Assembly: GCA_000702525.1 (NCBI GenBank)
Contig: JNIN01000001.1
Location: forward strand, 248,001-312,000
Reading direction: 5' to 3'
Length of the DNA stretch: 64,000 nucleotides
Source: Lachnospiraceae bacterium AC2012
GTDB taxonomy: Bacteria; Bacillota; Clostridia; Lachnospirales; Lachnospiraceae
Shown one piece after another: positions 1 through 64,000 of the stretch (within the stretch, counting starts at the first letter, position 1; each line of letters starts with the position of its first letter). The notes under the pieces were generated by a model, which was given only the letters and a program-made list of their open reading frames with translations, ran no database searches and had not been told where the DNA came from. A program made the translations under genes and the position numbers.

Positions 1-1673
1 AGATTATCTGGGATGTTGGACATCAGACATATACACACAAGATTTTAACGGGAAGAATGGATGGCTTTGACAGTCTTAGAATGTTTGGTGGAATGAGTGG
101 TTTCCCAAAACGTGAAGACAGTCCGTGTGATGCTTTTAATACCGGACATAGTTCCACTTCGATTGCGGTTGGACTGGGTATGGCATGGGCACGTGAGATG
201 CAGCATCAGAATCATAAGGTGATATCCGTTATAGGGGATGGTGCCCTGACGGGTGGTCTTGCATGGGAAGCATTGAATTCTGTTGCAGCTTTAAAAAAGA
301 ATTTTATTATTGTTTTAAATGACAATAATATGTCGATTAGTGAGAATGTTGGCGCTTTGTCAAAGCAGCTTTCCAAGATGCGAACCAGCGTGAACTATCG
401 AGAATTAAAGGATGAGATACAGACATCTCTGGAGAAGATTCCTGTTTATGGAGATCGTATTGTTGCAAAGATTCGAAATACGAAAAATGGTATCAAACAG
501 CTGATGGTACCAGGCATGATCTTCGAAGAGATGGGTATCATGTATTTAGGACCGGTAGATGGTCATGATCTGGATGCTTTGGTATCGGTGCTTCAGCAGG
601 CGACACATTATGATGGGCCGGTAATCGTACATGTTCTTACCAAGAAGGGTAAAGGATTTTTACCGGCAGAACGTCATCCATCCAGATTCCACGGAACAGC
701 ACCATTTGATAAAGAGAAGGGACTTCCACTGAAGAAGTCCGCTCCGACCTATACGGATATTTTCTCAACGGTTATGAGAAAGATGGGTGATCGTGATGAC
801 AAGGTCGTTGCGATCACAGCCGCTATGGCGGATGGTACGGGGCTGAAACGTTTCCGAAATATGTTCCCGGACCGCTTCTTCGATGTGGGAATTGCAGAGG
901 AATATGCGGTCACATTTGCAGCAGGACTTGCCGTGTCTGGTATGAAACCGGTATTCGCGGTATACTCGTCCTTCCTGCAGCGTGCATTTGACCAGATGAT
1001 TCACGATGTATGTATTCAGAAATTGCATGTGGTATTTGCGATCGATCGTGCTGGTTTAGTTGGTGCAGATGGAGATACACATCAGGGTATTTTCGATTTG
1101 TCATACCTGTCTTTGATGCCGAACATGGTTGTTATGGCGCCGAAGAATAAATGGGAACTTTCCGATATGATGAAATTCGCATTGAAATACGACGGCCCAA
1201 TTGCCATTCGTTATCCTCGTGGCGCATGTTATGAAGGATTAGAGGAATATCGAGCGCCAATCAAGCTTGGAAAGTCTGAGGAAATCTATACGGCAGAGCA
1301 TAGTAAGATTTTACTTTATGCGGTTGGCTCGATGGTTAAGATAGCAACTTCTGTTCGAGATATCTTGGCAGAAGAGGGAATCGAAGTGACATTGACCAAT
1401 GCCAGATTTGTAAAACCATTAGATACAGAATATCTTTCGCAGGTGAAAGAATCTTATGATTTGATTGTAACCATGGAAGAAAATGTTCTTTCCGGTGGAT
1501 TTGGACAGCATGTCAATGATGTTTTACGAAAGATGGATTATGCTGGAGAGATTTTAAATATTGCAATTCCAGACCGTTTCGTAGAACATGGTGCAGTAGA
1601 TGCATTATTAGAAAGTATGGAAATGGATGCGCCTTCGATTGCCAGACGTATTAGAAATATAAGAAATAGATAG
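1..1673 (+). CDS. dxs: 1-deoxy-D-xylulose-5-phosphate synthase (5' end missing)
   Basis: Thiamine-diphosphate enzyme that condenses pyruvate and glyceraldehyde-3-phosphate in the first step of the MEP isoprenoid pathway; cytosolic. The reading frame is open from base 3 and already reads DVGHQTYTHKILTGR, a typical DXS segment, so the ATG at 57 is internal and the true start lies before the window. Roughly 60 residues are missing compared with the usual ~620. The ThDP/Mg site (GDGALTGG, then NDNNMSIS) and the transketolase pyrimidine domain (DRAGLVGADGDTHQG) are intact. It ends 11 bp before tlyA, the usual Firmicutes dxs-tlyA-nadK-argR-recN order, and is probably co-transcribed with it. Confidence 0.97.
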   Translation, partial: IIWDVGHQTYTHKILTGRMDGFDSLRMFGGMSGFPKREDSPCDAFNTGHSSTSIAVGLGMAWAREMQHQNHKVISVIGDGALTGGLAWEALNSVAALKKNFIIVLNDNNMSISENVGALSKQLSKMRTSVNYRELKDEIQTSLEKIPVYGDRIVAKIRNTKNGIKQLMVPGMIFEEMGIMYLGPVDGHDLDALVSVLQQATHYDGPVIVHVLTKKGKGFLPAERHPSRFHGTAPFDKEKGLPLKKSAPTYTDIFSTVMRKMGDRDDKVVAITAAMADGTGLKRFRNMFPDRFFDVGIAEEYAVTFAAGLAVSGMKPVFAVYSSFLQRAFDQMIHDVCIQKLHVVFAIDRAGLVGADGDTHQGIFDLSYLSLMPNMVVMAPKNKWELSDMMKFALKYDGPIAIRYPRGACYEGLEEYRAPIKLGKSEEIYTAEHSKILLYAVGSMVKIATSVRDILAEEGIEVTLTNARFVKPLDTEYLSQVKESYDLIVTMEENVLSGGFGQHVNDVLRKMDYAGEILNIAIPDRFVEHGAVDALLESMEMDAPSIARRIRNIRNR

Positions 1674-1684
1674 AGAGTTTTAAT

Positions 1685-2494
1685 ATGAGTAAAAAACGAT
1701 TAGATGTATTACTGGTGGAGCGTGGACTTGCGCCTTCTAGAGAAAAAGCGAAAATCATGATTATGGAAGGCAATGTCTTTGTGGAAAATCAAAGAGAAGA
1801 CAAGGCCGGAACGAATTTTCCAGAAGATGTAAATATTGAAGTAAAGGGCGCTCAACTGAAGTATGTCAGCCGTGGTGGATTGAAATTAGAGAAGGCAATG
1901 GCAAGTTTCGGTGTGGAACTGCAGGATAAGGTCTGCATGGATATCGGAGCGTCTACGGGTGGATTTACGGATTGTATGCTTCAGAATGGAGCAACAAAAG
2001 TTTTTTCTGTAGATGTTGGCTATGGTCAGTTTGCATGGAAATTGCGTCAGGATCCACGCGTGGTATGTATGGAGAAGACAAATATCCGTTACGTTACCCC
2101 GGAAGATATTGGAGAACTTTTGGATTTTGCATCCTGTGACGTTTCTTTTATTTCCCTTACCAAGGTGCTTCCAGCTGCAAAGGAATTGTTAAAGGACAAG
2201 GGCGAGATGGTTTGCTTAATCAAGCCACAGTTTGAAGCTGGACGTGAAAAGGTTGGAAAGAAGGGCGTTGTCAGAGATAAAGCGGTACATGAAGAAGTTA
2301 TTCAGAAAATCGTTGATTTCTCAAAATCAATTGGCTTTTCTGTATTAAATCTGGACTTTTCACCAATCAAAGGGCCAGAAGGTAATATTGAATACTTGAT
2401 TTACATTAGAAAAGAAGAAGGAACAGACAACATTTGGGAGGACCAGGTACATGAGATCGTAGAACAGGCTCATGGTACTTTGGATAAAAAATAG
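1685..2494 (+). CDS. tlyA: TlyA-family rRNA (cytidine-2'-O)-methyltransferase
   Basis: SAM-dependent 2'-O-methyltransferase of the TlyA/hemolysin A family, which methylates ribosomal RNA. The N-terminus (about residues 3-60, KKRLDVLLVERGL...) is an S4 RNA-binding domain; the rest is an FtsJ-like Rossmann fold with the SAM loop DIGASTGGFTDC and the likely catalytic series K (GGLKLEKA), D (DVSFISL), K (LIKPQFE) and E (PEGNIEYL). The 269 residues match the family length. Its stop overlaps the GTG of nadK by one base, implying translational coupling. The old 'hemolysin' name does not imply a toxin. The exact rRNA target in this species is inferred. Confidence 0.93.
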   Translation: MSKKRLDVLLVERGLAPSREKAKIMIMEGNVFVENQREDKAGTNFPEDVNIEVKGAQLKYVSRGGLKLEKAMASFGVELQDKVCMDIGASTGGFTDCMLQNGATKVFSVDVGYGQFAWKLRQDPRVVCMEKTNIRYVTPEDIGELLDFASCDVSFISLTKVLPAAKELLKDKGEMVCLIKPQFEAGREKVGKKGVVRDKAVHEEVIQKIVDFSKSIGFSVLNLDFSPIKGPEGNIEYLIYIRKEEGTDNIWEDQVHEIVEQAHGTLDKK

Positions 2495-3339
2495 TGAGAA
2501 AATTTTTAATCATAACCAGATCGCTGGATCGACATATCGATCTGATTGAATCCATTAAAAGTGCAATTGAAACAAGGGGCGGGCTGTGTGAAGTCGCAGT
2601 CAGCCCGGATAATGAAGATGAGGAGTCGGTTTTTGTACCGGAGGGTACAGAGTGCATTTTGACCGTCGGAGGAGATGGTACGTTAATTGGAAGTGCGCAG
2701 ATGACCTTTGGAAGTGGAATCCCTCTTCTCGGAGTGAATCGCGGCCATTTGGGCTATCTTTGTGACCTGAATGAAGATACGATTTTCGATGCCTTAGAAC
2801 GGTTGTTTCAGGATCAGTATAGTGTAGAAGAACGAATGATGCTGAGTGGTCATATCGTGGACGCAGATGGTAGGAAACAGCCTTGTGTACAGGCTCTGAA
2901 TGATATTGTGATTTCCGCCGGACAGGGACTGAACGTGATTCAATTATCCGTATATGTCGACGGGGAATATCTATATTCCTACGTATGTGATGGTATGATT
3001 TTCTCAACGCCAACGGGTTCCACGGCTTATAATCTGTCTGCCAATGGACCGATTGTGGATCCGAAGACGTCTGTGATTCTTCTCACACCAATCAATCCGC
3101 ATACTTTGAATTCTAGAAGTATTGTGCTAGATCCGAATGCCGAGATTGAGGTGGAAGTGATACCGCGTCGTCATAAGACGCCAGAGAGCGCGAGTATTGC
3201 ATTTGATGGAGGACATAAACGAATCCTTCATCCGGGTGAGAAACTTGTGGTATGTAGAGCAAATGCCACAACGAAGATGATTGCACTTAGTCAAATCAGT
3301 TTTCTGGAGAGAATGAGTAAGAAATTACAGGAAAACTAA
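2494..3339 (+). CDS. nadK: NAD kinase
   Basis: ATP-dependent NAD kinase that makes NADP. It carries the family GGDGT motif at residues 59-63, the ALND motif near 134-137 and STPTGSTAY near 170-180. At 281 residues it is normal length. It starts at a GTG whose first base is the last base of the tlyA stop (TAGTG), so translation is probably coupled. It lies between tlyA and argR in the conserved Firmicutes order. Nothing is degenerate. Confidence 0.95.
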   Translation: MRKFLIITRSLDRHIDLIESIKSAIETRGGLCEVAVSPDNEDEESVFVPEGTECILTVGGDGTLIGSAQMTFGSGIPLLGVNRGHLGYLCDLNEDTIFDALERLFQDQYSVEERMMLSGHIVDADGRKQPCVQALNDIVISAGQGLNVIQLSVYVDGEYLYSYVCDGMIFSTPTGSTAYNLSANGPIVDPKTSVILLTPINPHTLNSRSIVLDPNAEIEVEVIPRRHKTPESASIAFDGGHKRILHPGEKLVVCRANATTKMIALSQISFLERMSKKLQEN

Positions 3340-3350
3340 TTTGCGTTGTA

Positions 3351-3389
3351 AAATAAAAGGAAAAAGAAAAAAGGAAAGAAGGAAAAGAG
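3351..3389 (+). promoter_or_regulatory. A/G-only tract upstream of argR
   Basis: Nearly pure purine stretch of about 39 bases made of GGAAAAAG- and GAAAAAAGG-like pieces, lying between nadK and argR. Very similar tracts precede argH, asd, leuC and (on the minus strand) gltA. It may act as an extended ribosome standby site or leader element; the function is unknown. Confidence 0.5.
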
Positions 3390-3428
3390 ATGGCAACAAT
3401 TGATGGTTTTATGAATAGGGAGACTAAT

Positions 3429-3881
3429 ATGAAATCAGAGAGACAAGCAAAAATACTTGATCTTATTGTCAAGAAAGAGATTGGAACGCAGGACGAATTA
3501 ACAGAAGAATTGGAAAAGGCTGGTTATCAGGTAACACAGGCCACCGTTTCTCGTGATATTCGTGAAATGAGACTTACGAAGGTCGCACTTGGTAAGGGAA
3601 AACTACGTTACGTCGCATATAAGGAATCCGGTGAAGATTTATCTCAGAAGTACCGTCGTATTTTTAAAGATGGTTTTATTTCTATGGATAATGCGCAGAA
3701 TATTCTGGTGATTAAAACAGTATCGGGAATGGCGATGGCAGTTGCAGCAGCATTAGACAATATGGATTTTTCTGAAATTGTTGGTTCGATTGCTGGTGAT
3801 GATACGATTATGTGTGCCATTCGTTCTATGGATGATACAGTTTCAGTCATGCGAAATTTAAGAAAAGTGATTGAGGAATAG
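3429..3881 (+). CDS. argR: arginine repressor ArgR
   Basis: Arginine-responsive repressor/activator, normally a hexamer that binds ARG boxes. The N-terminal winged helix (SERQAKILDLIVKKEIGTQDEL...VTQATVSRDIREM) and the C-terminal arginine-binding/oligomerisation domain with GDDTI are both clear. An in-frame ATG at 3390 would add 13 residues; I prefer 3429 because it gives the family-standard 150 residues (MKSERQAKILDLI) and has GGGAG just upstream. It sits between nadK and recN as in other Firmicutes. The only arginine-pathway enzyme gene visible here is argH, about 6.6 kb downstream. Confidence 0.93.
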   Translation: MKSERQAKILDLIVKKEIGTQDELTEELEKAGYQVTQATVSRDIREMRLTKVALGKGKLRYVAYKESGEDLSQKYRRIFKDGFISMDNAQNILVIKTVSGMAMAVAAALDNMDFSEIVGSIAGDDTIMCAIRSMDDTVSVMRNLRKVIEE

Positions 3882-3919
3882 GAAAAAGTCCAACTACATA
3901 GAGAGTAGAAGGGGAAGAG

Positions 3920-5599
3920 ATGCTACTTTATTTACACGTTAAAAACTTGGCTTTAATTGAGGAAGAAGAAATTGGTTTCCAGCCGGGACTCAATATCCTG
4001 ACGGGGGAAACAGGTGCCGGTAAGTCCATTATACTCGGTGCGCTATCGATTGCATTGGGAGGAAAGGTCTCGAAGGAGATTCTTAGAGATTCCTCTCGTG
4101 ATGGTCTTGTAGAAGCGGTTTTCCAGGTTACAAATGAAGAACAGAAGCGTAAGTTATCCGAATTAGATGTAGAAATCTATGATGATTCCGTGATTCTTTC
4201 ACGTAAGATTTCGGATACAAGAGCTATTGCAAAAGTAAATGGGGAGACTGTGCCTGCACAGAAATTAAAACAGGTCGGAGACATTTTCATCGATATTTAT
4301 GGACAGCATGAGCACCAGTCTTTGCTTCATAAGAAGAAGCATTTAGAGATGCTCGATGATTTTGGGCGCGCAGATCTCATGCCAGTGAAGGAGGCTGTGA
4401 GAGCTTCTTATCAGCATTTTGTAGAACTTCGTGAGGAATATGAATCCAGTCGATTAGATGAGAGTGAGAGACTTCGGGAAGTTGGCTATCTGGAACATGA
4501 GATTCAGGAGATTACGGATGCAAATCTAAAAGTTGGCGAAGATGAGGAAATCGAGAAGACGTATCGTTTCCTGAAGAATTCGCAAAAGATTGCAGAAGGA
4601 TTGAATGAGGCATACGCAAGAACTTCTGGTGATGGTGCAGCGGAACTTCTGGGAAGAGCCGTTCGAGAGATTGGACCATTGGTGGTTTATGATGAGAAGT
4701 TGGCAGATTTATCTTCCATGATTCAGGATGTGGAAGGCCTTCTCAATGACTTTAATCGGGAACTTTCGGATTATATGGAAGGCTTGGAATTTGATGCCGA
4801 GACATTCCAAAATATTGAGCAGAGATTGGATTTGATTAACGACTTAAAGAATAAGTATGGAAAATCCATTGAGGAAGTTTTAGAGGCATTAGAAGAGAAG
4901 CAGCAGAGACTCGATAAGCTGAGTGCTTATGATGAGTATTTAAAGAAATTGGAAATGGAATATCAGGCTGCAGAGGAGAAACTGCGGGAGGATTGTAAGG
5001 CGCTGAGTGAAGTCCGTAAATCCAAGGCAGTGCTTCTTTCGGAGGCGGTTCGAAATGCGCTTATGGATCTGAATTTCCTGGATGTGAAATTTGAAATGCG
5101 TTTTTCGGAACTTTCGGATTATACAGCGAATGGTTTTGACGATGCCGAATTTATGATTTCTACGAATGTCGGAGAACCCATCAGACCACTTCGTGATGTG
5201 GCATCTGGTGGTGAATTATCCAGAATTATGCTTGCACTGAAGACGGTGCTTGCAAGAAATGATGAGATTGATACATTGATCTTTGATGAAATTGATGCGG
5301 GTATCAGTGGACGTACAGCACAGGCGGTTTCCGAAAAACTGGTGGTGGTATCTGCTGGGCACCAGGTCATTTGTATTACGCATCTACCACAGATTGCCGC
5401 TATGGCGGATCAGCATTTCCTGATTGAGAAGTCCGTTGTCGATGGAAGTACGGTTTCGAATATTCATCCGCTTACGACCGCAGAAAGTCAGGAAGAATTG
5501 GCGCGTATGTTGGGCGGAACCGAGATTACAGAAGCGGTTATGCAAAATGCACGCGAGATGAAAAAACTTGCGGTGGATAAGAAGAATACAATTCTCTAG
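3920..5599 (+). CDS. recN: DNA repair protein RecN
   Basis: SMC-like ATPase acting in double-strand break repair. The 559 residues show an N-terminal P-loop (GETGAGKS, residues 29-36), a central charged coiled-coil (about 150-370), the ABC signature ASGGELSR and the Walker B segment LIFDEIDAGISG, ending in a normal C-terminus. The start ATG follows GGGGAAGAG. It is the last gene of the dxs-to-recN group; the next gene has its own candidate promoter. Confidence 0.96.
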   Translation: MLLYLHVKNLALIEEEEIGFQPGLNILTGETGAGKSIILGALSIALGGKVSKEILRDSSRDGLVEAVFQVTNEEQKRKLSELDVEIYDDSVILSRKISDTRAIAKVNGETVPAQKLKQVGDIFIDIYGQHEHQSLLHKKKHLEMLDDFGRADLMPVKEAVRASYQHFVELREEYESSRLDESERLREVGYLEHEIQEITDANLKVGEDEEIEKTYRFLKNSQKIAEGLNEAYARTSGDGAAELLGRAVREIGPLVVYDEKLADLSSMIQDVEGLLNDFNRELSDYMEGLEFDAETFQNIEQRLDLINDLKNKYGKSIEEVLEALEEKQQRLDKLSAYDEYLKKLEMEYQAAEEKLREDCKALSEVRKSKAVLLSEAVRNALMDLNFLDVKFEMRFSELSDYTANGFDDAEFMISTNVGEPIRPLRDVASGGELSRIMLALKTVLARNDEIDTLIFDEIDAGISGRTAQAVSEKLVVVSAGHQVICITHLPQIAAMADQHFLIEKSVVDGSTVSNIHPLTTAESQEELARMLGGTEITEAVMQNAREMKKLAVDKKNTIL

Positions 5600-5626
5600 A
5601 TTAGGGGTTTTAAGATTCTTTGAATT

Positions 5627-5635
5627 TGTTATAAT
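5627..5635 (+). promoter_or_regulatory. candidate extended -10 promoter (TGTTATAAT)
   Basis: TG-T-TATAAT at 5627-5635, after recN and about 57 bp before the DUF975 gene start; no good -35 is visible. A short inverted repeat, GATAGG-gttt-CCTATC (5651-5666), lies between it and the ribosome site. Confidence 0.45.
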
Positions 5636-5691
5636 ATTTTAAGTAAATAGGATAGGGTTTCCTATCTATGGAAGTAGGAGGATATGAAGTT

Positions 5692-6735
5692 ATGTGGGCA
5701 ATTTCTAAGGTAAAAGAAATTGGTAAGGCTGCCTTCCGTAGAAATTATTGGAAAGCAGTATTGATTGCGGCAATTGTTAGTATTGTTGTTTCAGGAGCTA
5801 GTTCATCATCTGGAACATCGATTACCAAGTCCATTACAAACTCGATGGATTCATCAAATGCAAGCGTGGATGGTTATCTGTATGATGACAGTGATAGTCT
5901 CTTTGATGAATTTGAAGATGATTTTGAAAATGATTTGGATTTTGATGATGATGGTCTGTATTATTACAATGATTATAACAACGATTATGATTTTGGAAAT
6001 GATCCATCTGCGACTGCAGGCTTGATGGCATTTATCGGTGCATTTCTTGTTGTTTTCATAATTATTTTTGTCGTTGTTTTGGCAATCGCCATCGCTATTG
6101 ATGTATTGATTTACAATCCGTTGGAAGTCGGTGGATGTCGATTCTTCCTGGAGAATCTTAAGAATCCATCAGCGGTTCGAGAAATGGCTTGGGCATTTGA
6201 TACAAATTACAAGAATGTGATCAAGGTTATGTTCTTTAGAGATCTGTATACCGTTCTTTGGACGTTACTTTTGATCGTTCCAGGTATTATTAAGGCATAC
6301 GAATATCGTATGATTCCATACCTTATGGCAGAAAATCCAAATATGTCCAAGGAAGAAGCATTTGCAAGAAGTAGATACCTTATGGATGGAAATAAGTGGA
6401 ATGCCTTTGTTTTTGATCTTTCCTTTATTGGATGGTATCTCTTAGCGGCTATTCCTTTTGTTGGATTACTTTGGGTTCACCCTTATAAGCAGTCTGCGAA
6501 TGCAGCTTTATATGATGCTATTCGTATTACAAAGCAGCAGAATATGTATGGACAGAATATGAATCCAAATGGATTCCAGCAGAACATGAATCAAAATGGT
6601 TTCCAGCAGAATATGAATGTTACACCAGAACAGCCGGTACAGACAGATGTTCAACCAGAAGAGAATTCTACAGAAACAGAACAAACAGAGCATTCATCCG
6701 ATGCAGAGAATCAGATCTTTGTAGATGAGACATAA
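5692..6735 (+). CDS. DUF975-family integral membrane protein
   Basis: Membrane protein of unknown function, recognised as DUF975 by the central region (NPLEVGGCRFFLEN, VPGIIKAYEYRMIPYLMAENP, LDLSFIGWYLL-like segment). I chose ATG 5692 (347 aa) rather than ATG 5668 because AGGAGG (5676-5681) is correctly spaced for it. A first membrane segment (about 20-38) is followed by a very acidic, Asp/Tyr/Asn-rich loop of about 70 residues, then several helices. The C-terminal tail contains two tandem nine-residue units, MNPNGFQQN and MNQNGFQQN (6559-6612), then an acidic end. The acidic loop and Asn/Gln-rich tail are not typical of the core family. No partner gene is evident. Confidence 0.8.
   Translation: MWAISKVKEIGKAAFRRNYWKAVLIAAIVSIVVSGASSSSGTSITKSITNSMDSSNASVDGYLYDDSDSLFDEFEDDFENDLDFDDDGLYYYNDYNNDYDFGNDPSATAGLMAFIGAFLVVFIIIFVVVLAIAIAIDVLIYNPLEVGGCRFFLENLKNPSAVREMAWAFDTNYKNVIKVMFFRDLYTVLWTLLLIVPGIIKAYEYRMIPYLMAENPNMSKEEAFARSRYLMDGNKWNAFVFDLSFIGWYLLAAIPFVGLLWVHPYKQSANAALYDAIRITKQQNMYGQNMNPNGFQQNMNQNGFQQNMNVTPEQPVQTDVQPEENSTETEQTEHSSDAENQIFVDET
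6559..6612 (+). repeat. 27-bp tandem repeat inside the DUF975 gene
   Basis: Two adjacent 27-bp units encode MNPNGFQQN and MNQNGFQQN, preceded by a related MYGQN segment. This is an Asn/Gln-rich cytoplasmic or external tail of the DUF975 protein and a possible site of copy-number change. Confidence 0.8.
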
Positions 6736-6740
6736 AACAA

Positions 6741-6772
6741 AGGGTCAGCTCCTTAGGAGCTGACCCTTTTCT
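6741..6772 (+). terminator. intrinsic terminator after the DUF975 gene
   Basis: Strong hairpin AGGGTCAGCTCC / GGAGCTGACCCT with a short loop followed by TTTTCTT. It lies between convergent genes and could serve both strands. Confidence 0.9.
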
Positions 6773-6785
6773 TACTTATCTTATT

Positions 6786-7472
6786 TTATGCTTCGTCTAA
6801 TCGCTTATTTGCAAGTGCAATGAAATCGGATACATCATGAATGATGACGTTTTCATGAAAAGCAGTTGCAATTTTATATTCGATTTTCGGATTCTTTTCA
6901 TTGCTATTTCGTTCTTCTACTTTGTCATTTAATCGTTCTTTAAATAATAGAATGGTTTCCGGACTGGCATTCTCAATGATTACAATAAAACGATCACCGC
7001 TGTTCCTGCCGACAAACATCTTGTTCATTGTCGCAGATTGAAGAATAATGGAAAAGGCGCGAATGGTACGATTTCCATCCAATCGACTGTATTCCTGGTT
7101 AATATCCGCAAGATTCGAGAGTGAAATCATAAGAATCGCGAAATGTTCCGGAACCGGTTTCCCATGATATTTCGACAATATGCTATCGATTCCGGCACGG
7201 TTTGCAATCTTTGCAACCGGATCGGATTTTACGATATAGGCAAGGTCGTTCATATCTTTTTTCTCTCGGGCGTAGAGCGTGAAATCTACGAATATAAATA
7301 TAAAGGAAATGAACAGGATGCCCCATAACAAGATACATACATTTTTTAATGCTGGGGTATTGGAAATGGCAACCTGCACGTCTCCATTCGTTACAACGGT
7401 AAAAAAGCAAAGGATAGAAAACAATATAAAGATTATGAATTGAATTGTTTTCCATGTTTCTAGTTTTTTCAT
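6786..7472 (-). CDS. membrane protein with degenerate GGDEF domain
   Basis: Two N-terminal membrane segments (about residues 8-28 and 45-65) are followed by a GGDEF-type fold: DPVAKIANRAGID replaces the usual DPLTGLxNRRxF, and the signature reads RNSGDRF where active cyclases have GGDEF. Cyclase activity is therefore unlikely; it may bind a nucleotide or a partner as a receptor. The start at 7472 is supported by AAGGAGAT five bases upstream; an in-frame ATG at 7505 lacks one. It is transcribed divergently from the OhrR-type gene, so an OhrR operator in the 150-bp gap could affect both. Assignment to GGDEF is by pattern and length. Confidence 0.75.
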   Translation of the reverse strand: MKKLETWKTIQFIIFILFSILCFFTVVTNGDVQVAISNTPALKNVCILLWGILFISFIFIFVDFTLYAREKKDMNDLAYIVKSDPVAKIANRAGIDSILSKYHGKPVPEHFAILMISLSNLADINQEYSRLDGNRTIRAFSIILQSATMNKMFVGRNSGDRFIVIIENASPETILLFKERLNDKVEERNSNEKNPKIEYKIATAFHENVIIHDVSDFIALANKRLDEA

Positions 7473-7559
7473 GTCGATCTCCTTAAAAGATTCTGTTAGA
7501 TTCATTATATTTTTTTAGTGGTTTATTTGTCAACGAAATACACGATATATGAAAAAACC

Positions 7560-7588
7560 TTGACAACTCCGTTTTCGTTGCATACAAT
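7560..7588 (+). promoter_or_regulatory. sigma-A promoter of the ohrR-type gene
   Basis: TTGACA (7560-7565), a 17-bp spacer, then TACAAT (7583-7588), 36 bp before the ATG. It is close to consensus and its -10 is overlapped by an OhrR-like operator. Confidence 0.8.
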
Positions 7589-7598
7589 TCAATGGTAT
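7582..7598. promoter_or_regulatory. OhrR-like operator overlapping the -10 box
   Basis: ATACAATT-C-AATGGTAT is an inverted repeat matching at 7 of 8 positions and closely resembles the TACAATT...AATTGTA operator known for Bacillus OhrR. Its overlap with the -10 predicts autorepression of the downstream regulator. Confidence 0.65.
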
Positions 7599-7623
7599 TA
7601 CTTTAATTACAAGGAGATATCTC

Positions 7624-8073
7624 ATGGGTGAGAATAAATATGATTGCTTAAAATTGGAAAATCAATTGTGCTTTCCATTGTATGCTTGTTCGAAGGAAAT
7701 TGTTCGTAAGTACAAGCCATTTTTGGATAAGCTTGATTTAACATATACACAGTACATCACAATGCTTGTTCTTTGGGAAAAGAAGGAGATGAATGTGAAG
7801 GAAATCGGAGAAGCATTATTTCTCGATTCCGGCACATTAACGCCACTCTTAAAGAAGTTGGAAAACAAGGGCTATGTTACGAGAAATCGTTCGAAAGAAG
7901 ATGAACGTAGCATCAATGTTACCATTACTCCAGAAGGAGAAGCTTTAAGAGAGAAAGCTTTGGATGTCCCAGTTGGTATGGGTGAGTGTGTAAAGCTTAC
8001 GAAAGAAGAAGCAGAGACACTCTATAAACTGTTATATAAATTATTAAAGAAATGCGGTTGTAAAGACGAATAA
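7624..8073 (+). CDS. ohrR: OhrR-type MarR-family peroxide sensor
   Basis: MarR-family winged-helix repressor of the OhrR branch, which senses organic hydroperoxide or hypochlorite by oxidation of one N-terminal cysteine. The sequence follows Bacillus OhrR closely: KLENQLC places the sensing cysteine at residue 16, followed by the recognition helix region FLDSGTLTPLLKKLE and the wing RSKEDERS. Extra cysteines occur at 8, 22 and near the C-terminus (KKCGC). It is 149 residues, full length. No ohr peroxidase gene is next to it, so its target may be itself, the divergent GGDEF-like gene or a distant gene. Confidence 0.88.
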   Translation: MGENKYDCLKLENQLCFPLYACSKEIVRKYKPFLDKLDLTYTQYITMLVLWEKKEMNVKEIGEALFLDSGTLTPLLKKLENKGYVTRNRSKEDERSINVTITPEGEALREKALDVPVGMGECVKLTKEEAETLYKLLYKLLKKCGCKDE

Positions 8074-8091
8074 CGTCGAACAAACCGCATT
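8051..8091. terminator. possible bidirectional terminator between convergent genes
   Basis: AATGCGGTT (8051-8059) pairs with AACCGCATT (8083-8091), with an inner GACG/CGTC stem. It overlaps the 3' end of the OhrR gene and faces the DUF5688 gene. The U-tract is weak on both strands. Confidence 0.45.
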
Positions 8092-8098
8092 GTGAATT

Positions 8099-8989
8099 TT
8101 AGAAGCTGACGGTGTTGGCTCTTCGATCGTAGTAGTATACATGGTCGGAGAGGATATCCTCGTCTTTCACTTCGTCGGTATTTACCTGCTGAACCAGTGC
8201 ATTTAATTCTTCGGTCGTATTGTCGTAATAGGCTGGCAGGAGCAGGACCTCATGAATAGAACTTGGAAGTATGACAATGTCGCTAGAGAATTTTTCGGCG
8301 ACTTGTCGTAATAGTTCTTTATATAAGATGCAGCATGCACCATGCAGCTTGATTGCATTTGTGAGCACATAGAGAGGCATTTCTGAAATCTGTTCTTCTC
8401 GACATTCCTCAGGTAACATTTCATTTAACCAATCCCCCATATTACGAAGGTCATACGGGAGTAGTTTTGGTGTATTCTTTTGTGCGATTCGCATCAGATC
8501 CGAAGTGGATACCTGCCAATGATCTAAATGACAATTGTGAATCAGTATCGATCCATGTCCCGCTTCCGTCTCAGGGAACAGGCATACGAAAACAATGGCT
8601 AGATCCAGATAAGGGATATGCGGAATATCTTTTAATAATTCCCGATTTTTGTCATAGTTAATCAAACGGTAGACGATATGCTCTGACATCTTTTCAAAGT
8701 CATGAAAGATGTCCAGGTCAAGGTGAAGCCCATTCTTGTTCTGATGATATAGATGCAGAATCTCATCCAAAATGAATTTAAAATCAATATGCTCCTGATC
8801 TTCGGCATCATCGTAATAGTGATTGATATAAATAGTAGGTGTGATGGCCACATCTTTTTCATTGATAATGATGGCATCAAGTAATAAGCCATTGTTTTTT
8901 GGTAAAGTCTGTAAGCGAACGGATGCATCCTCTGGGACTGCCGCCGTAACCATTTCTAATATTTTCTTTTTGTAATCTTCGTAATTCAT
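8099..8989 (-). CDS. DUF5688-family protein
   Basis: Soluble protein of unknown function, 296 residues, recognised as DUF5688 from features such as YYDDAEDQEHIDFKFILDEIL, IVYRLINYDKN, LLKDIPHIPYLDLAIVF and the C-terminal VYYYDRRANTVSF. This family is common in multiple copies in Lachnospiraceae. No catalytic motif or membrane segment is seen. The start has AGAAGGAAA just upstream. It is convergent with the OhrR gene and followed upstream by a tRNA locus; context gives no function. Confidence 0.75.
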   Translation of the reverse strand: MNYEDYKKKILEMVTAAVPEDASVRLQTLPKNNGLLLDAIIINEKDVAITPTIYINHYYDDAEDQEHIDFKFILDEILHLYHQNKNGLHLDLDIFHDFEKMSEHIVYRLINYDKNRELLKDIPHIPYLDLAIVFVCLFPETEAGHGSILIHNCHLDHWQVSTSDLMRIAQKNTPKLLPYDLRNMGDWLNEMLPEECREEQISEMPLYVLTNAIKLHGACCILYKELLRQVAEKFSSDIVILPSSIHEVLLLPAYYDNTTEELNALVQQVNTDEVKDEDILSDHVYYYDRRANTVSF

Positions 8990-9112
8990 AAATTTCCTTC
9001 TGATAGAGACGGGGGATCTTAATAAGATAGGTGAACCCTAGAAGATTTGAACAACTTTATCGTAGCATTTCGAGGAAAAGGAAACCAATTAAATAATCGG
9101 GAAGTTTATTAA

Positions 9113-9148
9113 GAAATAAAAAAGCAGCTATGGAAAACCATAACTGCT
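9113..9148 (-). terminator. intrinsic terminator of tRNA-Thr
   Basis: On the minus strand an 11-bp stem (AGCAGTTATGG / CCATAGCTGCT, loop TTTT) is followed by TTTTTTATTT, directly downstream of the tRNA. Confidence 0.9.
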
Positions 9149-9157
9149 ATTTGTCAG

Positions 9158-9230
9158 AGCTCCAAGTCGGACTTGAACCGATGACCCCTTCATTACGAGT
9201 GAAGTGCTCTACCAACTGAGCTATTGGAGC
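9158..9230 (-). tRNA. tRNA-Thr (anticodon CGT)
   Basis: The 73-nt minus-strand sequence folds as a cloverleaf: acceptor GCTCCAA/TTGGAGC, D-arm with AGCTCAGTTGGTAGAGC, anticodon stem CTTCA/TGAAG around loop CTCGTAA (anticodon CGT, reading ACG), and T-arm with GGTTCAAGTCC. CCA is not encoded. It is a single isolated tRNA with its own terminator. Confidence 0.97.
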
Positions 9231-9316
9231 GGACTAGATTATTATAAATAAAATGGTTTCGTTTTTCAATTAGTTTTTTAAAGAAATTTCCAATTTTTAA
9301 TAAGACCAAGAAAAGA

Positions 9317-9344
9317 TTGAGGTTTTATGGTAATATGCTATAAT
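9317..9344 (+). promoter_or_regulatory. sigma-A promoter with extended -10
   Basis: TTGAGG (9317-9322), 16-bp spacer, TGC-TATAAT (-10 at 9339-9344), 35 bp before the GTG of the small membrane protein; probably drives that gene and queH. Confidence 0.7.
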
Positions 9345-9379
9345 AATTTCAGTTTTTGTAGAATCAAAGGAGTAAAACC

Positions 9380-9793
9380 GTGGATACAAAAGAAATGAAA
9401 GCTAGTTTTTCGGAAAAGGGAAAGCAGTTAAAGGAAAAAATGAAAAAGGTAAACGTAAACACAGATTTTGTTAAGAATATAAACAAAGAGTGGTTTGTTG
9501 AAAATAGAAAGGCTTGTATGCTTTCTGCATTTGCAGCCTTATCTTTGGTTATGATTCTGGTGAGCTATTTTGCTTTATCGGTACCTATCGTTGCCGTGTG
9601 TTCTTTCGTGATTTTAGAGACATTGCTTTGTGCTCTTTTAAATAACACACCAATCTGGGTACATTTTGCAGTTCTCGTATTACAGGCTGCGGCAGGCTTC
9701 TATTTTGAAGCAGTGATTTTCATCGTTCTGATGATTGTAATTTATATTGCAGCGTTACTTTTATTATATGTATGGACAAAGGAAGTTAACTAA
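9380..9793 (+). CDS. small membrane protein of unknown function
   Basis: A 137-residue protein with a basic, Lys-rich N-terminus (about 1-45) and three or four hydrophobic segments (about 50-68, 70-88, 93-110, 112-132). I do not recognise the family. It starts at GTG with AAAGGAG upstream. Its TAA overlaps the ATG of queH (TAATG), so the two are translationally coupled, but there is no obvious functional link to queuosine synthesis. Confidence 0.75.
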   Translation: MDTKEMKASFSEKGKQLKEKMKKVNVNTDFVKNINKEWFVENRKACMLSAFAALSLVMILVSYFALSVPIVAVCSFVILETLLCALLNNTPIWVHFAVLVLQAAAGFYFEAVIFIVLMIVIYIAALLLLYVWTKEVN

Positions 9794-10440
9794 TGAATGC
9801 AACCAATTTTCAAAAGGAATTGGATAAGCTCATTGATAGAAATGCGCAGGAAAACCGTGTTCCGACTTTGTTGTTACATAGTTGTTGCGCTCCTTGTAGC
9901 AGTTATGTCTTGGAGTATTTGTCAAAATACTTCAGCATAACTGATTTTTATTACAATCCGAATATTTCTCCGGAAGGGGAATATCGGAGACGTACAGATG
10001 AGATGGAGCGTTTTATCAAGGAGTTTCCGGTAGTGCATGAAGTGACATTTCTAGAAGGGAACTATGACCCGGAGAGATTTTTCTCGGAGGTCAAGGGCCT
10101 AGAGCAGGAGCCGGAAGGTGGAGAGCGGTGTAAAGTCTGCTTTCGAATGCGCCTTGAGGAGGCTGCCAAGATGGCGAAGGAGCTTGGTATGGATTACTTT
10201 GCTACAACGCTTACCATCAGCCCAATGAAGAATGCAGCACTTCTGAATCAGATTGGTGAGGAAGTGGCAGAGATATATGGTGTGACCTATCTTCCTTCGG
10301 ATTTTAAGAAGAAGAATGGATTTAAACGTTCCACCGAATTGTCGAAAGAATATGATCTCTATCGTCAGGATTATTGCGGATGCGTATTTTCCAAGGCAGA
10401 GAGAGAAAGACAAAAACGTGAGATGGAAGCAAATCGCTAA
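9793..10440 (+). CDS. queH: epoxyqueuosine reductase QueH
   Basis: Iron-sulfur enzyme for the last step of queuosine synthesis, reducing epoxyqueuosine in tRNA; a non-homologous replacement of QueG. Visible hallmarks of QueH (formerly DUF208) are the vicinal cysteines C31-C32 in LLLHSCCAPCSS, C113/C116 in ERCKVCFRMR and the C195/C197 pair in YCGCVFS, plus TTLTISPMKN. The 215 residues match the family. The pathway also appears in this window as queA at 35308. The start is coupled to the upstream gene by TAATG. Confidence 0.93.
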   Translation: MNATNFQKELDKLIDRNAQENRVPTLLLHSCCAPCSSYVLEYLSKYFSITDFYYNPNISPEGEYRRRTDEMERFIKEFPVVHEVTFLEGNYDPERFFSEVKGLEQEPEGGERCKVCFRMRLEEAAKMAKELGMDYFATTLTISPMKNAALLNQIGEEVAEIYGVTYLPSDFKKKNGFKRSTELSKEYDLYRQDYCGCVFSKAERERQKREMEANR

Positions 10441-10473
10441 GTCTCGCGCCGTAACATTTCAAATGGAGTCGGC

Positions 10474-10509
10474 AGGAAAAAGGAAAAGAAAAACAGAAAA
10501 GAGGAAAGA
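10474..10509 (+). promoter_or_regulatory. A/G-rich tract upstream of argH
   Basis: About 36 bases of almost only A and G (one C), containing AGGAAAAAGGAAAAGAAAA and ending in GAGGAAAG as the ribosome site. Similar tracts precede argR, asd, leuC and gltA. Confidence 0.5.
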
Positions 10510-10511
10510 TT

Positions 10512-11888
10512 ATGGCACAGTTATGGGGTGGAAGATTCACCAAGGAAACAGACAAACTTGTGTATGCGTTCAATGCATCGATTGGATTTGATCAGAAGTT
10601 TTTGGCGGAGGATATCGCCGGAAGCAGAGCACACGTGAAAATGCTTGCGAAGCAGCGCGTGATTACGGATGTCGAGATGAATGAAATCCTTGCAGGACTC
10701 GATAGCATCGAAAAGGATGTAAACGAGGGCAAGCTTCTTATTACAGACGAATATGAAGACGTGCATTCGTTCGTTGAGGCGAATCTGATTGATCGAATTG
10801 GAGCACCTGGTAAGAAACTTCATACCGGTCGTTCTAGAAATGATCAGGTAGCTCTGGATATGAGACTGTTTATTCGAAAAGAAGTAAAAGAGACGGATGA
10901 GCTTTTAAAGAAGCTTTTGGAAGTTATCCTCTCGATTATGGAAGAACATGTAGATACGATTATGCCTGGATTTACACATCTCCAGAAAGCACAGCCGATT
11001 ACGCTGGCACATCACATGGGTGCTTATTTTGAGATGTTTAAACGAGACAGACTTCGTATGAAGGATATTCATGAAAGAATGAATTATTGTCCGTTGGGAT
11101 CCGGCGCCCTGGCGGGAACAACCTATCCGTTAGATCGTCATTATACAGCGTTTTTATTGGATTTTTACGGACCGACAGAGAATAGCATGGATGGGGTAAG
11201 TGACAGAGATTATCTGATTGAATATCTGGCAGCGCTGTCTACGGTGATGATGCACTTAAGTCGCTTTTCAGAAGAAGTGATTATCTGGAATAGTAATGAA
11301 TATAAATTTGTTGAGATTGACGATGCGTATTCTACCGGCTCTAGCATTATGCCACAGAAGAAAAATCCGGATATCGCGGAATTAGTTCGTGGTAAGACGG
11401 GTAGAGTCTATGGTGCGTTGATGTCACTTCTTACAACGATGAAGGGAATTCCACTCGCATATAATAAAGATATGCAGGAAGATAAAGAATTATCCTTTGA
11501 TGCTATTGACACAACGAAGGGTTGTATCGCATTATTTACAGGTATGCTTTCTACTATGAAGTTTGAAAAGGACAATATGCTAGAAAGCGCAAGACATGGT
11601 TTTACCAATGCGACAGATGCAGCAGATTACCTTGTTAACAAGGGAATGCCATTTCGAGATGCTCATGGGGTAATCGGAGAATTGGTATTATATTGCATCG
11701 ATCATGGCAAAGCGATGGATGACTTATCACTTTCTGAATGGAAAGCAATTTGCCCAATGTTTGAGCAGGATATATATGATGCAATCTCTATGGAGACTTG
11801 TATAAATAAGAGATTGACTGTTGGTGCTCCGGGTCGTCAGGCAATGGCGCAGGAAATTGCATCCTATAAGAAATATTTACAGGAATAG
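10512..11888 (+). CDS. argH: argininosuccinate lyase
   Basis: Cleaves argininosuccinate to arginine and fumarate, the last step of arginine synthesis. It belongs to the fumarase/aspartase superfamily: N-terminal MAQLWGGRFTKETD, the substrate loop GRSRNDQ, and the signature GSSIMPQKKNPD near residues 277-288. The 458 residues are normal. AGAGGAAAG precedes the ATG. It has no arg neighbour here; the gene follows queH at 71 bp and could be expressed from the same transcript or a local promoter. Confidence 0.97.
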   Translation: MAQLWGGRFTKETDKLVYAFNASIGFDQKFLAEDIAGSRAHVKMLAKQRVITDVEMNEILAGLDSIEKDVNEGKLLITDEYEDVHSFVEANLIDRIGAPGKKLHTGRSRNDQVALDMRLFIRKEVKETDELLKKLLEVILSIMEEHVDTIMPGFTHLQKAQPITLAHHMGAYFEMFKRDRLRMKDIHERMNYCPLGSGALAGTTYPLDRHYTAFLLDFYGPTENSMDGVSDRDYLIEYLAALSTVMMHLSRFSEEVIIWNSNEYKFVEIDDAYSTGSSIMPQKKNPDIAELVRGKTGRVYGALMSLLTTMKGIPLAYNKDMQEDKELSFDAIDTTKGCIALFTGMLSTMKFEKDNMLESARHGFTNATDAADYLVNKGMPFRDAHGVIGELVLYCIDHGKAMDDLSLSEWKAICPMFEQDIYDAISMETCINKRLTVGAPGRQAMAQEIASYKKYLQE

Positions 11889-11890
11889 AC

Positions 11891-11919
11891 TTGCTTTTTT
11901 GTCTATACTGTACTATTAT
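11891..11919 (+). promoter_or_regulatory. candidate promoter of asd
   Basis: TTGCTT (11891-11896), 17-bp spacer, TATTAT (11914-11919), giving an ~80-nt leader before asd. Confidence 0.45.
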
Positions 11920-11962
11920 ATTTGACAGACGCACACTTGTTCGTCACAGACGGACACGCGTT

Positions 11963-11989
11963 AGGGAAAAAGAAAAGAAAAAAGAAAAT
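11963..11989 (+). promoter_or_regulatory. A/G-only tract upstream of asd
   Basis: AGGGAAAAAGAAAAGAAAAA-type purine tract between the candidate promoter and the AAGGAG ribosome site. Same class as the tracts before argR, argH, leuC and gltA. Confidence 0.5.
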
Positions 11990-12008
11990 GGTAAGGAGAA
12001 CATGAGAC

Positions 12009-13100
12009 ATGAGTGACAAGTTGAGAGTTGGTGTTTTAGGTGCGACTGGTATGGTTGGACAGAGATTTATTGATCTTTTAAATAACCATCCTTGGTTTGA
12101 AGTGACAACCGTTGCTGCAAGCCCAAGATCTGCTGGCCAGACATATGAGAAGGCAGTAGAAGGTCGTTGGAAGATGGAAAATCCAATTCCAGAATCCGTA
12201 AAAAATCTTGTTGTAAAGAATGTAAATGAAGTAGAAGAAGTAGCTTCTGAAGTAGATTTCGTATTTTCTGCGGTTGATATGTCGAAGGAAGAAATCAAGG
12301 CAATTGAAGAAGCTTATGCGAAGACTGAGACACCGGTTGTATCAAATAATAGTGCGCATAGATGGACAGAAGATGTACCTATGATTGTTCCAGAAATCAA
12401 TCCGGAACATGCAGAGGTAATCGAAGCTCAGAGAAAGAGACTTGGAACAAAGCGTGGTTTTATTGCGGTAAAGCCAAATTGTTCGATTCAGTCCTATGCT
12501 CCTGCACTTACAGCATGGCGCTCATTTGAACCATATGAAGTTGTAGTTTCCACCTATCAGGCGATTTCCGGTGCTGGTAAGACATTTAAGGATTGGCCTG
12601 AGATGGAGGGCAATATTATTCCATTTATCGGTGGAGAGGAAGAAAAGTCAGAGAGAGAACCTCTTCGTATCTGGGGTAAAGTAGAAGATGGTAAGATTGT
12701 TCCATCGGATGAAATAAAGATTACAGCGCAGTGTATCCGTGTACCAATTCTTTATGGTCATACAGCAACTGCTTTTGTAAAATTCAAAAAGAATCCTACC
12801 AAGGAACAGTTAATTGAAGCATTAAAGAACTTTAGCGGCGAACCTCAGAAGTTAAATCTTCCATCTGCGCCAAAGCAGTTTATTCAGTATATGGAAGAAG
12901 AAAACCGTCCACAGGTACAGCTCGATGTTGATTTTGAAAATGGCATGGGCGTATCCATCGGTCGTCTTCGTGAAGACAGTGTTTACGACTATAAATTTGT
13001 TGGATTATCACACAATACCATCAGAGGTGCTGCAGGTGGCGGTGTCTTATGTGCGGAATTGTTAACAGCAAAGAAATATATTACTAAGAAAGAGCAATAA
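12009..13100 (+). CDS. asd: aspartate-semialdehyde dehydrogenase (archaeal/fungal-like type)
   Basis: NADPH-dependent reduction of aspartyl phosphate to aspartate semialdehyde, the branch point for Lys, Thr and Met. It shows the Rossmann motif GVLGATGMVGQRF (8-20), the catalytic cysteine C158 in KPNCSIQ and a C-terminal NAD(P)-domain segment SHNTIRGAAGGGVL. Its 363 residues and sequence style match the archaeal/yeast/Clostridia form rather than the E. coli form. It is monocistronic here, with an upstream purine tract and a strong downstream terminator. Confidence 0.95.
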   Translation: MSDKLRVGVLGATGMVGQRFIDLLNNHPWFEVTTVAASPRSAGQTYEKAVEGRWKMENPIPESVKNLVVKNVNEVEEVASEVDFVFSAVDMSKEEIKAIEEAYAKTETPVVSNNSAHRWTEDVPMIVPEINPEHAEVIEAQRKRLGTKRGFIAVKPNCSIQSYAPALTAWRSFEPYEVVVSTYQAISGAGKTFKDWPEMEGNIIPFIGGEEEKSEREPLRIWGKVEDGKIVPSDEIKITAQCIRVPILYGHTATAFVKFKKNPTKEQLIEALKNFSGEPQKLNLPSAPKQFIQYMEEENRPQVQLDVDFENGMGVSIGRLREDSVYDYKFVGLSHNTIRGAAGGGVLCAELLTAKKYITKKEQ

Positions 13101-13149
13101 ATTATATTTATATTTAACATTGTGCTTTCAAATTTATTTTACTATAATG

Positions 13150-13180
13150 AATATCACGGCGGATGCCGTGATATTTTTTT
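13150..13180 (+). terminator. intrinsic terminator of asd
   Basis: AATATCACGGC / GCCGTGATATT hairpin (loop GGAT) followed by TTTTTTT. Confidence 0.95.
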
Positions 13181-13227
13181 GACTTAAATTATGACAGGGT
13201 TATGTTGGAGACAAAGGGGGCAAAAAG

Positions 13228-14580
13228 TTGGTTTCGAAAAATGCAGAACAGAAGCAATTGGAGCGGCTGTATCAACAAGATGGAAATGCGATGATTCTGC
13301 TTTATGGTTCTATTCGTTCGAATAAGGAACAGTTACTAAAGGACTTTTTAGAGGGAAAACAGGCATTTTATTATCGTGCGAGAAATGCATCGCAGGAGGA
13401 GCAGCTGTATCATTTCCATCAGGAAGTGGAACAGAAATATCATATGCAGATGGAGAAGTCTTATGATGATATTTTTGATCATCTGAGAAGTAAGAATCAG
13501 GAGAAATTCGTCCTTGTCATCGATGAATACCAGAATATTGCAAGACGAGATCCTGCGTGCTTTCAGAGCCTTTTGAAGTTAAAGAAAAAGCGTACCGGCG
13601 GTATTTTTATCATTCTTTGTAATTCGTCTGTTGCATGGACGATGAAGGAGATGGAGGAATGCTGCGGAACAGATTATAAGCAGATCGATGTGACGATGAA
13701 GCTGCAGGATGCAACATTTCTAGATGTCGTTCGTGCATTTCCAAGTTTTAAGGTGGAAGAATGTGTAAAGACTTACGGCATTCTTGGAGGAGTAGACCGC
13801 TATCTGGAATATTGGAATCCGAGAAAATCCATTCGCGATAATATCTGTGAAGTGATTCTCGATGCCAAAGGACCGCTTCATCACGAGGCGGAGGATTTTA
13901 TTGGCTCGGAATTACGGGAATTGTCTGTATATGATACGATTCTGTCTTCGATTGCGCGTGGCAATGAGAAGTTGAATGATCTGCATCAGGATACGGGTTA
14001 TTCCAGAGCAAAAATCAGTGTCTATATGAAGAACCTTGCCGCTTTTGATGTGATTGAGAAGGTGGTGTCCTTCGATACCGGTGGATGGAGTAATGCGAAG
14101 AAGGGTGTATATCGCATCAAGAATCATTTCATCGCATTTTGGTTCCGCTTTGTGTATCCGCACTTGTCAGATTTATATATGATGGAACCGAAAGAGTTTT
14201 ATCAAGCCTATATTGCGAGGGATTTAGATGACTATCTGCGTCGTTATTTTGTGGATGTTTGTCATGAATATCTGTCGCTTCTTAATATGATGGGCAAATT
14301 GCCGATTCATGTGCAGTCTATGGGCACCTGGATTGGTAAGACGGGAACCATCGATGTGGTGGGAGAAGATGATGTGAGAAATCATATCGTCGGCGTATGT
14401 AATTGGGAGAGACCAACCATTACCTATGAACAATATGAAAAATTACAGGAAGATATGGCGCTCGCAAGGATTAAGGCGACGACAATCTACCTGTTTTCTG
14501 CAAAATCCTTTGATCCAAGACTGGTGAAATTAGCATCGGAAGATGAGTCTGTCATTCTTGTAGATATGAAGGAATTATAG
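13228..14580 (+). CDS. DUF234/archaeal-ATPase-like protein with degraded active sites
   Basis: Resembles the AAA-type ATPases with a C-terminal DUF234 region that are common in Clostridia. Residues 24-37 (LLYGSIRSNKEQLL) occupy the P-loop position but lack the GK[T/S] core; only the lysine (K33) remains. The Walker B strand FVLVIDEY (93-100) is intact. The C-terminus keeps the family shape (FWFRFVYPHLSDLY; GTWIGKTGTIDVVG...VGVCNW), but where family members usually have an E-x-K pair (GECKW) this one has GVCNW. ATP use and any nuclease-like activity are therefore doubtful. The start is TTG after AAAGGGGG. It lies 19 bp before topB. Confidence 0.75.
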   Translation: MVSKNAEQKQLERLYQQDGNAMILLYGSIRSNKEQLLKDFLEGKQAFYYRARNASQEEQLYHFHQEVEQKYHMQMEKSYDDIFDHLRSKNQEKFVLVIDEYQNIARRDPACFQSLLKLKKKRTGGIFIILCNSSVAWTMKEMEECCGTDYKQIDVTMKLQDATFLDVVRAFPSFKVEECVKTYGILGGVDRYLEYWNPRKSIRDNICEVILDAKGPLHHEAEDFIGSELRELSVYDTILSSIARGNEKLNDLHQDTGYSRAKISVYMKNLAAFDVIEKVVSFDTGGWSNAKKGVYRIKNHFIAFWFRFVYPHLSDLYMMEPKEFYQAYIARDLDDYLRRYFVDVCHEYLSLLNMMGKLPIHVQSMGTWIGKTGTIDVVGEDDVRNHIVGVCNWERPTITYEQYEKLQEDMALARIKATTIYLFSAKSFDPRLVKLASEDESVILVDMKEL

Positions 14581-14599
14581 AACTAGAATAGGAAGTACT

Positions 14600-16735
14600 A
14601 TGGGCAAATACCTGTTTATTGCCGAGAAACCAAGCGTAGCGCAGCAGTTTGCGGCAGCGTTATCAGAGACGAATATGAAACGCTATGATGGCTACAATGA
14701 GGGAGACAAGATTATTGTTACCTGGTGTGTGGGTCATCTTGTTACGATGAGTTATCCGGAAGTTTATGATGAGAAATATAAGAAATGGCGCTTAGATACG
14801 TTACCATTTCTACCAGAAGAATATAAGTATGAAGTAATCAAGCCGGTTGCGAAACAGTTTGGAATTGTTTCCAAGCTTTTGAATCGTGAAGATGTGGAAC
14901 GAATTTATATCTGTACTGACTCGGGACGAGAGGGAGAATATATCTATCGTCTGGTGCGTCAGATGGCTGGAGTCCATGACAAAGACGAGCGCCGAGTGTG
15001 GATTGATTCGCAGACAGACGAAGAGATTAAGCGCGGAATTAAAGAAGCGAAGGATATCAAAGAATACGATAACCTAAGCGATAGTGCGTATCTTCGTGCG
15101 AAAGAAGATTATCTGATGGGAATCAATTTTTCGCGTCTTCTGTCACTTCGTTATGGCAATGCGGTTGCGAGCTTTATGAATAAGAAATATGTTGCGATTG
15201 CGGTTGGTCGTGTTATGACTTGCGTACTTGGTATGGTAGTAAAGCGCGAGCGAGAGATTCGTGACTTTGTGAAGACGCCGTTCTATCGAGTGATGGCCAA
15301 TACGTCTATCGAAGGCGCGAACTTAAAGATGGAATGGAAGGCGGTTGCCGGTTCGAAATATCTCGATTCTCCACTTCTTTATAAGGAGAATGGGTTCAAA
15401 GAAGAGAAAGATGCGATTCATCTGATTGCTGAGACGATAGGAAAGGATGACGCGGAACTGATCTTTGACGAGGAGAAGAATACACCAGCGGATGAAGTGA
15501 CGGGTGTCATCAAGAAAATCGAGAAGAAGAAAGAGAAAAAGAATGCACCGCTTCTCTATAACCTTGCGGAGATTCAGAATGATTGCTCCAGATTCTTTAA
15601 GATTAGTCCGGATCAGACGTTGAATATCATTCAGGAGCTCTATGAAAAGAAGCTTGTGACGTATCCAAGAACGGATGCGAGAGTTCTTTCAACGGCGATT
15701 TCAAAGGAGATTGATAAGAATATTCGTGGTCTTTTGAATGTTCCGGGTGTGAAGCCTTTCGCGGAGAAGATTTTAGAAGAGAAGCTATACGAAGGCATTG
15801 CAAAGACCAAGTATGTCAATGATAAGCAGATTACGGACCATTATGCGATTATTCCTACAGGACAGGGATTTCGGAACCTACAAGGCTGTAATAAGCTGGT
15901 GATTAATGTATACGAATTGATTGTTCGAAGATTCCTCGCTATTTTTTATCCGGCAGCGATTTATGAAAAGCTTTCGATGACGGTAGAGCGTGAGGGTGAA
16001 TTCTTCTTTGCAAATGATAAATATCTGGTTGATCCGGGATATCTTGCAATCATGGAATATTCCTTTAAGAAGAAAAAGGCCGAAGATGCTTCGGAGGAAG
16101 AAAATGAAGAGGAGAATGCCGAAGAAGAAGAGAATAATCCAAATATGGCAGAGATTATTTCTAAGATAAAAAAAGGCGATGAAGTCACATTTTTATCTAT
16201 GGGCATTCGGGAAGGTGAGACATCACCGCCCAAAAGATATAATTCCGGTTCGATGATTCTGGCCATGGAAAATGCCGGTAAATTAATCGAGGATGAGGAA
16301 TTACGAGAGCAGATTAAGAGTTCTGGTATCGGAACATCTGCGACACGTGCCGGTATTCTTGAGAAACTTGTAAAAAATGAGTATCTTAGCATGAATAAGA
16401 AAACGCAGATTATCACGCCAACATTTTTAGGTGAGATGATCTATGATGTTGTAACGGTGTCGATGCCTTCCATGCTGAATCCCGATTTTACAGCGAGTTG
16501 GGAAAAGGGATTGGGCTATGTATCCGAAGGCGATTTGTCAGCGGATGAATATATGGTAAAACTTGAAAATTATATCCGACAGCGTACAGCGAAAGTCATG
16601 CAGCTGAATAATTCGTATTTGCTTCAGGGACAGTTCCAGAAGATATCGCAGTTTTATAAGAATACTGCAACGAAGAATGCTGCAGCGAAGAAGTCCAGTA
16701 AGAAGAAAGAGGTTGTAAAAGATGGAAAACTGTAA
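14600..16735 (+). CDS. topB: DNA topoisomerase III (type IA)
   Basis: Type IA topoisomerase that passes single strands to decatenate DNA. The N-terminal TOPRIM domain starts FIAEKPSVAQQFA and includes TDSGREGEYI (metal-binding DxD-type region); the catalytic tyrosine is Y355 in LVTYPRTDARV. The 711 residues match the TopB class. A Glu-rich insertion (about 495-520) and a Lys-rich C-terminus are seen. The 3' end overlaps the next gene by 14 bp. TopB copies can be plasmid- or ICE-borne, but nothing mobile is seen nearby, so this looks chromosomal. Confidence 0.93.
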   Translation: MGKYLFIAEKPSVAQQFAAALSETNMKRYDGYNEGDKIIVTWCVGHLVTMSYPEVYDEKYKKWRLDTLPFLPEEYKYEVIKPVAKQFGIVSKLLNREDVERIYICTDSGREGEYIYRLVRQMAGVHDKDERRVWIDSQTDEEIKRGIKEAKDIKEYDNLSDSAYLRAKEDYLMGINFSRLLSLRYGNAVASFMNKKYVAIAVGRVMTCVLGMVVKREREIRDFVKTPFYRVMANTSIEGANLKMEWKAVAGSKYLDSPLLYKENGFKEEKDAIHLIAETIGKDDAELIFDEEKNTPADEVTGVIKKIEKKKEKKNAPLLYNLAEIQNDCSRFFKISPDQTLNIIQELYEKKLVTYPRTDARVLSTAISKEIDKNIRGLLNVPGVKPFAEKILEEKLYEGIAKTKYVNDKQITDHYAIIPTGQGFRNLQGCNKLVINVYELIVRRFLAIFYPAAIYEKLSMTVEREGEFFFANDKYLVDPGYLAIMEYSFKKKKAEDASEEENEEENAEEEENNPNMAEIISKIKKGDEVTFLSMGIREGETSPPKRYNSGSMILAMENAGKLIEDEELREQIKSSGIGTSATRAGILEKLVKNEYLSMNKKTQIITPTFLGEMIYDVVTVSMPSMLNPDFTASWEKGLGYVSEGDLSADEYMVKLENYIRQRTAKVMQLNNSYLLQGQFQKISQFYKNTATKNAAAKKSSKKKEVVKDGKL

Positions 16736-17393
16736 GATTGAAAATATGTATGATTTAGACCAGACAATGGCCGCAGAGCTTTTTGAAGGAAAGACATATC
16801 CTTGGGAAGTTCTTCCAGAGATTGGAGAATTTATTAAGAAGTTTGGCGAAACACTGGATCCGGAAATCTATGAAAACAAAGGCGAGAATATCTGGATTGC
16901 AAAGTCTGCAAAGGTGTGGCCAACCGTTTCCATCACAGGTCCATGTATTATCGGTGAAAATACAGAAGTACGTCAGTGCGCTTTCATCCGTGGTAATGCA
17001 TTGGTAGGAAATGATTGCGTTGTTGGTAATTCTACAGAGCTCAAGAACGTTGTACTGTTCAATCATGTACAGGTTCCACATTATAACTATGTGGGAGATT
17101 CTGTTCTGGGATATTATTCTCATATGGGTGCTGGTTCGATCACATCGAATGTGAAGTCCGATAAGACATTGGTGGTTGTCAAGGACAGAGAATCCGGGGA
17201 ACAGATCGAAACAGGCCTTAAGAAGTTCGGTGCAATGCTTGGAAACCATGTAGAAGTAGGATGCAACAGTGTATTAAACCCAGGTACTGTCATCTGCCCA
17301 GATTCGAATGTTTATCCAACATCTTCCGTTCGTGGAGTGGTTGCACCACATTCTATTTTTAAGGATGCAGAGCATATCGTAAAAAAGAATTAA
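16722..17393 (+). CDS. left-handed beta-helix acyltransferase, GlmU C-domain-like
   Basis: A 223-residue protein made mainly of hexapeptide repeats ([IV]-G-x-x-x-x), e.g. IWIAKSAKVWPTVSITGPCIIGENTEVRQCAFIRGNALVG described by positions 55-95, then VLGYYSHMGAGSITSN near 128-143 as in the acetyl-CoA site of GlmU. It lacks the GlmU pyrophosphorylase domain. Probably a sugar-nucleotide or related acyltransferase; substrate unknown. It begins inside topB (14-bp overlap), so it is co-transcribed and likely coupled, without an obvious functional link. Confidence 0.8.
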   Translation: MENCKIENMYDLDQTMAAELFEGKTYPWEVLPEIGEFIKKFGETLDPEIYENKGENIWIAKSAKVWPTVSITGPCIIGENTEVRQCAFIRGNALVGNDCVVGNSTELKNVVLFNHVQVPHYNYVGDSVLGYYSHMGAGSITSNVKSDKTLVVVKDRESGEQIETGLKKFGAMLGNHVEVGCNSVLNPGTVICPDSNVYPTSSVRGVVAPHSIFKDAEHIVKKN

Positions 17394-17398
17394 TTAAA

Positions 17399-17428
17399 TT
17401 GACATAAATTTATCGAGCACTCTAGACT
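17399..17428 (+). promoter_or_regulatory. candidate strong promoter of the NifU-like/GGGtGRT operon
   Basis: TTGACA (17399-17404), 18-bp spacer, TAGACT (17423-17428), about 105 bp before the first ATG. Confidence 0.5.
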
Positions 17429-17446
17429 ATCTCGAAAAAATGTGCG

Positions 17447-17468
17447 AAAATACCAACGGTGGTATTTT
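17447..17468 (+). promoter_or_regulatory. leader stem-loop upstream of the NifU-like gene
   Basis: AAAATACCA-ACGG-TGGTATTTT, a perfect 9-bp stem in the 5' leader, about 20 nt after the candidate -10. It could protect the mRNA, act as an operator, or end the topB transcript (only four U residues follow). Confidence 0.5.
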
Positions 17469-17533
17469 AAAAATAATTAAGTATCTCAAAAGTATCTAAA
17501 ACGCAAAAATTGCGTGAAAGGAGAGTTTGTATC

Positions 17534-18226
17534 ATGATTTACACAAAAGAAGTTGAAAACATGTGCCCAATCAACAAGGGCGCAAAGCATGAACCTGCTC
17601 CAATTCCTGAAGAAGGAAAGTGGGTACACGCTAAGAAAATCGAAGACATTTCTGGATTTACTCATGGAGTAGGCTGGTGTGCTCCTCAGCAGGGCGCTTG
17701 TAAGCTTTCTCTTAACGTTAAGGAAGGTGTTATCGAAGAAGCATTAGTAGAAACAATCGGATGTTCTGGTATGACACATTCTGCAGCTATGGCAGCAGAA
17801 ATCCTTCAGGGTAAGACAATCCTTGAAGCATTAAATACTGACTTAGTATGTGATGCAATCAATACAGCTATGAGAGAATTATTCTTACAGATCGTTTACG
17901 GACGTACACAGTCTGCATTCTCTGATAATGGTCTTTCTATTGGTGCTGGTCTTGAAGATCTTGGTAAGGGACTTCGTTCACAGGTTGGTACAATGTACGG
18001 AACAAAGGCTAAGGGTGTTCGTTACCTTGAAATGACAGAAGGTTATGTAACAGATATGGCACTTGATGCTGATAACAATGTAATTGGCTATAAGTATGTC
18101 TCCCTCGGAAAGATGACTGACTTCATCAAGAAGGGTGATGATCCTAACACAGCTTGGGAAAAGGCTAAGGGTCAGTATGGACGTATTGATGACGCAGTTA
18201 AGTTCGTTGATCCACGTCAGGAATAA
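17534..18226 (+). CDS. NifU-like iron-sulfur scaffold-type protein
   Basis: A 230-residue cytosolic protein that precedes GGGtGRT proteins in many Clostridia. The segment IGCSGMTHSAAMAAEILQGK (C77) resembles the NifU/IscU scaffold motif; other cysteines are C11, C49 and C56. Iron-sulfur binding is therefore likely but not shown. ATG 17534 was chosen because AAAGGAGAG (17517-17525) precedes it; an upstream in-frame TTG has none. Codon choice is strongly biased to a few codons (GAA, AAG, GGT, CTT), indicating very high expression. It is followed 20 bp later by the GGGtGRT gene. Confidence 0.8.
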   Translation: MIYTKEVENMCPINKGAKHEPAPIPEEGKWVHAKKIEDISGFTHGVGWCAPQQGACKLSLNVKEGVIEEALVETIGCSGMTHSAAMAAEILQGKTILEALNTDLVCDAINTAMRELFLQIVYGRTQSAFSDNGLSIGAGLEDLGKGLRSQVGTMYGTKAKGVRYLEMTEGYVTDMALDADNNVIGYKYVSLGKMTDFIKKGDDPNTAWEKAKGQYGRIDDAVKFVDPRQE

Positions 18227-18246
18227 TTTGAAAGGAGATAATGATA

Positions 18247-19257
18247 ATGGCTTTATTTGAAAATTACGAAGCACGTATTGATCAGATCAATGCTGCATTA
18301 AATAAGTATGGTATCAAGGATATCGAAGAAGCAGAAAAGATTACAAAGGATGCTGGACTTGATGTTTATCATCAGGTAGAAGGAATCCAGGGTATCTGCT
18401 TCGAAAACGCTAAGTGGGCTTACACAGTAGGTGCTGCTATCGCTATTAAGAAGGATTGCCGTCGCGCAGCAGACGCTGCAGCAGCAATCGGTGAAGGACT
18501 TCAGTCTTTCTGTATCCCAGGTTCTGTTGCTGATCACCGTAAGGTAGGTCTTGGACATGGTAACCTTGGTAAGATGCTTCTTGAAGAAGAAACAGAATGT
18601 TTCGCATTCTTAGCTGGTCACGAATCTTTCGCTGCAGCTGAAGGTGCTATCGGTATCGCTGAAAAGGCTAACAAGGTTCGTAAGCAGCCACTTCGTGTTA
18701 TCCTTAACGGTCTTGGTAAGGATGCTGCTCAGATCATCTCTCGTATCAACGGTTTCACATACGTTGAAACAAAGTATGATTACAAGGCAGCTAAGCTTAA
18801 CATCATCTCTGAAACACCTTATTCTACAGGTCTTCGTGCATCTGTAAAGTGCTACGGTGCTGATGATGTTCAGGAAGGTGTTGCTATCATGCATCACGAA
18901 AAAGTTGGTGTTTCTATCACTGGTAACTCAACAAACCCAACTCGTTTCCAGCATCCAGTAGCTGGTACATACAAGAAGGAATGTATCGAGCAGGGTAAGA
19001 AATACTTCTCTGTAGCTTCAGGTGGTGGTACAGGACGTACACTTCACCCAGATAACATGGCAGCAGGTCCTGCTTCTTACGGTATGACAGATACACTTGG
19101 ACGTATGCATTCTGACGCTCAGTTTGCTGGTTCTTCTTCTGTACCTGCACACGTAGAAATGATGGGTCTTATCGGTGCTGGTAACAACCCTATGGTTGGT
19201 ATGACAGTTGCTGTAGCCGTTTCTATCGAAGAAGCTGCTAAGGCTGGTAAGTTCTAA
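18247..19257 (+). CDS. GGGtGRT family protein
   Basis: Conserved protein of unknown function named for its motif, seen here as GGGTGRTLHPDNMAAG near residues 259-274. The 336 residues also include HHEKVGVSITGNSTNPTRF and the closing segment GLIGAGNNPMVGMTVAVAVS. ATG 18247 is preferred over ATG 18241 because AAAGGAGA (18231-18238) is 8 nt from it. No membrane or signal segment is seen. Codon use is as biased as in the NifU-like partner, so both are probably abundant proteins. The pairing suggests one Fe-S or redox function; this is inference. Confidence 0.85.
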   Translation: MALFENYEARIDQINAALNKYGIKDIEEAEKITKDAGLDVYHQVEGIQGICFENAKWAYTVGAAIAIKKDCRRAADAAAAIGEGLQSFCIPGSVADHRKVGLGHGNLGKMLLEEETECFAFLAGHESFAAAEGAIGIAEKANKVRKQPLRVILNGLGKDAAQIISRINGFTYVETKYDYKAAKLNIISETPYSTGLRASVKCYGADDVQEGVAIMHHEKVGVSITGNSTNPTRFQHPVAGTYKKECIEQGKKYFSVASGGGTGRTLHPDNMAAGPASYGMTDTLGRMHSDAQFAGSSSVPAHVEMMGLIGAGNNPMVGMTVAVAVSIEEAAKAGKF

Positions 19258-19290
19258 GAACAAACCGTACAATAACGTTTTGTATTGTAT

Positions 19291-19337
19291 AATCGGTGCT
19301 TTGTCACAGTATGTGATAAGGCACCGATTTTTTTGTA
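19291..19337 (+). terminator. intrinsic terminator of the GGGtGRT operon
   Basis: AATCGGTGC / GCACCGATT outer stem with an inner TTTGTCAC / GTGATAAG arm, followed by TTTTTTT. Confidence 0.9.
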
Positions 19338-19439
19338 TAAAAAATCATGTCCATCATGTTCGGTTTCGTGTAAAATGGAGATAGGTGTTCTATAAAGGGA
19401 ATTTATTTTGTAGAAAATAATGTAATTGAGGAGGAAATT

Positions 19440-19922
19440 ATGACAGAGAATATGAAAAAAGTGGCGGGTAAAAGTAGAGGATTTTTTGGAGAATTCCGTG
19501 AATTTATTTTACGTGGAAATGTTATGGATCTGGCCGTTGGTGTCATCATCGGTGGCGCATTCCAGAAAATCATCAATTCGTTAGTAGATGATATTATCAT
19601 GCCAGTAATCAGTCAGCTGTTCGGCGGTTTAGATTTCACAAATTATTTCATCGCTTTAGATGGAAATCATTATAAGACAATAGCTGCTGCTGAGGAGGCA
19701 GGCGTTGCAACATTGAATTATGGTAGTTTTATTACGGTAGTCATCAATTTTGTATTAATGGCACTTGTAATTTTTGTCATGATTAAGTGCATGAATCGTT
19801 TGATGGACAGAGTGAAGAGCGAACCGGAACCGGCAGATCCAACAGAGAAGGAATGCCCATATTGCAAGTCTAAGATTGCAATCGGAGCAACGCGTTGCCC
19901 ACATTGTACATCAGAATTATAA
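19440..19922 (+). CDS. mscL: large-conductance mechanosensitive channel with zinc-ribbon tail
   Basis: Membrane tension-gated channel that releases solutes on osmotic downshock. The N-terminal helix and TM1 ([20 protein letters not shown]) and TM2 ([18 protein letters not shown], about 100-118) are canonical. After TM2, the cytoplasmic tail carries [18 protein letters not shown], a CxxC-x10-CxxC zinc-ribbon pattern (about 140-157), replacing or extending the usual charged bundle helix. GGAGGAAATT precedes the ATG. The end of the gene lies 10 bp before the Sfp-type gene. Confidence 0.93.
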
Positions 19923-19932
19923 GGAAGTTTAT

Positions 19933-20592
19933 ATGATTCAATTGTTATATATGGATACCAGGGAATTAGATACGGAAGAGAAGTGTCAGGAGGTTGCGGA
20001 TTCCCTCAGTGAGGAGAGAAGAGAGAAGGCTCTTCGCTTTGTGCATGAAGAGCCTCGGAAGCAACGTCTGGCCGCTGGTTATCTATTGGAACGGTATCTA
20101 AAGGAGAGTGGCGTAGAGCCGCCATATCATTACGGGAAATCAGACGGCGGGAAGCCCTATCTTCTGAATCATCCCGATATCGAATTTTGTATTTCACACA
20201 GTGGACCGCATGTATTTGTCGCTGTGGCAGAGCAGATGGTTGGACTGGATGTGGAATGTCTGGACCGTGTTCCCCCGAAGAAGAAATGTCTCGCCATTGC
20301 GGAACGTTTCTTTACGGAAGAGGATAAGGATTTCATAGAGGATGGAGATCGCGAAGCATTTCTAAAGGTATGGACATTTAAAGAAGCGGTTGCAAAGGGA
20401 CTGGATATTCCACTGGTAGAAGTGATGAAGAATACAGATGTTACGATGTTATCGGAGCACATTGCACGACTGGAGAAGGATGGGGTAATGGTTACGCTTT
20501 GTTCATTGTCGGAGAGAATGTGTGGAGACTTTAAAGTCAAAAAGTTTTTTGTTGACAGAGAAACACAGTGTGTTAGAATGAACCTAGTGTGA
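19933..20592 (+). CDS. Sfp-type 4'-phosphopantetheinyl transferase
   Basis: Transfers the phosphopantetheine arm of CoA to carrier proteins. The metal motif GLDVE (in MVGLDVECLDRV) and the WTFKEAVAKG motif of the ACPS superfamily are both present, with the CISHSGPH motif before them, as in Sfp. ATG 19933 with AAGGAAG upstream gives 219 residues; an upstream in-frame ATG at 19876 lies inside mscL and is unlikely. No polyketide or NRPS gene is nearby, so it may serve fatty acid carrier protein or a distant cluster. Confidence 0.88.
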   Translation: MIQLLYMDTRELDTEEKCQEVADSLSEERREKALRFVHEEPRKQRLAAGYLLERYLKESGVEPPYHYGKSDGGKPYLLNHPDIEFCISHSGPHVFVAVAEQMVGLDVECLDRVPPKKKCLAIAERFFTEEDKDFIEDGDREAFLKVWTFKEAVAKGLDIPLVEVMKNTDVTMLSEHIARLEKDGVMVTLCSLSERMCGDFKVKKFFVDRETQCVRMNLV

Positions 20593-20611
20593 GAAAGAGG
20601 AAAGATTACAA

Positions 20612-22172
<1,561 letters not shown>

Positions 22173-22214
22173 TTTATTTTATTTTTAGAACTCCAATATT
22201 CTTTTTAATGATGG

Positions 22215-22250
22215 AAAGGGCCTTCCGACAGATTGTCGGGAGGCCTTTTT
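22215..22250 (+). terminator. intrinsic terminator after ilvC
   Basis: Long GC-rich hairpin GGGCCTTCCGACA / TGTCGGGAGGCC followed by TTTTT, between the convergent ilvC and LysR genes. Confidence 0.92.
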
Positions 22251-22281
22251 CATTGGTTGGAAGGATCGAATTTGATGTATT

Positions 22282-23169
22282 TTATGCTAGGAAGAAATCG
22301 ATAAAGGCAGAGAGAGCCTTGTTTTTTAGATGCTGTTCTTTATATGCGATACCGACGTTTCGAGGAGGAATCTGCAGTGGGATGGGAACTTCGGTTAATG
22401 TTTGCTGATCGAGTTCGTCCTGGACAAAATTTCGGATGACACAGGCGATGCCAATACCGATTTTTGAAAACTCGATGAGAAGATCTAAGTCGGATACTTC
22501 GATGGCATCTTCCAGATTGATCTGGTTCTTTAATAAATATTGATCAACGTATTGGCGCGTCATATTTTTCTTATCTAGAAGCATGACATTGCCGCGGTTT
22601 AGATAGTCCTGCGGTTCGATTCCCAGATGTTTTAAGTTGTTTAAATATCCTTTGGTTGCGACGAAGGTATCCTGTATTTTCTCGATGGAATGAAAGGTCA
22701 GCCCATTTTTGGATGTAGGCTCTCCAACAATGCCGATATCAATCTGGTCATTTTCGAGTAGTTTCAGCGTGTCATGGCTGGCCTGACAGGAAATGCTGAT
22801 TTTGATCTGAGGATGAATCGATGTAAATTCTTTCAGATAGGGGAGCAGGAGATGTTTACATAGTGTGGTGCTGACACCAATTTTTAGGGTGCAGATGCCG
22901 AGTTCATTTCTTCGCTGCAGTTCCGTTTCTACCAAATCGATTTCCTGGAAGGCGCGGGAGATTCTTTGGTAAAGCAGTTCGCCATCTTCTGTCAGTTGAA
23001 GTTCCTTTTTGGTACGGATAAAGAGGGTGGTATCAAGGGATTCTTCTAATTTTGCGATGGATTTGCTGATGGCTGGTTGGCTGATATAGAGGCTATTCGC
23101 GGCTTTTGACATACTTTTTCTCTTGGCAACTTCTAAGAAGATGCGATAACTGCTGAGTGTTTCTTTCAT
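22282..23169 (-). CDS. LysR-family transcriptional regulator
   Basis: LysR-type regulator of 295 residues: an N-terminal winged helix (SYRIFLEVAKRKSMSKAANSLYISQPAISKSIAKLEESL, positions about 7-46) and a C-terminal periplasmic-binding-like effector domain. It is transcribed away from leuC with a 264-bp AT-rich gap between them that contains an inverted repeat of the LysR T-N11-A type. By family logic it probably controls leuCD and itself; the effector is unknown. Confidence 0.9.
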   Translation of the reverse strand: MKETLSSYRIFLEVAKRKSMSKAANSLYISQPAISKSIAKLEESLDTTLFIRTKKELQLTEDGELLYQRISRAFQEIDLVETELQRRNELGICTLKIGVSTTLCKHLLLPYLKEFTSIHPQIKISISCQASHDTLKLLENDQIDIGIVGEPTSKNGLTFHSIEKIQDTFVATKGYLNNLKHLGIEPQDYLNRGNVMLLDKKNMTRQYVDQYLLKNQINLEDAIEVSDLDLLIEFSKIGIGIACVIRNFVQDELDQQTLTEVPIPLQIPPRNVGIAYKEQHLKNKALSAFIDFFLA

Positions 23170-23226
23170 ATCTTAGATTTCTATCCTTTCCATGGCTTTA
23201 TATGATAAATATATTACAAATATATT

Positions 23227-23241
23227 ATAACTAGAAGTTAT
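23227..23241. promoter_or_regulatory. candidate LysR-regulator binding site
   Basis: ATAACT-AGA-AGTTAT, a perfect 6-bp inverted repeat containing T-N11-A, in the gap between the LysR gene and leuC, about 45 bp upstream of a candidate leuC -10. Confidence 0.5.
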
Positions 23242-23283
23242 GTAATCTATTAATTATATGTATTTTAATTATATTAAAAGCAA

Positions 23284-23292
23284 TGCTAAAAT
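23284..23292 (+). promoter_or_regulatory. candidate leuC promoter (extended -10)
   Basis: TGC-TAAAAT, with no recognisable -35, as expected for an activated promoter. It implies a leader of about 130 nt before leuC. Confidence 0.45.
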
Positions 23293-23317
23293 ACTAGTCA
23301 TAGATAATCCCTCACAC

Positions 23318-23349
23318 AAGAAAAAGGAAAAGAAAAAAGGAAAAGAAAG
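23318..23349 (+). promoter_or_regulatory. A/G-only tract in the leuC leader
   Basis: AAGAAAAAGGAAAAGAAAAA followed by AGGAAAAGAAAG: about 32 bases of pure purine. Nearly the same words occur before argR, argH, asd and gltA. Here it lies about 70 nt from the ribosome site, so it is not simply an extended ribosome-binding site. Confidence 0.5.
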
Positions 23350-23356
23350 CTCACAC

Positions 23357-23401
23357 TTTCGGGTTGATACGGATGACTCGAAAATCATACCGTGGTATGA
23401 T
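23357..23401 (+). promoter_or_regulatory. two back-to-back hairpins in the leuC leader
   Basis: TTTCGGGT (23357-23364) pairs with ACTCGAAA (23376-23383) across an 11-nt loop; immediately next is the perfect 18-bp palindrome ATCATACC-GT-GGTATGAT (23384-23401). They end 17 nt before the AGGAGG of leuC. They could be RNA structures or, for the palindrome, a dimeric operator. Confidence 0.55.
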
Positions 23402-23433
23402 GAAAGAAAAGACAACTAGGAGGTATTTTTAAA

Positions 23434-24693
23434 ATGGGGATGACAATGACACAGAAAATTCTTGCTGCACATGCAGGACTTCCTTCTGTGCAGGCAGGTC
23501 AGTTGATCGAGGCGGACCTGGATTTAGTATTGGGAAATGATATTACATCGCCGGTTGCGATTCATGAGATCGAGAAGATGAAAGTGGATCACGTCTTCCA
23601 TCGAGATAAAATTGCCTTGGTGATGGATCATTTTATTCCGAACAAGGATATTAAATCCGCAGAACATTGTAAATGTGTTCGTGAATTTGCTTGTGCGAAT
23701 GAGATCACGAATTATTTTGATGTGGGGGAGATGGGAATTGAACACGCATTACTACCGGAGAAGGGATTGGTTGTTGCCGGTGATGTAGTAATTGGTGCGG
23801 ATTCTCATACTTGTACCTATGGAGCGCTCGGCGCCTTTTCAACGGGGGTTGGAAGTACGGATATGGCAGCCGGCATGGCAACGGGTAAGGCCTGGTTTAA
23901 AGTTCCAGCGGCCATTAAATTCCAGATTGTTGGAAAACCAGCGAAGTGTATCAGTGGTAAAGACGTGATACTTCATATCATTGGAATGATTGGCGTAGAT
24001 GGAGCGTTATATCAATCGATGGAATTTATGGGAGAAGGATTAAAATATCTGTCGATGGATGATCGTTTTACCATTGCCAATATGGCAATTGAAGCAGGTG
24101 GTAAGAATGGTATTTTCCCTGTGGATGAGATTACGGAAGCGTACATGAAAGAGCATTCGAAACGTGATTACAAGATTTATGAGCCGGATGAGGATGCGGA
24201 ATATGTAGCGGAGTATACCGTGGATTTATCAGAACTTGCTCCTGTCGTAGCATTTCCACATTTGCCGGAAAACACAAAGTCGGTAGAGGAAGCAAAGGGT
24301 GTGAAGATTGACCAGGTTGTGATTGGTTCCTGCACGAATGGAAGACTCAGTGATCTTCGAATTGCTGCTGAGATTTTAGAAGGCAAGCATGTTGCAAAGA
24401 ATGTTCGAACGATTGTCATTCCTGCGACGCAGAAGATTTATCTTGAAGCTATGGAGAAAGGCTATATTAAGACGTTTATCGAGGCGGGTGCCATTGTCAG
24501 CACACCAACTTGCGGACCTTGTCTTGGCGGTTATATGGGAGTTTTAGCCGCAGGAGAGCGATGCATCTCTACAACGAATCGAAATTTTGTCGGACGTATG
24601 GGACATGTGGATTCCGAAGTGTATCTTGCAAGTCCGGCAGTGGCTGCAGCTTCTGCAATTACAGGCGTGATTTCTGATCCGCGAGAAATATAG
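23434..24693 (+). CDS. leuC: 3-isopropylmalate dehydratase large subunit
   Basis: [4Fe-4S] aconitase-family subunit for leucine synthesis, isomerising 2- to 3-isopropylmalate. Cluster cysteines are in [12 protein letters not shown] and [28 protein letters not shown] is the family motif. At 419 residues it is the shorter archaeal/Clostridia (LeuC2/HacA-like) type, so substrate range (homoaconitate, citramalate) cannot be fixed from sequence. AGGAGG (23418-23423) supports the start. It forms an operon with leuD, divergent from a LysR gene. Confidence 0.93.
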
Positions 24694-24706
24694 GAGGTTC
24701 GTAGAT

Positions 24707-25195
24707 ATGCAAAGTGCAATTGGTAAAGTATATAAGTTTGGGGATAATGTAGATACGGATGTTATTATACCGGCACGATATTTGAATTCGTCAGATCCAA
24801 AGGAACTGGCACAGCATTGTATGGAAGATATCGATGCAGAATTTGTGCATAAGGTTCAAAAAGGGGATATTATCGTTGCCAATAAGAACTTTGGTTGTGG
24901 ATCGTCACGAGAACATGCGCCGATCGCAATTAAAGCAGCAGGGGTGAGCTGCGTGATTGCAGAGACATTCGCGCGTATTTTCTATCGAAATGCGATCAAT
25001 ATTGGACTGCCAATTATTGAATGTCCGGAGGCAGTTTCAGGAATCAAAGAAGGGGATGAGGTTGAAGTAGATTTTGACTCAGGCATCATCACAAATAAGA
25101 CAACGGGCGCGTCTTATCAGGGCCAACCATTTCCGGAATTTATGCAAAAGATTATCGACTGTGGTGGATTAGTAAATTATATCAATGCGAAATAG
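24707..25195 (+). CDS. leuD: 3-isopropylmalate dehydratase small subunit
   Basis: Swivelling-domain partner of LeuC. Motifs are [16 protein letters not shown] near residue 11-26 and the substrate-binding loop [12 protein letters not shown]. The 162 residues match the short type that pairs with a 419-residue LeuC. AGGAGG precedes the start, 13 bp after leuC. leuA and leuB are not in the window. Confidence 0.95.
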
Positions 25196-25206
25196 AAGGA
25201 AATGAA

Positions 25207-25240
25207 AAAGAGACTTCGGGATCGAAGTCTCTTTATTTTA
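25207..25240 (+). terminator. intrinsic terminator of leuCD
   Basis: AAAGAGACTTCG / CGAAGTCTCTTT hairpin (loop GGAT) followed by ATTTTA; it overlaps the end of the convergent AP2-like gene. Confidence 0.9.
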
Positions 25241-26039
25241 TCGAGTCGGTAAGTTCTTTAATATAGTTTCGATATTTCTTTGGAAGATGAATCTGCGAAT
25301 AGACATCCGCATATTCTTTTGGTGTATATTCAATTACATAATTCTGGATGAATTGCTTCTGTACGCCGTGGTCTCTGGCATAGTCAGCAGCTTTATTGTA
25401 GGCTACAGCAGCAATGGCGTCATTGCGATAGCGTCCGATGGTATAGTCGCCGTTGATATGGATTTTCACCTGATGGTAAGGGGCGCCATCACCTTCGATC
25501 AGAGTTACTCCATGGTATTTATTTACAACGATAATATTGGAATAGCGAAAATCATTGGAATCGCCATTGGCAAAGGTGTAGTCTCTGCCTGCTACGGCAT
25601 AATTCTTGATTCCAAAGCGTTGTAAGATACTGTATTGCATCCCATAGTCATTGACATATAGGTGTCCCTGTCGACATAAGATGCGATGGCTGCTGTAATA
25701 GAATAAGTCATCGTTATCAAATTTTAATTCGCGGCGGTTCTCCAGATAATAGGAAAAGTAACCATTTCTAAGATAAATCGGCGTCTTGATATAAATCTTA
25801 TGATCTCTGTGATTTAGGATGGTTACAACTTTGTCTTGCGGGAGCACGCGGATATATTTCCGAAAGTTTGTCAATTTGATATCGGGGTTGTAATAGAGCT
25901 TGGAGGCTTCCTTATAGGCGCGGTGAGCGTCCTTTTCGGTATCGAAACTACCAAGACTTATATGAACGCCCAGATAATGAATGCTAGAGCGATAATAAGG
26001 CGTACCGTCTTTCTTTTTTGATGGATATATTCCTTGCAT
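25233..26039 (-). CDS. AP2-domain protein with HNH-like core, probably not an active homing endonuclease
   Basis: Residues 3-50 (GIYPSKKKDGTPYYRSSIHYLGVHISLGSF by position, then DTEKDAHRAYKEA) match an AP2 DNA-binding domain. The middle (NGDSNDFRYSNIIVV) follows the HNH-endonuclease spacing NGDxxDNRRSNLxxV, but the catalytic His-type DH before NG is replaced by TF. A second AP2-like unit (HGVTLIEGDGAPYHQVKIH...DAIAAVAYNKAADYAR) follows. The order AP2-HNH-AP2 is that of intron/phage homing nucleases, yet no intron is seen. ATG 26039 (268 aa) is chosen because GGGGAGGAA lies just upstream; an in-frame ATG at 26069 lacks this. Confidence 0.7.
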   Translation of the reverse strand: MQGIYPSKKKDGTPYYRSSIHYLGVHISLGSFDTEKDAHRAYKEASKLYYNPDIKLTNFRKYIRVLPQDKVVTILNHRDHKIYIKTPIYLRNGYFSYYLENRRELKFDNDDLFYYSSHRILCRQGHLYVNDYGMQYSILQRFGIKNYAVAGRDYTFANGDSNDFRYSNIIVVNKYHGVTLIEGDGAPYHQVKIHINGDYTIGRYRNDAIAAVAYNKAADYARDHGVQKQFIQNYVIEYTPKEYADVYSQIHLPKKYRNYIKELTDSIK

Positions 26040-26124
26040 AGGTTCCTCCCCGTATGAGAAATGCTTCACACGAATGTATCATCATGTCTACATTCATACA
26101 TCTATTTTAACATAGGAATCTGCG

Positions 26125-26154
26125 TTGACAAGTGAAAATGAAGTAACATATAAT
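26125..26154 (+). promoter_or_regulatory. sigma-A promoter of thrC
   Basis: TTGACA (26125-26130), 18-bp spacer, TATAAT (26149-26154): full consensus hexamers, about 55 bp before thrC. Confidence 0.85.
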
Positions 26155-26209
26155 TAACAGAAATAGGTCTTTTGGGCCGGGAAAATGAAGAGGATTACGA
26201 GGTAAAGAG

Positions 26210-27697
26210 ATGGATTTGTTTTATGTGAGTACCAGAAATGGACAAAAGCAAGTAAAGGCATCTGAGGCGATTCTGAAGGGATTGTCAGAGGATGGAGGAC
26301 TGTTTGTGCCAACAAGAATACCGAAATTGGAGGTATCGCTTGAGGAACTTGGTAAGATGACTTATCAGGAAGTGGCATATGAAGTGATGAAACTTTTCTT
26401 CACCGATTTTACAGAGGAAGAGTTAAAGCACTGTATTTATAGTGCGTATGACAGCAAGTTTGATCAAGAAGAGATTGCACCGCTTACTTATGCAGATGGT
26501 GCATACTATATAGAACTGTTTCATGGTTCTACCATTGCCTTCAAGGATATGGCGCTTTCTATTTTGCCACATCTTATGATTACAAGTGCGAGAAAGAATC
26601 ATGTAGAAAATGATATCGTTATCTTGACGGCGACTTCTGGAGATACTGGAAAAGCTGCATTGGCCGGATTTGCCGGAGTGGAAGGAACGAAAATAGTTGT
26701 CTTCTATCCAAAGGATGGTGTCAGTGCCATCCAGGAGAAGCAGATGGTAACCCAGAAGGGAGATAACACATGTGTTATCGCTATTCGTGGTAATTTTGAT
26801 GAAGCGCAGACGGGTGTTAAGAAGATGTTTAATGATCGCGCGCTTGCAGAAGAATTAAACCAGGCAGGGTATCAGTTCTCCTCCGCAAATTCTATTAATA
26901 TTGGACGTCTGATTCCGCAGGTTGTTTATTATGTAAATACCTATGCGAAATTATTGAATGCCGGCAAGATTCAGGCGGGTGAGAAGATTAATGTAACGGT
27001 GCCTACGGGTAATTTCGGCAATATTTTAGCTGCATATTTTGCAAAGCATATGGGCGTGCCGATTGCGAAGCTGCTCTGTGCATCCAATGAAAATAAAGTA
27101 CTGTTCGATTTCTTTAAAACAGGTGTTTATGATCGAAATCGTGAATTTAAATTAACATCTTCCCCATCTATGGATATCTTGATTTCTTCCAATCTGGAAC
27201 GATTGATTTATCTGGTTGCCGGATGCGACGCTGAGAAGAATAAGGCGCTGATGGAGGAATTACAGACGGTTGGTAAATACGAGATTACCGAGGAAATGAA
27301 GACGCGCCTGGATGATTTCTATGGCAACTTTGCAACAGAGGAAGAGACCGCGAAGAGTATTCATGACCTGTATGAGAAGACAGGATATGTGATTGATACG
27401 CATACGGCAGTTGCGACTACGGTTTATGAGAAATATAAGCAGGAGACAGGCGATAAAACAACAACTGTCATTGCATCAACAGCAAGTCCTTTCAAGTTTA
27501 CGAGAGCGGTTATGCGCGCGATTGATCGCGATGATGCATCTGTTTCGGATTTGGATTTGGTTGACGCGTTATCTGATGCGGCAAATGTTAAGATTCCAAA
27601 TGCAATCGAAGAGATTCGTCATGCAGAAGTTCGTCATAACAAAGTTTGTGACGTTGACAAGATGCAGCAGTCCGTAAAAGAATTTCTTGGAATATAA
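26210..27697 (+). CDS. thrC: threonine synthase
   Basis: PLP enzyme converting O-phosphohomoserine to threonine. The PLP lysine is K112 in HGSTIAFKDMAL; the phosphate-binding region PTGNFGNILAAY and the N-terminal YVSTRNG segment match the ~500-residue class (495 here). Single gene with a consensus promoter and its own terminator. It depends on Asd (12009) upstream in the pathway. Confidence 0.95.
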   Translation: MDLFYVSTRNGQKQVKASEAILKGLSEDGGLFVPTRIPKLEVSLEELGKMTYQEVAYEVMKLFFTDFTEEELKHCIYSAYDSKFDQEEIAPLTYADGAYYIELFHGSTIAFKDMALSILPHLMITSARKNHVENDIVILTATSGDTGKAALAGFAGVEGTKIVVFYPKDGVSAIQEKQMVTQKGDNTCVIAIRGNFDEAQTGVKKMFNDRALAEELNQAGYQFSSANSINIGRLIPQVVYYVNTYAKLLNAGKIQAGEKINVTVPTGNFGNILAAYFAKHMGVPIAKLLCASNENKVLFDFFKTGVYDRNREFKLTSSPSMDILISSNLERLIYLVAGCDAEKNKALMEELQTVGKYEITEEMKTRLDDFYGNFATEEETAKSIHDLYEKTGYVIDTHTAVATTVYEKYKQETGDKTTTVIASTASPFKFTRAVMRAIDRDDASVSDLDLVDALSDAANVKIPNAIEEIRHAEVRHNKVCDVDKMQQSVKEFLGI

Positions 27698-27716
27698 AAA
27701 GGGAATAGAAAAGGAG

Positions 27717-27750
27717 AACCCGGATTGATGATAGAATCAATCCGGGTTTT
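27717..27750 (+). terminator. intrinsic terminator of thrC
   Basis: AACCCGGATTGAT / ATCAATCCGGGTT hairpin followed by TT, between convergent genes. Confidence 0.88.
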
Positions 27751-27776
27751 ATGATGATGAAACAAATTTATGTGAT

Positions 27777-28682
27777 TTAAAAGTCTTCGATCTCTTCCTC
27801 TTCTTCCATGATGGTGATAATCAGATTGATTGTACCAAATGGATAGATGACTGGAATAACATAGGATACCGGAGGAAGGGCAATGACGGTATTCTGTTCC
27901 ACAAATGGTGGAGCCAAATCCAGTTCCACCGAATATTCATTGGACATATTGACAGCAAATAATCCGTTGTGAAGATTTAAGAAATCTTCTAAGGATGCCT
28001 GCACATATTCGTCAAATTCTGTAAAATCCATTTTTGCGTATCGAGAGGCGAAATCAATCGCAGAATCTTGAGACATATCGATACTTGCTACAAAATTGGA
28101 ATTGCCTATCATTTCCTGTGTTACACAGAAGTCAATCGCAACTTCTTCGGAAAGAACAGGAGATAGTGGCGTATAATCCGGTCCGATAAATCGAATTAGG
28201 TTGTTGAATAATAAACGTAAATAGGTTGCAGCGGGTTTGGTAATCGGATAATTTGCATATTTGAAGAATTTTTCAATTAATTCATCAGAAGCTTGATTGC
28301 TTTCATCCTCTGCGGTATAAATCTCGGTTGTGTTTTGATAATCAATTAATAAATCTTCAAGGGTAGCATTATCCAGAATATTTAAATCTACAAGACTTTG
28401 TCCGAGAAGTAGATAGTCCGGAGTTTGTGTCTCTAATAAGCCTTCGACTTGAGCTACTGATAGATAGCCACGTTCAACAGCGATTTCTCCGAATTTCTTA
28501 TCTTCTCTGGTCTGTAAAAAACATACCTCTTCTACTTCGCTAGCAGTCATTAGTCCGTGATGCATAGCAAGTGTCCCAAGTTTTAAGCGAGCTTCACTGA
28601 GGGAACGAATCGCCTCAGTTAACTGCTCGGGAGATACTGCACCCTGGTTTAAGAGATATGCGCCAAAAAATTGAGCGTACAT
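27777..28682 (-). CDS. CheX-like protein with N-terminal MshEN-like repeats
   Basis: The first ~120 residues are four tandem units of about 28 residues, each like LGTLAMHHGLMTASEVEEV (also FGAYLLNQGAVSPEQLTEA, FGEIAVERGYLSVAQVEGL, LGQSLVDLNILDNATLEDL). This resembles the MshEN cyclic-di-GMP-binding module. The C-terminal part (about 150-300) resembles CheX/CheC/FliY phosphatases; EDFLNLHNGLFA aligns with their E-x-x-N motif, with Asp in the Glu place. It lies 3 bp after a CheY-like gene, its likely partner. No flagellar or cheA gene is visible. Domain calls are by pattern. Confidence 0.65.
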   Translation of the reverse strand: MYAQFFGAYLLNQGAVSPEQLTEAIRSLSEARLKLGTLAMHHGLMTASEVEEVCFLQTREDKKFGEIAVERGYLSVAQVEGLLETQTPDYLLLGQSLVDLNILDNATLEDLLIDYQNTTEIYTAEDESNQASDELIEKFFKYANYPITKPAATYLRLLFNNLIRFIGPDYTPLSPVLSEEVAIDFCVTQEMIGNSNFVASIDMSQDSAIDFASRYAKMDFTEFDEYVQASLEDFLNLHNGLFAVNMSNEYSVELDLAPPFVEQNTVIALPPVSYVIPVIYPFGTINLIITIMEEEEEIEDF

Positions 28683-28685
28683 AGA

Positions 28686-29066
28686 TTACTCCTCTCCCAG
28701 GTGATTTTTCAATACTTTACTTACCTGTGTATCTGAAAAAGGCTTTTGAATAAAGTCCTTTGCACCGGCTTCAATGGCGTTCTTCAACTGTGCTTGCGTT
28801 CCCGTAGATGAGACGATGATAATATCGGCATCGTCATCATATTCCATGATTTCTTGTACTGCACTAATACCATCTTTTACAGGCATTACAATATCAAGAA
28901 AAACCATGTTTGGATTTAACTTTTTATAGATATCTACAGCTTCCTGTCCATTTGCTGCTTCTTTGATGGTTATTTCGTTTGAGAATGCAGAAATAACGTC
29001 CTTGAGCTGCTTACGAGCAAGAATGGAATCGTCGCAAACAAGGATACTAACATTGGATAAACTCAT
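28686..29066 (-). CDS. CheY-like single-domain response regulator
   Basis: A 126-residue receiver domain with no output domain: acidic pocket CDD (11-13), phospho-acceptor D58 (MVFLDIVMPVKDG), and the conserved lysine in FIQKPF. ATG 29066 has AAGGGG at the right distance; a GTG nine bases earlier is less likely. It is followed 3 bp later by the CheX-like gene, so the pair probably forms a phosphorylation/dephosphorylation module. The kinase is not in the window. Confidence 0.9.
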   Translation of the reverse strand: MSLSNVSILVCDDSILARKQLKDVISAFSNEITIKEAANGQEAVDIYKKLNPNMVFLDIVMPVKDGISAVQEIMEYDDDADIIIVSSTGTQAQLKNAIEAGAKDFIQKPFSDTQVSKVLKNHLGEE

Positions 29067-29154
29067 AATTTTCACCCCTTATAATTGATACTATGATTTT
29101 ACACTACATTTTAGATGAAGTACAACTAAAACTACTGATAAATAATATTGTTTA

Positions 29155-29184
29155 TTTACTTTTAAGAATTGAAATGGGTATAAT
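29155..29184 (+). promoter_or_regulatory. candidate promoter of the small membrane protein gene
   Basis: TTTACT (29155-29160), 18-bp spacer, TATAAT (29179-29184), about 30 bp before the ATG. Confidence 0.45.
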
Positions 29185-29214
29185 TAGAGTAACAAATCTG
29201 TATGAGGTGTGGTT

Positions 29215-29583
29215 ATGGACAGTTCAAAGTTGATGTTATTATTTGATGTGATTGTACTGATGCTTGGGTTCTATATTTTATTCCAGGCAAGAGCGATGAA
29301 AATAAATCAGGAAGTACCTTCGTTATTTGTTTCTCCATCGGAAATGAGACAGTGCCGGAATAAGAAGGGATTCATCTTATCTTTATATCCCAAGGCGAAT
29401 ATTTTTGGAATCGTAGATATCATTTTTGGATTGGAAGGCGTCTATAATGATGGAATTTCAGCCATGAATGAGTCGATGGTGCAGTTGAACGAAGTTGTAA
29501 ATATTATCGTTCTTCTTATTTTCGTAGCGGTTTGGATTTGGTTTTCTGTACAGCTTCGAAAAGCAAAAGAGGAATTCTTCTAA
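29215..29583 (+). CDS. small membrane protein of unknown function
   Basis: A 122-residue protein with an N-terminal membrane segment (about 5-22, LMLLFDVIVLMLGFYILF) and a C-terminal one (about 95-113, VVNIIVLLIFVAVWIWF); the segment between is soluble. ATG 29215 follows GAGGTG; a GTG at 29209 is possible. I do not recognise the family. It is single, between divergent signalling genes and convergent gltA. Confidence 0.7.
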   Translation: MDSSKLMLLFDVIVLMLGFYILFQARAMKINQEVPSLFVSPSEMRQCRNKKGFILSLYPKANIFGIVDIIFGLEGVYNDGISAMNESMVQLNEVVNIIVLLIFVAVWIWFSVQLRKAKEEFF

Positions 29584-29591
29584 AAGAAAAA

Positions 29592-29626
29592 GGCATCTCA
29601 CATCATGTGAGGTGCCCTAATTTTTT
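29592..29626. terminator. bidirectional terminator
   Basis: GGCATCTCACA / TGTGAGGTGCC hairpin with TTTTTT on the plus side and TTTTTCTTTT on the minus side; serves the small membrane gene and gltA. Confidence 0.9.
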
Positions 29627-29627
29627 A

Positions 29628-30995
29628 TTAGTCACGTTCTTCCATAGGAACGAAATCGTGATGACTGGTTACGGTCATATAAGCAGGACGCATAATCTTA
29701 TCGTTATGACAGATTTCTTCCATACGATGTGCACTCCAACCAGTGATTCGCGCAATGGCAAAAATTGGTGTGTATAATTCGATTGGAAGGTCTAACATCT
29801 GATATACAAAGCCACTGAAGAAATCGACATTTGGGCAAACACCCTTATAAATCTTACGCTCTTCAGCGATAATCTTAGGCGCAAGTTTTTCAACCAGGCC
29901 GTAAAGTGCAAATTCTTTCTGATAGCCCTTTTCCTCAGAGAGTTCTTCTACGAAAGAACGGAGTACAACGGCTCTTGGATCCGATAAAGAATATACGGCA
30001 TGTCCCATACCATAGATGAGACCCTTCTTATCGAAGGCTTCTTTGTGAAGAAGCTTACGAAGGTAAGCAGATACTTCTTCTTCGTCTGTCCAGTCTTTTA
30101 CCTTTTCTTTTAAATCGGCAAACATATTTACAACACGTAAGTTTGCACCACCATGTCTTGGCCCTTTGAGGGAACCGAGAGCAGCAGCAATCGCAGAATA
30201 GGTATCTGTTCCTGAAGAGGAAACAAGGTGTGTTGTAAATGTAGAGTTGTTACCACCACCATGTTCCATATGAAGAATCAGGCAGATATCCAGAAGCTGT
30301 GCTTCCAATGGAGTGAATTTCTTGTCATCTCGTAAGCAGTGAAGAATGTTCTCTGCAGTGGAGTATTCCTTCACTGGTGGGTGGATGATCAAACTGTCAT
30401 TTAAATGATAATGACGATATGCCTGATAGCTGTAAACAGAGAGAAGTGGGAATGTCGCAATTAATAATAAACATTGACGGAGCACGTTCTCCTTACTTGT
30501 ATCATCTGCTTTTGCATCGTAGGAATAGAGTGTTAAAACGGAACGGGCAAGGGAATTCATCATATCCTTGCTTGGACGTTTCATAATGACATCGCGAACG
30601 AAGTTTGGTGGCAATGTACGATAATCGCTCAGTAAATCATTGAATTCTTCTAATTCCTTTTCGTTTGGTAATTTTCCAAAGAGAAGAAGATAAGTAGCTT
30701 CTTCAAAGCCGAAGTGATTGTCATGTGGATGTCGTTTCACTAATTCCTGGACATTGTAACCTCTATAAAATAGCTCACCATCAATGGGAACGGATTTTCC
30801 ATCGATGATGCGTGCTGAATTGACTTCTGAAATATTGGTGATACCAACCAGTACACCTTTACCATTTAAATCTCGAAGTCCGCGCTTGACGCCATATTCA
30901 GAGTAGAGTTCCGGTTCAACACGGGAAGCCTCTTCTGTCTTTTGTGCCAAGGCTTTAATCTGTGGAGTGATCTCACAAAAGTTAGTTTCTGTCAA
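29628..30995 (-). CDS. gltA: citrate synthase
   Basis: Condenses acetyl-CoA and oxaloacetate; in a fermenter it mainly feeds 2-oxoglutarate and glutamate synthesis. Catalytic-site segments are LHMEHGGGNNSTF, LKGPRHGGAN and GMGHAVYSLSDPRA. At 455 residues it is the Clostridia-type enzyme with a longer N-terminus. The start is TTG with AGGAGGT eight bases upstream. A purine tract lies before the start on its coding strand, as before argR, argH, asd and leuC. Confidence 0.93.
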   Translation of the reverse strand: MTETNFCEITPQIKALAQKTEEASRVEPELYSEYGVKRGLRDLNGKGVLVGITNISEVNSARIIDGKSVPIDGELFYRGYNVQELVKRHPHDNHFGFEEATYLLLFGKLPNEKELEEFNDLLSDYRTLPPNFVRDVIMKRPSKDMMNSLARSVLTLYSYDAKADDTSKENVLRQCLLLIATFPLLSVYSYQAYRHYHLNDSLIIHPPVKEYSTAENILHCLRDDKKFTPLEAQLLDICLILHMEHGGGNNSTFTTHLVSSSGTDTYSAIAAALGSLKGPRHGGANLRVVNMFADLKEKVKDWTDEEEVSAYLRKLLHKEAFDKKGLIYGMGHAVYSLSDPRAVVLRSFVEELSEEKGYQKEFALYGLVEKLAPKIIAEERKIYKGVCPNVDFFSGFVYQMLDLPIELYTPIFAIARITGWSAHRMEEICHNDKIMRPAYMTVTSHHDFVPMEERD

Positions 30996-31004
30996 AGTCT
31001 CTAA

Positions 31005-31023
31005 CCTCCTTTTTCTTTTTCCC
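31005..31023 (-). promoter_or_regulatory. A/G-only tract upstream of gltA
   Basis: On the minus strand AGGGAAAAAGAAAAAGGAGG-like sequence ends in the AGGAGG ribosome site. It is a shorter member of the tract class seen before argR, argH, asd and leuC. Confidence 0.45.
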
Positions 31024-31163
31024 TATGGGGATAGGTTTTCCATTTCTTATTTTGTTTATAAAACAACGCATATATCATATCATTTTCAAAGAAGATAGAC
31101 AAGGAAATGCAGAATTTAGAAAGACTTAATGACATAAGGGGTAGATTTTTGTTAAAAATAGGT

Positions 31164-31169
31164 TATAAT
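31164..31169 (+). promoter_or_regulatory. -10 box of the 6S-like RNA
   Basis: TATAAT just upstream of the predicted RNA 5' end; no clear -35 was seen. Confidence 0.4.
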
Positions 31170-31175
31170 ATAACT

Positions 31176-31387
31176 AACCTGGAATGTGCGATAACCTGTT
31201 GTATTTTGAACCTACATCTTTTTTCATGGGAATCCTAGATTTTCATTGTGATGTCGGGCCTCTATAGGAGGATGACAGAACCTTGAGTGCGGTATCCCAC
31301 CTAGCTTTGCTAGGAGTCAAAATCGCAGGACCGGCATGCTGGGCAATGTTAAATGTTAGAGGAAGTCTGTGCGGCTTCCTCTTTTTT
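31176..31387 (+). ncRNA. ssrS: 6S RNA-like transcript
   Basis: A 200-nt gene-free stretch with its own -10 and terminator and a long-hairpin architecture. The outer arms pair (TGTGC with GCATG; CCTG with CAGG; ATTTTGA with TCAAAAT), enclosing an inner helix (TGGGA/TCCCA), a small CTAGC/GCTAG hairpin and CCTCTATAGGAGG. This is the layout of 6S RNA, which mimics an open promoter and sequesters sigma-A RNA polymerase. Words such as GGAGTCAAAATC and GGGAATCCTA agree with my memory of clostridial 6S RNAs. An Infernal search with RF00013 would settle it. Confidence 0.65.
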
Positions 31388-31388
31388 A
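31358..31388 (+). terminator. terminator of the 6S-like RNA
   Basis: AGAGGAAG / CTTCCTCT hairpin followed by TTTTTT. Confidence 0.9.
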
Positions 31389-31392
31389 TTTC

Positions 31393-31421
31393 TTGATGTT
31401 TTTTTCGCACTATGCTATTAT
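31393..31421 (+). promoter_or_regulatory. sigma-A promoter of the pheST T-box operon
   Basis: TTGATG (31393-31398), 17-bp spacer, TGC-TATTAT (-10 at 31416-31421); transcription would start near 31428, right before the T-box. Confidence 0.75.
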
Positions 31422-31429
31422 ATACAAGA

Positions 31430-31730
31430 TATTTTTGATAAAGGCTGTGATTGCGCACAGTAGTTTGGGATACTACCCATGAGAGAGAGGTTGTGATACG
31501 CTGAGAGCGACCTTGGAAATAGACCCCAGATGAATTTCTCGCAGGAGCTGCAAGACAGAACGCTTAGGATACTGAGCCAGTAGGTTTTGACGGGTAATGC
31601 ACGTTAAGCATAATTGAGTGTCCGAAGAATGGAGATGCCGTAGCATTTCTAGGAAAGAGACTTCGGAAATCAGGGTGGTAACGCGGAGTAACTTCGTCCC
31701 TTAGACTAGGGACGGAGTTTTTTTATTTGA
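31430..31730 (+). promoter_or_regulatory. T-box leader (tRNA-Phe sensing) of pheST
   Basis: A ~300-nt leader with the T-box core AGGGTGGTAACGCG (31672-31685) and a terminator right after it. UGGU in the core would pair with the NCCA end of a tRNA having discriminator A, as tRNA-Phe has. In stem I, GAATTTCTC (31533-31541) offers UUC (31536-31538), or UUU in the neighbouring register, as specifier; both are Phe codons. Uncharged tRNA-Phe would stabilise the antiterminator and allow pheST expression. Confidence 0.93.
31695..31724 (+). terminator. T-box regulated terminator
   Basis: CTTCGTCCCT / AGGGACGGAG hairpin followed by TTTTTTT, the competitor of the T-box antiterminator. Confidence 0.92.
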
Positions 31731-31784
31731 TAAGAACTTTCATCCCGATGACTTATTCGATTAGATTTGGAAAAGGAGAAATGT

Positions 31785-32804
31785 ATGAAAGAGAAATTGC
31801 AGGAAATCAGAGAGAAGGCTCTGTCTCAGATTACAGCAGCAGAGAATCTGGATACTCTGAACGATATTCGAGTGAATATCCTCGGTAAGAAGGGTGAATT
31901 AACAGCTATTTTAAAGAGCATGAAGGATGTTTCACCAGAGGATCGTCCAAAGGTTGGACAGTTGGTAAATGATACAAGAACAGTAATCGAAGGAAAGCTT
32001 ACGGAAGCAAAGAAGAACTTCGAGAAGGCAGCGCTTGAGAAGAGACTTAGTTTCGAGAAGATTGATGTAACACTTCCAGCGAAGAAGAATAAACTTGGTC
32101 ATGCACATCCAAATACATCGGTATTGGAAGAAGTGGAAAAGATTTTCGTAGGTATGGGATACGAAGTCGTAGAAGGCCCTGAAATTGAAAAGGATTATTA
32201 TAACTTCGAAGCTTTGAATATTCCTGCAAATCACCCTGCAAAGGATGAGCAGGATACCTTCTATATCACACCGGAGATTTTGCTTCGTACACAGACATCT
32301 TCTGTTCAGGCGCATGAGATGGAGAAGGGCAATCTTCCAATTCGTATGATTGCGCCAGGACGTGTATATCGTTCGGATGAAGTAGATGCGACACATTCTC
32401 CATCCTTCCACCAGATTGAAGGTATGGTTATCGATAAAAATGTTACCTTTGCTGATTTAAAGGGAACATTGGAAACATTCGCGAAGGAACTCTTTGGGGA
32501 AGATACCAAGGTTAAATTCAGACCGCATCATTTCCCATTTACAGAACCTAGTGCGGAAGTGGATGTATCTTGCTTTAAGTGTCACGGTAAGGGTTGCCGT
32601 TTCTGTAAGGGCGAAGGTTGGATTGAAATCCTTGGCTGCGGTATGATTCATCCAAACGTTCTTCGTATGAGCGGTATCGATCCGGAAGAATACGTTGGTT
32701 TCGCTTTTGGTGTAGGTTTAGAGCGTATTACCTTATTGAAATACGAAATCGATGATATGAGACTTCTCTATGAGAACGATGATCGTTTCTTAAGCCAGTT
32801 CTAA
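31785..32804 (+). CDS. pheS: phenylalanine-tRNA ligase alpha subunit
   Basis: Catalytic subunit of the (alpha-beta)2 class II synthetase. An N-terminal coiled-coil (about 1-85) leads into the catalytic core with TSSVQAHEM, PGRVYRSDEVDATHSPSFHQIEG (motif 2 region) and GFAFGVGLERITLL (motif 3). CFKCHGKGCRFCKGEGW is the usual insertion. ATG 31785 with AAAGGAG upstream gives 339 residues; an in-frame ATG at 31767 is worse placed. It is controlled by the Phe T-box and is followed by pheT at 60 bp. Confidence 0.96.
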   Translation: MKEKLQEIREKALSQITAAENLDTLNDIRVNILGKKGELTAILKSMKDVSPEDRPKVGQLVNDTRTVIEGKLTEAKKNFEKAALEKRLSFEKIDVTLPAKKNKLGHAHPNTSVLEEVEKIFVGMGYEVVEGPEIEKDYYNFEALNIPANHPAKDEQDTFYITPEILLRTQTSSVQAHEMEKGNLPIRMIAPGRVYRSDEVDATHSPSFHQIEGMVIDKNVTFADLKGTLETFAKELFGEDTKVKFRPHHFPFTEPSAEVDVSCFKCHGKGCRFCKGEGWIEILGCGMIHPNVLRMSGIDPEEYVGFAFGVGLERITLLKYEIDDMRLLYENDDRFLSQF

Positions 32805-32864
32805 TAGAAAGTTTTTGATAGTTACGAAGAGAATACCGATTGACGGATGGAATAGGAGAATAAA

Positions 32865-35282
32865 ATGAGAACATCATTAAAATGGATTAAAGCGCTGGTG
32901 CCAGGACTTGATGTGACACCACAGGAATATACAGATGCTATGATTCTTTCAGGTTCCAAGGTGGAATACTATACAGATCTTAGCGCTGACTTAGATAAGA
33001 TTGTAATTGGACAGGTAGAGAAGGTAGAGAAGCATCCAGATGCAGATAAGCTTGTTATCTGTCAGGTAAATATTGGAAATGAAACAACACAGATTGTTAC
33101 AGGTGCACCAAATGTTTCCGAAGGTGTGAAGGTTCCTGTCGTACTGGATGGCGGTCGTGTGGCTGGTGGCCATGACGGTACAAAGACAGAAGGTGGAATT
33201 AAGATTAAGAAGGGTAAGCTTCGTGGTGTAGAAAGTAACGGTATGATGTGCTCCATCGAAGAACTTGGCTCTGATCGAGAGATGTTCCCAGATGCACCAG
33301 AGAATGGATTATATATTCTTCCAGAGGATGCACCAGTGGGAGAAGATTGCGTAGCATATCTTGGATTAGATGACGTGATTGTAGAATATGAAATTACATC
33401 AAACCGTGTCGATTGTTTCGCTGTCCTTGGTATTGCAAGAGAGGCAGCTGCAACATTTGAAAAGGAATTCGTACCTCCGGTTGTAAAAAAGACAGGAAAT
33501 AACGAAGATGTCAATGATTATATCAAGGTAGACGTACAGGATCAGGAACTCTGCAGACGTTATACAGCAAGAGTTGTAAAGAATGTTAAGATTCAGCCAT
33601 CTCCAATGTGGATGCAGGAGAGACTTCGTTCGCAGGGAATCCGACCAATCAACAACATCGTAGATATCACAAATTATGTCATGGTGGAATATGGTCAGCC
33701 AATGCATGCTTATGATTTAAATACGATTGAAGATCATAAGATTGTAGTAAAGCGTGCTGCAGCAGGCGAGAAGTTTGTAACACTGGATGGCCAGGAGAGA
33801 GAACTGGATGAAAACATGCTGACAATCTGTGATGGCAAGAAGGCTGTTGGCGTGGCTGGTATCATGGGTGGAGAAAACTCTATGATTACAGAGGATGTAA
33901 CAACTATGGTATTTGAATCTGCATGTTTCGATGGAACAAATATCCGTCTTTCTTCGAAGAGACTTGGTATGAGAACTGATGCATCTTCTATCTTCGAAAA
34001 GGGATTAGATCCAAATAATGCGATGGAAGCGATGGACCGTGCATGTCAGTTAGTAGAAGAACTTGGCGCAGGTGAAGTTGTTGGTGGTGCTATCGATCTT
34101 TATCCAGAGAAGGTAGAAAGCTGGAGAATTCCATTTGAACCAGAACGCTATAACAGATTGCTGGGAACAGACATTTCTGCGGAAACCATGCTGGGATACT
34201 TCAAGAGACTGGAAATCGGTTACGATATCGAAAGCAAGGAACTTGTTATTCCTACATGGAGACAGGATTTATTATCTTATGCAGATATCGCGGAAGAAGT
34301 GGCTCGTTTCTTTGGATATGATAAGATTCCTACAACATTACCATCTGGAGAAGCAACTGCCGGTAGACTTTCTTATAAGCTGGAAATTGAAAAGCTTGCA
34401 AGAGAAGTTGCAGAATTCTGTGGATTCTCTCAGGGCATGACATATTCTTTTGAGAGCCCCAAGGTATTTGATAAGTTGATGTTAGATGCGGATGATCCAA
34501 TGCGTCAGGCAATTGAGATTTCCAATCCATTAGGAGAAGATTATTCTGTGATGCGTACATCTTCTTTAAATGGTATTTTAACAAGCCTTTCTACAAACTA
34601 TAATCGTAGAAATAAGGATGTTCGTCTGTATGAAATGGGTAATATCTATATTCCAAAGAGCTTACCACTGACAGAACTTCCGGATGAGCGTATGCAGTTT
34701 ACCCTTGGATTCTACGGGGAAGGCGATTTCTTCACAATGAAGGGTGTAGTAGAAGAGCTCTTAACACGTGTTGGTATGGATGACAAGGTGAAATATAACC
34801 CAGAATCCGGTAAGAATTTCTTACATCCAGGACGTCAGGCAAATGTTGTATATGATAATCAGGTGATTGGATATCTTGGTGAGGTTCATCCATTAGTAGC
34901 AGAAAACTACAATATCAAGGACCGTGTTTACGTTGCTGTCATCGATATGCCATTTATTGTTGCAATGGCAGATTTTGATAAGAAGTATGAAGGTATCGCA
35001 AACTTCCCAGCTTCTACAAGAGATATCTCTATGGTTGTACCAAAGGATGTATTGGTTGGACAGTTAGAAGAAGTGTTTGAGCAAAAGGGCGGCCAGTATT
35101 TAGAGAACTATGAATTGTTCGATTTATATGAAGGTGATCAGATTCAGGAAGGATTCAAGTCTGTTGCATACTCCCTTGTATTCCGTGCGCTTGATAAGAA
35201 CCTCGCAGATACAGATGTTAATGAAGCAATGGAACGTATCCTGAATGGATTAGAGAAACTTGGCGTAGAGCTTAGAAAATAA
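32865..35282 (+). CDS. pheT: phenylalanine-tRNA ligase beta subunit
   Basis: Structural and editing subunit, 805 residues. Order: tRNA-binding OB domain (GQVEKVEKHPDADKLVICQVN, about 45-150), B3/B4 editing region (EYEITSNRVDC), B5 domain, and C-terminal ferredoxin-like anticodon-binding domain (FPASTRDISMVV). AGGAG precedes the ATG. Operon with pheS and, 25 bp downstream, queA. Confidence 0.96.
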   Translation: MRTSLKWIKALVPGLDVTPQEYTDAMILSGSKVEYYTDLSADLDKIVIGQVEKVEKHPDADKLVICQVNIGNETTQIVTGAPNVSEGVKVPVVLDGGRVAGGHDGTKTEGGIKIKKGKLRGVESNGMMCSIEELGSDREMFPDAPENGLYILPEDAPVGEDCVAYLGLDDVIVEYEITSNRVDCFAVLGIAREAAATFEKEFVPPVVKKTGNNEDVNDYIKVDVQDQELCRRYTARVVKNVKIQPSPMWMQERLRSQGIRPINNIVDITNYVMVEYGQPMHAYDLNTIEDHKIVVKRAAAGEKFVTLDGQERELDENMLTICDGKKAVGVAGIMGGENSMITEDVTTMVFESACFDGTNIRLSSKRLGMRTDASSIFEKGLDPNNAMEAMDRACQLVEELGAGEVVGGAIDLYPEKVESWRIPFEPERYNRLLGTDISAETMLGYFKRLEIGYDIESKELVIPTWRQDLLSYADIAEEVARFFGYDKIPTTLPSGEATAGRLSYKLEIEKLAREVAEFCGFSQGMTYSFESPKVFDKLMLDADDPMRQAIEISNPLGEDYSVMRTSSLNGILTSLSTNYNRRNKDVRLYEMGNIYIPKSLPLTELPDERMQFTLGFYGEGDFFTMKGVVEELLTRVGMDDKVKYNPESGKNFLHPGRQANVVYDNQVIGYLGEVHPLVAENYNIKDRVYVAVIDMPFIVAMADFDKKYEGIANFPASTRDISMVVPKDVLVGQLEEVFEQKGGQYLENYELFDLYEGDQIQEGFKSVAYSLVFRALDKNLADTDVNEAMERILNGLEKLGVELRK

Positions 35283-35307
35283 ATTTAATTAGAAATAAGG
35301 TATAGAA

Positions 35308-36357
35308 ATGTCAGAAGAAATTGGAATGAAATTATCTGATTATGATTATCATTTACCAGAGGAATTGATTGCGCAGGATCCACTTGCGGTTCGATCCGAA
35401 TCACGCCTTATGGTACTTGATAAAAACACAGGAGATATCGAGCATAAGCACTTTTATGATATCAAGGAATATTTAAAACCGGGGGATTGCCTGGTTTTAA
35501 ATAACACACGTGTTATCCCTGCTCGTTTGATTGGGGAGAAGGAAGATACACATGGTAAGGTAGAGGTGCTTCTGCTGAAAAGAAAGAGCGATGATACTTG
35601 GGAAACGCTTGTAAAGCCTGGTAAGAAGGCTCGTCCGGGTGCTCGTATCAGCTTTGGAAATGGTCTCCTTGTGGGTGAAGTTATGGATATCGTAGAAGAG
35701 GGTGATCGAATCATTAAATTCCACTATGATGGAATTTTCGAAGAGATTTTAGATCAGCTTGGTCAGATGCCACTTCCACCATATATCACGCATAAGCTTC
35801 AGGACCGTAACCGTTATCAGACTGTGTATGCAAAGCATGACGGCTCTGCTGCGGCACCTACTGCAGGGTTACATTTCACGAAGGAACTCCTTCAGGAAAT
35901 TCGTGATATGGGCGTAAATATTGCAGAAGTTACACTTCATGTAGGTCTTGGAACATTTCGTCCGGTAAAAGAAGATAATATCTTAGACCATCATATGCAT
36001 TCGGAATATTACCAGATTTCGAAAGAAGCAGCAGAGATGATTAATAACACAAAGAAGAATGGTGGTAGAGTCATCTCCGTTGGAACGACAAGTACAAGAA
36101 CACTGGAATCTGCAGCTGCAGAGGATGGAACGCTTCGTGAGTGTAGTGGTTGGACAGAAATCTTCATCTATCCTGGTTATAAATTCAAGGCCATTGATGG
36201 ATTGATTACGAACTTCCATCTGCCGGAATCAACATTGATTATGCTTGTATCTGCGCTTGCCGGTAGAGAACATGTATTACATGCTTATGAGAAGGCGGTG
36301 GAAGAGAGATATCGTTTCTTCTCGTTTGGTGATGCGATGTTTATCGATCCCAAATAG
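35308..36357 (+). CDS. queA: S-adenosylmethionine:tRNA ribosyltransferase-isomerase
   Basis: Transfers ribosyl from SAM to preQ1 in tRNA, forming epoxyqueuosine, the substrate of QueH (9793). Hallmarks are [51 protein letters not shown] and [14 protein letters not shown]. 349 residues as drawn; the ATG at 35326 (MKLSDYD) is an alternative start giving 343. It follows pheT closely, so the T-box may also control it. A terminator follows. Confidence 0.95.
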
Positions 36358-36377
36358 GTGAATAAATCGTAGAGAGA

Positions 36378-36419
36378 ACAGCTCTGATTTTCGTTGAATG
36401 AAAATTAGGGCTGTTTTTC
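36378..36419 (+). terminator. intrinsic terminator after queA
   Basis: AACAGCTCTGATTTTC / GAAAATTAGGGCTGTT hairpin followed by TTTC. Confidence 0.88.
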
Positions 36420-36514
36420 AATGCAAAAAATGATATCATGAATTTAGGTATGCACTTCGAAAAGTGCGAATGAAGGGGTTATTATCATTACATATCGGAA
36501 GGGAGAAGTTTGCT

Positions 36515-36853
36515 ATGGAAGAAAAGCGTGCGTATAAGAGAACGGATTTGGATTCGGTTGTCACCTTACATCTTTTGAATGATGGAGGGAATAAAACGGT
36601 CGAGAATGTTCGAATTATCAATGTTTCCCATGATGGCATCGGCTTTCAATGTAAAGAGCAGTTGATGGTTGGTAATATTTTTGAAACGACCATTACACTT
36701 TGGACAAAGCAGGATTTGAGTTGTATTTTAAAGGTTGTACGTGCAGAAGAGAAGGAAGAACATCTCTATGAATATGGTGGTATCTTCATCGGCATGGAAG
36801 ATCGAGAAGCACTTCGAATTCTGGTATATCAGATGTTTAACGATAAGGAATAG
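36515..36853 (+). CDS. PilZ-domain protein
   Basis: A 112-residue single PilZ domain, the common cyclic-di-GMP receptor. The RxxxR motif is RAYKR (4-8) and the second motif reads NVSHDGIGF ([D/N]xSxxG). Both binding elements are therefore intact. ATG 36515 has GGAAGGGAGAA upstream; the longer frame from 36464 lacks one. It is placed 11 bp before lgt, perhaps in one transcript. The output is unknown; together with the MshEN-like protein it points to c-di-GMP signalling in this cell. Confidence 0.85.
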   Translation: MEEKRAYKRTDLDSVVTLHLLNDGGNKTVENVRIINVSHDGIGFQCKEQLMVGNIFETTITLWTKQDLSCILKVVRAEEKEEHLYEYGGIFIGMEDREALRILVYQMFNDKE

Positions 36854-36864
36854 GACAAAATTTT

Positions 36865-37728
36865 ATGACACATTCACAAATTTACTTCCCGAATCTACAT
36901 ATATATCTTGAGAGTGTGGGTAAGAATATTACGATTGGCGGTTTTACCATTGCATACTACGGTATGGTGATTGCACTTGGGATGCTACTGGGAGGATCGC
37001 TGGTATTGAGAAAGGCAAAAAAAGCCGGTAAAGATGAGGATGCCTATCTGGATGTTGTAATCTTTACGGTTATTTTTGCGGTATTAGGTGCGAGAATCTA
37101 TTATGTTATTTTCGCATGGGATTATTATAAGAATGATCTGTTATCGATTCTGAATTTCCGTCAAGGTGGATTGGCCATCTATGGCGGAATCATCGGTGGA
37201 ATTATCACAGCTTATATCGTAACGAAGATTAAGAAGATTCCATTCTTGGAATTTGCAGACTTTGGAATCTTAGGAGTTCCTGTGGGGCAGATTCTTGGAC
37301 GTTGGGGAAATTTCTTTAATCGCGAGGCGTTTGGACAATATACAGATGGTTTATTTGCGATGCTGATTCCAACGGATGCGGTGCGTTCGTCATCCGATAT
37401 TACGACAGAGATGTGGAATCATATCGTTGTCATGGATGGTGTGGAATATATCAGTGTGCATCCAACATTTCTCTATGAATCTATTTGGAATATCGGCGTG
37501 CTGTTATTACTGTTATTCTTGTTAAGACGAAAGAGTTATAACGGCGAAATCTTCTTTTCGTACCTTCTCTGGTATGGAGTTGGTCGATTCTGGATTGAAT
37601 CGCTTCGTACGGATCAGTTACTTCTTCCAAATACAGAGATTCCTGTTTCGATGGTTGTGGCGGTAGTGCTGGTAATCATTTCCTTGATTTTCCATGGAAT
37701 ACAGATATATAAATTGAAGAAATCGTAA
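36865..37728 (+). CDS. lgt: prolipoprotein diacylglyceryl transferase
   Basis: Membrane enzyme that moves diacylglycerol from phosphatidylglycerol to the cysteine of prolipoproteins. Seven hydrophobic segments, the early YGMVIALGMLLGG helix, RQGGLAIYGGIIGG and the Lgt signature GRWGNFFNREAFG are present; HPTFLYESIWN also matches. The 287 residues are normal. Follows the PilZ gene by 11 bp and ends with a terminator. Confidence 0.95.
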   Translation: MTHSQIYFPNLHIYLESVGKNITIGGFTIAYYGMVIALGMLLGGSLVLRKAKKAGKDEDAYLDVVIFTVIFAVLGARIYYVIFAWDYYKNDLLSILNFRQGGLAIYGGIIGGIITAYIVTKIKKIPFLEFADFGILGVPVGQILGRWGNFFNREAFGQYTDGLFAMLIPTDAVRSSSDITTEMWNHIVVMDGVEYISVHPTFLYESIWNIGVLLLLLFLLRRKSYNGEIFFSYLLWYGVGRFWIESLRTDQLLLPNTEIPVSMVVAVVLVIISLIFHGIQIYKLKKS

Positions 37729-37733
37729 GTGGA

Positions 37734-37761
37734 AAGGGTCGTGAGAACGGCCTTTTTTCTT
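37734..37761 (+). terminator. intrinsic terminator after lgt
   Basis: AAGGGTCGT / ACGGCCTT hairpin (loop GAGA) followed by TTTTTT. Confidence 0.8.
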
Positions 37762-37807
37762 TGGCTCTTTGCATCATGTGACACAGCAAATGCATTTCAC
37801 GACAAAG

Positions 37808-37842
37808 CGAAAAATCCTGTCATTTTTCGACTATGTTATATA
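37808..37842 (+). promoter_or_regulatory. inverted repeat overlapping a candidate GH3 promoter
   Basis: CGAAAAAT-cctgtc-ATTTTTCG (37808-37829), a perfect 8-bp inverted repeat, lies at the -35 position of an extended -10 (TGT-TATATA, 37834-37842). It is a candidate operator for the downstream GH3 gene. Confidence 0.4.
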
Positions 37843-37926
37843 TATCTTGAAAATGCAAGTACGGGTATTGCATTTCAGGGGGAATAAAAGGCCGCGTGTC
37901 GGGACTGGTTATATAAGGAGGAAACG

Positions 37927-40900
37927 ATGATTGAGCTAATCATAAAATTGTTAGGGCCATTTTTCTATGGTCTCGGGGTAAGTGAAGCAGATTTTAATAC
38001 GTATCTGACAAGCTTACAAGGTTATATTTATGCGATTCTCATTGCACTTATTGTGATGATTGTAGTTTTGATCGCAGCTCATTGGGTAAAGAAAGGAAAG
38101 AGACATCTCGTTCGTTGGAATGCGGTGCTTTGTTTTATAGCACTTGTTGCGGTTCTTGTGAATGTTATCTGTTACGGACCGATGTATACGAATGTTTCTG
38201 GATTCTTAAATGCAGCAAAGGTTGATCTTTCGGATACAACCGTAGCGCAGAGTAAGGACACCATTCAGGAAGTTGGCGAAGAGGGATTTGTTCTCTTAAA
38301 GAATGATAATAGTACGTTGCCATTATCCGAAGATACAAAGAAATTGAATGTGTTTGGATGGGCTTCTACAAATCCATTATATGGTGGAACAGGATCAGGA
38401 TCCTCTGATTCGTCATCCGCAATCAGCATTCTGCAGTCACTGAAAGATGCAGGTTATGAAACAAACAGTGAACTTACAGATATGTATACAGAGTATTGTG
38501 CAGAGAGACCATCGATTGCGATGGCAGCACAGGATTGGACACTTCCAGAACCAACGGCTGAGTATTATACAGATAGTTTGATGAGCGATGCTAAGAAATT
38601 CTCTGATACAGCAGTTGTTGTCATTGGTCGTTCCGGTGGAGAAGGCGCGGATCTTCCTACGGATATGAATGCCGTCATTCATGGTACATACAATGTGGCT
38701 TCTGAAGTCTCTGTATCCGAAGATAATTATGGATATACAAATGGAACTTATACCAACAACGGTGACTATGATGATTTCGATGCAGGCGAATCTTATTTGG
38801 AGCTTTCGAATACAGAAGAGGCTATGCTGAATACGGTTTGCTCAAACTTCGATAAGGTTATTGTTGTAATTAATGCAAATAATGCAATGGAACTGAATTG
38901 GGTGGATAACTATTCTCAGATTGGTGCAGTGATTTATGCGCCGGGAGCCGGTGCAACAGGTTTTGAAGCACTTGGAGAGATTATCAATGGTAGTGTGAAT
39001 CCATCTGGTAAAACAGCAGATACTTTTGTAAAAGATTTATTTAATACACCTACATCGAATAATATGGGTAACTATGCTTATACCAATGTCGATGATTTAA
39101 AGGAAGCAATCGCAGCAGAAGATGCAGCTTATGAAGGAAATATTGGTTTTGTAAATTATGTGGAAGGAATTTATGTCGGTTATAAATTCTATGAAACAGC
39201 CAGTGATGATGGTGCGATTAATTACGAGGATTATGTACAGTATCCATTCGGCTATGGACTTAGTTACACAACATTCTCAGAGGAAATGCAGAACTTTAAA
39301 GATAATGGAGACAGCGTATCCTTTGATGTGGTAGTTACGAATACGGGTAGTGTTGCAGGTAAGGATGCGGTAGAAATCTATTTCACACCTCCATATACCA
39401 ATGGCGGTATTGAAAAGGCATCTGTAAATCTGATTGATTTTGCAAAGACCGGGGAATTAGAACCGGGGGCATCGGAAACAGTATCCTTTACGATTAACAA
39501 AGAAGATCTGGCATCTTATGATTCGGAAGGAATCAAGATTGCGGGTGGCGGATATATCTTAGAAGCTGGTGATTATACAATCTCTGTAAGAGAGGATTCT
39601 CATACCGTATTAGATCAGGCTACTTTTACGGTAGATAGTGATATTGATTACAGCCAGACAGGACGTTCTACAGATGAGACAGTTGCTACAAATCAGTTTG
39701 AAGATTATTCTCGTGGCGATTTCACACAGCTTTCTCGTGCAGATCAATTCGCAAACTATACAGAAGCAACAGCCGCTCCAAGCGAAGAAGATTATGTTAT
39801 GGACGATGAAACCAGAGCAGCAGTAGAAGCAAATTCTGTTGTGGGATATGATAATTCGCAATACGAAGATGATTCTGTGGAAATGCCAACACAGGGTGAA
39901 GATGGAGATCTCTCGGTCATTGATATGGTTGGTGTAGATTATGATGATCCATCCTGGGAAACCTTATTAAATGAAATGACAGTAGATGAGATGGTGCAGC
40001 TTGTAAATGTCGGTGGATGGCAGACAGTTGCCGTTGATTCGATTGGTTTGGTAGCAACATCAGATTGTGATGGCCCTGCCGGATTAAATAACTTTATTAC
40101 AGGTGCCTATGGTACAGCTTATCCGGCGGAAGTATTGATGGCACAGACATGGAACAAGGAGCTCTTAAGAGAAGTTGGTGAGTCTATGTCTCAGGAATAC
40201 AAAGAAGCTGGTAACTATGGTTGGTATGGACCTGCTATGAACATTCATAGAACAGCATTTGCAGGACGTAACTTCGAATATTTCTCCGAAGATTCTATCC
40301 TTTCTGCATATCTTGCAGCGGAGGAAATCAATGGTGCTGCGGAAAATGGATTATATCCATACGTGAAGCACTTTGCATTAAATGACCAGGAGACAAACCG
40401 TTGTTCCTTCCTGATGACATATGCTTCAGAACAGGCAATTCGTGAGATTTACCTGAAACCATTTGAAGAGGCAATCAAGAATTATGAAGGAACCAGTCTT
40501 GCGGTAATGTCCGCATTTAACTGGATCGGTACAGAACCATGTTGTGGAAATGATAACTTACTGAAATCTGTACTTCGTGATGAATGGGGATTTACAGGAT
40601 TAGTGGAAACGGATTATGACGGTTCCTATGGATATATGATTACAGAAAACTGTATCCATTCTGGAAATGATTTGATGCTTGGATTTGGTACAGCAGATAC
40701 GAATAAGGTAGATACGGAAAGTGCATCTAATGTCGTAGCACTTCGCCAGGCATCGAAGGATATCATCTATACAATCGCAAATAGTGGTTATTATGCAGAT
40801 GGTGATCCAACCGGTGGAATCAGTAATATGACAAAAATCTTTGTAACCGTGGATGTGATTATTGCAGTGCTGATTATTGCAGCAGAAACAGTGCTGATCC

Positions 40901-40929
40901 TTCGTTACAGAAAGAAGAAACAGGCCTAA
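37927..40929 (+). CDS. membrane-anchored, circularly permuted GH3 glycoside hydrolase
   Basis: A 1000-residue beta-glucosidase-type GH3 protein whose domains are in swapped order: two N-terminal membrane segments (about 28-56 and 68-88), the GH3 C-domain (about 110-430), a FnIII-like domain (about 440-555), an acidic linker, then the GH3 barrel (about 665-960) with GPAMNIHR, AGRNFEYFSED, KHFALNDQE and the nucleophile candidate D896 in GLVETDYDG, and a final membrane helix (about 972-993) with a basic tail. The membrane segments at both ends suggest the enzyme is displayed outside the cell and tethered. Permuted GH3 enzymes are known from rumen and gut Clostridia. AGGAGG precedes the ATG. Substrate cannot be read from sequence. 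Confidence 0.9.
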   Translation: MIELIIKLLGPFFYGLGVSEADFNTYLTSLQGYIYAILIALIVMIVVLIAAHWVKKGKRHLVRWNAVLCFIALVAVLVNVICYGPMYTNVSGFLNAAKVDLSDTTVAQSKDTIQEVGEEGFVLLKNDNSTLPLSEDTKKLNVFGWASTNPLYGGTGSGSSDSSSAISILQSLKDAGYETNSELTDMYTEYCAERPSIAMAAQDWTLPEPTAEYYTDSLMSDAKKFSDTAVVVIGRSGGEGADLPTDMNAVIHGTYNVASEVSVSEDNYGYTNGTYTNNGDYDDFDAGESYLELSNTEEAMLNTVCSNFDKVIVVINANNAMELNWVDNYSQIGAVIYAPGAGATGFEALGEIINGSVNPSGKTADTFVKDLFNTPTSNNMGNYAYTNVDDLKEAIAAEDAAYEGNIGFVNYVEGIYVGYKFYETASDDGAINYEDYVQYPFGYGLSYTTFSEEMQNFKDNGDSVSFDVVVTNTGSVAGKDAVEIYFTPPYTNGGIEKASVNLIDFAKTGELEPGASETVSFTINKEDLASYDSEGIKIAGGGYILEAGDYTISVREDSHTVLDQATFTVDSDIDYSQTGRSTDETVATNQFEDYSRGDFTQLSRADQFANYTEATAAPSEEDYVMDDETRAAVEANSVVGYDNSQYEDDSVEMPTQGEDGDLSVIDMVGVDYDDPSWETLLNEMTVDEMVQLVNVGGWQTVAVDSIGLVATSDCDGPAGLNNFITGAYGTAYPAEVLMAQTWNKELLREVGESMSQEYKEAGNYGWYGPAMNIHRTAFAGRNFEYFSEDSILSAYLAAEEINGAAENGLYPYVKHFALNDQETNRCSFLMTYASEQAIREIYLKPFEEAIKNYEGTSLAVMSAFNWIGTEPCCGNDNLLKSVLRDEWGFTGLVETDYDGSYGYMITENCIHSGNDLMLGFGTADTNKVDTESASNVVALRQASKDIIYTIANSGYYADGDPTGGISNMTKIFVTVDVIIAVLIIAAETVLILRYRKKKQA

Positions 40930-40947
40930 AAAGTAAATTGTTTCTAT

Positions 40948-40990
40948 AAGCCATTTCGTCAATGCTTTGCATTGGCGGAGTGGCTTTTTG
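40948..40990 (+). terminator. intrinsic terminator after the permuted GH3 gene
   Basis: AAGCCATTTCGTCAATGC / GCATTGGCGGAGTGGCTT long hairpin followed by TTT. Confidence 0.9.
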
Positions 40991-40997
40991 TGAATTC

Positions 40998-41007
40998 ATG
41001 CTATAAT
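40998..41007 (+). promoter_or_regulatory. extended -10 promoter of the two-component operon
   Basis: ATGC-TATAAT, 62 bp before the response regulator ATG; no -35 match is visible because a terminator occupies that position. Confidence 0.5.
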
Positions 41008-41068
41008 GAAAAACGATGTTATGTTGGTCGCATAGGTTGACAAATAGAACTAGAAATGAGAGCAGGTT

Positions 41069-41776
41069 ATGATAGAAATTGCAATTGTAGAAGATGAGCA
41101 GATCTATAAGGATCAGTTGACGGAATATTTAAAACAATATGAGAGTGAAACCGGAGAGCAGATGCACGTGACCTATTTTCCGGATGGCGCAGAAATCGTA
41201 GAGGATTATAGAGGTGGATTTGATATTATCCTGATGGATATCCAGATGAAATATATGGATGGTATGACGGCTGCGGAGAAAATCAGACAGTTGGATCAGG
41301 CGGTTATTCTTATGTTTATTACGAATATGACGCAGTATGCGATTCGTGGATATGAAGTGGATGCGCTGGATTATATTGTAAAGCCGGTGGAATATTTCTC
41401 TTTCAAAAAGAAGATTCAGAGGGCGATTGATCGCATTCCGAAGAAGCAGCAGGATGTGTTATCCATTTCTGTGGATGGTGGAGTGCGGAAACTCCCATTG
41501 AAGGACGTTCTCTATATAGAAAGTATTGGTCATAATCTTCGTTATCATATGGTGAATGCGGAATATGAAAATCGCGCGACGATGAAGGATACAGAAGATG
41601 CGCTGTCGCAGTATCATTTCTATCGGATTGGGAAGAGTTATTTAGTGAATCTGGCGAGAGTAGATGCCATTCAGGGTGGAAATTGTGTGATACAAGGGGA
41701 GGCGCTTCCCATCAGCAGACAGAAGAAGAAGGAATTTATGGAAACGTTGAGTCGTTACATGACGGAGGTGATGTGA
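41069..41776 (+). CDS. LytTR-family response regulator
   Basis: A 235-residue AgrA/LytR-type regulator: receiver domain with acidic pocket VEDE (7-10), phospho-acceptor D57 (IILMDIQMKYMDG) and K105-region VKPVEYF; then a LytTR DNA-binding domain (about 132-233; VLYIESIGHNLRYH, YRIGKSYLVNL). It acts with the following histidine kinase, whose ATG overlaps its stop (TGATG). By neighbourhood it may control the flanking GH3 genes. Confidence 0.93.
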   Translation: MIEIAIVEDEQIYKDQLTEYLKQYESETGEQMHVTYFPDGAEIVEDYRGGFDIILMDIQMKYMDGMTAAEKIRQLDQAVILMFITNMTQYAIRGYEVDALDYIVKPVEYFSFKKKIQRAIDRIPKKQQDVLSISVDGGVRKLPLKDVLYIESIGHNLRYHMVNAEYENRATMKDTEDALSQYHFYRIGKSYLVNLARVDAIQGGNCVIQGEALPISRQKKKEFMETLSRYMTEVM

Positions 41777-43101
41777 TGGAAACGATGATGAATGAGATTC
41801 CAAGATCCCTTACCGCCTTGGCAGAGTGGGGCGCGTGCATGATGTTTCTGATGTATGCTCCGTTAAGATTTGAAAAATGGAAGACGTGGTGGATTTCTTT
41901 TCTATATCTCATCGGGCTTATGGTATTTCTTATTTTGACGGGTGGCGAGAAGAATATGCTGTTGTGGTGGCTATATATGCTGATTGCGATGGTATCAATC
42001 ATTGGATTCTTTGCGCTCGAAAGTGAATTGGAAGTGCGGCAGGTTTTGTATTTTTCGATGCTTTCTTTTTTGGTTGCAGAATTTATGGCGAGTGTATCCT
42101 GGATTATTACGGCGATGGCACTTTTGCTTGGCGTTCCATTTAGGGTATGTTTTGTGCTTAGTAATGTTATGGTCTTGCTTTTATGTGTTCTGGCATATTA
42201 TCTGGAACGACACATTATAACGGAAAATTATCTGCAGCAGATTACGACGCATGAAAATATCGCGACATTTTCGATGGTGGCACTTGTCTTTGCATTTAGT
42301 AATATGGGATTTGTGGTGAATGATTATTTCCCTACCGATGCGCTTGGCATTTCGGATATTTCCGGTTTGCTTCGTACCTTTATGGATTTTTGTGGAATTG
42401 CGATTTTGTATGCCTATCAGAGTCGAATTCGTGAGTATATGGCCGAGAAGGAGAGCAGTTCGATGCAGGCGCTTCTTCGCAGTCAGTATGAGCAATATCG
42501 GTATTACCAGAGTACACAGGAAATGATTCATATCAAATATCATGATTTGAAGCATCAGATCACGGGGCTTCGTGCGGAAACAGATGTGGAGAAACGAAAA
42601 GAATGGCTGGATCGATTGGAGCGGGAATTGGATGAGAATCATCTGGTGGATCGAACGGGAAATCAGGTTTTGGATACGATTCTTGGAGCAAAGATTTTTC
42701 AAGGGCAGAAAATTCATGCGCGGTTTACTTGCGTTTGCGATGGAAAACTGTTAGATCATATGCATGTTACGGATATTTGTACGATTTTTGGAAATGCATT
42801 GGATAATGCACTAGAAGCGGTTGCGATGATTGAAGATCCAGAGCAGCGACTGATTCATCTCACGATAAAGAAGAATAAGCAGTTTATTCTGATCAATGTG
42901 ATGAATTATTGCGGGGATGTGGAAGATGTAGAGGATATGACGGAAGGTGGACATCTTAAGACTTCTAAATATGATAAGGAAAACCATGGATTTGGCATCA
43001 AGAGCATCCGCTATACGGTGGAGAAATATGGTGGAACACTGAATATTGACCGAAAAAATGGATGGTTTGGCCTGCATATGTTAATCCCGGAAGGAAATTA
43101 A
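41776..43101 (+). CDS. GHKL-type sensor histidine kinase
   Basis: 441 residues: about six or seven N-terminal membrane helices (10-215), a linker coiled-coil, the H-box YHDLKHQITGL and an ATPase domain with N-box FGNALDNALEA and a G-rich HGFGIKSIRYTVEKYGG. It is of the AgrC/DUF2233-style GHKL class that partners LytTR regulators. ATG 41776 overlaps the regulator stop and has GGAGGTG upstream. No agrB/agrD-like peptide gene is next to it, so the signal is unknown. Confidence 0.9.
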   Translation: METMMNEIPRSLTALAEWGACMMFLMYAPLRFEKWKTWWISFLYLIGLMVFLILTGGEKNMLLWWLYMLIAMVSIIGFFALESELEVRQVLYFSMLSFLVAEFMASVSWIITAMALLLGVPFRVCFVLSNVMVLLLCVLAYYLERHIITENYLQQITTHENIATFSMVALVFAFSNMGFVVNDYFPTDALGISDISGLLRTFMDFCGIAILYAYQSRIREYMAEKESSSMQALLRSQYEQYRYYQSTQEMIHIKYHDLKHQITGLRAETDVEKRKEWLDRLERELDENHLVDRTGNQVLDTILGAKIFQGQKIHARFTCVCDGKLLDHMHVTDICTIFGNALDNALEAVAMIEDPEQRLIHLTIKKNKQFILINVMNYCGDVEDVEDMTEGGHLKTSKYDKENHGFGIKSIRYTVEKYGGTLNIDRKNGWFGLHMLIPEGN

Positions 43102-43117
43102 ATACGAGATGGTAGAG

Positions 43118-43148
43118 TACCCTGTAGAGAAATCTGCAGGGTATTTTG
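43118..43148 (+). terminator. intrinsic terminator after the kinase gene
   Basis: TACCCTGTAGA / TCTGCAGGGTA hairpin (loop GAAA) followed by TTTT. Confidence 0.8.
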
Positions 43149-43290
43149 CATATTGGGACAGAAAAAGTGCATCTTATGTCAGTAAGCGGGAAATACGAGG
43201 GTGCTGTGTTAAAGTAAACTCAGTAAGAATCCGATGGAACTTTCGTGTAGAATGAAAGTGTACACGGTAGAAATGTTGAGGGTTAAGAAT

Positions 43291-43797
43291 ATGAAAAAAT
43301 GGATCGAAGCACATCCAAATTTATGGCAATTTATTTTGTTTAATATTTTATCGAATGTATCAACCATCACAAGATTTGTTTTAACTTGGATTGGTACGGC
43401 GATTTTTGTATCTGTTTTACAGATGACAAGTCCTTTTCAATTTTTGATTTTTGATTATACATCCGCGCATTCGAATGGCGTTGGTGGATTTGTAACATTT
43501 TTGATTGCGGAAGTAGTAGCGCAGGCGGTGAATTTCTTCGTGCAGAAGAATTGGGTATTTAAATCCAACAGTGACTTCTCAAAAGCGGCACCAAAGTATG
43601 CCGTACTTGCGATTGTGATTGTTGTGGTAAATCTAGTGCTTCCGGGACATGTAACAGAACTTTGCGTTGGAAGACTGGGACTGAATCAGGGATTGGCTTC
43701 CACGATTGCTTCCGTAGTAAATACGTTACTTGCAGTTGTAGTAAGCTTCCCACTGTTGAAGTTCTGGATTATGCCAGAGGATCAGAAAGAATCATAG
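43291..43797 (+). CDS. GtrA-like membrane protein
   Basis: 168 residues with four hydrophobic segments. The segment AVNFFVQKNWVFKS is the hallmark NF...K.WVF of GtrA/DPMS-type proteins, which are thought to flip or assist polyprenyl-linked sugars. It has an unusual amphipathic N-terminus (IEAHPNLWQFILFNIL). ATG 43291 with GAGGGTT upstream is preferred to the frame start at 43234. It precedes the second GH3 gene by 10 bp, so the two are co-transcribed. Confidence 0.8.
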   Translation: MKKWIEAHPNLWQFILFNILSNVSTITRFVLTWIGTAIFVSVLQMTSPFQFLIFDYTSAHSNGVGGFVTFLIAEVVAQAVNFFVQKNWVFKSNSDFSKAAPKYAVLAIVIVVVNLVLPGHVTELCVGRLGLNQGLASTIASVVNTLLAVVVSFPLLKFWIMPEDQKES

Positions 43798-43807
43798 AGG
43801 AGATATT

Positions 43808-46246
43808 ATGTCAGAAGTGAAAAGTAACAGACAATTTGATATAGAACAGATACTTAGTGAGATGACGTTGGAAGAGAAGTGTGGACTCCTGACGGGTGCA
43901 GAGGCGTTTAAGACGAGAGCATATAAACGACATCATATACCGGCGTTAACATTTTCCGATGGACCGCATGGACTTCGCAAGCAGGCAGAAGGCGCGAATC
44001 ATCTGGGAATTGGTGGTAGTATACCGGCAACTTGTTTCCCGACGGCGGCTACCGTTGCAAACAGCTGGGATCCGTCACTTGGGGAGATGCTTGGAGAAGC
44101 ATTGGGCGAAGAAGCAGCAGCACAGGCTGTGAATGTGATGCTCGGACCAGGGCTGAATATCAAGAGAAATCCGCTCTGTGGTAGAAACTTCGAATACTTC
44201 TCCGAGGATCCTTATCTGGCTGGTAAGATGGCTGCGGGCTATGTGCGTGGTATGCAAAAGAATGGGCTAAGTGCCTGTCCAAAGCATTTTGCCGTAAACA
44301 GTCAGGAACATTGCCGTATGTCCGTGGATTCCGTGGTGGATGAACGAACACTTCGCGAAATCTATTTGACAGGGTTTGAAATCGTTGTGAAGGAAGCAAA
44401 GCCAAAGACGATTATGACATCCTATAATCGTGTGAATGGAATTTATGCCAATGAGAATCCGCATCTGTTAAAGGACATTCTGAAAAAGGAATGGGGTTAT
44501 GATGGCACGATTGTTACGGATTGGGGCGGTTCCAATGATCATGTGGAAGGCGTTCGAAACGGAAGTAATTTCGAGATGCCATCTCCTGGATTGGATCCGG
44601 TCATCGAATTGGTAGATGCTGTTCGAAATGGTGAGATTGAAGAGGCTGTTGTGGATCAGCGTGTTGCGGAAGCATTGGAGTTGATTTTGACAACAGATCA
44701 AGTGATTCAGAATACCCCGGACCAGTTTGATTGTTCTTCACACCATCAGGTTGCTGAGAAGGTGGCAGAACAGTCGATGGTTCTTCTGAAAAATGAGAAT
44801 ATCTTACCATTGAAACCAAAAACGAAGGTGGCTTTGATCGGAGATTTTGTGGAGACACCTCGTTATCAAGGCGCTGGATCTTCTCTGGTAAACCCAACCA
44901 AACTGGAGAATTTAAAAGATGCAGTGGAACAGACGACGCTTCAAACCGTAGGTTTTGCGAAGGGATATGAAAGAAATGGTGCAGCATCTGCATCCTTAAA
45001 AACAGAGGCTGTCAATCTGGCAAAGCAGGCAGAAATCGTGCTTTTCGTAATGGGATTAGACGAGATCAAGGAGTCAGAGGGTCTGGACCGTAAATCGATG
45101 AAGATTAATGAAAACCAGATCGAAGTATTACGTGAAGTTTCAGAAGCAAATCCGAATGTGGTGGTTCTGCTTTGCGGAGGGTCATCTGTCGAGATGCCTT
45201 GGGCTACGTATGCGAAGGGAATACTCTATGCATGTCTGGGTGGACAGGCATGGGCGACAGCAGCGCTTAGGATTTTGACGGGAGAAGTGAATCCATCCGG
45301 TAAGTTGGCAGAAACATATCCAATGGAATACAAAGATGTTCCAAGCGCGGGTGCATTTCCAAGTCGTAAGAAAACGGCGGAATACAGGGAAGGTATCTAT
45401 GTGGGCTATCGATATTTCGACAAAGTAGATGCCGAAGTCAGATATCCATTTGGATATGGACTTAGCTATACAAGTTTCTTATATTCGGATTTCGAAGTGA
45501 AACCGGATGGTGTGCACTTTGTGATTACGAATACGGGCACACGTGATGGAGCAGAAATAGCACAGCTTTATATAGGAATGGAAGAATCCGCGGTATTTAG
45601 ACCGAAGAAGGAATTAAAGGGATTTACAAAGGTGTTCTTAAAAGCTGGGGAAAGCAAGAAAGTAGAAATCCCATTCGACGATAAGACCTTCCGTTATTTC
45701 GATGTAAAAGAGAATGGATGGAGAGTCGAAGAGGGAGATTATACGGTGATGATTGGTGCTCATTCTAGGGATATTAGATTAAAGAGCATTTATCATATAG
45801 AAGGATCCAAACCGGCCAATCCATATGAAGGAAGAGATATGTCCTGTTATGAAGTTGGCAAGGTGGATTACATCTCTGATCAGCAGTTTGAGAATCTTCT
45901 GGGACGCCCAATCCCGACGCAGGAGATTGTCATTGATCGTAATATCACATTTAACCAGTTAAATCATGGACGCAGTCCAATCTTTTGGCTGGTTTGGTTA
46001 GTTATGACACTGTTGATGAAACTCTCAGAGAAATCTGGTAAGCCAAATCTAAACCTGATGTTTATCTACAATATGCCACTTCGTGGTTTACAGAAGATGA
46101 CAGGAGGAGCTTTTAGCATGGGCATGGTAGATGCGCTTGTTATGGAGGTAAAGGGCTTCTGGATTATTGGAATTGTGCGTTTTCTGGTGGAACTTATTAA
46201 GAATCTTATCAGAAATGCAAATATGGCAAAGCGATTAAATCGCTAA
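43808..46246 (+). CDS. GH3 glycoside hydrolase with hydrophobic C-terminal extension
   Basis: An 812-residue beta-glucosidase-type enzyme in the normal order: GH3 barrel (about 12-310; SDGPHGLRKQ, CGRNFEYFSEDP, KHFAVNSQE, nucleophile D238 in GTIVTDWGG), GH3 C-domain (about 335-540), FnIII-like domain (about 575-650; EIAQLYIG, ELKGFTKV). After residue ~705 it has an unusual ~100-residue extension with two hydrophobic segments (FWLVWLVMTLLMKL and FWIIGIVRFLVELI) and GLQKMTGGAFSMGMV between them. No signal peptide, so it probably sits on the cytoplasmic face of the membrane. Substrate unknown. Operon with the GtrA-like gene. Confidence 0.9.
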   Translation: MSEVKSNRQFDIEQILSEMTLEEKCGLLTGAEAFKTRAYKRHHIPALTFSDGPHGLRKQAEGANHLGIGGSIPATCFPTAATVANSWDPSLGEMLGEALGEEAAAQAVNVMLGPGLNIKRNPLCGRNFEYFSEDPYLAGKMAAGYVRGMQKNGLSACPKHFAVNSQEHCRMSVDSVVDERTLREIYLTGFEIVVKEAKPKTIMTSYNRVNGIYANENPHLLKDILKKEWGYDGTIVTDWGGSNDHVEGVRNGSNFEMPSPGLDPVIELVDAVRNGEIEEAVVDQRVAEALELILTTDQVIQNTPDQFDCSSHHQVAEKVAEQSMVLLKNENILPLKPKTKVALIGDFVETPRYQGAGSSLVNPTKLENLKDAVEQTTLQTVGFAKGYERNGAASASLKTEAVNLAKQAEIVLFVMGLDEIKESEGLDRKSMKINENQIEVLREVSEANPNVVVLLCGGSSVEMPWATYAKGILYACLGGQAWATAALRILTGEVNPSGKLAETYPMEYKDVPSAGAFPSRKKTAEYREGIYVGYRYFDKVDAEVRYPFGYGLSYTSFLYSDFEVKPDGVHFVITNTGTRDGAEIAQLYIGMEESAVFRPKKELKGFTKVFLKAGESKKVEIPFDDKTFRYFDVKENGWRVEEGDYTVMIGAHSRDIRLKSIYHIEGSKPANPYEGRDMSCYEVGKVDYISDQQFENLLGRPIPTQEIVIDRNITFNQLNHGRSPIFWLVWLVMTLLMKLSEKSGKPNLNLMFIYNMPLRGLQKMTGGAFSMGMVDALVMEVKGFWIIGIVRFLVELIKNLIRNANMAKRLNR

Positions 46247-46277
46247 TGCAAATTCCCCCTATGAAATAGTAAGAAAA

Positions 46278-46318
46278 GGTTGATACATCTCACACACGTG
46301 TATCAGCCTTTTTTCTTT
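46278..46318 (+). terminator. intrinsic terminator after the second GH3 gene
   Basis: GGTTGATACA / TGTATCAGCC hairpin followed by TTTTTTCTTTT. Confidence 0.85.
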
Positions 46319-46439
46319 TGTCAAAATTTAGATGAATTATTTTCATGTTGTGATTCGAAAAGATGAAACAAAAGTAACGAACACTATATGTGGTGCCACA
46401 TGAATATGAGATACCTATATATAGTCTTATCCATTCCTC

Positions 46440-46465
46440 CACCTGGTCACCACTTCCCACCACTT
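46440..46465 (-). promoter_or_regulatory. upstream array of three inverted MraZ-type boxes
   Basis: CCACCT (46440), CCACTT (46450) and CCACTT (46460), each starting exactly 10 bp after the previous; read on the minus strand they are AAGTGG/AGGTGG, the same word as in the downstream array. They lie upstream of the mraZ promoter. Confidence 0.65.
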
Positions 46466-46498
46466 TAGAAAAACCTTGTAAAATGGGCGTTTTCTGCA

Positions 46499-46527
46499 TT
46501 GCTTTTTGCGAGTTTTGATTGTAAAAT
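46499..46527 (+). promoter_or_regulatory. sigma-A promoter of the dcw cluster
   Basis: TTGCTT (46499-46504), 17-bp spacer, TAAAAT (46522-46527), immediately followed by the AAGTGG repeats. Confidence 0.75.
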
Positions 46528-46530
46528 TAA

Positions 46531-46570
46531 ACAAAAGTGGTAAAAAGTGGTAACAAGTGGTACGAAGTGG
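46531..46570 (+). promoter_or_regulatory. four tandem MraZ-binding boxes (10-bp period)
   Basis: Four successive decamers, each ending in AAGTGG (46535-46540, 46545-46550, 46555-46560, 46565-46570), start at the predicted transcription start and end at the ribosome site of mraZ. MraZ is known to bind short GTGG-type repeats at its own promoter in other bacteria, so this is very probably its autoregulatory operator. Confidence 0.85.
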
Positions 46571-46587
46571 AAGGAGGTGTTTTGCAT

Positions 46588-47019
46588 ATGTTCATGGGGG
46601 AGTACAGCCATAGCGTTGATGCGAAGGGCAGACTCATTATGCCAGCAAAGTTCAGAGAACAGCTCGGCGCTGAGTTTGTAGTAACAAAAGGACTGGATGG
46701 CTGCCTCTTTGTATATCCCATGGAGGAATGGCAAAACATCGAAGCCAAATTCCGCGAAGTACCACTTACCACTAAGGATGCTCGTAAGTTTTCTAGATTT
46801 TTCTTTGCTGGTGCAGCATCTTTAGAGCTGGATAAGCAGGGAAGAATCTTACTTCCTGCAGTCCTGAGAGAATATGCCGAAGTACAGAAAGATGTTGTGC
46901 TTGTTGGCGTGTTGAATCGAATTGAAATTTGGGATAAGGACCGTTGGGAAGACAGTAACAGTTATGATGATATGGACGAGGTTGCAGAACATATGGCAGA
47001 CCTTGGACTTAGTATTTAA
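46588..47019 (+). CDS. mraZ: transcriptional regulator MraZ
   Basis: AbrB-like ring-forming DNA-binding protein, first gene of the dcw cluster and its autoregulator. [21 protein letters not shown] begins the first SpoVT/AbrB-like unit; a second ([26 protein letters not shown]) follows. ATG 46588 with AAGGAGGTG upstream gives the usual 143 residues; the frame start at 46537 lies inside the operator repeats. The boxes flanking its promoter fit its known DNA preference. Confidence 0.96.
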
Positions 47020-47030
47020 GGAGCATCGAT

Positions 47031-47975
47031 ATGGAATTTAATCATTATTCCGTCATGTTAGAGGAAACGATTGAAAATTTAAATATTAAACCGGATGGCA
47101 TCTATGTAGATGGTACCTTAGGCGGCGCAGGACATTCGTCCGAGATTGCGAAGCGCCTGACAACCGGTAAGTTAATTGGAATTGATCAGGATGCCAATGC
47201 GATTGAAGCGGCGACAGAGAGATTGGAGCCTTATAAGGATCGCGTAGAAATTGTCAGAAGCAATTATGAGAATATGGTGAATGTTGTACATTCCCTTGGA
47301 TATGATCATGTGGATGGTATCCTTCTTGATCTTGGAGTTTCTTCCTTCCAGTTAGATACCGCATCGAGAGGTTTCTCTTACAGAGATGAGGATGCAGTCC
47401 TCGACATGCGTATGGATCAGAGAAATCCTAAGACGGCGGCGGATATCGTGAATGAATATAGTGAAATGGAACTGTTCCATATTATTCGTGATTTTGGAGA
47501 GGACCGTTTTGCGAAAAATATTGCGAAACATATTGTGAAGGCAAGAGCCGAGAAAAGAATCGAAACAGCCGGACAGTTAAATGAGATTATTCGTGCTGCG
47601 ATTCCAAAGAAGATTCAGGTGACGGGTGGTAGACCGGAGAAGAGAACTTATCAGGCGATTCGAATTGAACTCAATCGAGAACTTGAGGTTCTTAGACAGA
47701 ATCTTACCGATATGATTGATCTTTTAAATGAAGATGGAAGAATTTGTATTATTACATTCCATTCATTGGAAGATCGTATTGTAAAGAATAATTTTAGAAC
47801 AAATGAAAATCCATGTACTTGTCCATCGGACTTTCCGGTGTGTGTATGTGGAAAGAAATCAAAAGGAAAAGTAATTACTAGAAAACCTATTTTACCAAGT
47901 GATAAAGAGTTAGAAGAAAATAGTCGTTCAAAGAGCGCTAAATTAAGAGTCTTCGAACGACACATCGCCGAGTAG
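47031..47975 (+). CDS. rsmH: 16S rRNA (cytosine1402-N4)-methyltransferase
   Basis: SAM-dependent methyltransferase (formerly MraW) modifying the ribosomal P site. [17 protein letters not shown] holds the SAM motif; [20 protein letters not shown] and [17 protein letters not shown] are family hallmarks. 314 residues, normal. Starts 11 bp after mraZ; AAGGAG upstream. Confidence 0.97.
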
Positions 47976-48037
47976 TGTTGGCGAGCACTTGCATTTCCGA
48001 AAAAGGAATTTGGATTGCAAAATAGGGGAGATGGATT

Positions 48038-48502
48038 ATGGCGTTAGTTAGAACTTATTATTATGAAGAAGGAAATACAGCTCGGAATCTTGTACCAGAA
48101 CGTGAATGGCAGGAGCGAGAGGAACAGCGTAGAGAAGAAGAAAAGCGCAGAAAGCGTGCCCGTGCAAGGAAGCAGGCTCGTGCTATGCGAAGAAATAGAC
48201 TGTATACCATTTATCTTACGATGGGATGTGTTGTGTTAGCTGCGTTCTTTATGGGATATATTCATTTACAGAATGATATTAATACAAGTATGTCGAATAT
48301 TTCTTCGATTGAGGAAGAGACTTCTGAATTGAAGGCAGCGAATCAGGCAACAGAAAATCGTATTAACTCCGCAGCGAATTTACAGGCGGTGAAGGATGCT
48401 GCGATGAATCGTTTAGGGATGGTCTATGCAAATAGCGGCCAAATAGTGTATTATAGTATGGATGATGATGACTATATGAGCCAGTATAATGATATTCCTT
48501 AA
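48038..48502 (+). CDS. ftsL: FtsL-like cell division protein
   Basis: 154-residue bitopic membrane protein in the ftsL position: a very basic, Arg/Glu-rich cytoplasmic part (about 1-55), one membrane helix (about 60-80, TIYLTMGCVVLAAFFMGYI) and an outside coiled-coil (about 82-130) ending near NRLGMVYA, as in FtsL/DivIC proteins. Sequence conservation in this family is weak, so the call rests on layout and the neighbours rsmH and ftsI. Confidence 0.85.
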   Translation: MALVRTYYYEEGNTARNLVPEREWQEREEQRREEEKRRKRARARKQARAMRRNRLYTIYLTMGCVVLAAFFMGYIHLQNDINTSMSNISSIEEETSELKAANQATENRINSAANLQAVKDAAMNRLGMVYANSGQIVYYSMDDDDYMSQYNDIP

Positions 48503-48530
48503 CCAAAGGGTTAGTAGTTAGGATGTTGAC

Positions 48531-50405
48531 GTGGTTAGACGTAGAAATAGATTAAATAGAGAAAAAAGAAGAAAAAATGGAAAAATTTTAAGAAGAATGC
48601 AGCGCAAACTCTGGATCGTATTCGGAGTTGTCTGCGTTCTTTTTGTGGTTCTGATAGGCAGAATCATGTATATCGAATATACCAGTGGCGATAGGTACAC
48701 AAAGATTGTGCTGTCACAGCAGGATTATTCGAGTACGATTATTCCTTATCAGAGAGGTGATATTGTAGATTCCAAGGGAACTGTTCTCGCGACGTCCGTT
48801 GATGTTTACAATGTGATTCTGGATTGTAAGGTATTAAATGCCAATGAAGATAAGATTGATTCTACGATTGAGGCAATTACGACTTGCATTCCGGAGATTA
48901 CAGAAGAACAGATTCGAACGGCACTAGAGGATAAGCCGAGTTCAGAATATGTCATTCTTGCCAAGAAAGTATCGGCAGAAGAAGAACAGTCCTTCCAGGC
49001 GATGCTTGATGACGATGAAAAGGGCAGTGGTATTACCGGAATCTGGTTTGAGACAGAATACAAGAGAGAATATCCTTATGGAAGTCTTGCTTCGGCATTG
49101 ATTGGATTCTCGACAAGTACAACGGGTGTCATCGGTCTGGAGAATGAATATAATACGGTATTAAACGGTGTGAATGGCCGTTCTTATGGCTATCAGAATG
49201 AAGATAGTGATTTGGAACAGACCGTAATTGAAGCGACAGATGGAAATACACTGGTAACTTCCCTGGACGTAAATATTCAATCGATTGTGGAAGAAGCAAT
49301 TTTGAATTGGAATAATCAGCATTTGAATGAAGATGGTACGGGCACGGGAAGTAAGAATACCGCGGCGCTTGTTATGGATCCGGATACGGGTGAGATACTT
49401 GCGATGGCAACCTATCCGACGTTTGATTTGAATAATCCAAGAGATTTGTCGGCATATTATTCCGAAGAAGAACTTGCCAATATGTCGGAAGATGAGAAGA
49501 TGGATGCCTTGAATCAGCTTTGGCAGAACTTCCCAATCACATCGACATACGAGCCGGGTTCGACATTTAAGCCATTTACCATTGCTATGGGGTTGGAGAC
49601 TGGCGCATTGTCCGGTGATGAGACATTTTATTGTGACGGTGTTGAGAATGTTTCCGGAAGTGATGTACACTGTGAGTCACATCATGGTGTCCAGACGATT
49701 GCAGATGCGCTTGCGAATTCTTGTAACGATTCGCTGATGCAGATTTCCTTTTTGATTGGTGGTTCAAATTTTGCAGAATACCAGTCCATCTTTGGATTTG
49801 GACAGAAGACGAATATCGATCTTCCGGGTGAAGCGAGTACCGCAACCTTGATTTATGATGAGGATGCGCTGAATAATACGGCGGTAAACCTTGCAACAAA
49901 TTCATTCGGCCAGAACTTCAATACAACGATGATTCAGCTGGCAAGTGGATTTGCTTCCATCATAAATGGTGGTAAACTATATCAGCCGCATGTCGTAACG
50001 GCGATTCAGGATAGCTCTGGCAATACGGTTGAGGAAATCGAGCCGGTGGTAGAGCAGCAGACAATTTCGGAAGAGGTTTCTGACCAGATGCGAGAATATC
50101 TGCTTGGTGTTGTACAGAATGGTACCGGTGTGACGACCGCGGTCGAAGGCTACAATATCGGTGGTAAGACGGGTACGGCACAGAAGTTGCCACGAGGAAA
50201 TGGTAAGTATCTCGTTTCCTTTATTGGATACGCACCGCAGAATGATCCGGAAGTTTTGGTATACGTTGTTATTGACGAGCCGAATGTAGCGGATCAGGCA
50301 CACAGTAATTATGCGCAGGAAATTGCTCATAGTATTTTTGAACAGATTCTGCCTTACATGAATATAAAGACTGCAGAGGAAGAGGCGGCAGAAGCTGCAG
50401 AATAA
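48531..50405 (+). CDS. ftsI: class B penicillin-binding protein (FtsI/PBP2B-like)
   Basis: Septal peptidoglycan transpeptidase, 624 residues. Basic N-terminus and one membrane helix (about 27-47), the PBP dimer domain (about 55-235), then the transpeptidase with the active serine S344 in STFK (GSTFKPF), SCNDS (SxN) and KTGTA. There are no PASTA repeats at the C-terminus, unlike SpoVD. The start is drawn at GTG 48531 with AGGATG upstream; it is not certain. Partner of FtsW (52743). Confidence 0.94.
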   Translation: MVRRRNRLNREKRRKNGKILRRMQRKLWIVFGVVCVLFVVLIGRIMYIEYTSGDRYTKIVLSQQDYSSTIIPYQRGDIVDSKGTVLATSVDVYNVILDCKVLNANEDKIDSTIEAITTCIPEITEEQIRTALEDKPSSEYVILAKKVSAEEEQSFQAMLDDDEKGSGITGIWFETEYKREYPYGSLASALIGFSTSTTGVIGLENEYNTVLNGVNGRSYGYQNEDSDLEQTVIEATDGNTLVTSLDVNIQSIVEEAILNWNNQHLNEDGTGTGSKNTAALVMDPDTGEILAMATYPTFDLNNPRDLSAYYSEEELANMSEDEKMDALNQLWQNFPITSTYEPGSTFKPFTIAMGLETGALSGDETFYCDGVENVSGSDVHCESHHGVQTIADALANSCNDSLMQISFLIGGSNFAEYQSIFGFGQKTNIDLPGEASTATLIYDEDALNNTAVNLATNSFGQNFNTTMIQLASGFASIINGGKLYQPHVVTAIQDSSGNTVEEIEPVVEQQTISEEVSDQMREYLLGVVQNGTGVTTAVEGYNIGGKTGTAQKLPRGNGKYLVSFIGYAPQNDPEVLVYVVIDEPNVADQAHSNYAQEIAHSIFEQILPYMNIKTAEEEAAEAAE

Positions 50406-50430
50406 TTTTATTAGAAAAGAGGCATTTGTT

Positions 50431-51375
50431 TTGAATTTTGCACCATTATTTATTTCATTTTTTATTGTACTGTTCATTGGACCGGTATTGATTAAGAAAT
50501 TAAAAGAACTGAAGGCCCAGCAGACGGAGCGTGAGATTATGGAATCTCATGTTGCAAAGACGGGTACCCCAACGATGGGTGGCGTGGCCATTTTAACTTC
50601 GGTTTTGATTACGTCCTTGATTTTTGCGATCCAGAATCCGGAGATTTATCCGGTACTGATTCTTACCGTGGGATTTGGATTGATTGGTTTTATTGATGAT
50701 TTCCTGAAGGTGGTACTTCGCCGTTCCGATGGTTTGATTGCATGGCAGAAGATGCTTCTTCAGATTCTGGTAACAACGATCTTTGCGGTATATCTAGTGA
50801 AGTTTTCAGGTGTTGGTCTTGATATCCTGATTCCATTTACGGATGGATTAACCGTTAATATCGGTTGGGTTGCACTTCCAATCCTCTATTTTGCAGTCAT
50901 TGGTACTGTAAATGGTACGAATTTTACAGATGGTGTCGATGGACTTGCCACAACGGTAACGATGATTGTTTCGATTTTCTTCGCCATTGTATCTTATGAA
51001 GAGGGTTCAGGAATTACAGGCATTTGTCTTGCTATGACCGGCGCTCTGATGGGATTTTTGGTGTTTAATTGTTACCCAGCCAAGATTTTCATGGGAGATA
51101 CGGGTTCCCTTGCACTTGGTGGATTTGTAGCAGGTGCTGCTTATATGCTCCACATGCCATTATTTATCATTATCGTAGGAATTATCTATGTGATGGAAGT
51201 GCTTTCCGTCATGATTCAGGTATCTTACTTTAAGTTAACACATGGTAAGCGTGTGTTCCGTATGGCACCAATTCATCATCATTTTGAATTGGGTGGATGG
51301 TCAGAGACCAAGGTAGTTTGTATTTTTTCACTTATAACAATGTTAGTTTGTGTCATTGGATATATGGCAAGATAA
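50431..51375 (+). CDS. mraY: phospho-N-acetylmuramoyl-pentapeptide transferase
   Basis: Integral membrane enzyme that makes lipid I. Ten hydrophobic segments; hallmarks KTGTPTMGG, GFIDDFLKV (Asp-rich metal site), NFTDGVDGLA and MAPIHHHFELGGWSE. 314 residues. Starts at TTG with AGAGG upstream, 25 bp after ftsI. Ends 10 bp before murD. Confidence 0.97.
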   Translation: MNFAPLFISFFIVLFIGPVLIKKLKELKAQQTEREIMESHVAKTGTPTMGGVAILTSVLITSLIFAIQNPEIYPVLILTVGFGLIGFIDDFLKVVLRRSDGLIAWQKMLLQILVTTIFAVYLVKFSGVGLDILIPFTDGLTVNIGWVALPILYFAVIGTVNGTNFTDGVDGLATTVTMIVSIFFAIVSYEEGSGITGICLAMTGALMGFLVFNCYPAKIFMGDTGSLALGGFVAGAAYMLHMPLFIIIVGIIYVMEVLSVMIQVSYFKLTHGKRVFRMAPIHHHFELGGWSETKVVCIFSLITMLVCVIGYMAR

Positions 51376-51385
51376 GAGGCAAAAA

Positions 51386-52741
51386 ATGAGTAAAACATAT
51401 TTCGTAGTTGGAACAGGAAAGAGTGGTATTGCGGCCACAGAATTACTTCTTAGAATGGGTGAGACTCCGATTCTATATGATGGAAATGCGGACGCAGATC
51501 TGGATAAAGTAAGAGCTGAACATCCGGAATTCAAGGATGTCGAGATGCAGAAGGGAGAAATCAAGGAAGAACTTCTGCAGCGAATCGACGTGGTTGTTCT
51601 CAGCCCGGGAGTACCTACGGATATTCCTATGGTAGAAGATTTTAAAGCTAGAAATCTCCCAATTTGGGGCGAGGTAGAACTCGCATACCAGATGGGCAAG
51701 GGACAGGTTGTAGGTATTACAGGAACGAATGGTAAGACGACAACAACCGCACTTACGGGCGAAATCATGAAGGAACATTTCAAGCATGTGTTTGTCGTTG
51801 GAAATATTGGAATTCCTTATACAACGATTGCGGATCAGACAGAAGAAGATTCAGTTTCTGTTGCGGAAATCAGTTCCTTTATGCTGGAAACCATTGAGGA
51901 ATTCCATCCCCATGTATCTGCGATTTTAAATATCACACCAGATCATTTGAATCGTCATCATACGATGGAAAACTATATCAAGGCAAAAGAGAATATCACC
52001 TGCAACCAGACAGAAGACGATGTGGTTGTTTTGAATTATGAGGATGAAGTGCTTCGTAAGTTTGGCGAAGTGGCTGTTCCAAAAGTGATTTATTTCTCAA
52101 GCAGACAGAGATTGGAAGATGGTCTTTATTATGAAGATGGTGCCATCTACTGGAGTAAGAATGGAGAAGCTGAGGAAGTGATTAAGACTTCCGAACTGAA
52201 TATCCTGGGCTTACATAATTTTGAAAATGTTATGGCTGCGGTTGCCATGGGAGCGTCTATGGGCGTTACGATGGAAGAAATCAGAGAGGCGCTTCGTACC
52301 TTCCAGTCGGTTGAACATCGTATTGAATATGTATGTGAGAAGCGTGGTATTCGTTTTTATAATGATTCGAAGGGAACGAATCCGGACGCTGCCATTAAGG
52401 GAATCCAGGCAATGGATCGTAGAACCTGTCTGATTGGCGGTGGATACGATAAGCAGAATACTTATGATGAATGGATTGAGAGCTTTGATGGAAAAGTAAA
52501 GAAGCTGGTGCTTATTGGCCAGACGAGAGAAGATATTGCAGCTTGCTGCGAGAAGCATGATTTCCATGATTATTGTTTTGCTGAGACATTGGAAGAAGCC
52601 ATCGATTTATGTTATGAAGCCGCTGAATCAGGTGAGGCAATTTTACTTTCTCCGGCTTGCGCAAGTTGGGGTATGTTCCCGAACTATGAGGAACGCGGAC
52701 GTATCTTTAAAGAGTATGTGAGAAATTTGAAGGAAGCTTAG
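51386..52741 (+). CDS. murD: UDP-N-acetylmuramoylalanine--D-glutamate ligase
   Basis: Cytosolic Mur ligase adding D-glutamate. The ATP loop is GITGTNGKTTTT (near residue 110-121); LNITPDHLNRH and YNDSKGTNPDA match MurD. ATG 51386 with AAGAGG upstream gives 451 residues; a GTG at 51350 inside mraY is unlikely. Placed between mraY and ftsW as usual. Confidence 0.97.
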   Translation: MSKTYFVVGTGKSGIAATELLLRMGETPILYDGNADADLDKVRAEHPEFKDVEMQKGEIKEELLQRIDVVVLSPGVPTDIPMVEDFKARNLPIWGEVELAYQMGKGQVVGITGTNGKTTTTALTGEIMKEHFKHVFVVGNIGIPYTTIADQTEEDSVSVAEISSFMLETIEEFHPHVSAILNITPDHLNRHHTMENYIKAKENITCNQTEDDVVVLNYEDEVLRKFGEVAVPKVIYFSSRQRLEDGLYYEDGAIYWSKNGEAEEVIKTSELNILGLHNFENVMAAVAMGASMGVTMEEIREALRTFQSVEHRIEYVCEKRGIRFYNDSKGTNPDAAIKGIQAMDRRTCLIGGGYDKQNTYDEWIESFDGKVKKLVLIGQTREDIAACCEKHDFHDYCFAETLEEAIDLCYEAAESGEAILLSPACASWGMFPNYEERGRIFKEYVRNLKEA

Positions 52742-52742
52742 T

Positions 52743-53882
52743 ATGGCAAAGGCAAGAAATAGAAAGAGGAAAAGACGAAAATTTCATACGGTAAAGTACT
52801 TTGATTATAGTCTTTTGTTTTTCTTGTTTTTACTTCTGGGTGTGGGCTATGTCATGTTATATAGTACGAGCGCCTATTCCGCTACGCTTTCGTATGGGGA
52901 TAGTGCACATTACTTGATTCGACAGTTGGTTGCGTCCATGCTCGGTTTTGGCATGTTGTTTTTCTTCAGTTTTACGGATTATCATTTCCTGAAGAAATGC
53001 GCCTTCGGGCTTTATGTGATTTCCTTTGTCCTCTGTACGTATGTACAGTTTTTTGGAAAGACGATTAATAACCAGAGTCGTTGGATTCGACTGGGACCAT
53101 TTTCATTCCAGCCATCCGAATTGGCCAAGGTCGCAATCATTATCTGCCTGGCGAAGATTATTAGTGAACACCAGGAGATTTTTCGAGATGATTGGAAGAT
53201 GGTCAAAGTATTGGCGTTTATCATGGTTCCAATCGGCGGCATTGTCGTTGTAAATAACCTGAGTACGGCGTTAATTCTGGCGGGCATCGCCTTTATTATG
53301 GCTTTTATTGCGAATCCGAATTACAAGATCTTTGGAGGCATTCTGGGAGTAGGAGGCGTAGGGGTCCTGATTATGATGGTTCTACCTGGTATGAGCTATC
53401 GATTTGAACGTATCAGTATCTGGCTACATCCGGAAGAAAGCGATAAGGGGTACCAGACATTACAGGGACTCTATGCCATCGGTTCTGGTGGATTATTTGG
53501 TAAAGGGCTTGGAGAGAGTACGCAGAAACTTGGTTTTGTACCGGAAGCGCAGAATGATATGATCTTCTCGATTATATGCGAGGAGTTGGGATTGTTTGGA
53601 GCGATTTGTATCATTACATTGTATCTCCTGTTGCTTTGGCGATGTATGATGATTGCCTTGCAGGCGAAAGATAAATTCGGCTCCTTCCTTGTCATTGGTG
53701 TTATGGTACATATTGCGCTTCAGGTGTGCATGAATATTGCCGTAGTTACCAATTCCATGCCAAATACAGGTGTTACATTGCCGTTTATCAGTTATGGTGG
53801 ATCATCGATTGCCATTTTGATTGGGGAGATAGGAATTGTTTTAAGTGTTTCAAGAAGCATGAAATATAATGATGAAGAGTGA
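52743..53882 (+). CDS. ftsW: FtsW/RodA/SpoVE-family glycosyltransferase
   Basis: SEDS-family peptidoglycan polymerase, working with the FtsI-like PBP. A very basic N-terminus (MAKARNRKRKRRK) precedes about ten membrane helices; hallmarks are FGKTINNQSRWIRLGPFSFQ (by position 98-117), QPSELAK, and NTGVTLPFISYGGSS near 337-351. 379 residues. FtsW versus SpoVE cannot be separated by eye, but the dcw position favours the division enzyme. Starts one base after murD. Confidence 0.94.
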   Translation: MAKARNRKRKRRKFHTVKYFDYSLLFFLFLLLGVGYVMLYSTSAYSATLSYGDSAHYLIRQLVASMLGFGMLFFFSFTDYHFLKKCAFGLYVISFVLCTYVQFFGKTINNQSRWIRLGPFSFQPSELAKVAIIICLAKIISEHQEIFRDDWKMVKVLAFIMVPIGGIVVVNNLSTALILAGIAFIMAFIANPNYKIFGGILGVGGVGVLIMMVLPGMSYRFERISIWLHPEESDKGYQTLQGLYAIGSGGLFGKGLGESTQKLGFVPEAQNDMIFSIICEELGLFGAICIITLYLLLLWRCMMIALQAKDKFGSFLVIGVMVHIALQVCMNIAVVTNSMPNTGVTLPFISYGGSSIAILIGEIGIVLSVSRSMKYNDEE

Positions 53883-53884
53883 TT

Positions 53885-54703
53885 ATGAGAAAAGAGTATG
53901 ATGTTGTGCTGGATCTTCCGCAGGAAGATTCCGTACAAGAGGAACTTCGCCCGAAGCGTCCTCGACGAAAGAAGATATCGAAATTCCGTTTTTACTTCTT
54001 AAATATTTTTCTTGGAGTTGTCATCCTTGGTATCATTGCAGCGATTTTTATCTATGCGGGGTGCCGAATCCAGAAGGTATCATTTGAAGGAAATACGGTT
54101 TATGCAGAAGAGGATTTAAAGAATCAGATTTTAAATGATAAGTATTCTTTTAATTCCGTCTATGTTTATTTAAAGAGTGTTTTTAAGCCGGTGGAAGATA
54201 TTCCATTTGTGGAATCCTATCATGTGAAATTTAATTCACCAACATCCATCACCATTCAGATCGAGCAGAAGAGCATGATGGCATATGTGATGTCAGCAGA
54301 TGGTGAGAATCAAGTTTATTTTGATGATGATGGTGTGGTACAGGAGATTTCCACGTTGCATGTCGATGGCTTGATGTTGATCAGCGGCATAACGGTGGAA
54401 GATCCGAAGAAGGGCGAAACGCTCGGAATCGAAGAGGAGCAATTAGAGGCGCTTCTATCGATGACAAAGTATATAAAGAAATATGACATTACCGCTTCGG
54501 CGATTTATTTTGATGAGGCTGGTAATTTGTATATCACCTATGGAGATAGTATCCAAATCGAATTTGGTAATAGTGACTATATGTCAGAGAAGGTAATGCG
54601 CTTGAGTTACATACTTCCCAAACTCGAAGGAATGACGGGTACACTACATCTAGAAGACTGGAATACCGAAAATACAGATATTGTATTTGAAAAGGCAGAA
54701 TAG
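53885..54703 (+). CDS. ftsQ: FtsQ/DivIB cell division protein
   Basis: Bitopic divisome protein: basic cytoplasmic N-terminus, membrane helix (about 36-60, FLGVVILGIIAAIFIYAG), a POTRA domain (IQKVSFEGNTVYAEEDLKNQI region) and a beta domain. 272 residues from ATG 53885; a GTG at 53879 overlapping the ftsW stop is an alternative. murG and ftsA, often near here, are absent; ftsZ follows after 131 bp. Confidence 0.9.
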   Translation: MRKEYDVVLDLPQEDSVQEELRPKRPRRKKISKFRFYFLNIFLGVVILGIIAAIFIYAGCRIQKVSFEGNTVYAEEDLKNQILNDKYSFNSVYVYLKSVFKPVEDIPFVESYHVKFNSPTSITIQIEQKSMMAYVMSADGENQVYFDDDGVVQEISTLHVDGLMLISGITVEDPKKGETLGIEEEQLEALLSMTKYIKKYDITASAIYFDEAGNLYITYGDSIQIEFGNSDYMSEKVMRLSYILPKLEGMTGTLHLEDWNTENTDIVFEKAE

Positions 54704-54739
54704 TTATATGAAATATTTGCACAAAGTTCCAAAAATAGG

Positions 54740-54768
54740 TTGATAAATAACGAGAAAAACTATATTAT
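54740..54768 (+). promoter_or_regulatory. dedicated ftsZ promoter
   Basis: TTGATA (54740-54745), 17-bp spacer, TATTAT (54763-54768), in the gap between ftsQ and ftsZ, so ftsZ can be expressed apart from the cluster. Confidence 0.7.
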
Positions 54769-54834
54769 AAATTGTAGTTATGTAGCTAGTTTGATAGTAG
54801 CATGGCTTTGAAGGGTTAGAAGGAGGAGAAAACC

Positions 54835-56106
54835 TTGCTTGAAATTATGACGAACGAAGCGGACTCTAGTGCAAAGATTATTGTAGTCGGAGTTGGCGGC
54901 GCAGGAAATAATGCTGTAAATAGAATGATTGAAGAAAATATTGGCGGCGTTGAATTTATCGGAGTGAATACGGATAAGCAAGCACTGGCATTATGTAAGG
55001 CCCCTACTTTAATCCAGATTGGGGAGAAACTTACCAAGGGTCTTGGTGCAGGCGCTCAACCTGAGATTGGACAGCAGGCAGCTGAAGAAAGTGCAGAAGA
55101 ATTATCTGCTGCAGTAAAGGGTGCCGACATGGTATTCGTTACCTGTGGAATGGGTGGCGGAACTGGTACAGGAGCAGCACCTGTAGTAGCTCAGATTGCT
55201 AAGGAACAGGGCATTCTGACAGTCGGTGTAGTCACAAAGCCATTTAAATTTGAAGCTAAAACAAGAATGATGAATGCAATTTCCGGAATCGAAAGATTAA
55301 AGGAAGCTGTTGACACATTAATTGTTATTCCAAACGATCGCTTATTAGAGATTGTGGATAGAAGAACATCTATGCCAGACGCATTGAAGAAAGCGGATGA
55401 AGTATTACAGCAGGGTGTTCAGGGTATTACAGACCTGATTAACTTGCCAGCATTGATCAACCTTGACTTCGCAGATGTACAGACAGTTATGAAGGACAAG
55501 GGTATGGCACATATCGGTATCGGTGCAGCGAAGGGTGATGATAAGGCGATTGAAGCAGTTAAGCTTGCGGTTGCCAGCCCACTTCTTGAGACAACCATTG
55601 ATGGTGCTACACATGTTATCATCAATATCTCAGGTGATATCTCTCTTATGGATGCCAATGATGCAGCTAGTTATGTTCAGGATCTTGCTGGAGAATCTGC
55701 AAATATCATCTTCGGTGCGAAGTATGATGAGACTATGACTGATGAAGCTACTATTACAGTTATCGCAACTGGATTAGAAGCAGATGGAAATCGCAATAAT
55801 GGTATGTTATCAGGAATGAGTGCATTACAGTATGCGAACCCTGCATCATCTGTTACAGCAAGAACAGTTACACCTAGAACAGTAACTCGTCCTGTAACAA
55901 GCAGTGTTGTAACAAATGGTTTACATTCAACAGCAACAACAACAACGACACCTGTTAGACCAGCTGTTAAACCAGCAACTAGTACGGTCGGTGCAGCTGC
56001 TAATGGTAACGGATTTACAGGTTTACAGAAGCCTGTACAGCCATCTAGCACAGTGAAGGAACAGGATATTAAGATTCCTGATTTCTTGAAGAATACTAGA
56101 AAATAA
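54835..56106 (+). CDS. ftsZ: cell division protein FtsZ
   Basis: Tubulin-like GTPase that forms the division ring. [13 protein letters not shown], the tubulin signature [13 protein letters not shown] and the T7 region [11 protein letters not shown] are intact. A Thr/Val-rich linker (about 330-405) leads to the conserved C-terminal peptide [10 protein letters not shown] that binds partners. Starts at TTG, supported by GGAGGAG seven bases upstream; ATG 54847 is the alternative. 423 residues. Own promoter and terminator. Confidence 0.97.
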
Positions 56107-56119
56107 AGTTGTTTCTTAC

Positions 56120-56153
56120 TGGCCTTCGCGTTATTTCGCGAAGGCCATTTTCT
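56120..56153 (+). terminator. intrinsic terminator of ftsZ
   Basis: TGGCCTTCGCG / CGCGAAGGCCA hairpin followed by TTTTCT; end of the dcw cluster. Confidence 0.93.
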
Positions 56154-56199
56154 GTTATGACAAAAAGAAAGAGATTACGTATTTAGGAGGAAGAAGATT

Positions 56200-57987
56200 A
56201 TGACAGTAAATGAAAGAATTGATGCGTTACGTGAGGAAATGAAGAAGGAAGGGATTGATTTCTATCTGATTCCTATGGCGGATTATCATACATCAGAATA
56301 CGTTGGCGATTATTTTAAAGGCGTGGAATATATTTCCGGATTTACGGGAACCAATGCAACCGTTGTGATTTCTCAGGATGAGGCTGGATTGTGGACGGAT
56401 GGCCGTTACTTTATTCAGGCGCGTATGGAATTGGATGGAACCTATGTGAAACTCTTTGAAATGGGAGAAGAAGGGGTTCCAACCGTAGAGAAATATATGG
56501 AAGAGCATTTGAAAGAACATGGCGTGATTGGTTTTGACGGCAAATGTATCTATGAAGAATTAGCAGAGAAATTTCAGAAGATTGCAGAGAAGAAGAATGG
56601 TTCTTTAAATACGGCTTATGATTTATTGGATCGTTTTTGGACGGAGCGACCAGAACTTCCAAAGACAAAGCTCTGGGTATTGGAAGAAAAGTATGCCGGT
56701 GAATCCATGAGCGATAAGATTGCATGGCTTCGTGGAGTGATGAAAGAGAAGGAAGCCGATGCTTATCTTCTGACTTCCCTCTATGATATTGCATGGCTCT
56801 TTAATATGAGAGCAGACGATATCAAATACGTTCCGGTATTTATGTCTTACGTATGGCTTACAGCAGAGGAAATTCGCCTTTATGTTGCAGAGGAGAGCCT
56901 GACAGAAGCTGTGAAGGCTTATCTGGCAGAAAATGGGGTAGAGGTTCGCGCCTACGATGCCATCTACCAGGATTTACCAGAGGTTTCTGTAAAGTCCGTA
57001 CTCTATAATCCTGCGGTTGTAAATCATAGCTTGGTAGAGGCACTTCCAAAGGATGTTGAGAAAATCGAGGACGTGGATCCAACAGATGAGAGAAAGTCTG
57101 TAAAAAATGATACGGAGATCCAGAATACAATTCAGGCACATATCAAGGATGGTGTTGCTGTCACAAAATTCATCTATTGGTTAAAGAAGAATATTGGAAA
57201 GATGGAGATGACCGAGATTTCTGCAGCGGATTATCTGGAAGAAAGACGTAAGGAGCAGGAACATTTCCTGGATTTATCTTTTGAGACGATTTCTGCCTAT
57301 GGTCCAAATGCTGCGATGATGCATTATGAACCTACACCGGAGAAGTTCTCAAAATTAAAGCCGGAGGGATTCCTTCTGGTAGATTCCGGCGCACATTATC
57401 TGGAGGGTACAACGGATATCACACGTACCATTGTGCTGGGTGAATTGACAGAGAAGATGAAGGAATACTTCACTGTGACGCTCCGTAGTAATTTGAGACT
57501 TTCTGCAGCGAAATTCCCAGAGGGAACGATTGGTCAGAATCTCGATGTGCTGGCAAGAGGACCGGTTTGGGATATGGGACTGGATTATCGATGTGGTACA
57601 GGACATGGCGTTGGTCATATCTTAAACGTGCATGAAGGCCCACAGTCCTTCCGTTGGAGAGTGATGGACCGCGCGAAGGTATGGAGATTAAAACCGGGTA
57701 TGATTACAACCAATGAACCTGGTTTATATATCGAAGATGAATTCGGTATTCGTCACGAAAATGAATTACTTTGTCGCGAGGCGGAGAAGACCGAATATGG
57801 TCAGTATTATCATTTCCAGGTGATTACTTATGCACCATTTGATTTGGATGCGATTAAGCCGGAAATGTTAACGTACTTAGAAAAAGAAGAATTAAACAGA
57901 TATCATAAGATGGTATACGATACACTTTCTCCATATATGACGGAGGAAGAAAACGCATGGTTGAAGGAGGCCACACGTGCAATCTAA
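56200..57987 (+). CDS. Xaa-Pro aminopeptidase (M24B, XPNPEP1-like)
   Basis: Dinuclear-metal peptidase removing N-terminal residues before proline. Two N-terminal creatinase-like domains (about 5-300) precede the pita-bread catalytic domain with LLVDSGAHYLEGTTDITRT (Asp ligands), GTGHGVGHILNVHEGP (His) and NEPGLY...IRHENELL (Glu ligands). At 595 residues it is the long, eukaryote-like three-domain form rather than the ~350-residue bacterial PepQ type. AGGAGGAAGAAG precedes the ATG. Its end overlaps polA by 11 bp. Confidence 0.92.
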   Translation: MTVNERIDALREEMKKEGIDFYLIPMADYHTSEYVGDYFKGVEYISGFTGTNATVVISQDEAGLWTDGRYFIQARMELDGTYVKLFEMGEEGVPTVEKYMEEHLKEHGVIGFDGKCIYEELAEKFQKIAEKKNGSLNTAYDLLDRFWTERPELPKTKLWVLEEKYAGESMSDKIAWLRGVMKEKEADAYLLTSLYDIAWLFNMRADDIKYVPVFMSYVWLTAEEIRLYVAEESLTEAVKAYLAENGVEVRAYDAIYQDLPEVSVKSVLYNPAVVNHSLVEALPKDVEKIEDVDPTDERKSVKNDTEIQNTIQAHIKDGVAVTKFIYWLKKNIGKMEMTEISAADYLEERRKEQEHFLDLSFETISAYGPNAAMMHYEPTPEKFSKLKPEGFLLVDSGAHYLEGTTDITRTIVLGELTEKMKEYFTVTLRSNLRLSAAKFPEGTIGQNLDVLARGPVWDMGLDYRCGTGHGVGHILNVHEGPQSFRWRVMDRAKVWRLKPGMITTNEPGLYIEDEFGIRHENELLCREAEKTEYGQYYHFQVITYAPFDLDAIKPEMLTYLEKEELNRYHKMVYDTLSPYMTEEENAWLKEATRAI

Positions 57988-60610
57988 ATTATTATTAATT
58001 GATGGACACAGTATTTTAAATAGAGCTTATTATGGACTGCCGGATTTAACGAATTCCAAGGGATTGCATACGAATGCGGTCCTGGGGTTCTTAAATATGA
58101 TGTTCAAGTTTATCGATGCAGAGAAACCGACGCATTTTGCGGTAGCTTTCGATGTCAGTGCACCAACATTTCGTCATGAGATGTATGAGGCATATAAGGG
58201 CACGAGAAAGCCGATGGATCCGGAATTAAAGGCACAGGTTCCGATGATTCAGGAAATGCTTACGGCGATGAATATTCCCATCGTAAAGCAGGCTGGATTA
58301 GAGGCGGATGATATTCTTGGAACACTTGCAAAGCGTGCAGAAAAGGCTGGCGCAGAAGTCACGATTGTATCCGGAGATAGGGATTTACTGCAGCTTGCAT
58401 CGGATCATATCAAGATCAGTATTCCAAAGACGAAGAAGACGGGAACCGAGATTGAGAATTATTATGCTTCCGATGTGTTAGAACAAAAGCAGGTAACACC
58501 AGAAGAATTTATCGATGTCAAAGCTCTTATGGGAGATACTTCGGATAATATTCCGGGTGTGCCATCGATTGGTGAGAAGACGGCAACGAATCTGATTGTG
58601 GAATATCATACCGTTGAAAATGCTTATGCGCATATTGATGAGGTAAAGCCTCCGAGAGCGCAGAAGAATCTTCGGGAATTCTATGACCAGGCCATTCTTT
58701 CCAAGAAGCTTGCGACCATCAATATCGATGCACCAGTATCCGTATCAGTGGATGACGCGGTATTGACAGATTTCTATACAGAAGAAGCGTATAAGCTATG
58801 TAAAGAATGGGAATTCAAGAAGCTGCTCGTGAATTTCGAACAGAAGGATACGCCGGCAGAGGATTTTCTTTCACATTTCCATACCATCGCAGATCTTTCT
58901 GAATGGTCAGAGCAGGCGATGAAACTTGGCGATGAGATTGGTTTCTCCATGCTGGAAGTGGAAGGGGACATCTATGGACTTGCGGTTTCGGATGGCGAGG
59001 ATACCTATTTCGTGAGAAATGAAATGGGCGCCTTTCTAAATGAGACTTTTTTGGATGCTGCCAAGAAGCTTGTAGAATCGGGTAAGAAACTGTCGATTCG
59101 TGATGTGAAGCCATATTTGAAGAAGCTTCCAATCGAGGATGCGAAGCAGGTATTTGATGCAGCGATTGCATCCTATTTGATTTATCCGCTCTCTAGCGAC
59201 TATCCTGCAGACTTTATCGCGAAGGATCATCTGAACCTTATGATTCCTTCCTTTACGGATTTGTTTGGGAAATTAAAGGGCGATAAGGCCTATCGTGAAG
59301 ATGCGGAGAAGACGCGTCAGTTTATCTGCTTTGATGCGATGGTTTCCGCACGTGTGAAGAAGCCACTGTTAGAAGAATTGAAGTCCCAGGGGATGGAGAA
59401 GCTTTATCATGAAGTGGAACTTCCGCTCGTATTTACTCTTTCGGATATGGAGAAAGAGGGTATGGCGATGGACAATGAAGCACTCCAGAAATTTGGTGGC
59501 GAGCTCGCCGTTGAAATTGAGAAATTAGAGACGAAGATTTATCAGGAAGCAGGGGAAGAATTTAATATTAATTCGCCAAAGCAGCTTGGTACGATTCTTT
59601 TTGAGAAGCTTGGGCTTCCAAATGGAAAGAAGACAAAGACGGGATATTCTACGGCAGCAGATGTTTTGGACAAGTTGGCGGTCGAATATCCAATTGTAAA
59701 GGATATCCTCTATTATCGTCAGCTTACCAAGTTGAAATCCACCTATGTCGATGGATTGGGAGAATGTTTACAGGCGGATGGAAGAGTACATTCAACATTC
59801 CAGCAGATGGTAACAGCAACGGGTCGAATCAGTTCTACAGATCCGAACCTTCAGAATATTCCGATTCGTATGGAATTAGGAAAGATGATTCGAAAGGTGT
59901 TCCATCCAAAGGAAGGATATGTATTTGTGGATGCGGATTATTCCCAGATTGAACTTCGTGTACTGGCGCATCTGTCGCAGGATCCAAATCTCCTGCAGGC
60001 ATATCGAGAAGGCCAGGATATTCACCGTTCTACGGCATCCTTGGTATTCCATACACCGTTTGATGAAGTTACGGATTTACAGCGTAGCAATGCGAAAGCG
60101 GTAAACTTCGGTATTGTTTATGGAATCAGTGCCTTTGGATTGTCGCAGGATCTGAACATTTCCAGAAAGGAAGCGCAGGAATATATTGATAATTATTTTG
60201 CTGCTTATCCGGTGCTTCATGAATATATCGAACGTCTGGTAAAGGATGCGAAGGATTGTGGCTATGCGTTGACATTGTTTGGCCGAAGACGTCCGATTCC
60301 GGAACTTGCTTCCAGCAATTTCATGCAGAGACAGTTCGGTGAGCGTGTGGCTATGAATAGTCCGATTCAGGGAACAGCCGCAGATATTATTAAGATTGCC
60401 ATGGTTCGTGTACATGATCGCTTAAAGCGTGAGGGACTCTCATCCAAACTGATTCTTCAGGTTCACGATGAACTTTTGATTGAAGCAAAGGAATCCGAAT
60501 TGGAAATGGTTCGTACCATTATGGAAGAAGAGATGCTTCATGCGGCAGATCTTAGTATCACATTAGAGATTGATATGCATGAAGGTAAGAACTGGTATGA
60601 TGCGAAGTAG
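57977..60610 (+). CDS. polA: DNA polymerase I
   Basis: Repair and Okazaki-fragment polymerase, 877 residues. The N-terminal 5'-3' exonuclease/FEN domain (about 1-290; LIDGHSILNRAYY, VSGDRDLLQL, GDTSDNIPGVPSIGEKTA) and the C-terminal polymerase (motif A DADYSQIELR, motif B RSNAKAVNFGIVYG, motif C QVHDELLIE) are intact. The middle domain lacks the 3'-5' exonuclease acid (D-x-E) residues: the motif I position reads IGFSMLEV. Proofreading is thus predicted absent, as in many Firmicutes. Starts inside the peptidase gene. Confidence 0.96.
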   Translation: MQSKLLLIDGHSILNRAYYGLPDLTNSKGLHTNAVLGFLNMMFKFIDAEKPTHFAVAFDVSAPTFRHEMYEAYKGTRKPMDPELKAQVPMIQEMLTAMNIPIVKQAGLEADDILGTLAKRAEKAGAEVTIVSGDRDLLQLASDHIKISIPKTKKTGTEIENYYASDVLEQKQVTPEEFIDVKALMGDTSDNIPGVPSIGEKTATNLIVEYHTVENAYAHIDEVKPPRAQKNLREFYDQAILSKKLATINIDAPVSVSVDDAVLTDFYTEEAYKLCKEWEFKKLLVNFEQKDTPAEDFLSHFHTIADLSEWSEQAMKLGDEIGFSMLEVEGDIYGLAVSDGEDTYFVRNEMGAFLNETFLDAAKKLVESGKKLSIRDVKPYLKKLPIEDAKQVFDAAIASYLIYPLSSDYPADFIAKDHLNLMIPSFTDLFGKLKGDKAYREDAEKTRQFICFDAMVSARVKKPLLEELKSQGMEKLYHEVELPLVFTLSDMEKEGMAMDNEALQKFGGELAVEIEKLETKIYQEAGEEFNINSPKQLGTILFEKLGLPNGKKTKTGYSTAADVLDKLAVEYPIVKDILYYRQLTKLKSTYVDGLGECLQADGRVHSTFQQMVTATGRISSTDPNLQNIPIRMELGKMIRKVFHPKEGYVFVDADYSQIELRVLAHLSQDPNLLQAYREGQDIHRSTASLVFHTPFDEVTDLQRSNAKAVNFGIVYGISAFGLSQDLNISRKEAQEYIDNYFAAYPVLHEYIERLVKDAKDCGYALTLFGRRRPIPELASSNFMQRQFGERVAMNSPIQGTAADIIKIAMVRVHDRLKREGLSSKLILQVHDELLIEAKESELEMVRTIMEEEMLHAADLSITLEIDMHEGKNWYDAK

Positions 60611-60613
60611 TTA

Positions 60614-60622
60614 TGGTATAAT
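60614..60622 (+). promoter_or_regulatory. candidate extended -10 promoter before coaE
   Basis: TGG-TATAAT just after the polA stop, 18 bp before the coaE ATG; no -35 match. It may add a second start site, but is very close to the ATG. Confidence 0.3.
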
Positions 60623-60640
60623 TTTCGAGGGAATACGTCT

Positions 60641-61252
60641 ATGAGATTTATTGGAATTACTGGCGGCGTAGGCGCCGGTAAGAGCCGTGTGCTAGATTAT
60701 ATTGGACAAAAAGATAAGGTGGAAGTGGTGCTGACGGATCAGGTCGCAAAGGAGCTGATGGAGCCGGGTGGCGCATGCTACGAGGGTATCATTTCCATGA
60801 TGGATCAGAGGGGTATCGACCGCGCAGAGTTTTTGAAAGAGGATGGGACGTTGGATCGCCCCGGACTTGCGAAGGTTCTGTTTCGAAATAATGCGATTCG
60901 AGAGGAACTCAATGCCTATGTGCATCCAGCCGTGAAACGGGAGGTTCTTCGTCGCATGGAGAATGCAAAGGAGCGAAATCTGCAGTGGTTCTTTGTAGAA
61001 GCGGCACTTCTGATTGAAGAGCATTATGATGCATTATGTGATGAACTCTGGTATATTTATGCTTCTTATGAGACGCGAAAAGCACGTCTGAAGGAGAGCC
61101 GTGGATATTCCGATGAGAAGATTGACAGTATCATTTCCAGTCAGCAGTCGGAGGATGTGTTCCGAAAATATTGCAAAGTCTGGATTAATAATGATGGGGA
61201 TTTTGCAAAGACAGTCGAAGAAATTGATTGCGTTATGCAAAAGAATAGATAA
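60641..61252 (+). CDS. coaE: dephospho-CoA kinase
   Basis: Last step of coenzyme A synthesis. P-loop GGVGAGKS at residues 8-15, DQVAKELMEPGG and the lid/CoA region (RLKESRGYSDEKID). 203 residues. It follows polA (30 bp), the common polA-coaE arrangement in Firmicutes. AGGG lies upstream of the ATG. Confidence 0.94.
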   Translation: MRFIGITGGVGAGKSRVLDYIGQKDKVEVVLTDQVAKELMEPGGACYEGIISMMDQRGIDRAEFLKEDGTLDRPGLAKVLFRNNAIREELNAYVHPAVKREVLRRMENAKERNLQWFFVEAALLIEEHYDALCDELWYIYASYETRKARLKESRGYSDEKIDSIISSQQSEDVFRKYCKVWINNDGDFAKTVEEIDCVMQKNR

Positions 61253-61279
61253 ATGTGCTTCAAATGAGGGAGATAAGGG

Positions 61280-63469
61280 ATGAATCAGCAGGAAAATGAT
61301 TTTGTATTTGGTCTGGATATTGGAACTAGAAATGTAGTCGGTACCGTCGGACGTTTGCAGGAAGATGGATTTCATGTTGTTGCACAATGCACGAGAGAGC
61401 ATGAAACCCGTGCGATGATCGATGGTCAGATTCATAACATTTCCAGAGTTGGTAAGGTTGTGCAGGAAGTGAAAGAATGTCTGGAAGCGCAGGTGGAAAT
61501 GCCACTGAAGAATGTGTGTATCGCTGCCGCTGGACGAGTTCTTCGTACCGTTACAACCAGGGTAAAATATGAGTTTCCAGAGGAAACGGTAGTTTCGGGA
61601 GAGGATTTACATACGTTGAATCTTCTCGGTGTAGACAAGGCACAGCAGGAACTGAAAGAGGAAGACGAGGAGAATAAGAAATATAAATTCTTCTGCGTAG
61701 GCTATTCTGTGATGCATTATTATCTGAATGGCGACCTCTTTACAAGTTTGGAAGGCCATAAGGCCGATTTTATTGAAGAAGATATTATCGTTACTTTCCT
61801 TCCGGAAGATGTTGTAGACGGACTTTATTCTGCTGTTGAGCAGGCTGGTCTGCAAGTTGCCAATCTGACATTGGAGCCAATTGCGGCAATTAATGTTGCG
61901 ATTCCACAGAATTTTAGAATGTTGAATATCGCGCTGATTGATGTGGGAGCTGGTACATCGGATATCTGTATCACAAAAGAGGGCAGTATCGCTGCTTATG
62001 GCATGATTCCTTATGCCGGTGATGAATTGACGGAAGTGATTGTGCAGGAATATCTGGTTGATTTTGCGACGGCAGAACAGATTAAGAAGGACTCCACAGA
62101 GAAGAAGGAGATTGTATTTGAGGATATCATGGGTATCTCTCATACAATTCCTGCAGAGCAGGTTTGGAAATTGACAGAACCGGTTCGAAATAAGATTACG
62201 AAGGCGGTTGCTGAGAAGATTAAGGAACTGAATGGAGATGTTTCGGTTGCTGCAGCATTTGTTGTTGGCGGCGGTGGAAAGATCAAGGGATTCTGTGAGT
62301 CTCTGGCAAAAGATCTTGGAATCGTGGAAGAACGTGTGGCTCTTCGTGGCGAAGAAGTTATGAAGGATGTCACATTCGAACAGGGCGATATCAAGAAGGA
62401 TCCGCTTCTCGTTACACCAATTGGTATCTGCTTGAATTATTATGAGCAGAAGAATAATTTCATTGTGATTCATTTCAATGATGAGATGATGAAATTATAT
62501 GACAATGGTCACCTTACCGTTGTGGATGCAGCGCTTCAGGCTGGTTATTCGACGGAAGAGCTCTTCCCAAGACGAGGCAAGGATATCCATTTCACAGTCA
62601 ATGGCACGCATCGTATGATCCGTGGTGAGCAGGGAGAGTCTGCGATTGTGAGAATGAATGACGAAGTGGTCGGCATGAATACACCGCTGCTTTCGAATTG
62701 TCGTATTGAAATTCAGGCATCTACAGCCGGCGGACGTGCGGTACGTACGATTGAATCGCTGGATGAATATACAAGCGATACCGTAACATTTATTGTGAAT
62801 CGACACTATGTTACCTGTCCAAAATTTGTGGAGGTCAATGGAAGCTTAGAACCTGGAAGCTATGAAATCCAGGAGAATGATGCGATTGAGACCAGAAATT
62901 ATTATACCCTGGGACAGCTCCGCGAATTTATGGATGTGGAACTTGATCCGGACGGAGAGATCATGGTGAATAATCGTCCGGCATCGATGGAGACGCTTGT
63001 GTATGAGAATTTCAATATTGAATGGACAACCATCGGTTATGCAGATATGGATGCTACTTATAAGAAGGTAGAAGAAAGTCCAATCGCTGTGGCAGAGAAG
63101 GAAGCCTTTGAGCAGCAGTTTAAGGATCTGCAGGATGCAGAAGATATCGTGGAAGTGGACGACGATGCAGACGATGTATCTGCCGAAATTAACCAGGAAG
63201 AAACGGTTTCTGAGGATGCAGAAGAGACAACAGTGGTGGAGGATGTGAAGAATCCTCAGGACGGAATTGACATTAAAATTAATGGCGAGAATTTTAAGCT
63301 TCAAAATAAAGAGAAATATATATTTGTAGATATCTTCAATGTGATTGATTTCGATATCAATGCGGGTGGAGGCCGTAGAGTGGTTACGAATCTGAACGGA
63401 CAGAAATGCGGTTATTCCTCTGAATTGAATGATGGAGATCAGATTGAAATCTACTGGAAAGAGAGCTAA
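61280..63469 (+). CDS. large FtsA-like actin-fold protein with C-terminal beta-grasp domain
   Basis: 729 residues. The first ~390 have the FtsA/PilM actin-type ATPase fold: LDIGTRNVVGTVG (phosphate 1), a shuttle-domain-like region near 70-190, IDVGAGTSDICI (phosphate 2) and AFVVGGGGKIKGF (adenosine). Residues ~390-600 hold extra beta-rich domains, then a very acidic linker (DDDADD, EEE; ~610-655), and a terminal domain ending GQKCGYSSELNDGDQIEIYW that looks like a ubiquitin-like beta-grasp. Common in Clostridia but poorly studied. No ftsA is present in the dcw cluster here, so a division or envelope role is possible. It lacks an obvious amphipathic FtsA membrane tail. TAATG overlap with the next gene. 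Confidence 0.8.
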   Translation: MNQQENDFVFGLDIGTRNVVGTVGRLQEDGFHVVAQCTREHETRAMIDGQIHNISRVGKVVQEVKECLEAQVEMPLKNVCIAAAGRVLRTVTTRVKYEFPEETVVSGEDLHTLNLLGVDKAQQELKEEDEENKKYKFFCVGYSVMHYYLNGDLFTSLEGHKADFIEEDIIVTFLPEDVVDGLYSAVEQAGLQVANLTLEPIAAINVAIPQNFRMLNIALIDVGAGTSDICITKEGSIAAYGMIPYAGDELTEVIVQEYLVDFATAEQIKKDSTEKKEIVFEDIMGISHTIPAEQVWKLTEPVRNKITKAVAEKIKELNGDVSVAAAFVVGGGGKIKGFCESLAKDLGIVEERVALRGEEVMKDVTFEQGDIKKDPLLVTPIGICLNYYEQKNNFIVIHFNDEMMKLYDNGHLTVVDAALQAGYSTEELFPRRGKDIHFTVNGTHRMIRGEQGESAIVRMNDEVVGMNTPLLSNCRIEIQASTAGGRAVRTIESLDEYTSDTVTFIVNRHYVTCPKFVEVNGSLEPGSYEIQENDAIETRNYYTLGQLREFMDVELDPDGEIMVNNRPASMETLVYENFNIEWTTIGYADMDATYKKVEESPIAVAEKEAFEQQFKDLQDAEDIVEVDDDADDVSAEINQEETVSEDAEETTVVEDVKNPQDGIDIKINGENFKLQNKEKYIFVDIFNVIDFDINAGGGRRVVTNLNGQKCGYSSELNDGDQIEIYWKES

Positions 63470-64000
63470 TGGAATTTTTTAGTATTGCATCCGGCAGCAG
63501 TGGAAATTGTATCTGCGTGGGTTCGGATGAAACGCATGTAATGATTGATGCTGGTATCAGTGGAAAACGAATAGAAGCTGGCATGAATGCATATGATTTG
63601 ACAACGAAAGATATGCAGGGCGTTCTGATTACACATGAACATAGTGATCATATCAGTGGTCTTGGCGTTATCGCCCGGAAATATGGAATTCCTATCTATG
63701 CAACAGAGGGAACCATACAAGGAATTTTAAGCACGAAATCGGTTGGTAAGATTGATCCGTCGCTGTTCCATCCGATTGTGCCGGATGAAGCCTTTCAAAT
63801 CGGAGATTTAGAGATTCATCCGATTCATATTAGTCATGATGCTGCAGATCCAGTGGCTTATGTTGTGAAGAACAACGAGCATAAGATTGGTGTATTAACG
63901 GATCTTGGAATCTATGATGACTATATTATCGATAAGATGAGTGGGTTAGATGCGATGCTTCTCGAGGCAAATCACGATGTGAATATGCTTCAGGTGGGAA
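63469..64000 (+). CDS. walJ: WalJ/YycJ-type metallo-beta-lactamase-fold hydrolase (3' end missing)
   Basis: The frame starts at ATG 63469, overlapping the stop of the FtsA-like gene (TAATG), and is open to the window end. The 177 visible residues begin MEFFSIASGSSGNC and carry the metal motif HEHSDH (THEHSDHISGL), then HISHDAADPVAY and LTDLG. This matches the YycJ/WalJ branch of MBL-fold proteins, with roles in DNA replication/repair or wall homeostasis in Bacillus. About 90 residues are expected beyond the window. In this genome it is not seen with walRK. Confidence 0.88.
   Translation, partial: MEFFSIASGSSGNCICVGSDETHVMIDAGISGKRIEAGMNAYDLTTKDMQGVLITHEHSDHISGLGVIARKYGIPIYATEGTIQGILSTKSVGKIDPSLFHPIVPDEAFQIGDLEIHPIHISHDAADPVAYVVKNNEHKIGVLTDLGIYDDYIIDKMSGLDAMLLEANHDVNMLQVG

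Follow-up and report, generated by a model that had tools for sequence, protein, structure and literature searches.

The mraZ gene of Lachnospiraceae bacterium AC2012 has GTGG-core boxes on both sides of its promoter, the downstream boxes in direct orientation and the upstream boxes inverted. This raises the question of whether the upstream boxes form a second operator for MraZ, and of how two opposed arrays might act together on one promoter. We analysed a stretch of 64,000 nucleotides containing the gene (the window) and compared the arrangement with that in related genomes. To our knowledge, MraZ arrays opposed to each other on either side of a promoter have not been described before. A search by title and abstract, with most subscription papers outside its reach, returned no report of mirror MraZ arrays or of NrdR boxes before mraZ.

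In the available portions of two reports, MraZ operators are described as direct repeats before mraZ (PMC7761207, PMC8475190; E. coli via these). The B. cenocepacia operator has four 7-nt repeats with 3-nt spacers, downstream of the -10 element and over the start, and a probe of the upstream half only (-386 to -136) was unbound by MraZ (PMC7761207). In Mollicutes the repeats are AAAGTG[T/G], and MraZ is a repressor in both E. coli and M. genitalium (PMC8475190). As far as these portions describe them, the operators of E. coli, Mollicutes and B. cenocepacia resemble the present one in their direct GTG-type repeats adjoining the mraZ promoter, but they are single arrays, whereas the present locus has a second array, inverted and placed upstream of the promoter at a near-fixed helical phase.

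Two opposed arrays at the mraZ promoter

In the window mraZ and rsmH form the start of a division and cell-wall cluster (Table 1), and a profile search matched the PF02381 domain twice in the mraZ product. The promoter proposed in the initial annotation, TTGCTT-17-TAAAAT, was confirmed by direct reading at 46499-46504 and 46522-46527, as were four direct AAGTGG boxes at 46535-46570 with an exact 10-bp period. In a promoter scan the pair of hexamers scored below the threshold; in 27 of 29 loci that carry both arrays, the first GTGG is preceded by a TAnnnT hexamer whose end lies 8-10 bp away. We would expect the transcription start near 46534-46536. The main array has the pattern of a MraZ operator, with direct GTGG-core tandem boxes at 10 bp downstream of the -10 element; it would span about +1 to +36 and, as elsewhere in bacteria, is expected to block the start. 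Plus-strand GTGG pairs with a 10-bp period are present in 159 of 159 Lachnospiraceae mraZ upstream regions, and the main array is present in 57 of 59 mraZ loci from other families of the class.

Table 1. Positions of the features in and around the mraZ operator region of the window.
Feature	Position	Strand	Remarks
GH3 glycosidase gene	43808-46246		ends upstream of the mraZ operator region
NrdR-type box 1, CACTATATGTGGTG	46382-46395		12/14 to CACWAKATMTWGTG
NrdR-type box 2, ACCTATATATAGTC	46413-46426		11/14; 31 bp from box 1
Degenerate third inverted box, AGGTGG	46439-46444	-	11 bp from its neighbour
Inverted MraZ-type box, AAGTGG	46450-46455	-	10 bp from inner box; CCAC pair conserved in clade
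Inverted MraZ-type box, AAGTGG, inner	46460-46465	-	inner CCAC to first main-array GTGG, 77 bp
Putative -35, TTGCTT	46499-46504	+	weak by consensus; relatives often have TTGATT or similar there
Putative -10, TAAAAT	46522-46527	+	17 bp after TTGCTT
MraZ box 1, AAGTGG, main array	46535-46540	+	direct read
MraZ box 2, AAGTGG, main array	46545-46550	+	direct read
MraZ box 3, AAGTGG, main array	46555-46560	+	direct read
MraZ box 4, AAGTGG, main array	46565-46570	+	direct read
Ribosome binding site, AAGGAGG	46571-46577	+	found by eye
mraZ	46588-47019	+	143 aa, ATG at 46588; leads cluster; TIGR00242, 167.5 bits against a cut-off of 98.35
rsmH (mraW)	47031-47975	+	TIGR00006, 378 bits against a cut-off of 154

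The upstream array also consists of GTGG-core tandem boxes adjoining the promoter, but it is less regular than had been proposed. Inverted boxes start at 46450 and 46460 as annotated; the third starts at 46439 rather than 46440 and reads AGGTGG rather than AAGTGG, and because it lies 11 bp from its neighbour, the exact 10-bp period is true of two upstream boxes only. The array lies at about -96 to -70, upstream of the -10 element, unlike the direct downstream MraZ operators. Exact AAGTGG-N4-AAGTGG occurs four times in the 2.55-Mb genome (three on the plus strand, one on the minus), each time before mraZ. With one mismatch allowed it occurs in 9 places genome-wide against 13 for a backward control pattern, so that the exact pairs alone are informative. 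Single AAGTGG words number 40 in the window against 24.8 expected, a count reached in 1 of 100 shuffles, which is weak evidence.

The 5' neighbour of mraZ is lgt in the three relatives scanned (L104, L009, L093), and in the window the GH3 gene takes the place of lgt, even by comparison with the sister genome (L093). We rejected the idea that the boxes belong to the upstream gene, since that neighbour varies between lgt and GH3 and the module stays with mraZ. After the GH3 gene, at about 46278-46320, we spotted by eye a hairpin, GGTTGATACA/TGTATCAGCC, with a loop of 11 bases and a T-run, which the loop-length limit had excluded from our scan.

Conservation and spacing of the inverted array

Lachnospiraceae mraZ loci were drawn from among the matches listed for 367 genomes (30 loci, and 60 fetched lower down). 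Of 192 loci with a tblastn match, 33 were removed as duplicates or for having less than 250 bp upstream, which left 159 distinct regions. By the initial annotation's own criterion, absence of the upstream boxes from close relatives would have refuted its reading; they are in fact conserved in relatives: a 10-bp CCAC pair is found in 28 of 32 loci of one Lachnospiraceae clade versus 8 of 127 other Lachnospiraceae mraZ loci. Into this clade we counted L145, whose genome G353 is of the same genus as G037 (L126). The pair was found in none of 59 mraZ loci from other families of the class (60 among the matches listed were fetched, and L246 had too little upstream DNA to be counted). A minus-strand pair lies anywhere within up to 400 bp in 36 of the 159 regions, and 40-130 bp before the main array in 31. 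Between 40 and 160 bp upstream of the main array no direct GTGG pair at 10 bp was found, against 35 CCAC pairs.

A tree of MraZ and RsmH was built for the 111 loci with rsmH in reach, by a quick method with SH-aLRT support only and a midpoint root. One branch of 31 rows (SH-aLRT 98) has the inverted array in 27 of them, and its distribution on the tree takes seven changes at the fewest; the array-bearing rows outside the branch are L012, L108 and L133. Four clade loci (L014, L105, L117 and L033) retain mraZ without the inverted array. We also looked for the two-array pattern across whole genomes. At gaps of 45-75 bp it occurred in 13 of 397 family genomes, with 1 of 397 for the backward control, and gaps of 76-106 bp added four genomes (17 in total), with 4 of 397 for the control; every listed match in the family lay directly upstream of mraZ, as checked by tblastn. 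In 391 genomes of the class there were two matches, both in Lachnospiraceae, and two for the control; none fell in the 375 class genomes from other families. On the locus and genome-wide counts together, the mirror array is a Lachnospiraceae feature in these samples, mainly of one clade that includes Pseudobutyrivibrio and the genus of the window.

The arrays lie at a nearly constant distance from each other, and the larger shifts in it mostly amount to full turns of the helix. Measured between the inner CCAC and the first GTGG, the distance is 67 (one locus), 77 (ten), 78 (seven), 79 (four) or 87 bp (seven) in 29 of the 31 array-bearing loci, which form 18 clusters at 90% MraZ identity. In L006 there are two distinct inverted 10-bp pairs, one 79 bp and the other 120 bp from the main array; the locus is entered in the 79-bp class by the nearer. 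The remaining two loci, L012 (110 bp) and L108 (119 bp), both outside the clade, were omitted from the 29-locus spacing and NrdR tests for their distances above 100 bp. These two and the second pair of L006 fall on a 10.5-bp lattice set at 78 bp, yet may be chance pairs. Since related loci inherit their spacing, the shifts alone count as independent evidence; six of seven distinct shifts lie within 1.5 bp of the lattice, three of which may be chance, and the one that breaks the rule is G029, with a spacing of 81 bp, 3 bp out of phase.

In an alignment of nine Pseudobutyrivibrio loci, the 77- and 87-bp classes differ by one exact 10-bp indel beside the inverted array, as between Pseudobutyrivibrio xylanivorans DSM 14809 (L023, 77 bp) and Pseudobutyrivibrio sp. 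MD2005 (L021, 87 bp). Such exact differences between species are natural experiments. Counts of the word CCAC peak at 77-79, 87-89 and 97-98 bp upstream of the main array. For the reversed word CACC there are lesser peaks, near 79, 86-87 and 89; the direct word GTGG has none of these. A near-fixed distance with whole-turn changes would be expected if proteins bound to the two arrays make contact over the promoter. For the 77-79 class (21 loci), the standard deviation is 0.76 bp from array to array and 0.79 bp from array to promoter, so that the two are indistinguishable as the reference for the phase.

A NrdR-type box pair upstream of the inverted array

Further upstream, at 46382-46426, the window contains a pair of NrdR-type boxes that is missing from the initial annotation. 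The NrdR box consensus is acaCwAtATaTwGtgt. The window's pair is the sole match in the 2.55-Mb genome to boxes 31 bp apart with at most three mismatches, and none of 200 shuffles did as well. Single boxes had to be discarded as evidence, with 98 matches in the genome against 85 for a control at two or fewer mismatches; the pair alone is informative. The genome encodes NrdR (TIGR00244, 199 bits over its cut-off, G000:C1:953033-953470).

In the portions of the literature available, the NrdR operator has two palindromic boxes with a 15-16 bp spacer; three helical turns separate their centres and four are tolerated, in a phase-dependent manner (PMC12051234, PMC9110341). NrdR binds with dATP plus ATP, kinks the DNA sharply and turns it by 180 degrees (PMC12051234, PMC9110341), and published sites often, but not always, overlap the polymerase site (PMC9110341). 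The boxes described here are likewise two palindromes about three turns apart, and the same boxes occur at nrdD. They differ from the operators of nrd genes in lying before mraZ and upstream of the polymerase site; they end about 109 bp before the expected start, with no overlap.

Since the motif was first noticed by eye in these very mraZ loci, its score there carries some circularity, which does not extend to the checks at nrdD, the controls or the distances. Of 26 nrdD loci from 17 clade genomes, 25 have a box scoring at least 12/14 close to the start of the gene, compared with 29 of 127 non-clade mraZ regions (28 nrdD matches were found and 26 read, one partial and one weak match being omitted). 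The best partner box lies at 30-32 bp in 22 of the 26 and at 40-41 bp in four, from a search that allowed seven spacings and had no shuffle control. The window's own genome (G000) is one of these four; its nrdD has the box CACAACATATAGTG with the best partner at 41 bp. At mraZ, 17 of 32 clade regions and 15 of the 127 others contain pairs scoring at least 22/28, compared with 0 to 1 for two scrambled motifs, 1 of 377 coding control windows and 4 to 8 of 158 for the same upstream regions at other spacings. Outside the family they occur at 4 of 59 mraZ loci.

A significant pair, matched by at most 1% of shuffles, is present in 16 of the 29 loci with both arrays. Nine of the 16 have it 36-37 bp from the inner CCAC and five 47-48 bp, two classes that differ by about one turn; L115 (66 bp, where a weaker partner would give 36) and L007 (82 bp) fall outside both. 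The 13 loci without a significant pair are the nine Pseudobutyrivibrio loci, L003, L097, L099 and L133. Phasing of the pair to the main array in the clade has a vector length of 0.81 over 18 loci, but since the value is similar for any period from 9.5 to 11.5 bp it is no proof of a helical period. Outside the clade we set such phasing aside as unconvincing (vector length 0.35 at 10.5 bp, 28 loci). From the sequence we consider it probable that NrdR binds the pair before mraZ; this estimate and the one given below for MraZ on the inverted array are judgements rather than computed figures.

The clade loci L117 and L033 have good NrdR-type pairs and no mirror array. Pairs 30-32 bp apart in loci lacking the mirror array were also seen in L028, L036, L051, L063, L071, L140, L156, L167 and others, and in such Lachnospiraceae they often lie about 108, 119 or 131 bp before the main array. 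Given these pairs, a link from dNTPs to division may be older and wider than the inverted array.

A proposed composite operator and its alternatives

How might these elements work together? We hypothesise that the inverted boxes serve MraZ as a second operator beyond the promoter, kept on a constant face of the helix with respect to the main operator and joining it in a bent or looped repression complex, probably with NrdR added. The opposite orientation would suit two oligomers on a two-fold axis, which makes such a complex our best guess, and on balance we lean slightly towards it. MraZ oligomers on the two arrays would probably touch, or one assembly would span both, and the roughly 70 bp of promoter DNA between them would be bent or looped, which would tighten autorepression of the division and cell-wall cluster led by mraZ. 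The initial annotation had pictured two MraZ rings facing each other across the promoter; the NrdR-type pair fits a larger complex. MraZ structures include PDB entries 1n0e, 9qlr, 9qlg, 9sx6 and others, and opposed MraZ arrays would bear on the role of the ring.

The NrdR pair would lie between about -153 and -109, phased with the inverted array, and NrdR would probably add to or modulate the complex. At that distance it is too far upstream to cover the polymerase site, so that an effect of NrdR by way of this complex is more likely. With dATP and ATP bound, NrdR would bend the DNA sharply and feed dNTP status into division-gene expression. The stronger version, a three-part phased switch in which NrdR and MraZ on two opposed arrays let the dNTP pool directly set division-gene transcription, is more tentative, and we would place it a little short of an even chance. 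The evidence supports the initial interpretation in part, and we would widen it to a composite, helically phased operator. How DNA synthesis is coupled to the expression of division genes is a long-standing question, and with NrdR and MraZ apparently on one helical scaffold it becomes one that can be tested at the bench. AraC, GalR and LacI also act from two operators that flank a promoter and whose spacing matters by the helical turn. The present arrangement is similar in both respects, although here a loop is only proposed, and it differs in that the putative regulator is a ring-forming AbrB-fold protein on opposed arrays of tandem boxes.

It is possible that MraZ on the inverted array instead acts on RNA polymerase, activating at low MraZ while the downstream array represses. 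The fixed helical phase of the site (about -96 to -70) would then be relative to the promoter. Positions near -82 are typical of activators that touch the alpha subunit, and in the 21 loci the distance from the array to the -10 element is as constant as that between the arrays. The observation, in the available part of one report, that MraZ overproduction in M. gallisepticum is accompanied by more FtsZ also leaves activation possible (PMC8475190). Polymerase contact, however, needs neither a fixed opposite orientation nor an identical period, and in L018 compensated indels (-1 and +1) preserve the array-to-array distance, albeit in a single case. We regard this alternative as unlikely, though with a chance well worth considering.

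Both the bent or looped complex and contact with polymerase presuppose that MraZ occupies the inverted boxes. Across the 29 loci these boxes keep the GTGG core and the 10-bp period, and mostly lack the preceding AA that the two AAGTGG boxes of the window have. An A directly precedes GTGG in 26% of 58 upstream boxes versus 88% of 584 downstream box counts, in which inner boxes are counted twice. G follows at the second and third base after the core in 88% and 64% of upstream boxes versus 51% and 41% downstream. Given the missing AA, the upstream boxes may be bound less strongly by MraZ or be the targets of another protein; in most species the former is likely and the latter possible. These differing flanks, together with the phasing of the upstream boxes to the NrdR pair, would suit a non-MraZ protein on the inverted words (another AbrB-type regulator or a partner of NrdR), with MraZ downstream only. 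The core and 10-bp period are nevertheless identical in the two arrays, and the window's exact AAGTGG pair is found nowhere else in the genome, and we consider another protein improbable. We judge it likely that the inverted array is a MraZ site.

A role at the RNA level would have a transcript begin near the NrdR boxes, carry CCAC complementary to the GUGG of the mraZ leader and end at a hairpin. The arrays are indeed reverse complements, and in five of 28 clade spacers between the array and the -35 element (L020, L104, L110, L126 and L145) a strong hairpin is followed by TTGATTTTT, a T-run that doubles as the -35. Besides these five, 6 of 131 other loci have a hairpin with z below -2; the comparison as a whole gives a Mann-Whitney p of 0.0009. 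The spacer of the window, however, has no hairpin (z -0.13), the two Rfam matches at E up to 1 were both far below the gathering score, no candidate passed the threshold of the promoter scan, and RNA pairing needs no helical phasing. We consider this role very improbable, and we rejected a hairpin or attenuator as a general explanation, as it is limited to those five clade spacers and the 6 other loci and absent from the spacer of the window. That the inverted array is a chance occurrence or a functionless, decayed duplicate of the promoter is hardly credible: its absence from four clade members could be read in that way, but its near-fixed spacing is kept across clade loci whose MraZ is 56 to 98% identical to that of the window, and it occurs at none of the 59 loci outside the family.

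We also considered a divergent promoter served by the inverted array and rejected it. None scored over the threshold on either strand of 46240-46600, which is weak evidence because the mraZ promoter likewise falls below it. Among the 28 loci with sufficient upstream sequence, 23 have their nearest upstream open reading frame (100 aa or longer) on the same strand, which counts against a divergent promoter. That frame is on the other strand in L020, L094, L126, L133 and L033; those of L020, L126 and L133 are short open frames and may be spurious.

The arms of the spacer hairpins differ between species and keep their complementarity, and such a hairpin could be a terminator that insulates the promoter. 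A TGGGATGnCCCT-like motif abuts the outer inverted box on its upstream side in L003, L094, L104, L110, L020 and L109; it may be a third box in decay or the margin of the second NrdR box.
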